Below, piece after piece: positions 1 through 23,961 of a stretch of 23,961 nt of DNA. Position 1 is the first letter of the stretch. Each line of letters starts with the position of its first letter. The translations under genes were made by a program, and so were the position numbers. This stretch comes from a virus. Below the pieces are notes generated by a model. That model did not search any database. It saw nothing but the letters and a program-made list of their open reading frames with translations, and was not told where the DNA came from. Where the stretch lies: positions 1-23,961 of IMG/VR virus record IMGVR_UViG_3300044970_000329; one strand, written 5' to 3'.

Positions 1-88
1 CGAGGCGGAATTCTTGAGACAGCCTTGACGCCATCCACTGCAGAAATTTTCTATAAGCCTGTTCTTGGTCTTCTGATCGTTTTATCAT
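1..88 (-). CDS. Partial early gene, N-terminus only (function unknown)
   Basis: An ATG at 86-88 opens a frame with no stop that runs off the left edge of the window (29 complete codons). The product begins MIKRSEDQEQAYRKFLQWM, a charged, probably helical start. An AAGGAAA sequence lies a few bases upstream of the ATG, and the gene begins 11 bases after the helicase stop codon, consistent with the same early operon. Too little is visible to name a family. Replication or nuclease genes often follow a phage SF2 helicase, but nothing here shows that. Confidence 0.6.
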   Translation of the reverse strand, partial: MIKRSEDQEQAYRKFLQWMASRLSQEFRL

Positions 89-99
89 TGCCGCTTTCC

Positions 100-1785
100 T
101 TAAAATGGAACGTCCTCATCCAGCCCGCTGTAGGTCTTTACTTCTTCGGATTCAGCCAACTCAGTCGGCTTCTCCGACTCAAAAAAGCACTCCGTGATCC
201 TGTGCCAGCGGCCATCTTTTTTTGTCGTGATCCTGACCGGCCTCCGGCAGACGCCCATGTTGATCAGGGCCACAGCGTCCGTTGCGTTGTCCGGTGGATC
301 GCAAAGGCTTCGAGCGTCCCACCATGCCAAGAACTTCAAGCGTGCAAAGCCTTGATGCCCTGGGCAGGTCCATTCGGGAATAGTGATCGTTGCGAGGTTT
401 CCGGATTCGCCTTCTTTGGTGCAGACGTAATCAACGCGAACAGTCTGCGGAGCTTCGCCGTCATCCTTCTTTGTGTGGACCCGAACAATGACGTCTTTGA
501 CTTCCCATTCCTCCGGTAACATTGAGCCTGTCAACTGGCTGCTTTCATCTGCTGTCGTGTCGTGCTTCAGTTCCCGCTCACGAGGAAAAATGAAATTGCA
601 CTCAGGGCAGACGACTGTTGAAGGCGACACATCCAGCTCGCAGGACGGGCATTTCTTCCCGCGTCCGTTTTCAGCAGCGATACCCGCTCGCCCTTTGCCT
701 TCCGACCGCCCGAAGTTCTCGTCATCGATTGAGCCATGCCGAGCAATGTTCCCGCCAAAGTCTAATAGCAGGCAGTTGGTTTTGCTGGCGTGCAACCGCA
801 ACCCGCGACCGACCATTTGGCAGAAAAGCCCTGGCGACATGGTTGCGCGAAGGATGGCAATCGCGTCGACGCACTTGGCGTTGAAGCCGGTTGTCAGCAC
901 GTCCACGTTTACCAAAAAGCGAAGCTCCCCCGCGACGAACCTCCGCAGCGTTTCCGCTCGTTCGATTGGCAGCGTCTCGCCAGTGACGACAGCGGAGTCA
1001 GGAAGCAACTCCGCGATCTGCTCCGCATGATGGACACCAGACGCAAACACCAGAATGCTGTGCCTGCCCTGTGTCTTCTCGATGATCTCCGCACAGGCGG
1101 CCTGAACTTTTTCGTCGACATCAAAAGCTGCCTGCATTTCTGATTCAACAAACTCGCCACCGCGAAGTCCGACCTTGTCAGTGTCGATCTTCAGGTCCGA
1201 TGGCTTGTTTGTGATCGGACAAAGAAAACCTTCAGCAATTAGCTGAGCGGTCTTTGCCTCAAAAACGATCCGCTGAAACTGTCGATCAGGTCCACAGATT
1301 GGACCGGCCCCGGTTCTGAATGGCGTCGCGGTCAGGCCCACAATGCGGAGTCCTTCGTTAGCTTTCATCGCTGCCAGAAACTGACCGTACATCGATTCTT
1401 CGAGATCGCTAATGAGGTGAGCTTCATCAACAATCACAAGGTGCCGCCTGCCAAGATCTTCAGCCTTGCGGAACACGGACTGGATGCCAGCGACAACCAC
1501 AGCGTTATGGATCTCTTTTGACTTCAGGCCCGCTGAATAGATCCCGACATCAACGCCCGGAATCAATCCCCTGATCTCGTCAGCGTTCTGCTGAAGCAGT
1601 TCCTTGCGGTGAGCCAACACAACCACGCGGCCACCGAATTCAAGAGCCTGCTGAATCAGCAGTGCAATCAGGAGGCTCTTTCCGGCTCCGGTGGGAAGCA
1701 CAGCGACACAGTTGCCGGACTTCTCATTGAGATACTTCCAGACGGCTTCGTTGGCTTGTGACTGATACCATCGAGGGGACAGCAT
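100..1785 (-). CDS. Superfamily 2 DEAH-box helicase with zinc ribbon (561 aa)
   Basis: This is an ATP-dependent nucleic-acid helicase of the SSL2/RecQ-like phage type, presumably acting in phage DNA replication or recombination in the cytoplasm. Visible motifs are a Q-like start (PRWYQ), Walker A PTGAGKS at 31-37, DEAH at 120-123, motif III TATP at 152-155 and motif VI QMVGRGLR at 323-330. A four-Cys zinc ribbon follows (C379, C382, C393, C396), then a C-terminal domain of about 150 residues rich in acidic residues and Trp that I do not recognise. The ATG at 1785 directly follows the TGA of the preceding small gene, with AAGGAG six bases upstream. All core helicase motifs are intact, so an active enzyme is expected. 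The precise substrate is unknown. Confidence 0.93.
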   Translation of the reverse strand: MLSPRWYQSQANEAVWKYLNEKSGNCVAVLPTGAGKSLLIALLIQQALEFGGRVVVLAHRKELLQQNADEIRGLIPGVDVGIYSAGLKSKEIHNAVVVAGIQSVFRKAEDLGRRHLVIVDEAHLISDLEESMYGQFLAAMKANEGLRIVGLTATPFRTGAGPICGPDRQFQRIVFEAKTAQLIAEGFLCPITNKPSDLKIDTDKVGLRGGEFVESEMQAAFDVDEKVQAACAEIIEKTQGRHSILVFASGVHHAEQIAELLPDSAVVTGETLPIERAETLRRFVAGELRFLVNVDVLTTGFNAKCVDAIAILRATMSPGLFCQMVGRGLRLHASKTNCLLLDFGGNIARHGSIDDENFGRSEGKGRAGIAAENGRGKKCPSCELDVSPSTVVCPECNFIFPRERELKHDTTADESSQLTGSMLPEEWEVKDVIVRVHTKKDDGEAPQTVRVDYVCTKEGESGNLATITIPEWTCPGHQGFARLKFLAWWDARSLCDPPDNATDAVALINMGVCRRPVRITTKKDGRWHRITECFFESEKPTELAESEEVKTYSGLDEDVPF

Positions 1786-1992
1786 TCAAAACTCCTTATG
1801 CGAATCCCACTCTGTTATCGAATCGCCGCCGTCGCTGACAACTGGCGTCAGTTCCTTCGGAACCACAACCGTTACGCCAGCCTCAACCAGCATCACGGCC
1901 TTGCAGATCTTTTTGAGCGGTAGTCGCAGAATCTCCGCTGGCATCGGCTCGCCGGTCTTCTTCAGCCATCTGGCTTTTAGTTCGCTGAACAC
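1786..1992 (-). CDS. Small hypothetical early protein (68 aa)
   Basis: The chosen start is the GTG at 1990-1992, nine bases after a strong AGGAGG; a TTG two codons upstream is in frame but too close to the ribosome-binding site. The product (MFSELKARWLKKTGEPMPAE...) has a basic N-terminal half, a Val-rich strand-like middle (VMLVEAGVTVVVP) and an acidic tail. No family is recognised. It ends immediately before the helicase ATG and is likely co-translated with it. It overlaps the 3' part of another small frame (1883-2074) by about 110 bases. Its own Shine-Dalgarno and ordinary protein-like composition make this the more secure of the two. Confidence 0.65.
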   Translation of the reverse strand: MFSELKARWLKKTGEPMPAEILRLPLKKICKAVMLVEAGVTVVVPKELTPVVSDGGDSITEWDSHKEF

Positions 1993-2074
1993 GTTCAATT
2001 GCCTCCTGTAAGATTTGAAGAGACTGACGCAGCCAATTGCCGTCGCCAGTCTGTTTGTCGTAAGCGTCGATCAT
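1883..2074 (-). CDS. Possible small early protein overlapping the next gene (63 aa)
   Basis: The ATG at 2072-2074 overlaps the stop of the coiled-coil gene as ATGA, the junction used throughout this operon. The first 40 residues (MIDAYDKQTGDGNWLRQSLQ onward) look like an ordinary helical protein. The last 20-odd residues resemble an out-of-frame reading and lie over the 68-residue gene that starts at 1992. Either both genes are real and overlap, or this one is short and its 3' part is constrained by its neighbour. No family is recognised. Confidence 0.5.
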   Translation of the reverse strand: MIDAYDKQTGDGNWLRQSLQILQEAIERVQRTKSQMAEEDRRADASGDSATTAQKDLQGRDAG

Positions 2075-3114
2075 CGACATTGCACCAATGAGATGATGGT
2101 TGCACCGCAGTTGCGGATAGCGTGCATCGCATCACTCCCCCACTCAGGATTCCCTAGGCGAACCAGAGAATCTTGAGCGTCCGTGATCATGCACTCGGCG
2201 AAGCCTTCAGCCTTCTCAATCTCTGGCTTCAGGGCTTCAATCCTTGCGAGCTTAGCGGCTGCAATGGCAGCCTGTTCCTCATTCCATCTCCGCAGATTCT
2301 CGGCCTCTTCTTCGTCCTGAATTCGCTTGCGGCGGATGGACTCAAGTCGTGTAGCTTCCGCCTGCTGTTTGCGGAGTTCTTCGCGTTCTGCTTCCATCGC
2401 CTTGCGTTGTTCCGCCAAGGCGGCTTCGTCAGCCAATCTCTGCTTCTCCATTTCTCCGGCGCGGATGCGGAGTTCTTCGGCCTGTCGCTTCGCCTCTTCG
2501 GCCAGCTTTGCAGCGAGTTCTTCGCGTTCCTTGCGTTGCTTCGCTTCAAATTCTTCAGCGATGCGTTTCTCTTCAGCAATGATCGCGGCCTGCTCCGCAG
2601 CGGCTTTCTTTGCCTTAGAAAACCACCACATCCATTCTTCATCGGGCAACTCTACAGCGACCCAATCCAGAGGAATTCTTTCAGCCACCATGTCGTTAAT
2701 GCGGCTTTGCTTCTTCGCGACTTTCTCAGCTTCCTTTGCAGCCTTCTCAGCTTTCTCAACAGCGTCGAATGCGTCGCGTTCGGCCTTCAATTTTGCTTCG
2801 ACTCCGTCAACTTTTTCAGTCAACTGTTTCGCGATGCTGTCGACCGTCCGCCCGTATTCCAAGGCGTCGGCCTTGAGTTCTTTTCGCTTCTTCTCAATGT
2901 TCGCGTTCAGCTTCTTGACGAACTTGTGAGCCTCTTCAACCTGTCCGATTCCAGCCTCTGCCACGGTCAGAAGACCATAGGGCAAAACCTGTTCAATCAT
3001 CGCATTAAATGTCGACAGCTCCTGAACGGCCCTGTCTGTCATCGTGAGTTCAGTTGTCTGCACTTGTTTCTCCTGCTCGTAAATTCCGCTGTGGTCAATC
3101 GTTGTGCTGCCCAT
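2071..3114 (-). CDS. Long coiled-coil early protein (347 aa)
   Basis: Two ATGs lie six bases apart. The second (3112-3114) is preferred because a GGAGG ends eight bases upstream, whereas the first leaves only two bases. The protein has a short globular N-terminal part, then an almost uninterrupted charged helix (about 55-130 and 165-295) rich in Ala, Glu, Lys and Arg heptads, with a Trp-rich break near 150 (EEWMWWFSKAKKA). It ends in a small C-terminal region. Such proteins occur next to phage SSB and recombinase genes and may act as scaffolds or nucleic-acid accessory factors, but no catalytic motif is visible. A terminator-like hairpin lies between it and the upstream SSB gene, so expression needs readthrough or a separate promoter that I cannot see. 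Confidence 0.8.
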   Translation of the reverse strand: MGSTTIDHSGIYEQEKQVQTTELTMTDRAVQELSTFNAMIEQVLPYGLLTVAEAGIGQVEEAHKFVKKLNANIEKKRKELKADALEYGRTVDSIAKQLTEKVDGVEAKLKAERDAFDAVEKAEKAAKEAEKVAKKQSRINDMVAERIPLDWVAVELPDEEWMWWFSKAKKAAAEQAAIIAEEKRIAEEFEAKQRKEREELAAKLAEEAKRQAEELRIRAGEMEKQRLADEAALAEQRKAMEAEREELRKQQAEATRLESIRRKRIQDEEEAENLRRWNEEQAAIAAAKLARIEALKPEIEKAEGFAECMITDAQDSLVRLGNPEWGSDAMHAIRNCGATIISLVQCR

Positions 3115-3134
3115 CTGCATTCCCTCCGTCGACG

Positions 3135-3162
3135 AAAAAGGCGCGGAGGTTGCCCCGCGCCT
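3135..3162 (-). terminator. Intrinsic terminator-like hairpin after the SSB gene
   Basis: On the minus strand AGGCGCGG and CCGCGCCT form a perfect 8-bp GC-rich stem with an 8-base loop (arms 3155-3162 and 3139-3146), directly followed by TTTTT. It begins 12 bases after the stop of the DUF669-like gene. Its U-tract ends only about 20 bases before the start of the coiled-coil gene, so it may be leaky or regulated rather than a true operon end. Confidence 0.75.
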
Positions 3163-3174
3163 ATGTTGTTGAGA

Positions 3175-3624
3175 CTACCAGCCAGCAGGCTTGCCAGCCG
3201 TTGCTGTCTTTTCCGCAGAAGCAGAAGACGACTGAGGCAAACAGGCTTTGTAGCCCTTCACCTCATTCTGGTTGTTGCCGTTGTATTCCTTCACGGCCAG
3301 CTTGATCATCAGCGGTTTCATGTGCAGGGCTGAAGAGTCCGGAGGCTTCGGAATGTTCAGTGCCTCGCAAACCTTCTTAAACTGCTGCTGAGCAATCGTC
3401 GTTGCCTCTGGATTCTTGTTCCAAAGGTTGAAGCGATCGATCACGGTTCGATTCTTAAACGGCCCGTCCACGATCTGCAGTTTGACCTGCAACAACTCGC
3501 TCGCTCCGTCCTTCGTTTTCTTGCGTTCGCTCTCGGTCATGACAGCGCGATACTCGCCCGCAGGCAAAGCCTCAAACTCGCTGTCCTTCACTTGCGATGC
3601 GTCATATCCACCTAAATCAGCCAT
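3175..3624 (-). CDS. DUF669-like single-stranded DNA-binding protein (149 aa)
   Basis: The product looks like the small phage proteins that accompany Sak4-type recombinases and are thought to bind ssDNA. Features are an N-terminal segment (LPAGEYRAVMTES), an OB-like core with a KNRTVIDRFNLWN strand-turn, a PEATTIAQQQFKKVCEALN helix, and a disordered Ser/Ala/Lys tail ending KPAGW, a flexible-tail layout like that of SSBs. The ATG lies two bases after the stop of the Sak4-like gene, so the two are almost certainly co-expressed. The family assignment rests on pattern and neighbourhood, not on a search. The gene is followed by a terminator-like hairpin. Confidence 0.72.
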   Translation of the reverse strand: MADLGGYDASQVKDSEFEALPAGEYRAVMTESERKKTKDGASELLQVKLQIVDGPFKNRTVIDRFNLWNKNPEATTIAQQQFKKVCEALNIPKPPDSSALHMKPLMIKLAVKEYNGNNQNEVKGYKACLPQSSSASAEKTATAGKPAGW

Positions 3625-3625
3625 C

Positions 3626-4393
3626 TCAATTACCTTTCAAAACTTCACTCGGGACAAAAAACTCTGCATACTTCTCGAACGAAAACTCAACCATTTCTTC
3701 CGGCATGTTCAAACGGTTCTTGGCACGGACTCCCGCCGTTGGCTGCGTCCTGACAAAACGCTCGCTGCCACCCGCCGCGATGTTTCGAGTGCGATTAAAT
3801 CCGGTGTCTTCTTTGACTGCGTAAGTTCGGAACGATCCGAAGAAAACTTCCTGACACCAATCGCAAAGGAGATCACGAGCGAACTCACAGACGGACGGCT
3901 CCCACCGCTCATAGGACGGTGCATCTGGCGGAGTGATCTTCACGGCTTCACTGTGTGCCAGCAGAATGATCCCCATCCCGCGTTCAGTGTGCAGCCAATC
4001 CAGTTGGAACTTGATCTTGTCCCACATCGCCTCAATGAACTTGTTGCCCTTGCCATAGCTGAATTTGTCGTCTGCCATCGATTCAACGTTCTTTTCTTTG
4101 CAGATCTGCTTTTCAATGATCCGCTGCAAAGCGTCAATCGTATCAATGGCAATCCAGCGATACGGGAATTCGCCTTTTGCCGCCGTCGTGTCGCAATGCA
4201 ACCAAAACTCCTGCCACTCATCCCACGTTCGAATCGGGGGCGTCTTATCCATGTCAACGTCTCGATCGTCTTCCAGATTCGCCAACAACGCCCCGCCGAA
4301 CGCCTGCGAGGCAAACGTTGTCTTTCCGATAAAGTTCGTCCCATGAAACAGAACGCGACGTGGCCCGCCCTGTTTGCCTTTCAAGATCTTCAT
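3626..4393 (-). CDS. Sak4-like RecA-fold phage ATPase / single-strand annealing recombinase (255 aa)
   Basis: This is an AAA/RecA-core protein with Walker A GTNFIGKTT at 18-26, Walker B WIAIDTID around 80-87, and a GIILLAHSE strand around 141-149 (sensor-like). Length and layout match AAA_24/Sak4 phage recombinases, which pair with a neighbouring ssDNA-binding protein to anneal or exchange strands during phage replication. Translation is taken from the ATG at 4391-4393, which overlaps the HNH stop as ATGA; the longer frame upstream has no comparable start signal. The DUF669-like gene follows two bases later, supporting this role. Confidence 0.8.
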   Translation of the reverse strand: MKILKGKQGGPRRVLFHGTNFIGKTTFASQAFGGALLANLEDDRDVDMDKTPPIRTWDEWQEFWLHCDTTAAKGEFPYRWIAIDTIDALQRIIEKQICKEKNVESMADDKFSYGKGNKFIEAMWDKIKFQLDWLHTERGMGIILLAHSEAVKITPPDAPSYERWEPSVCEFARDLLCDWCQEVFFGSFRTYAVKEDTGFNRTRNIAAGGSERFVRTQPTAGVRAKNRLNMPEEMVEFSFEKYAEFFVPSEVLKGN

Positions 4394-4767
4394 TGCTCTT
4401 TTCTCCGCTCTAAATGACACTCAGAACACAACACTCTCAAACCATCCGATTCGCAAAACAGCCGATCGGCGAACACGCTCAGATCGGCAAATGATTTCAG
4501 TGAGCCACATGGCTGAACGTGATCAACTTCGACCTCTTTGCGTGCAAACCATGCTTCGCATCGCTGGCATTGGAATTCCCATTTCAGCCGCTTGTTGTCA
4601 CTTTGGCTTTTCCGTCTCGCTTCGTTCAGTGCATGGCGAACCAACGGAGGCCATCGACGTGACAGCTGGCGAAGACCGGAACGAATGAACCCCCAGAATG
4701 CCGCTTCAGTCCATTCACCACCGGCGCGAGTTCGGGGGACTCTGTCAGTCTTCGCTTTGCGGCTCAT
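4390..4767 (-). CDS. HNH endonuclease (125 aa)
   Basis: This is a compact HNH nuclease with paired zinc-binding knuckles: CQRCEAWF, then a ββα core EVEVDHVQPCGSL containing the catalytic-type Asp-His pair, then LRVLCSECH. The N-terminal half is basic with a helical FIRSGLRQLSRRWPPLVRHAL segment. Translation from the ATG at 4765-4767 gives an ATGA overlap with the upstream gene. Phage HNH proteins may be free-standing homing nucleases or replication/packaging accessories. Its position just upstream of the recombinase is compatible with DNA processing, but no target is visible. Confidence 0.85.
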   Translation of the reverse strand: MSRKAKTDRVPRTRAGGEWTEAAFWGFIRSGLRQLSRRWPPLVRHALNEARRKSQSDNKRLKWEFQCQRCEAWFARKEVEVDHVQPCGSLKSFADLSVFADRLFCESDGLRVLCSECHLERRKEQ

Positions 4768-5015
4768 CCCTGTCCCCTCAATACGCCGCGACCACCCGGC
4801 AGCATCCGCGTCGAACACTGCCGAATCTGTGAAGGCCGATGCAGCCCTTTGTTCTGCGGCAAGTCAGGCCGTTCCATCCGTATCATTTCCGCCAGCCCGA
4901 TCGTTGTTTCAGTGCCCCAGATCTCTTCCAAGGATGGATCTCGCGTCATTGGCTTGTGGCCTGTTGGAGCGTGTAGCCTGTTGGATTTCTTTCCGGCTTT
5001 CTTGCGTCGTGTCAT
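4764..5015 (-). CDS. Small basic hypothetical protein (83 aa)
   Basis: The ATG at 5013-5015 overlaps the csrA stop (ATGA) and the TGA at 4764-4766 overlaps the HNH start, so it is locked into the operon. It begins with a strongly basic MTRRKKAGKKSNRLH, followed by TRDPSLEEIWGTETTIGLAEMI, a short helical motif similar to small phage and planctomycete proteins of unknown role. The C-terminal 25 residues are basic and low in secondary-structure signal. It may bind nucleic acid; nothing more can be said. Confidence 0.65.
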   Translation of the reverse strand: MTRRKKAGKKSNRLHAPTGHKPMTRDPSLEEIWGTETTIGLAEMIRMERPDLPQNKGLHRPSQIRQCSTRMLPGGRGVLRGQG

Positions 5016-5290
5016 TGCGGTTTTCTCCGCATTAGTTCGCCGGGAAGTCGTTCACCGATTCGTACGACGGATGAAATCTCCGGACGCTCTGGCTTCTTCC
5101 AGACTCCGTGAACTGCTTTCGAATCCGCAATCTCTTTGCGGTCAATCGTGATTGATCTGTCAGCGATGATTCCGAGCCTTACTTTGTCAGCTCGAATCTC
5201 ATTCACGTTCAGAGTGATTTGCTGAGGCACTGACGATGCTGGAATGTCGAAGATGATTTTTTCGTCAAGCTTCCGAGTTAAAACTAAGAT
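5012..5290 (-). CDS. csrA: CsrA/RsmA-family translational regulator with apparent ATC start (92 aa)
   Basis: CsrA proteins are small dimers that bind GGA motifs near ribosome-binding sites and control translation and mRNA stability. Read from ATC at 5288-5290, the protein begins (M)LVLTRKLDEKIIFDI and continues ITLNVNEIRADKVRLGI...ITIDRKEI. This matches the full CsrA fold with the key Leu4 and Arg6 and an Arg at 51 equivalent to E. coli Arg44. The neighbouring His is Asp here, and there is an insertion of about seven residues between strands 1 and 2. Residues 55-92 form an unusual basic tail. A GGAGG lies exactly six bases before the ATC. No ATG, GTG or TTG is in frame upstream, and the first GTG (5228-5230) would remove strand 1. 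Family assignment is strong; the start is inference. Confidence 0.85.
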   Translation of the reverse strand: MLVLTRKLDEKIIFDIPASSVPQQITLNVNEIRADKVRLGIIADRSITIDRKEIADSKAVHGVWKKPERPEISSVVRIGERLPGELMRRKPQ

Positions 5291-5304
5291 GGCACACCTC
5301 CGTA
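5291..5304 (-). promoter_or_regulatory. csrA ribosome-binding site and possible self-binding site
   Basis: The minus strand reads TACGGAGG followed by TGTGCC and then ATC. GGAGG (5297-5301) is ideally spaced for the ATC and fixes the start that restores the CsrA N-terminus. ACGGA is close to the known CsrA consensus core (ANGGA), so feedback repression of its own translation is plausible. This is inference. Confidence 0.55.
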
Positions 5305-5324
5305 GAGAAAGAAAAACACGAGAG

Positions 5325-5389
5325 AAAAACCTGCGAACAGTCTCGGCGTGACTGCTGGAAACGCCGAACCCTTGGTGACTGTTCGCAGG
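5325..5389 (-). terminator. Branched terminator-like hairpin upstream of csrA
   Basis: A perfect 13-bp inverted repeat (5330-5342 with 5377-5389, arm sequence CCTGCGAACAGTC) encloses a second perfect hairpin (TCGGCG/CGCCGA, 5343-5348 with 5362-5367). On the minus strand the long stem is followed at once by TTTTT and a further pyrimidine-rich run, the layout of an intrinsic terminator. It lies 35 bases upstream of the csrA start and closes the multi-hairpin region after the ParB-like gene. Confidence 0.75.
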
Positions 5390-5398
5390 AGTGACAAA

Positions 5399-5525
5399 TC
5401 AGAGCCTGCCGCGCCTTCATTGGCTTGCGGGGGCCAGCCGTTGAAAATCATTTTCCAATGCAGCAGGCTCTGAGGGAGATTCGCCCGCCGCCGTTGACAG
5501 CGGGCCGGACAGAAACGATCTGCCC
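5399..5525 (-). ncRNA. Multi-hairpin structured RNA region, possible ncRNA or 3' UTR
   Basis: Three successive stems are visible in the minus-strand RNA after the ParB-like stop. They are GGGCAGA/TCTGTCC (5519-5525 with 5507-5513, one G-U), GCCCGC/GCGGGC (5500-5505 with 5483-5488) and an 11-bp perfect stem TCAGAGCCTGC/GCAGGCTCTGA (5463-5473 with 5399-5409). The last encloses CATTGG/CCAATG (5455-5460 with 5418-5423). With the adjacent terminator stem this makes a continuous folded RNA of about 200 nt with no good reading frame. It could be a 3' UTR, a processed small RNA or part of a csrA leader. Only two GGA triplets are seen in the region, so a CsrB-like sponge is not well supported. Confidence 0.5.
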
Positions 5526-5533
5526 GTTCCGAT

Positions 5534-6307
5534 TCAGCAAAACGCTTGCATCTCTGTTATCAGTGCGTTTTCATCTAGTATTCTGATTAACTTCAACTGC
5601 CTATTTTCAGGTTGAAACGCATACCACACTCTCGACGCTACCATTTTCTGCATCGTCGATCCGCCAGATGCCCTAATGTTTTCCAATGCGCGAACACACG
5701 CCGCCACGCTCGGCCACATACCATCTAAATCAAAGTTTAGAAACTTCACATACTGCTGGATGATTTCATCCGCAGCGTGTGGGTTCTTTTTTATCAGTAA
5801 CGCAATAGCAGCCTTCGCGCCAGCAGACGACCTGTGCTTAGCCGTGTTCGATGAGCATTCCAAAACCGTCTTAAACTGCGACTCGTGATGATCAACGCAC
5901 GCCTGTATATCCGCAGATGTAAAAGTGCTTGCTCGGCCTTTGATTCTCAGCACCGCAGACGCGAGTTCAGTCTGCTTCCGAGTAATGTCAAGAATGTCAT
6001 AATGCTTGCGGGTCAATCCATTATCAAAAGGCAACGCCATCGCCGTCTCTGTTCGCTCATATCTCGCCACATACATCTGCACCGCTTTTCCTGTCGCTAC
6101 AACGGCCGACAGTCTATGCTGTCCGTCGATTAAATCGCCGTTAGCATTAAACGCGATGCACTGATGCGTGACCATAAAGGCGTCTGACTGAATGTCTCTC
6201 GATAATGCGTTCACGCGTTCCTTGGTGAGCGATCTGTTTTTATGGTTTCGTTCTAAATACTGCTTAGCCACATGCGGACTAATAGTTTCAAGCGTAAATG
6301 TAATCAT
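5534..6307 (-). CDS. ParB/Srx-like nuclease-domain protein (257 aa)
   Basis: The product contains the ParB-type motif GDLIDGQHRLSAVVATGK at about 57-74, preceded by a helical SLTKERVNALSRDI segment typical of phage ParB-like proteins. The C-terminal two thirds are helical (AKAAIALLIKKNPHAADEII) and not assigned. The ATG at 6305-6307 is chosen because AGGAAAA lies upstream and the ParB-like domain begins there; the longer frame would run through a tRNA-like element. In phages such proteins occur with DNA modification or replication genes and may act as a nuclease or CTP-dependent clamp; which applies here is unknown. A long structured RNA follows its stop. Confidence 0.75.
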   Translation of the reverse strand: MITFTLETISPHVAKQYLERNHKNRSLTKERVNALSRDIQSDAFMVTHQCIAFNANGDLIDGQHRLSAVVATGKAVQMYVARYERTETAMALPFDNGLTRKHYDILDITRKQTELASAVLRIKGRASTFTSADIQACVDHHESQFKTVLECSSNTAKHRSSAGAKAAIALLIKKNPHAADEIIQQYVKFLNFDLDGMWPSVAACVRALENIRASGGSTMQKMVASRVWYAFQPENRQLKLIRILDENALITEMQAFC

Positions 6308-6357
6308 TGTCTGTTTTCCTAAATTGGCGTTTGGGACAGCGACACGTTGCCGCTGAA

Positions 6358-6436
6358 TGACTGTGTTGGATTTGAACCAAGGCCAAAGAATGCCGTTCCG
6401 CAACATCCCCGCGTGTCCCACCACGCCGCACAGTCA
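6358..6436 (-). ncRNA. tRNA-like structured element (79 nt), not a standard tRNA
   Basis: On the minus strand an 8-bp stem TGACTGTG/CACAGTCA (6429-6436 with 6358-6365) closes the element. Abutting its 3' strand is a T-arm-like hairpin TTGG-TTCAAAT-CCAA with a seven-base loop that fits the tRNA B-box GGTTCAANNCC. A GCGTG/CACGC hairpin sits where a D-arm would be, and a GGATGTT/GGCATTC hairpin with a seven-base loop sits where an anticodon arm would be. The loop GCGGAAC lacks the usual U33, there is no encoded CCA, and the spacing is irregular. It looks like a decayed tRNA or a tRNA mimic in the 160-base gap before the ParB-like gene. Confidence 0.5.
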
Positions 6437-6467
6437 GATAAATCCGGTGAACCCTTGCTCTCGCCGG

Positions 6468-6614
6468 TTAGTATGTTGGCGGGTAGTTGTCCCGCACCCA
6501 CTTGTTCCCACGCTTGATCTGGCTTCGCTCGTCAGCGAGTTGCGATGATCCAGCCGCAAACCACGCCAAAACGATAAGTAACACTGTTGCGATGATTTCA
6601 TTTAATAGCGGCAT
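6468..6614 (-). CDS. Small single-pass membrane protein (48 aa)
   Basis: The ATG at 6612-6614 is preceded by AGGAGAG; a longer frame exists upstream but lies inside the zinc-protein gene. The product is MPLLNEIIATVLLIVLAWF followed by a short polar tail with basic and aromatic residues ending YPPTY. Residues 5-23 form one clear membrane segment. It overlaps the upstream gene by 17 bases. A holin-like, superinfection-exclusion or other membrane role is possible, but size and sequence alone do not decide. Confidence 0.65.
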   Translation of the reverse strand: MPLLNEIIATVLLIVLAWFAAGSSQLADERSQIKRGNKWVRDNYPPTY

Positions 6615-6879
6615 ACTTGTCTCTCCTAACTTGTTGAGCGTGCTTGATCGCGTCGCGTGACATTTCTTTTCGCAGGCATCCACATGACTTGGTTTCACCG
6701 TTTTGGATTCGGTGGCGTGCTGTCAGGATGACGTTTCCGCATTCACACCGGCACTTCCAAATCGGTCGCCCTCCGCCTCCTGACCGTCGAATCTTGATAA
6801 CTCCCAAGCAAACAATCGGCGTCAATCGCGAATCCTTATGTGGGACTGGTGGCTTCGACTTGCTTTGCGGAATGATCAT
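6598..6879 (-). CDS. Small Cys-rich putative DNA-binding protein (93 aa)
   Basis: The core reads WKCRCECGNVILTARHRIQN followed by GETKSCGCLRKE, a four-Cys knuckle found in many small phage proteins related to AP2/HNH-type DNA-binding domains. The N-terminus is basic and flexible, and the C-terminus is a basic helix. The ATG at 6877-6879 overlaps the preceding stop as ATGA. A regulatory or nuclease-accessory role is likely from the family pattern, but no HNH catalytic residues are seen. Confidence 0.72.
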   Translation of the reverse strand: MIIPQSKSKPPVPHKDSRLTPIVCLGVIKIRRSGGGGRPIWKCRCECGNVILTARHRIQNGETKSCGCLRKEMSRDAIKHAQQVRRDKYAAIK

Positions 6880-7232
6880 TTCCCGTCCTTTGCTTCAAAC
6901 AACTGCCCGCCATCTCGCTCCGCATCCAGCCGAATGCACAGGTCTTCGTTTCGCTTGATCTCGTCAGCCCGCTTCCGGAAGTTGTCAAGCTTCTTTGCGT
7001 ACTGCACAGGATCAACTTTGAGATCTGAGCAGAACCGATCACAGCACGCTTCAGCCAGTTCGTTTGATGTCATTGGCTGACCGTGTTGGCGGAGAACTTC
7101 CAAGCATTGCAGTTGACGGGCGGTGACTGTTGGCTGGATTCGTTCGGCGGCTTTCTGGCTTGTGATTGGATCGCTGTGGCGAGCGATTGGGGCCGTTGTT
7201 TCGGGGATGTCGAAGAGAGTGCGGTAGTTCAC
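6876..7232 (-). CDS. Winged-helix-like phage regulatory protein (118 aa)
   Basis: Starts with GTG at 7230-7232, overlapping the upstream stop as GTGA. The N-terminal part contains ARHSDPITSQKAAERI, a motif common in small phage proteins, then TARQLQCLEVLRQHGQPMTSNELAEA, which reads as a helix-turn-helix or winged-helix unit (about residues 37-62). The remainder is a charged helix. It is probably a DNA-binding accessory or regulator in the early operon; its target is unknown. Confidence 0.7.
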   Translation of the reverse strand: MNYRTLFDIPETTAPIARHSDPITSQKAAERIQPTVTARQLQCLEVLRQHGQPMTSNELAEACCDRFCSDLKVDPVQYAKKLDNFRKRADEIKRNEDLCIRLDAERDGGQLFEAKDGK

Positions 7233-7384
7233 GCTTTCCGCCCCTTAAAGTACTTTGCCGCGATCCGCCACAACACGCCCTGCCGACTTTCGCCGGTCTT
7301 TGCTGATTCATCCGCCAACGGCTTTTGCAGTTCCGGAGGAACACGCAGCAGCAGTTGAGGATTGCCTTTTATCTTTTTTTTCAC
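7229..7384 (-). CDS. Small ribbon-helix-helix-like protein (51 aa)
   Basis: Starts with GTG at 7382-7384 in a GTGA overlap with the 37-residue gene. A longer in-frame opening upstream exists, but it reads through the tRNA-like element and has no start signal. The product (MKKKIKGNPQLLLRVPPELQ, then a helix-turn-helix-like LADESAKTGESRQGVLWRIA) fits the Arc/MetJ ribbon-helix-helix pattern: a short β strand followed by two helices. A transcriptional regulator that could bind the TGATATCA sites near 8030-8070 is conceivable but untested. Confidence 0.65.
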   Translation of the reverse strand: MKKKIKGNPQLLLRVPPELQKPLADESAKTGESRQGVLWRIAAKYFKGRKA

Positions 7385-7494
7385 TTCACGTTCTCCAGTT
7401 CCTTTTTTAGCCGCAAGACTTCGGCGTGGTTGCCGTCGTGTTGGGCGTAAATGATGCGGGCTTGCAGGTTGCGAATTGTTGCGAGTGTTGGCAT
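7381..7494 (-). CDS. Very small hypothetical protein (37 aa)
   Basis: An ATG at 7492-7494 opens MPTLATIRNLQARIIYAQHD and the frame ends KKELENVK. The sequence is helical and amphipathic. Its stop is coupled to the next gene by GTGA. The start lies only about 15 bases downstream of the U-tract of the tRNA-like terminator element. No family is recognised. The coupling supports expression, and it may serve mainly to deliver ribosomes to the RHH-like gene. Confidence 0.5.
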   Translation of the reverse strand: MPTLATIRNLQARIIYAQHDGNHAEVLRLKKELENVK

Positions 7495-7508
7495 TTGCGG
7501 TGAGCCTT

Positions 7509-7579
7509 AAAAAGTCGCCAGTCCGGATTGAACCAGCCAAGGCCGGTGCAGCTTGCTTATGGCTGCACCGGACTGGCGA
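7509..7579 (-). ncRNA. tRNA-like three-way-junction element with terminator-like U-tract
   Basis: The minus-strand RNA forms a perfect three-way junction. An 8-bp closing stem (7572-7579 with 7515-7522) abuts a 10-bp perfect hairpin CCGGTGCAGC/GCTGCACCGG (7562-7571 with 7543-7552). After a CCTTGG linker comes a T-arm-like CTGG-TTCAAT-CCGG hairpin directly abutting the closing stem. One base later the RNA runs into TTTTT. An alternative fold extends the closing stem to 12 bp (7515-7526 with 7568-7579). It sits between a conserved early gene and the 37-residue gene and shares the closing-stem/T-arm layout of the element at 6358-6436. Confidence 0.6.
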
Positions 7580-7584
7580 GGGAA

Positions 7585-7953
7585 TCAGCACGCTACTGGA
7601 GCCGTGCAGATGTAAGGCTTATTCCATTTGCCAACATTGACCGAAAGATAATATGAGCAGTGAAAGTAATCGGTTTGCGAATCACTGCGGTCAAACCAGT
7701 CTTCGCTGTACATCGCTGCCACAAGTTCCGTCAAGAATGCTTTCGCTTCTGGACTGTAGCGTTCGCTTGTCTCGATGTGGTAGTGATTAACCTGAATGTA
7801 ATCACTTCCGAAATCGATTGAACCTGACTGAAGCGTGACAACCAGCGTTGAGTGATGACGAACGCCAATTGAACCCTTAACTCCATGCTTCTTCAAAACT
7901 GCCTTGATCGCTGGAGCCAACTTTGCTTTATCGTCTTGTGATACAAAAGCCAT
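7585..7953 (-). CDS. Conserved small phage protein, possibly LPD29-like (122 aa)
   Basis: The product begins MAFVSQDDKAKLAPAIKAVL and contains GSIGVRHHSTLVVTLQSGSI and a C-terminal SQTDYFHCSYYLSVNVGKW with NKPY. I recognise this pattern from a widespread small protein of phages and mobile elements, perhaps the LPD29 family, but its biochemical role is not established. The ATG at 7951-7953 has GGGGAG upstream. It is the first gene after the promoter at 8027-8054 and is followed by a terminator-like tRNA-like element, so it may be the most highly expressed early product. Confidence 0.75.
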   Translation of the reverse strand: MAFVSQDDKAKLAPAIKAVLKKHGVKGSIGVRHHSTLVVTLQSGSIDFGSDYIQVNHYHIETSERYSPEAKAFLTELVAAMYSEDWFDRSDSQTDYFHCSYYLSVNVGKWNKPYICTAPVAC

Positions 7954-8026
7954 CTCAATTTCTCCCCGAGGCTTGCGGCCTCACTTTGGTTTGCGTCCGA
8001 GTCACACACTGCGTCTCGATGCGGGC

Positions 8027-8054
8027 ATGATATCACTATCGGAATTGGCGTCAA
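8027..8054 (-). promoter_or_regulatory. Sigma70-like promoter for the early region
   Basis: On the minus strand TTGACG (8049-8054) and TATCAT (8027-8032) are separated by 16 bases, each one mismatch from the -35 and -10 consensus. Transcription would start near 8020 and give a leader of roughly 65 bases before the ATG at 7953. It lies in the largest clean intergenic gap (7954-8202) between the late cluster and the early genes. Confidence 0.65.
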
Positions 8055-8070
8055 TGGTTGGTGATATCAT
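8027..8070. repeat. Inverted TGATATCA operator-like pair
   Basis: ATGATATCAC (8027-8036) and GTGATATCAT (8061-8070) are perfect inverted copies, each containing the palindrome TGATATCA, with centres 34 bp apart (about three helical turns). One copy covers the predicted -10 element and the other lies just upstream of the -35. This is a classic layout for repressor binding, possibly with looping or cooperativity. The binding protein is not identified. Confidence 0.65.
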
Positions 8071-8135
8071 TTTGCAGGATTGTGGCAAAGATTTTGTTTT
8101 GCCCGTGTTTTTGCGTGTATCCGGAAACGCAGCGA

Positions 8136-8157
8136 GCCGCACCCGATCGGATGCGGC
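8136..8157 (-). terminator. Strong hairpin after the late cluster, possible terminator
   Basis: GCCGCA and TGCGGC flank a near-palindromic centre, giving a stem of about nine pairs with one G-U, 46 bases after the stop of the oxygenase gene. No T-run follows on either strand, so it is either a weak intrinsic terminator, a Rho-assisted 3' end or simply an mRNA-stabilising stem. Confidence 0.4.
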
Positions 8158-8202
8158 CCTTCCCAGACTGCGTTTGTGCGGGTCATGACGCCGCTGCCGT
8201 AA

Positions 8203-8775
8203 CTATGCGCCACTGAAATTTGCTGATGTCCTGCCGTCGCAATCGTGGTCGATCTGCCACGCAAACAGTGCCAGCGTTTTGCGCCATTGCGGGGCGTGCA
8301 TTCGAACTGGCAACACTTCGTGCAATGCCCCCTGCGTCTCAAACACAACTGCAGTCCCGGTCGATGGCGTGATCGTTAATTTGCCGTCGATCCACAATTG
8401 TCCGCCAAAGTCGTCTTGCCATTTGCTGTTTACGCTCATGACGATTGAATGAGTTCGTTTCCACGGCCGAAGCGGGTGACATTCCGCGTCCAAATGCTTC
8501 GCAAGAAATCCACCATGCGGCATCATATGAATACCTGCCGCGTGCAAATCGTAATCGACGAACGAATCGCCAATGTGCGGAATAACTGCCAGTGCCAACG
8601 CATCGAGTGCAGCAAGACACGCTGCCGGAATTCTTGCCCGATCCATGCTGCCGTACTTGTTTGCCGTCGCACCGTTGTATCGATGCCAGAACGGCCACGA
8701 CGAATCTGGCCATGCCGCTTCAGCCGCTAGGCAAAGCGACCTCGGTATAATGTCGCGAATGATTTCAACCGACAT
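8203..8775 (-). CDS. 2-oxoglutarate/Fe(II)-dependent oxygenase, prolyl-4-hydroxylase-like (190 aa)
   Basis: These enzymes hydroxylate a substrate using 2-oxoglutarate, oxygen and iron. The facial triad is visible: His94 and Asp96 in KHLDAECHP, and His152 in ALHEVLPV. Arg165 in QWRKTLALF is positioned to bind 2-oxoglutarate, and DDFGGQLWI at 121-129 is the usual strand preceding it. The ATG at 8773-8775 overlaps the methyltransferase stop by 11 bases. A longer frame exists but adds only non-conserved residues. It ends the late transcription unit and sits with a methyltransferase and a glycosyltransferase-like gene, suggesting a shared modification pathway. The substrate (protein, nucleic acid or sugar) cannot be told. 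Confidence 0.88.
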   Translation of the reverse strand: MSVEIIRDIIPRSLCLAAEAAWPDSSWPFWHRYNGATANKYGSMDRARIPAACLAALDALALAVIPHIGDSFVDYDLHAAGIHMMPHGGFLAKHLDAECHPLRPWKRTHSIVMSVNSKWQDDFGGQLWIDGKLTITPSTGTAVVFETQGALHEVLPVRMHAPQWRKTLALFAWQIDHDCDGRTSANFSGA

Positions 8776-9292
8776 ATTCGTTTGCCTGAATGACGTACTG
8801 GAAAACCGTTTCGTGAGCACACCCAGGAATGTATTTCATGATCAGGTGATCGGACAGACCTTTGAGAAATGGCAGTTCCTGCTTTGCCTCATGCAGTCTC
8901 TCATTGGCTCCAAAATGCCACGACACAAGCCGAGGGCGTTTCTTGTCCTTCCAGAACAATCGAGGGAAATGCACGTCCATGTTCCGTGCGGCCTGCGGAG
9001 AAAACACCGACACATGACCTGCAACCATTGCAAGATCCGAGTAAGGGCTCGGACAGCGAATCTCGACAGTGCATCCGACCTTTCCTATTCTCGCACACTC
9101 ATGGAGAAAGCTGATCGGGCATTGAACGTGTTCGATGCAATGCGATGTATAGATTTCGTCGACGCTGTCATCTGCCACAGGCCACGGTTTGACGTTCAAA
9201 TCATGCTGGATGTCAGCCCCCGGCAGTTGGTCCATGTTGGTCCATCCGTTGCCTCGTGCAAAATCATTTCCGCCACCGATTTCAAGTTTCAT
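8765..9292 (-). CDS. Class I SAM-dependent methyltransferase (175 aa)
   Basis: The N-terminus KLEIGGGND is methyltransferase motif I, followed by an acidic strand end (TNMDQLPGADIQHDL) and the motif IV region SVDEIYTSHCIEHV. The fold is the small type seen with glycan or small-molecule methyltransferases of the Methyltransf_11 kind. The ATG at 9290-9292 has AAGGA just upstream; a GTG three codons earlier is also possible. It overlaps the upstream gene by 11 bases. The second half has a HVSVFSPQAARNMD and a KKRPRLVSWHFGAN segment that may define substrate binding. It probably works with its two neighbours. Confidence 0.85.
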   Translation of the reverse strand: MKLEIGGGNDFARGNGWTNMDQLPGADIQHDLNVKPWPVADDSVDEIYTSHCIEHVQCPISFLHECARIGKVGCTVEIRCPSPYSDLAMVAGHVSVFSPQAARNMDVHFPRLFWKDKKRPRLVSWHFGANERLHEAKQELPFLKGLSDHLIMKYIPGCAHETVFQYVIQANEYVG

Positions 9293-10505
9293 TCCTTGCA
9301 CCCTCCCACACTTCTATTTCTCGCTGAATGCTTGCCCAATATGCTTCTTTGTAAACGTCGCCCGCGTCATCAGCGAACAGACAGGCACATTCCTCTGGCT
9401 TAAACAATCGCCCCGGCCAGCTCTCTGTGCCGAAAAACTTCTGGTCAAGCGTCCGCCAGTCGCGACTGAACACGTCATCATGTCGAAACCAGTAGTTCGT
9501 TCCGCTGTAGTGCCATCGGTTATTTTTCGGGGTTCCAAACTGGCCGAACTTGCGGAACGATCCGGCCATTGAATACCGTTCCAACGTTCGCCACACCGTT
9601 TGCCAATCATCGAGACAGGCCCGGTATTGTCGCTCTGCCCATCGCACGGTTATCGAGTCCTGCGAATGGGTGACGCCTTTTGCATGGCAGGAAAACGTCA
9701 GTTCATCTGGATTACCAGAGCACACTGTTTCGAGCAGCCACGGGAACGTGACGACCTCTCGCAGAGTGTGATTGTTTATAAATTCCTTTGTGTGCGTCCA
9801 CGTCAGCCCGATTGATTCGCTGAACTTCAGCACCTCATCGGCCGTTACCGTCCTGACGTCTTTCTTTCCTGATTTCACCCTGTCGTCCGTCGCGATTGCC
9901 AGCACTCGCTTGCCGTTGAATAGATGTTGACGCTGTGCGATCTGTTGCAGGTTCCATCTCCACACGTCATTGGATGCCACCGGCAGAATGTGCATAATCA
10001 GATTGCAAATCGGGTCGACAATCGGCCGCACTGGATGAAGTTCGGCGTGCCATTTCTTTGCGGGGCAGTCTTGTAACCGCATCGGAATTTTCAGATCGAC
10101 AAAGCACCCGCACCCGTCGCATCGTCCATTGTTGTTTAGTGGGCACTCGGAGCAGATCATTTTGCGGTCTGATTGTTCTTCTGGCGTCGTGGTTTTCATT
10201 CCGTCGCCAACGAACTGAGCGATTGCCGCCGCTGCCGTCATTGCCTGACGCATTCGTGACGGTCTGCCGACCTTTGGTTTTTTGCATCCCGTGCAAGGTT
10301 TGCGTGTGGTCGATACGGCGCGACGGACGACTGCATTCCGTTGTGGTTTTGGCTGTGCCGCCTTTGCAGCTTTTTTGCGTGCGATTTCCTCTAAGAGCGA
10401 ATCGACAAGATGACCGTTACCAACGCGGCACTGAGCACGCATGGCCTTTGATAAAGGCACGTTTCGTGCGACGCAGACTCCGTCAGTGCAACCATCACAC
10501 GTCAT
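9282..10505 (-). CDS. Cys-rich N-terminal domain fused to putative glycosyltransferase (407 aa)
   Basis: Residues 1-155 carry several CxxC motifs (TCDGCTDGVC at 2-11, CTGCKK at 71-76) and a conserved phage module with ICSECP, RCDGCGCFVDLK and DCPAKKW at 117-152, likely zinc-binding. Residues 160-407 resemble a glycosyltransferase-like domain. RVLAIATDDRV fits an early strand ending in a possible metal-binding DD, and HYSGTNYWFRHDDVFSRDW resembles the G-x-x-W/F-W-x-R segment in sugar transferases that modify surface glycans. No classical DxD is certain, so the enzyme call is tentative. The ATG at 10503-10505 gives an ATGA overlap with the 48-residue gene. Confidence 0.6.
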   Translation of the reverse strand: MTCDGCTDGVCVARNVPLSKAMRAQCRVGNGHLVDSLLEEIARKKAAKAAQPKPQRNAVVRRAVSTTRKPCTGCKKPKVGRPSRMRQAMTAAAAIAQFVGDGMKTTTPEEQSDRKMICSECPLNNNGRCDGCGCFVDLKIPMRLQDCPAKKWHAELHPVRPIVDPICNLIMHILPVASNDVWRWNLQQIAQRQHLFNGKRVLAIATDDRVKSGKKDVRTVTADEVLKFSESIGLTWTHTKEFINNHTLREVVTFPWLLETVCSGNPDELTFSCHAKGVTHSQDSITVRWAERQYRACLDDWQTVWRTLERYSMAGSFRKFGQFGTPKNNRWHYSGTNYWFRHDDVFSRDWRTLDQKFFGTESWPGRLFKPEECACLFADDAGDVYKEAYWASIQREIEVWEGARNET

Positions 10506-10648
10506 TGGTTTTCCCACATGTTTTCAACGTATTGATTCGATTCCGCGTCCATTGCATGACGCCGAATCCTTTCCAGATGTGTCGTTATCGCAGGGGATAA
10601 ATGCGAAAACAAAATCGCAAACCATCCAACTAAAATGATATGTCTCAT
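10502..10648 (-). CDS. Small membrane or secreted protein (48 aa)
   Basis: A frame of 48 codons starts at the ATG 10646-10648, overlapping the stop of the large Cys-rich gene as ATGA, and ends in another ATGA with the next gene. The product is MRHIILVGWFAILFSHLSPA followed by a charged amphipathic helix ending VENMWENQ. The hydrophobic residues 4-20 form a signal anchor or signal peptide. Double stop-start coupling makes it a real gene despite its size. Its role is unknown; a spanin-like or tail-associated peptide is possible. Confidence 0.62.
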   Translation of the reverse strand: MRHIILVGWFAILFSHLSPAITTHLERIRRHAMDAESNQYVENMWENQ

Positions 10649-12561
10649 GGGCATCCAATCGTAACATCGCCGTGAACTACCACGTCATATTCTACGACCC
10701 CGCCCGATGTTTCACACGCCATTTTTGCCGTGAAATCAATTGTGCCCGTCGCTTGCCCGTCGACTGCGTCTGCACAGTCAGGGCAGACGAATTCAAAATC
10801 AGTAGCGTCCGCCCATGTCAAAGAAACTGGAGGTTCGAAGATTCCGCCAGAGATCGCTGAGCGATACTGAGCCCGCCAAGTGCCAGTGTCGGCATCGCAG
10901 AAAACACGCACATATAGAAACGTCGCGTCCGATCGAATCAGCACGCCAGTTTCGTCGCCAGTTTCAGGGCAACTAAAATCACCCGTTGGATTTTCTCCCG
11001 GTCCTGAAGCTCCGCAATCACTCGGCGCGGCGATTGATGTCCAGTCGACGCTCCCCGATGCTGTCTCAGGCCAACCGGGACAGCAAGGGCAGGACGGGGC
11101 CTGCTCATCGCACGCACATTCCTTGCACCGAACCTCAATCAAATCGCCATTCGGCAGAGTCACGGACGCTGTCATCGACCCGCAGCCCGGAGCGGCAACT
11201 GGTTCCTGTTCATCCCCGTCAGCCGTCAGCGTAATAATGCACGACCCGTACTGATCTCGACCGAGTGCGATTTGCAGCGAGTAGTAGCCGACATTGCCGA
11301 CCCACAATGGCGGATCGCAGTCATAGGCCACGTCGCACGCCTCGCCGATCAGCACATCACCAGTACCGTACTCTGTGAGCGTCACACAAAGGCATTCACA
11401 AGTGCATCGACACGTTCCGCAAAAGAAGTCTCGACAGCCCGTGTCAGGATCGACGATGAGTGCCAGTTCTCGTGGGTCAAATTTGGACCAGCGTAACGTG
11501 CCCTGCAGGTAGGCCGTTGCCACGTCAACGTCGCCGGATGGATTGCGACAAGATGCCCCTTCGTAACAGGTCGCACGGTACACTTCCTCGTCGTCAAGCG
11601 TAACGACATATTCGCATTCGCCAAACTGAGGTATTGGGGACCGAACCATCACAACCCGAAAGCCGATGTCGTTTCGTTTCGTCGTTTCGGCAATCAGTGT
11701 GCGGTTTGCTGATCTGCATTCCGCAGCAGTGGAATTCCAGCCGCCACCGCGAATGACCTGATCACCGGCAGAACCGTCTGCTCTTGAGTTTTGTGCCCAC
11801 TCCCAGACGTTGCCGTGAGCGTCGACAAGGCCCTGAGCATTAGCCGGCTTGCCGCCCACATCGTGAGTTTCTGCCGCGCTGTTTGTGACAAACCAACCAT
11901 TGTCTGGAAGGTCCGCAGAATTTGCCCCGAAATTGTAGGCTGTCGTTGTCCCAGCTCGGCAAGCAAACTCCCATTCCGCTTCCGTCGGCAGTCGATAGGA
12001 CCGTCCCATTAGGATTTCAGCGGGCAATGCCGACAACGCCGTGCAAAATGCCTGAGCATCCGCGTAAGACACTTTTTCAACTGGCCTGCCGCTGCCGTTA
12101 AAATGACTCGGACTCAATCCTCGCACAGTTAGGTACTGCGATTGCGTGACCTCAGTTGTACCGATCACGAATTCATCGACACTTGTTGAGACCTCGGTTT
12201 CGTCGGCATCTCGCCCGGTTTCCGATCCGGGGCTGCCCATCGTGTATGTGCCCGCTTCGATCAGGGCAAACGGCATCCCGATCGAATTGCTACTGACTGG
12301 CGGGATAATGTCTGGCAGGATTTCACGTTCCCAATACGACACGAACGAATGACCGCCAACTGTTCCTGTCCACGATGAACCGGCGAAGTCCGCAGAACCA
12401 TAAGCGATTCCGTCGTCGTAGGTTTCCCATTCAAGGCAGAGTTTGCAGGGAATCACCCCGCAGCAACTGTCGGCAGGAGCGTTGTCACACGTCTCGACCA
12501 TGCGTTCCGCACATGGTTTGAGGCGTGTTGTTGCCGGTCGTTTGAGGTAGTTCGGAGTCAT
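10645..12561 (-). CDS. Cys-rich tail protein with inserted FGE/C-type-lectin-like domain (638 aa)
   Basis: Residues about 95-307 form a formylglycine-generating-enzyme/sulfatase-modifying-factor domain (FGE fold, related to C-type lectins). Its marks are FALIEAGTYTMGS, TEVTQSQY, RPVEKVSYADAQAFC, YRLPTEAEWEFACRAG, GLVDAHGNVWEW and VIRGGGWN...NDIGFRVV. The paired catalytic cysteines of true FGE are not both apparent (C282 only), so a binding rather than oxidising role is more likely. The rest is a Cys-rich β-type protein with dense Cys clusters such as CRCTCECLCVTL and CCPGWP. It lies among tail-tip genes and is the best candidate receptor-binding or adhesion protein. The ATG at 12559-12561 is one base after the previous stop. 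Confidence 0.82.
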   Translation of the reverse strand: MTPNYLKRPATTRLKPCAERMVETCDNAPADSCCGVIPCKLCLEWETYDDGIAYGSADFAGSSWTGTVGGHSFVSYWEREILPDIIPPVSSNSIGMPFALIEAGTYTMGSPGSETGRDADETEVSTSVDEFVIGTTEVTQSQYLTVRGLSPSHFNGSGRPVEKVSYADAQAFCTALSALPAEILMGRSYRLPTEAEWEFACRAGTTTAYNFGANSADLPDNGWFVTNSAAETHDVGGKPANAQGLVDAHGNVWEWAQNSRADGSAGDQVIRGGGWNSTAAECRSANRTLIAETTKRNDIGFRVVMVRSPIPQFGECEYVVTLDDEEVYRATCYEGASCRNPSGDVDVATAYLQGTLRWSKFDPRELALIVDPDTGCRDFFCGTCRCTCECLCVTLTEYGTGDVLIGEACDVAYDCDPPLWVGNVGYYSLQIALGRDQYGSCIITLTADGDEQEPVAAPGCGSMTASVTLPNGDLIEVRCKECACDEQAPSCPCCPGWPETASGSVDWTSIAAPSDCGASGPGENPTGDFSCPETGDETGVLIRSDATFLYVRVFCDADTGTWRAQYRSAISGGIFEPPVSLTWADATDFEFVCPDCADAVDGQATGTIDFTAKMACETSGGVVEYDVVVHGDVTIGCP

Positions 12562-12562
12562 G

Positions 12563-12997
12563 TCAGCAATCTGGCTGCGCACAGAGGAAGTCGACAAACC
12601 ACTTCGGGACACATGATCCGGTCAGCGGGTGAGCATACGTCGCCTTGCCGCTCGTCCCGATCAGATCTGCCGGAGTGAGGCCGACGAAATTGCTGCAAAA
12701 GTCGGTGATGTTGTAACTGCCGTCGTCGTTTGCTCCTGGTGGCGTGCCTGTGCAGCTTTGGTTGTAGTACGTTGCAGTGGCTACCAATGTCGTTTCGGAA
12801 ACGTAGTCGGTATCAGGGCAAAGGACATCAGTGATTGTGAACCAGATGGTGTGACCGCCGGCTGAACCGCCGCCTTCTCTCTGCTGCCATCGCCCTCTGT
12901 GCGACCCCTCATTCATGATCCTACGCGACACCTCACGCGCGATCTGCTTGTATTCCTCGTATCCCTCTTTGTTAAACCCAATTGCCGGTTCTGTCAT
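12563..12997 (-). CDS. Cys-containing putative tail-tip protein (144 aa)
   Basis: Not recognised. The N-terminus is a charged helix (GYEEYKQIAREVSRRI), then a Gly-rich linker (REGGGSAGGH), then a β-rich region with several Cys (VLCPDTDYVSET, CTGTPPGAND, ITDFCSNFVG, SCVPKWFVDFLCAQPDC). The ATG at 12995-12997 overlaps the upstream stop as ATGA. The Cys pattern resembles that of the large downstream protein, suggesting the two are parts of one tail-tip assembly, but this is inference. Confidence 0.68.
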   Translation of the reverse strand: MTEPAIGFNKEGYEEYKQIAREVSRRIMNEGSHRGRWQQREGGGSAGGHTIWFTITDVLCPDTDYVSETTLVATATYYNQSCTGTPPGANDDGSYNITDFCSNFVGLTPADLIGTSGKATYAHPLTGSCVPKWFVDFLCAQPDC

Positions 12998-13827
12998 GTC
13001 AGTGGCAATACTGAAAAGTCCTTGGACTCATAAACAACGTCCGTGCGATAAACCGCCGTCGCTGGATCTGGATCATTAAGAGCAGCCCCGGCGCTGATGG
13101 GAACTGGCGCAGCTGGTAGTTCGTCGTCGACGCTGTTGCGAATATTTTCTCTCCCGCCGCCATAACCGATTTGGCGAAATCCTGCGTCTAACTGCTTGGA
13201 TGACCATCCAAGTTTCTGCAAATGAATGGAAAACGTCACTGTTCTATACGACGTGCCATTTCGAGACTGGCGACGAACGATCTTGATGTCTTGCATCTTC
13301 GCAAGACCAGCAGCAACAGTGATTCCATCAACCGTAAACGATCCTGAGTTAATTGCGTCTTGGTACGTAAACACCCAAACCGGAACAGATGCAAGGTTTT
13401 TTGAAATCGTCACCACGGGCCTGGAATCATCGATCATGATCGGCGGGTCGAACGGATCTCCAGCACTGTTCAGAATCGCTTGCCCAGCATAGTTTGTGAC
13501 GGCCGGTTTCTGAAACTGTTCGTATCCCCACGTGATTTCTGCGGGATCATTTGTGGGGTCTTCTGCCAGTTCTCGTTCTGTTGAGTATTCTGCCGTTACT
13601 GTCCAGCCCTTCCACGGGTCAGACGGGTCTACCTGCAACGTCGTACACCACGCTCCGGCGTCGTCAGGATGTACTTCACCGATCACTGGCAATGAGGCAT
13701 GTGATCCGACGTGAAAGGCTCGCTCAGTCTTGGCTGATGTCGTCAGCTTAAATGTTCTTGTATAGCTTCGCTGGCCTTTGGTGTTCGTGGCAGGCCCGTG
13801 ATTATCTCCGAGGTAGGTAATTGTCAT
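12994..13827 (-). CDS. Putative tail-tip / baseplate-type structural protein (277 aa)
   Basis: A β-rich protein (MTITYLGDNHGPATNTKGQR...) without membrane segments or catalytic motifs. It has an N-terminal strand-rich half, a Trp-containing middle (DPWKGWTVTAEYS) and a C-terminal acidic and Pro-rich stretch (DDELPAAPVPISAG). Its position directly after the tape measure and a 74-residue gene is where distal-tail or hub proteins lie in siphophages. Start and stop are both ATGA-coupled. Specific homology is not recognised. Confidence 0.68.
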   Translation of the reverse strand: MTITYLGDNHGPATNTKGQRSYTRTFKLTTSAKTERAFHVGSHASLPVIGEVHPDDAGAWCTTLQVDPSDPWKGWTVTAEYSTERELAEDPTNDPAEITWGYEQFQKPAVTNYAGQAILNSAGDPFDPPIMIDDSRPVVTISKNLASVPVWVFTYQDAINSGSFTVDGITVAAGLAKMQDIKIVRRQSRNGTSYRTVTFSIHLQKLGWSSKQLDAGFRQIGYGGGRENIRNSVDDELPAAPVPISAGAALNDPDPATAVYRTDVVYESKDFSVLPLT

Positions 13828-14048
13828 TCAGTCACCTCTTCCGCAACGCCTTGAGCAATTGCCTTTTCTGCCGAATCGCCTTCAAGGATCGTGCCTTTCC
13901 CGTATACGGCCCACAGTCCTACGATTGGCGAATTAGCATCGTCCGGATTGCTTCGCGTTGCCCTCGCAAACTGGATTGCGTCTCGCCTATCCAGCGGCCA
14001 GTGCATTGCGGTTTCTTCCCATCGCCTGACAATAAGTTTTGCTTTCAT
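13824..14048 (-). CDS. Small tail-region protein (74 aa)
   Basis: Starts MKAKLIVRRWEETAMHWPLD and continues RRDAIQFARATRSN, then a β-like IVGLWAVYGKGTI and an acidic tail. The ATG at 14046-14048 overlaps the tape-measure stop as ATGA, and the stop overlaps the next start. No family is recognised. Position suggests a minor tail component or a tail-tip assembly factor. Confidence 0.65.
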   Translation of the reverse strand: MKAKLIVRRWEETAMHWPLDRRDAIQFARATRSNPDDANSPIVGLWAVYGKGTILEGDSAEKAIAQGVAEEVTE

Positions 14049-15472
14049 GGCCCCACCAGCCCCATACCAATAACAGGCTGCGGCTTGATCTCCATCAATG
14101 CACGCACGAGCTTATCTGTTTGCTTTTCTGTCGCCACGACATTTGGGTCTTTCCCTCCGGCCGGGGTGTTTCCGGCCATCGCGGCCCTGAGCTTTTCTGC
14201 CGTCGCGTCTGGTTTTTCCGGCGAGCGATCCGGCCGCAACTTCGATCCGTCAGGTCCAGCAACTGGAGCCTCGCCGTTAAGCTGTCGCATCAGGTTTTCA
14301 AACTTACGCTCAGCTTTCGCTTGCGGAGATTCCGCGCCCGCTCCAACGCCTCCAGAGTAGTCAGCATTTTCAGCACTTGACAAATAGTCCAGAACGGAAT
14401 TTGAATACGTCGTTGGGTTTAACATTCCCATGAGCGTCTTGGCTTTTTCTGCCGTCGCTGCCAGCATGTCGTCTAGCATTTCACGCCAGTCGGCTTTGAT
14501 CGTTTCAACCGCTAACGAGATTGCTGCCGCGATTACCTCTCCGAGAAATTTCCACTTTTCAGGCATGGCCGACCACTTTGCCAGCAGGTCTGCCGTGATC
14601 GTCAAAAACTCTTTGAGCTTCGGAATCACATCAGCGTCAACCATGTCGCCAACCGTTTTAAGGGCCTCCGCCAAAACACCGCTTAGGCTCTTCGCCATTT
14701 CAGATATCTGTGGCAAAATTGCTGTCAGCGAATTACTTACCTGTTCAAAGACTGGGGCGAGACTTACCGCGATATTTGACACGACTGAAGACAGGGATGA
14801 TTTCATTCTCGCCATTGCGTCATCGGCTTTTGCAATGGACTGCAAATCTTCTGTGCTGATACCAATCTTGAGGTTCTTGGCTTCCTCCATGAGTGACCGA
14901 ATGCCCTTTTCGCCTTCACCAAGCAATGGGATCATTTCCGAAGTAGATTTGCCAAATATCGCGACAGTGGCAGCCGCCTTTTCTGCTGCCGTCGGAAGTT
15001 TGGCGATAGCGTCCGCGATCGCGAGAAATTGATCCTCCGGCTTCATGTCTGCCAGCGATGATGCTTCAAGCCCGATTTGCTTTAGGTTGTTTGAAGTTTC
15101 CTCACTGTTTAACTGCGTCTTGCCCAGTTCGATTGTCATCTTTGCAAGCCCACCAAGCAGCCCGTCGACAGAAACTCCGGACTGATCGGCAGCAAAGCCA
15201 AGCTGCTGAATGAACTCTGCAGACAGCCCGGTTTGGTTTGCCTTGTCGACGACTCCGGCCAGTGTTTCGATACGTTGCGAGATTCCAAAAATGCTCAAAC
15301 CTGTTGCGGCAGCGGCGGCAGCCATCGCGGTAAATGTCGCCGTCACTGGATTCAGCCACGTTGACGCTGAGTCTGCGAACCCTTTGACTCCGGTGCTAGC
15401 CTTTGCGAGACCTTGCGTCAGTGGGTTGGAATTCAGCCCGAGCCTTACGACTAAGTCACCAGCGTTTGCCAT
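14045..15472 (-). CDS. Tail tape measure protein (475 aa)
   Basis: This protein sets tail length and helps DNA entry. It is long, helical and Ala-rich. Residues about 40-65 are hydrophobic (NPVTATFTAMAAAAAATGLS), with further helical repeats and amphipathic segments such as SSLSSVVSNIAVSLAPVFEQ. The C-terminal 120 residues are disordered and Pro/Lys/Gly-rich. The TAATG junction with the upstream chaperone frame is typical, since the tape measure directly follows the G/GT-type chaperones. At 475 residues it predicts a short flexible tail of roughly 70 nm using the usual 0.15 nm per residue rule. Confidence 0.88.
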   Translation of the reverse strand: MANAGDLVVRLGLNSNPLTQGLAKASTGVKGFADSASTWLNPVTATFTAMAAAAAATGLSIFGISQRIETLAGVVDKANQTGLSAEFIQQLGFAADQSGVSVDGLLGGLAKMTIELGKTQLNSEETSNNLKQIGLEASSLADMKPEDQFLAIADAIAKLPTAAEKAAATVAIFGKSTSEMIPLLGEGEKGIRSLMEEAKNLKIGISTEDLQSIAKADDAMARMKSSLSSVVSNIAVSLAPVFEQVSNSLTAILPQISEMAKSLSGVLAEALKTVGDMVDADVIPKLKEFLTITADLLAKWSAMPEKWKFLGEVIAAAISLAVETIKADWREMLDDMLAATAEKAKTLMGMLNPTTYSNSVLDYLSSAENADYSGGVGAGAESPQAKAERKFENLMRQLNGEAPVAGPDGSKLRPDRSPEKPDATAEKLRAAMAGNTPAGGKDPNVVATEKQTDKLVRALMEIKPQPVIGMGLVGP

Positions 15473-15789
15473 TAAATCCGCCTCGCTCCGATTGCTTCTA
15501 GTGCTGCGATTGCGGCAGCGTTGTTCGGCACATCCCCGGCAATTTCAACCCACGTTGCGAAGTCATTTAGCTTCGCGTCTTTGTAACCGCAGGCAATTGC
15601 CACAACCATTGCCAATCGCATCAGGATTTCATTGGTTCCACTGGCTCCGATGGGATCGACAATGTCTTTTGCACACCACTCGTCGAACTGATCGTGAGAC
15701 ATCACAGACAGCATCTGATCAACGTCTGTCGTCTTTGCGACATGTTCAGCCAGCCGAAGTGCCGTCAGCCTTCGGGGGCTTCTTCGGAG
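15472..15789 (-). CDS. T-type extension of the tail assembly chaperone, made by -1 frameshift
   Basis: This frame is open from the slippery site (15789) to a TAA overlapping the tape-measure ATG. After the slip the product continues LRRSPRRLTALRLAEHVAKT, then MLSVMSHDQFDEWCAKDIVDP, which resembles the T-domain of lambda-type chaperones (a helix with W followed by a P-G turn). Internal ATGs at 15712-15714 and 15700-15702 exist, but no good ribosome-binding site is evident. The fusion with the upstream 124 codons would be 229 residues. In such phages the fused form recruits major tail subunits to the tape measure. Confidence 0.75.
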   Translation of the reverse strand, partial: LRRSPRRLTALRLAEHVAKTTDVDQMLSVMSHDQFDEWCAKDIVDPIGASGTNEILMRLAMVVAIACGYKDAKLNDFATWVEIAGDVPNNAAAIAALEAIGARRI

Positions 15790-15795
15790 TTTTTT
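15748..15795 (-). promoter_or_regulatory. Programmed -1 frameshift signal: A AAA AAC plus hairpin
   Basis: The minus strand carries the heptamer A AAA AAC (15789-15795) in the correct zero-frame phasing (GCA AAA AAC). An 8-base spacer follows, then a hairpin of AGCC/GGCT and CCGAAG/CTTCGG stems (15770-15780 with 15748-15759) with a 10-base loop. The zero frame stops 21 bases beyond the slip site, and the -1 frame stays open into the T-type extension. Position and geometry match the lambda G/GT type of recoding. Confidence 0.8.
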
Positions 15796-16160
15796 GCGAG
15801 CGTCTCAATGTCTTGCCCGCTAAACCCTGAAAGCTTGATTGCGACATTAACGAGCCGCTCGACCACATCGCCGCGTCGCTGCCCTAACTGTGCGATCTGA
15901 TCGAGCGTGAACAACTGAACGCCGTCATCGTTTCGGCAGCACTCGACCAGAAGCCTTTCACGGACTTCCTTTTTGTATTGCTCTTTCTTCGCCTTGCTCA
16001 TCCGTGAAATACGATCGTCGAAATCTGTTCTTTCTTTCGGTGTCATTCCCCAAATTGGAATAACCTTTCCCTCACCTAACTCCGGAACTGGCACATCGAC
16101 CTTTTGCCTGTCCATTGCCGGTGATGTGAGAAACTCATTTGCAGTTGCAACGACTCTCAT
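15765..16160 (-). CDS. Tail assembly chaperone, G-type (131 aa)
   Basis: A mostly helical protein between the major tail gene cluster and the tape measure, the position of lambda gpG. It contains an N-terminal β part (VDVPVPELGEGKVIPIWGM), a conserved TPKERTDFDDRISRMSKAKK helix and a C-terminal helix before LAKNSEEAPEG. The A AAA AAC heptamer lies at codons 122-124. The ATG at 16158-16160 is two bases after the previous stop. The family is assigned by position, size and the frameshift rather than direct sequence recognition. Confidence 0.78.
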   Translation of the reverse strand: MRVVATANEFLTSPAMDRQKVDVPVPELGEGKVIPIWGMTPKERTDFDDRISRMSKAKKEQYKKEVRERLLVECCRNDDGVQLFTLDQIAQLGQRRGDVVERLVNVAIKLSGFSGQDIETLAKNSEEAPEG

Positions 16161-16162
16161 AT

Positions 16163-16552
16163 TTATTCCTGCTCATCCTCTTCATGTTCCGGCTCAACCC
16201 AGTTTGGGCCGGGAATATCATCACCATTCGCGTCATATCCGAGAAGTTCACCGTTGCGGAAGCGTTCCCTGTCTTCGCCTATTGGGTCGATTCCCTTTGC
16301 AAGCATTTCACGCGACAACAAAACATTTTCCCGGTTAATCGCCCACTGCGGGCACGCCTTCTCGGCTTCTAAATCCGCTGGCTCTGCATCGCCATTTCCA
16401 ACAAGCACTTGGGTGGCGAATTCCGTCTCGTCAATCACGGCACCTAGTTTCCAATGCGGACGCCCCGAAGCCCTGTCAATTCTGTCTGAGAACTGCTCTG
16501 TATCGAAAGCTTCCGACACTTGCAGGTCGGACCTGATAAACCTGATTTGCAT
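16163..16552 (-). CDS. Acidic structural-region protein (129 aa)
   Basis: Not recognised. The first part is β-like (MQIRFIRSDLQVSEAF), the middle has WKLGAVIDETEFATQVLVG, and the C-terminus is strongly acidic (EPEHEEDEQE). It lies between the major tail protein and the chaperone, a slot for minor tail or chaperone-related proteins. The ATG at 16550-16552 starts 15 bases after the preceding stop and the gene ends just before the chaperone start. Confidence 0.68.
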   Translation of the reverse strand: MQIRFIRSDLQVSEAFDTEQFSDRIDRASGRPHWKLGAVIDETEFATQVLVGNGDAEPADLEAEKACPQWAINRENVLLSREMLAKGIDPIGEDRERFRNGELLGYDANGDDIPGPNWVEPEHEEDEQE

Positions 16553-16567
16553 TGCTAATTTGTCCCG

Positions 16568-16984
16568 TTACACGCTGTAAGTAAACAGCCCCGTGAGTTT
16601 CAAGTTTACATCAGCTTTCAATCCGTCATTCATTGCGCCTGTTAAGCCAAACCCAATTCCAGCCGATGTGAATGCACATGTAGTAGGTGCAGCATCCGCA
16701 AACGTGATGTTCCAAACGCAACTGGCCGGCGTAGTCACTAACGCCGTGATGGCTTTGTGCCCGGCAAGTGCTGGATCATAAAACATGTTGAAGCCAAACG
16801 AGCCGCCTTCGGCATAGCCGGTTTGACTGTATTCTTTCCCTGCACCGGATGTGTCCAACGTTGTCGCGTCGAATGTCTCTGACTCGGCTCCAGAGTGATT
16901 GAACTCCGTGATCTGAGCGACCGCCGTCAGCGTGCTGGAAATTGTCTGCTTGATGATTGTTCCCTTGACCTTGATTTTCGCCAC
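16568..16984 (-). CDS. Major tail protein (138 aa)
   Basis: The start is the GTG at 16982-16984, six bases after a strong GGAGG that itself overlaps the stop of the upstream gene; a longer frame upstream reads back into that gene. The product (MAKIKVKGTIIKQTI...) is β-rich and soluble with a Gly/Ser/Thr-rich middle (SGAGKEYSQTGYAEGGSFGF) and a C-terminal β hairpin (GLKADVNLKLTGLFTYS), the layout of siphophage tail-tube subunits. It follows the DUF3168-like completion protein, where the tube subunit is expected. Confidence 0.8.
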   Translation of the reverse strand: MAKIKVKGTIIKQTISSTLTAVAQITEFNHSGAESETFDATTLDTSGAGKEYSQTGYAEGGSFGFNMFYDPALAGHKAITALVTTPASCVWNITFADAAPTTCAFTSAGIGFGLTGAMNDGLKADVNLKLTGLFTYSV

Positions 16985-16994
16985 GTCGGGCCTC

Positions 16995-17396
16995 CTATGT
17001 GTTGAATTGAACTTCCAAATCCAGCGTAACGACATGAACGCCAATATCGGAACCGTCTTGCGGTGGCTCGAAGTCGTCCATTTCGTTGTTTACTATTACG
17101 CACCCGATCGTGTAGCTTCCGGCCGCGCCAGAATAGTCATCGATAAACGTCCTGACGGCTGTCCCTAGTTCCTCTGCCTTTACGCTCGTCGTTGCTCTAG
17201 AGTCGATGTCAAAGCTTATGAACCTTAGTTGACCTGAACCGCCATCAATGCTTCCATTCTCCTCACTGCTCATTTGAGTGATTACAATGTGAGGAAACGC
17301 AGCCTTCTGGGGTGCCTTGCTGACGTAGATTCGCGATCCGCAGATTGCGTTGACCGTCGATTCACTTGCCAGCAGTGCCACCAGTCCGCTTTTCAT
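16995..17396 (-). CDS. DUF3168-like tail completion / terminator protein (133 aa)
   Basis: The motif set matches the DUF3168 family (HK97 gp10-adjacent, SPP1 gp17-like) that caps the tail tube. The N-terminal helix GLVALLASESTVNAICG is followed by RIYVSKAPQKAAFPHIVITQ, then FISFDIDSRATTSVKAEELG and a C-terminal VVTLDLEVQFNT strand. Length is typical. Start and upstream stop overlap as ATGA. Confidence 0.8.
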   Translation of the reverse strand: MKSGLVALLASESTVNAICGSRIYVSKAPQKAAFPHIVITQMSSEENGSIDGGSGQLRFISFDIDSRATTSVKAEELGTAVRTFIDDYSGAAGSYTIGCVIVNNEMDDFEPPQDGSDIGVHVVTLDLEVQFNT

Positions 17397-17956
17397 TTCT
17401 TAACTGCTTCTCTTTCGATTCCCGCTTTAAAGTTGTCTGCCATTGCTTGCAGTGCCGCCGATCGGCTTTTATTTGCTCCGCGCTGCACGATTGGGTTTGG
17501 CTGGAGCCGCCCTGTTTTTTGCACTTTTTTACCTGTTGCCACCCGCTTATTTACTACGCCTCTGCGATGTGCTCCGACTCTCTTCGATCCTGTTTCTCGC
17601 TCCCGAGTCCCAAGCACAAACCAGTGCAAATTCGCTACTCCGATTCCGACCCCTTTGCGTCCGCTTCGACTCTTTTTTGTAGTCTCTCGCTTGTCTCTAG
17701 TCTTCTTTTTGATCCCAGCACCCACGCCAGCTTTCGCAAACGTGGTGCCGACTAACTTTCCCTTGCCGCGAACAAAGCTCCACCCGATTGCCTTGCGTCC
17801 TTCTTTCCACGCTGACGGCACTTCTGACTTTATTGCTTTTGCCGTCACTCTTAGTGACGCGACAACGGCCAATCGCTCCAGTTTGTTTTGCACCGAAGCC
17901 TTCAGCCTGTCTAGCGTTTTCTGTAGTTGCTTTACTCCAAGCACCTCACAAGACAT
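17393..17956 (-). CDS. HK97 gp10-like head-tail / tail protein (187 aa)
   Basis: The N-terminus reads MSCEVLGVKQLQKTLDRLKA, the usual beginning of HK97-gp10 family proteins, followed by a helix and a conserved FVLGTRER loop. The central and C-terminal regions are unusually rich in Lys and Arg (KKKTRDKRETTKKSRSGRKG), longer and more basic than typical gp10. A GTG at 17957-17959 is a possible one-codon-earlier start; the ATG used here overlaps the upstream stop as TGATG. The role is head-tail or tail connection. Confidence 0.78.
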   Translation of the reverse strand: MSCEVLGVKQLQKTLDRLKASVQNKLERLAVVASLRVTAKAIKSEVPSAWKEGRKAIGWSFVRGKGKLVGTTFAKAGVGAGIKKKTRDKRETTKKSRSGRKGVGIGVANLHWFVLGTRERETGSKRVGAHRRGVVNKRVATGKKVQKTGRLQPNPIVQRGANKSRSAALQAMADNFKAGIEREAVKK

Positions 17957-18300
17957 CACACCACCTTACGACGTGTCAGAATCTGAATCTCTTCGTGGTC
18001 CATGTTCACATCAATTGCTGTAAGAATCTCGTATGTGTTGCCCTCGAAGATCAACCGCATGTCAGGGGTGACGTTTTGCATGGTCTTTGACCATTGCGTT
18101 GTCCACGCCTGATCTGTGTCAGCGTTAACCTGCTGCACCTTCCAGAACTCTCGACCGCCCTTTGTGATGACTTTACAAAACGCTGTGGCATAGGTTTGCC
18201 AGTTGCTTGCCGTCGTCAGATCGACGTGACCGTGAGCGTCTGCAGTGCCAACAGCTTTTTGAATCGTCACCCTCTTGTCATACTCGGAAAGGCATGTCAT
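17956..18300 (-). CDS. Phage head-tail joining protein (114 aa)
   Basis: A small β-rich protein with MTCLSEYDKRVTIQKAVG at the start, KVITKGGREFWKVQQVNADT in the middle and IFEGNTYEILTAIDVN near the end, the pattern of the Phage_H_T_join (SPP1 gp16/HK97 gp7-like) family. The ATG at 18298-18300 overlaps the upstream stop as ATGA; a longer opening (to 18327) is less likely. It fits the usual order of connector, joining protein, gp10, completion protein. Confidence 0.82.
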   Translation of the reverse strand: MTCLSEYDKRVTIQKAVGTADAHGHVDLTTASNWQTYATAFCKVITKGGREFWKVQQVNADTDQAWTTQWSKTMQNVTPDMRLIFEGNTYEILTAIDVNMDHEEIQILTRRKVV

Positions 18301-18869
18301 CCCTGTGCCACTCCATAACCCGTCCACGCCAACTGATTCATTAGCCTGTCATAGACTGCCCGGCTTCCTGTGCAGTCCTTCCAGTTCATCTTGCCCAGTT
18401 CTTTGATTGCCAGCTTTGCTTCAACAGGAACGGCTAACGCTGCCCCGTATCCGCAAACCATTTCGACCTGAACTGCGTTTGGCCGCTCGATTTGAACCAT
18501 CGGCCATGAGTAACCAAGCTTCAGTTCGATCTCCGGCGGTGTTTCGATCAGATTCGTCCAGTAGTCACCAACTGGCAACGTCTGCAGCGTTTCTGATTCG
18601 TCGTAATACTTCACGAAGTTGATGGCCGACACCGGAGCAAGACGAATTTCAATTTCGTCCTCATCCGGAAAGTCGTCCATGTACAATGTAACGGTTTGCG
18701 TAATCAGCTTCCGATAGCTGTCGTGCTCGACCTGCTTGCGGCACACTTTCAGCAGTTCGGTGAGCTGCTCATCAAAGTCGCAACCAGTCACGCGCAGGGC
18801 GTCTTTGAACTGGTCCAATGTGATTGGCTCAGTCGTCGGCTCCGTCGTGACTTTGTAGGTTGTGCTCAT
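18297..18869 (-). CDS. Head-tail connector, gp6/phiE125-gp8-like (190 aa)
   Basis: It contains PITLDQFKDALRVTGCDFDE, the conserved start of gp6-like adaptor proteins. Then come QLTELLKVCRKQVEHDSYRK, TVTLYMDDFPDEDEIEIRL, a β-rich middle and a C-terminal helix LAIKELGKMNWKDC. It forms a ring below the portal that joins head and tail. The ATG at 18867-18869 overlaps the stop of the 56-residue gene as ATGA. Confidence 0.88.
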   Translation of the reverse strand: MSTTYKVTTEPTTEPITLDQFKDALRVTGCDFDEQLTELLKVCRKQVEHDSYRKLITQTVTLYMDDFPDEDEIEIRLAPVSAINFVKYYDESETLQTLPVGDYWTNLIETPPEIELKLGYSWPMVQIERPNAVQVEMVCGYGAALAVPVEAKLAIKELGKMNWKDCTGSRAVYDRLMNQLAWTGYGVAQG

Positions 18870-19036
18870 CGTTTCGATCGATGCTTTTTTGCTTGATGCT
18901 GAGGCTGAATGCCCTGAGTCGTGAACTCAGCAGTCCCGGCCATAACCAGAGTTTTCATGATGCCAAGAGGTAGCCGGGAGTCTTGCGACCCCACGGCCCG
19001 CCCTTGCCAACCACGGAGGAACGTGATTGTGTGCAT
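18866..19036 (-). CDS. Small structural-region protein (56 aa)
   Basis: A short gene starting at the ATG 19034-19036, two bases after the previous stop, and ending in an ATGA overlap with the connector gene. The product begins MHTITFLRGWQGRAVGSQ and ends in a very basic QAKKHRSKR. No family is recognised. Tight spacing on both sides and the lack of any other use for this 170-base gap support it. It resembles small proteins between the decoration protein and connector genes in other siphophages (inference). Confidence 0.65.
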   Translation of the reverse strand: MHTITFLRGWQGRAVGSQDSRLPLGIMKTLVMAGTAEFTTQGIQPQHQAKKHRSKR

Positions 19037-19038
19037 GA

Positions 19039-19491
19039 TTACGCTCGCAGGATTTCGTTTGCACCGGCTTCAGATGCTGAAATCGGTGAAACCTGTGGAC
19101 GGCTCAGAATGCCGAGAATTGCGATGTAAGTTCCGGCGGCACCGTCGCCAGTCGTGGCTGTCACGTCGATGTAACGCTTTTTGCCCTTCAGGTCGATCTG
19201 AGCAACTTGGAACAAGTTGTCATCGGTTGCAGAAGGCAGGGCTGACGTGCTGCCGTCGATGTTTGTTGATGTGCCCCAGATGAGTCCGGTCACGTTGGCG
19301 TGGCCGCTGCCTGCGGTATCGGACTGCGTAACAGACAATGCAGCCATTGCAATGTCTGTCGCACCTTCGTAGACAACAATGGTCAGGTATGACCAGCCAA
19401 GGGTGTCAATCTCGCCAGTTGTCAGCGTGGCATTGTCCGAGATCGCCGCTGGTGGCGTGATGCTTACAAGTTTGAAGTCCAGATTGTTCAC
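19039..19491 (-). CDS. Putative capsid decoration / head protein (150 aa)
   Basis: Starts with GTG at 19489-19491 after AAGGGG. It is β-rich with Thr/Ser/Gly-rich loops (TPPAAISDNATLTTGEIDTL, ATDDNLFQVAQIDLKGKK, TATTGDGAAGTYIAILGI) and no charged helices or Cys clusters, like small capsid decoration or head-stabilising proteins. It directly follows the major capsid gene, separated only by a strong hairpin. Function by position and composition only. Confidence 0.62.
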   Translation of the reverse strand: MNNLDFKLVSITPPAAISDNATLTTGEIDTLGWSYLTIVVYEGATDIAMAALSVTQSDTAGSGHANVTGLIWGTSTNIDGSTSALPSATDDNLFQVAQIDLKGKKRYIDVTATTGDGAAGTYIAILGILSRPQVSPISASEAGANEILRA

Positions 19492-19520
19492 TATGGTTTC
19501 CCCTTACAGGATTATTCGCA

Positions 19521-19551
19521 AAGAATGCGGGGCTTCAACGCGAAGCCCCGC
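19521..19551 (-). terminator. Strong hairpin after the major capsid gene
   Basis: GCGGGGCTTC and GAAGCCCCGC form a perfect 10-bp stem with a five-base loop (19542-19551 with 19527-19536), followed on the minus strand by ATTCTTT, a weak U-tract. It begins about 20 bases after the capsid stop and ends about 30 bases before the next start. A partial terminator that keeps capsid mRNA in excess is a likely role. Confidence 0.7.
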
Positions 19552-19570
19552 GTATCGTGTCAGCCGTCGA

Positions 19571-21013
19571 TTAGCTTCCGGCCATTTCCAAACCAACAAT
19601 CGGCCCTGCAGCCGAGTTGGTTCCGAAGTCGTGGCACACGAAATCGTTTCGGCTGGTTGCCTTCACTGCGATCTGATCGCGTTCCCAAACGGACTGGCCG
19701 CCAACGGAAACCTGATCGCTGAATTCAATGTTCATCATGCGACGATCACCAAACTGGCAACCTAGTGCGAGATCGCCAAAGATGACAGGAATCTGACTGT
19801 TTGCCGCCACCGATGGCATTACCTGAGAAAACTCAACAGCGTACCCAAGAAACTGTGCTGCGATGCCGTTGGCAATGTCGGCCGCAGTCGTTCCGCCAGC
19901 AGCCAGAGCCAAAGGCTGCATCACGTTGTAGAAAAACGTGCGATGGCAGGTCCAGCGAGGGCTTGCGGCAGCGTATTGTGGCAAAGCAGCCACAACGCTG
20001 CTGAAGTTTGCCAGCGTTAGTTCGCTGTAGGCATTGCCCGCACCAAGAATCAGGCCCGGAGCAGTTCCAGCCGTCAGCGTGTCCAGCTTCGTGAGAATTC
20101 CCACAATGCCGTTAAACGTCGATGTGCCGGTTCCTGTAAAGCCCGCCAAGTCTTCGGCATAAGCAAATGCCAGAGCAATTTCGCGGATCAATTCGTTGGC
20201 GATCGATACCACGGAATCTTCGGCCAGTTCGTTACTCATGCGAGTGAGAACCATCCACTTTTTGGCAACGAGCTTGACTTCGTTCCATTCAGCGTCTGAC
20301 TCTGTTCCGGCTGAATTTTCACCGACTGCATAGGCAGTCAGCCCGCCGACACGTCGCGGAGTCGTCTTTGTTTCCGAAGTCATTAATGTTGCCGGGACGA
20401 GCCGACGCAGAACGCCGTATTGCTCGACAAGCCTGATGATGTCCGTCGAAAATTCGTCCGGAACGAAAATGCCAGCCCCGGAAACGTCGCCACCACCTTC
20501 GCCGTGGACGTTCATCAGTCCGTTTTGCTGACAGAACTCAACCGAGTTGTAAAACTGGAACTTGCCCGGCATACACATTGTGGCGGTGGCGAGTGCCCAC
20601 TGGCCGAAACGGTAGGCACGTTCAACTGGCTGCCGTCCTGCTTCGTCAGCGTGCGGCGCGAAGTTGCTTGGGTTTGCCCGGCGAACATTGGCGGGCAGCT
20701 TAAACGCACCGTTGCCGCCATTCGATGGCATTGCAGGAGCATTCGTGCCGATCATTTTGATTCGGTTCACGAGCGGATTCAGGCGAGTTGCCTTCAGCTT
20801 GTTCTGAGCGTCCTGAGCTTTTGCGGCTCGATCGTTTGCGGCCTGAAGATCATTGATTTTTGCAGTCAGGGCTTCTGCCTGAGCGTGCAACTCGCCGATC
20901 TTCTTGTCATCGTCTTCGCTGAGTGAGCCAGCCGTTACGCCTGCGTCAACCAGTGCCTGAGCCTGATCGAGTAGCGTGGTTCGCTCGCCAACAAGTTTCT
21001 GAAATTCGTCCAC
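19571..21013 (-). CDS. Major capsid protein, HK97 fold (480 aa)
   Basis: Residues about 1-90 form a charged helical scaffold-like delta region (KLVGERTTLLDQAQALVDAG, ALTAKINDLQAANDRAAKAQ) that a prohead protease would remove. The HK97 body follows with FVPDEFSTDIIRLVEQYGVL, the P-domain-type RRVGGLTAYAVGENSAGTES loop, WMVLTRMSNELAED and EDLAGFTGTGTSTFNGIVGI. It starts with GTG at 21011-21013, nine bases after AAGGA. A branched hairpin lies just upstream and another after the stop. The protease gene lies directly upstream in the operon, as expected. Confidence 0.93.
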   Translation of the reverse strand: MDEFQKLVGERTTLLDQAQALVDAGVTAGSLSEDDDKKIGELHAQAEALTAKINDLQAANDRAAKAQDAQNKLKATRLNPLVNRIKMIGTNAPAMPSNGGNGAFKLPANVRRANPSNFAPHADEAGRQPVERAYRFGQWALATATMCMPGKFQFYNSVEFCQQNGLMNVHGEGGGDVSGAGIFVPDEFSTDIIRLVEQYGVLRRLVPATLMTSETKTTPRRVGGLTAYAVGENSAGTESDAEWNEVKLVAKKWMVLTRMSNELAEDSVVSIANELIREIALAFAYAEDLAGFTGTGTSTFNGIVGILTKLDTLTAGTAPGLILGAGNAYSELTLANFSSVVAALPQYAAASPRWTCHRTFFYNVMQPLALAAGGTTAADIANGIAAQFLGYAVEFSQVMPSVAANSQIPVIFGDLALGCQFGDRRMMNIEFSDQVSVGGQSVWERDQIAVKATSRNDFVCHDFGTNSAAGPIVGLEMAGS

Positions 21014-21050
21014 TGTGTTTGATCCTTTAACTTTGCGTCAGGACCAACAG

Positions 21051-21108
21051 AAAAAGCGTCAGTCGCTGACAGTGTTGGAAATACCAAGACTGAAAACGAT
21101 TGACGCTT
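21051..21108 (-). terminator. Branched hairpin in the capsid gene leader
   Basis: AAGCGTCAATC and GACTGACGCTT pair (8 bp perfect, one mismatch, then 2 bp; 21098-21108 with 21054-21064) and run into TTTTT on the minus strand. The loop holds two smaller stems (CAGTC-type near 21060-21070 and TTGG/CCAA at 21075-21087). The U-tract ends 38 bases before the GTG of the capsid gene. It looks like a weak terminator or a processing/stabilising leader structure. Confidence 0.5.
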
Positions 21109-21188
21109 CTCATGAACATCAGATCGAAATTTGCCCGCGTGTCCTCATGGATCGCTGAGCTGATGCGTGAATTGTTAGCGGATGAATG

Positions 21189-21875
21189 TCACCGTGTCAA
21201 TGCTCGTTTCCACATTCGCAAACGATCGGCACTGACAGAGTTCTTTGGCTTGCTGCCCTGCGGAGCCTTGCCGGTGATCTGAATCACCTCATCAACATAG
21301 CCTGCCGCCTTTGCTTCAGCCGCTGTGAAGTGCGTTCCGTCGCCATGTGGCCCGATCAGATGCGACTTCGTGACCTCCACTGAGTTGCCAGTGCGAGTCG
21401 CGTACAGTTGTTCGAGATCCGCGTCAAGCTTTTCCATCATCAGCAGCGTGTCTGCAATGTCAGCCTTATGGCCCATCGCGATGCACAGCGAATAGTGCGG
21501 ATGGAACTTGCTCGTAGCATAAGCCTTGATAGTATCGCACGCCATCACAGCGAGACTGGCTGCCGATCCTGCCAGCCCCTCAATGATGCCGATTGTCGGT
21601 CCAGTGTGTGCCTGAATCGCGTTAAAAATGGCGACCCCGTCATAGGCCAGCCCGCCAGGGGAATTAACGTAAAGGTTCAAAGGTTTGCCACGATTTGACA
21701 TCAGCACTTTGCTGATCGATGCCGAGTCCGTTTGCGTGTATTCGTCGCCGACGATGCCATGAAGCCACACGTCTACGCCGTCCGCCTGAACTGAGCAAGT
21801 GATTTTGAAGTTCGAATCAAATACGGAATCTCGCAGCGATGGAATCGTTGCCGTGAGTTTTGTTTGTGGTCTCAT
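21189..21875 (-). CDS. ClpP-like (S14/S49-type) prohead protease (228 aa)
   Basis: It matures the capsid by cleaving scaffold residues. The NSPGG turn at 71-75 (oxyanion region) and GLAGSAAS at 100-107 are typical; Ser104 is the probable nucleophile, compared with the GLAASAAS motif in phage ClpP-like enzymes. The usual catalytic His in M-I-H-N-P is not at the expected place: SLCIAMGHKAD reads Ala133 there with His136 nearby. A substrate-pocket region GPHGDGTHFTAAEAKAAGYV is conserved. The ATG at 21873-21875 overlaps the portal stop as ATGA. Confidence 0.87.
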   Translation of the reverse strand: MRPQTKLTATIPSLRDSVFDSNFKITCSVQADGVDVWLHGIVGDEYTQTDSASISKVLMSNRGKPLNLYVNSPGGLAYDGVAIFNAIQAHTGPTIGIIEGLAGSAASLAVMACDTIKAYATSKFHPHYSLCIAMGHKADIADTLLMMEKLDADLEQLYATRTGNSVEVTKSHLIGPHGDGTHFTAAEAKAAGYVDEVIQITGKAPQGSKPKNSVSADRLRMWKRALTR

Positions 21876-23506
21876 TTCACTGCCGCCTTCAAAAGATTAT
21901 CAACCAGAATTTGCCCACGATCAGACCAGCACGCAACCAGATCCCTGACGTGAGTCTCCAGCGTCGAACTTGTCGCCACTCCAGCCACGTCCATGACTTG
22001 ACGTTTGCTTTCCTCTGTATGCTTGGCAATCGCCACGACCGTATCAGCCGACTGCCAGCCGAGATCCGCCGTAAATGTGTCAGTCCATGTTTCGTAGATT
22101 GCATCGACTGACGACAAAAACGCATCAGGCCGCTTCGCAGCACGAACAACACGGTCAGACTCAATCCGTAGAGCGTTTGTCACGGAACTGGCAATCATGG
22201 CCCGCAAAACGTTGTTCTGTGGCGTTTCAGGTGGTGTTTTGTCTGGACTTTTCGCGGGGTTCTGCATGGGTTGAGCAGGCTTCTGAGCCGGTTCAATACC
22301 GTCCTCCATCCAGTTTGCCGGATGAAATCGCTTATCTCCGTCAGGTCCAATGTCAGGCATGTTCATCATTCTCCGGCCTTCATTCAATGTGATCAGGCCC
22401 ATTTCCGTCTGACGATAGATTCCGTTGACTTTTGTCTCAAAGCTCATTTGAATTAGAGCTTCGCGGTTAAACTCAAAGAAATGAGTATTGTTTTTCCGCT
22501 GCCGATCATTCAAAAGTTTCCGCTTTGCCTCTCGCTCGTGTCGCTTCAGCCAGACGTTGAGGCAGTCATCGAGCAGGGATTGATTCTCTGACTCCAAACT
22601 GTTGTGGCTCGTGCGGGTATCGTCGCCCAGCTTGTGCGGTGGGATGCCGTAGATGTTTCCGACCGTCGCCCGGATTTCGTATTGCCGCGTCTCAAGGAAC
22701 TGGGCCTGATCGTTCGTAATCGTCAGTTGCTGGAACTTCGCCCCGTCCTGCAGCAGTGCAACCTTGTGAGCCTTCTGCAGCCCCTGCGTCATCTTCTCCC
22801 ATGCGTCGATGGTGTTCCTGATCTTTTCTTCGCTGAAGTGCCCAGGAATCATTAGAATGCCGCCAGCGTTTGACCCCTGCCCGAAGAATCGCCCGCCGAA
22901 TTGCTGAGCCGCCATGCCGACGCCAAGGGCGTCTTTCATGATGTCAATGACATTCATGCCCTGAATGCCGTTGTGGCTTAATCCTTTGTAGTGGTAAACG
23001 TCTCTCTGCGGAAATCGGATTTCCTCACTTTCGATTCGCGTGACGTACCACAAAACGCCGTCATACATGGCCGGGAATGTCTTCTGCGGATCGAGCAAAT
23101 ACATTTCAAGCGGATTGCCGCGTGAGTCTCTGTCGATCACTGCGTACCCGTTTCCATACAGTGCAGCCATTGCCGTGATGACTTCAATGAACGTGCCCGC
23201 GTCCATGTTTTCGTTCATGTCACCGGAAAACATAACGTTGGCCGGATGCTGCTCATCATATTGCCGATCGCTTCCATCTCGCTTGAAGCAGTCAAACGGC
23301 AAGCACGACACCCGCGAACTGATTAGGTTGATTGCACGCCAGAGCGGTGGATACCCCATCGCTGACATGGGAGTAACCCGGACGCCTGCTGATGACTTGC
23401 CGCCACCGACAATCGAAGTCCAGCCGCCAGCGTCACGCGCCGACAAGTTCTGCAGACCGCTGCCGATCGGGGATGGATTCGCGATGATTTCAGAAACGCC
23501 GTACAT
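21872..23506 (-). CDS. Portal protein, HK97 family (544 aa)
   Basis: It forms the dodecameric DNA entry ring. Family signatures include AMGYPPLWRAINLISSRVSC and LPFDCFKRDGS near the start, MAALYGNGYAVIDRD, LLDPQKTF, DVYHYKGLSHNGIQGMNVID, and the helical stem region with ETRQYEIRATVGNIYGIPPH. The C-terminal 140 residues form an extension containing a Gln/Pro-rich linker (PAQKPAQPMQNPAKSPDKTP) and an acidic/basic helix. The ATG at 23504-23506 lies ten bases after the terminase stop. Confidence 0.93.
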   Translation of the reverse strand: MYGVSEIIANPSPIGSGLQNLSARDAGGWTSIVGGGKSSAGVRVTPMSAMGYPPLWRAINLISSRVSCLPFDCFKRDGSDRQYDEQHPANVMFSGDMNENMDAGTFIEVITAMAALYGNGYAVIDRDSRGNPLEMYLLDPQKTFPAMYDGVLWYVTRIESEEIRFPQRDVYHYKGLSHNGIQGMNVIDIMKDALGVGMAAQQFGGRFFGQGSNAGGILMIPGHFSEEKIRNTIDAWEKMTQGLQKAHKVALLQDGAKFQQLTITNDQAQFLETRQYEIRATVGNIYGIPPHKLGDDTRTSHNSLESENQSLLDDCLNVWLKRHEREAKRKLLNDRQRKNNTHFFEFNREALIQMSFETKVNGIYRQTEMGLITLNEGRRMMNMPDIGPDGDKRFHPANWMEDGIEPAQKPAQPMQNPAKSPDKTPPETPQNNVLRAMIASSVTNALRIESDRVVRAAKRPDAFLSSVDAIYETWTDTFTADLGWQSADTVVAIAKHTEESKRQVMDVAGVATSSTLETHVRDLVACWSDRGQILVDNLLKAAVK

Positions 23507-23516
23507 TCAAAGCACC

Positions 23517-23961
23517 TTAGAAAAGAACGACGCCTGAACCGGCGGTGGAATATGCAAAGCTTGACTCACCTTTTTCGACACCAGCAAGAGCCATGACGGC
23601 TGCCTGCATTCCGTCGATTGTCCTGACATCGTCTTTGCCGTTAGGTTTGCAGAGCAGGCCATTCTTCCCCCTTGTCACGTTGCTGGCCTGCCATGCGGCT
23701 ATTGGGTTTCCATCATGCGTCAACTTGTGAGACATCACCAGCTTTTCGAATTCTTCGATCGGCTCATTCAAAATAAACGGGCCTTGTCCACATTCCTCAA
23801 TCGGAAACTCTGCAGGCCGATGCTTCCACGTCCCGTCGCTGTTCTGCTCTCCAACCATAACACGCTGAATTAGATAGTCTGCGAATCGCTTGTCGTAAAG
23901 TAGTTTTTGGATCTGAAACCGTTGTCCAATTTCGCACAGCGTTGACCAGACATACTCATAG
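23517..23961 (-). CDS. Terminase large subunit, C-terminal fragment (147 aa visible)
   Basis: The gene is cut by the right edge; 147 residues up to the stop are visible. They contain the C-terminal nuclease region: KLLYDKRFADYLIQRV (the conserved Asp-containing A-Y-D region), ECGQGPFILNEPIEEFEKLV, THDGNPIAAWQASN and RTIDGMQAAVMALAG, where the Asp of TIDG is the probable third metal ligand of the RNase-H-like fold. The terminase translocates and cuts phage DNA at the portal, which is encoded next. The ATPase half lies outside the window. No frame break is seen in the visible part. Confidence 0.88.
   Translation of the reverse strand, partial: YEYVWSTLCEIGQRFQIQKLLYDKRFADYLIQRVMVGEQNSDGTWKHRPAEFPIEECGQGPFILNEPIEEFEKLVMSHKLTHDGNPIAAWQASNVTRGKNGLLCKPNGKDDVRTIDGMQAAVMALAGVEKGESSFAYSTAGSGVVLF

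Follow-up and report, generated by a model that had tools for sequence, protein, structure and literature searches.

A branched 65-nt hairpin followed by a U-tract, positioned just past the stop codon of an exchangeable early gene in this viral DNA, is probably an intrinsic (Rho-independent) terminator of unusual shape; we put the probability of this reading at about two in three. The window, that is, the whole 23,961-base viral record that was analysed, carries its structural and early genes on the minus strand, including those for the portal, head protease, major head protein, tape measure and helicase. The portal protein is only about 30% identical to the nearest named portal proteins, and no real match was found among known phage records.

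Gene setting and relatives

The features surrounding the hairpin, in the order of transcription, are as follows.

8027-8054, minus: promoter TTGACG-16-TATCAT, the same in 47 of 47 related contigs tested
7960-8009, minus: leader, GTGTGTGACTCGG..GAGGCCGCAAGCCTC.., shared by all 13 contigs that bear the element and absent from 34 others
7585-7953, minus: 122-aa gene of the PHROG 10415 family (a family without assigned function), the exchangeable cargo preceding the element
7515-7579, minus: branched hairpin of 65 nt, defined by the minimum free energy (MFE) and centroid structures, conserved pairing and a match to covariance model R1
7509-7513, minus: U-tract, one C after the stem and then UUUUU
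7381-7494, minus: 37-aa ORF (MPTLATIRNLQARIIYAQ...), starting 14 nt past the U-tract and kept downstream of varying upstream genes
7229-7384, minus: conserved basic protein of 51 aa, encoded after the 37-aa ORF, with no Pfam match; used as the query to gather relatives

The stop codon of the 122-aa gene (7953-7585) ends 5 nt before the hairpin begins at 7579. Two TGATATCA repeats are found at the promoter, one overlapping it (8028-8035) and the other at 8062-8069. Essentially all relatives have such a pair flanking and overlapping the promoter (8072-8027, minus, in the window), an arrangement that, with the exchangeable first gene, resembles an early promoter under repressor control.

Copies of the element were located by means of the neighbouring protein, a loop pattern, a pattern for the 3' half and the covariance model. 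The 51-aa query recovered 49 related loci, 47 of which could be tested for promoter and element. Because near-identical contigs occur among them, the tallies count contigs and not independent events. The preliminary description of this DNA had proposed a search for the pattern in related phages, and about a dozen related IMG/VR contigs do keep the element. It is complete in 13 of the 47, each with a leader of the 7960-8009 type. Element and leader are both missing in 32 of the 47 and only the 3' half of the element is present in two, which indicates that the element is dispensable. The first gene behind the common promoter differs between phages and the downstream genes are the same. Three different genes occur between leader and element across the relatives, the 122-aa gene being swapped for others in L059/L066 and in L061/L062. 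In L042/L049, a junction falls inside the element. In sister phages, the place of the element between upstream and downstream genes is taken by other hairpins, some of them with UUUU, an example being GAGGCGGCTG..CAGCCGCCTC-ACTTTT in L065.

This arrangement resembles phage moron cassettes (PMC7067206), in which an exchangeable small gene lies between a promoter and a terminator-like hairpin, and here too the gene is absent or replaced in sister phages, as expected of a non-essential gene. However, whereas in moron cassettes the promoter is carried with each cargo gene, in this case it is fixed at the locus in 47 of 47 relatives. It is the leader and the element that travel together in 13 of 13 contigs, around three different genes, with a promoter common to all relatives. 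The locus, an early-gene slot whose content is exchanged behind a fixed promoter, is a practical source of small phage proteins without assigned function.

Several other candidates were rejected. A chromosomal copy was sought among 84,980 genomes and the sole match, in a Solirubrobacterales scaffold, consists of a 21-base pattern only, without the stem. The viral matches to a loose pattern (L035-L038, L087 and L091-L109) were attributed to chance. A dispersed repeat or MITE was discounted, as there is a single copy per record in the records searched and no target duplication was seen.

Structure and stability of the element

The element (7579-7515, minus) reads TCGCCAGTCCGG TGCAGC CATAAGCAA GCTGCA CCGGC CTTG GCTGG TTCAAT CCGGACTGGCGA and is followed by C and TTTTT. 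Its parts, all on the minus strand, are listed below.

7579-7568 with 7526-7515, minus: closing stem, perfect 12 bp, 9 of them G-C, extending the 8-bp stem
7579-7572 with 7522-7515, minus: 8-bp closing stem, TCGCCAGT/ACTGGCGA
7567-7547, minus: arm 1, TGCAGC-CATAAGCAA-GCTGCA
7546-7533, minus: arm 2, CCGGC-CTTG-GCTGG
7532-7527, minus: unpaired TTCAAT
7571-7562 with 7552-7543, minus: perfect 10-bp hairpin of the alternative fold, CCGGTGCAGC/GCTGCACCGG
7536-7523, minus: 4-bp hairpin of the alternative fold, CTGG-TTCAAT-CCGG, with one G-U pair and a 6-nt loop

All of the stems named in the preliminary description, the 8-bp closing stem, its 12-bp extension, the 10-bp hairpin and the 4-bp TTCAA hairpin, are present at the coordinates given there, on the minus strand, and the three-way junction joined to a U-tract that it described is real. 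The MFE of the element is -38.6 kcal/mol, compared with -23.1 +/- 2.9 kcal/mol for 200 dinucleotide shuffles, none of which was as good (z -5.4). The MFE, centroid and partition function calculations agree on one dominant fold, in which the 12-bp stem encloses two arms of 5-6 bp, one of them capped by CUUG. When the RNA from leader to element was folded, 11 of the 12 closing pairs had probabilities of 0.92-1.0.

The window was also scanned for hairpins with a stem of at least 10 bp, a loop of at least 20 nt and TTTT after the stem. Only two sites were found, 7579-7515 and 5389-5330, and each is on the coding strand. In Markov simulations covering the two strands of the whole window, 0-2 sites arose, about 0.55 on average.

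Pairing is retained at 100% in seven distinct element sequences, and three arm-1 pairs have changed on both sides. Among close relatives, there are few differing positions overall, and the changes in arm 1 convert A-U to G-U or G-C. The loop of arm 2 occurs as CUUG, UUCG, UUUG or CUCG, always closed by C-G; C-G-closed loops of this kind are typical of stable tetraloops. A run of UUUU after the stem is invariant in all variants, followed by T, C or G, and L088 has UUUUUUUU at this place.

Evidence on the proposed branched terminator

The element is like intrinsic terminators (TransTermHP, Term-seq; PMC12207403) in having a stable G+C-rich stem, here of 12 perfect pairs, with U's right after it and a location just past a stop codon (5 nt here and 7 nt in L088). 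It is likewise one-directional, the other strand having no U-tract. It is unlike them in its two-arm three-way-junction apex, in a U-tract that is short in most copies and in its lack of compactness. The branched interior is 41 nt and the total 65 nt, whereas TransTermHP is limited to loops of 3-13 nt and stem-loops of at most 59 nt, and terminators mapped by Term-seq have a median loop of 4 (PMC12207403). These size limits are the detection limit of a program and no mechanistic requirement, although the element is still atypical. Since terminator programs allow loops of about 3-13 nt, branched terminators would be missed, or mistaken for tRNA-like or regulatory RNAs. A limited literature search found no description of a branched intrinsic terminator, an absence that is no proof of novelty.

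According to the proposed mechanism, RNA polymerase would start at the 8054-8027 promoter and transcribe the exchangeable gene (7953-7585) and then the 65-nt RNA. The two arms would fold first, and the halves of the 12-bp G+C-rich stem would then meet as the U-tract exits the polymerase. Closure of the stem would release the transcript or lower the flow into the downstream pair of 37-aa and 51-aa genes. The sequences establish the fold and its conservation through compensatory changes, the U-tract, the location past stop codons and the exchange of a gene behind a fixed promoter; that termination takes place at the element in the cell, and to what degree it is complete, we infer.

The chief weakness of the terminator reading is the short U-tract of most copies (CTTTTC or CTTTTG, four to five U's) together with the oversized hairpin. 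On a d'Aubenton-Carafa-type terminator scale, the copies of this lineage score about -5 to 0, near the threshold, versus 17.7 in L088. It also speaks against a terminator that same-strand genes resume 14 nt past the U-tract and that 32 of 47 relatives do without the element. Termination is expected to be partial in this lineage, given the four to five U's, and strong at the L088 copy.

The divergent copy in L088 is instructive. No protein match was found between L088 and the 29 window ORFs tested; the similarity to the window starts at the stem and stops in the U's, comprising the hairpin and U-tract and little else. To be shared alone in this way is how a self-contained terminator should be expected to look. 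Arm 1 is rebuilt and reads TGGCCC-CGCAA-GGGTCA, two of its pairs showing compensatory changes and a third having gone from C-G to G-U, and the stem is followed by eight U's. The loop CATAAGCAA was rejected as a conserved ligand or protein site, having been replaced by CGCAA in this copy. The L088 element lies 7 nt past a stop codon, where minus-strand ORFs end, and plus-strand ORFs face it. Most ORFs around it have no annotated relatives, so that a convergent gene arrangement is likely rather than certain.

Alternative explanations

A structured element of the 3' untranslated region, which would protect the mRNA end from 3' exonucleases or serve as a processing site for a stable small RNA, termination being a side effect or not occurring at all, is the alternative that we regard as unlikely but deserving of the most weight. 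The high stability, branching and conservation, as well as the short U-tracts of many copies, are consistent with such a role, and the same phages contain another branched RNA (T3, described below) that has a conserved arm and often no U-tract, which means that this lineage possesses branched RNAs that do not look like terminators. The invariant UUUU directly past the stem and the run of eight U's in L088 point instead to termination. Moreover, arm 1 is freely replaced, implying that no particular arm-1 sequence is required.

It is improbable that the element is chiefly a framing sequence, in which homologous recombination between leader and element swaps the gene between them and the hairpin is mainly shared sequence. 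The strict association of the leader with the element (13 of 13 against 0 of 34), the three different genes found between them and the L042/L049 junction within the element would all fit such exchange. However, it leaves the compensatory changes and the U-tract unexplained, and the lone L088 copy shares neither a leader nor a neighbouring gene with the window. Only slightly better odds are given to a switch or attenuator, in which a ligand, protein or ribosome would select between the fold with the 10-bp arm and that with the 12-bp stem. The two mutually exclusive folds of the preliminary description can both be formed. The four CCGG/CTGG blocks that permit them are invariant in all seven distinct sequences, L088 included, and the 10-bp hairpin would presumably form first during transcription. 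Nevertheless, because these blocks never vary, conservation is uninformative for choosing between the folds or for judging a switch. In the sequences tested, the alternative fold (8-bp stem, 10-bp arm and 4-bp TTCAA hairpin) lies 2.6-4.8 kcal/mol above the dominant one and should be rare, its predicted pairing probabilities being about 0.005 at most. The outer 8 bp abutting the U-tract are common to both folds, so that the switch first suggested would not toggle termination. A search of Rfam for riboswitches and other families gave no match at gathering scores, only a chance-level mir-3130 at E 6.

The element had also been described as a tRNA mimic akin to a tRNA-like sequence at 6358-6436, a reading that we consider extremely improbable. 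Like tRNA, tmRNA and viral tRNA-like structures, it has a stem closing over a junction and TTCAA near the 3' side, and in the less stable fold a TTCAAT loop does accompany the 8-bp stem. Unlike them, it has no T-loop, D arm, anticodon arm or covariance-model match, and it ends in a U-tract. In place of a 7-nt TTCNANN T-loop on a stable stem there is the 6-nt TTCAAT, which becomes TCCAAT in L004 and L088, and the TTCAA hairpin is predicted to form with a probability of about 0.003 at most. ARAGORN called no tRNA or tmRNA at the element in the window or in about 40 relatives, and Rfam detected no tRNA there at gathering scores or at E up to 10. The GGCCTTGG shared with the 6358-6436 element is confirmed in this window but is confined to it. 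Because positions in arm 1 and the arm-2 loop change among close relatives, it is not conserved, being replaced by GGCTTCGG, GGCTTTGG or GGCCTCGG. Within the window, covariance model R1 recovers the element itself and, weakly, its reverse complement and nothing else, thus missing the 6358-6436 sequence and removing the support for kinship.

Other large hairpins in the lineage

Two further branched hairpins lie upstream of a csrA-like gene in the direction of transcription.

5473-5399, minus: T3, branched hairpin with a 10-14-bp closing stem, candidate structured RNA
5330-5389, minus: T2, second branched terminator-like hairpin, with a 13-bp stem (CCTGCGAACAGTC/GACTGTTCGCAGG), two arms and then UUUUUCUCUC; precedes the csrA-like gene
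about 5290-5100, minus: csrA-like gene (Pfam CsrA, E 4.8e-12)

When 46 related loci were scanned, large-loop hairpins with a U-tract numbered 27 unique sites on the coding strand, three on the other strand and one in the Markov control. About six sequence families account for the 27, of which 18 have a two-armed fold. T2 is the commonest family and shares the layout of the 7579-7515 element. In its closing stem, four of 11 pairs have changed on both sides with pairing kept at 100%; its U-tract is strong, and so is its terminator score. The recurrence of one plan with several unrelated stem sequences in a single phage family suggests that branched terminators are commoner than annotated, and these naturally occurring hairpins could be used to study how RNA polymerase copes with a hairpin that is both large and branched.

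T3 contains a conserved arm, ACGGCTGGCCCCCGC..GCC, within closing stems of differing sequence. It was found as 31 stretches in IMG/VR, one apparently by chance, and Rfam at gathering scores gave no match to it in the window. It may be something other than a terminator, and since its U-tract is often missing, a branched hairpin of this lineage is not necessarily a terminator.

A broader and rather doubtful proposal is that the lineage regularly uses three-way-junction terminators, with unrelated stems of 10-15 bp, usually two arms and a U-tract, whose arms would dock a phage or host factor, such as an antitermination protein or the phage CsrA-like protein. Such docking would set the read-through from the exchangeable early gene into the operon.

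Additional observations

The tRNA-like element at 6437-6357 (minus) and the 257-aa gene that follows it (PHROG 5931, with a DGQHRL motif) form a unit spanning 6440-5535. L003 lacks the unit and has its two flanks next to each other. Across L016, L018, L019 and L022, identity is 99-100% for the element and about 91-97% for the flanking DNA. These comparisons suggest that 6440-5535 is a mobile unit, one end of which carries a structured RNA. Other tRNA-like sequences occupy the same slot in L006 (about 6760-6840), L071 (about 7100-7180) and L051/L075, an example being GAGTTGGTTCGATTCCAGCTC, closed by GCCACCG/CGGTGGT. ARAGORN called no tRNA in these slot sequences.

A small hairpin at 6469-6444 (minus) is also found in at least 16 related contigs, past the stop codons of varying genes. 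It has the form TAACCGG-cga-GNNC-AAGG-GNNC-a-CCGGAT, and its GNNC/GNNC stem varies on both sides with pairing kept. Just downstream of the tail genes, a 655-aa protein (12612-10645, minus) contains an FGE-sulfatase (formylglycine-generating-enzyme) domain and may be a receptor-binding or diversified protein.
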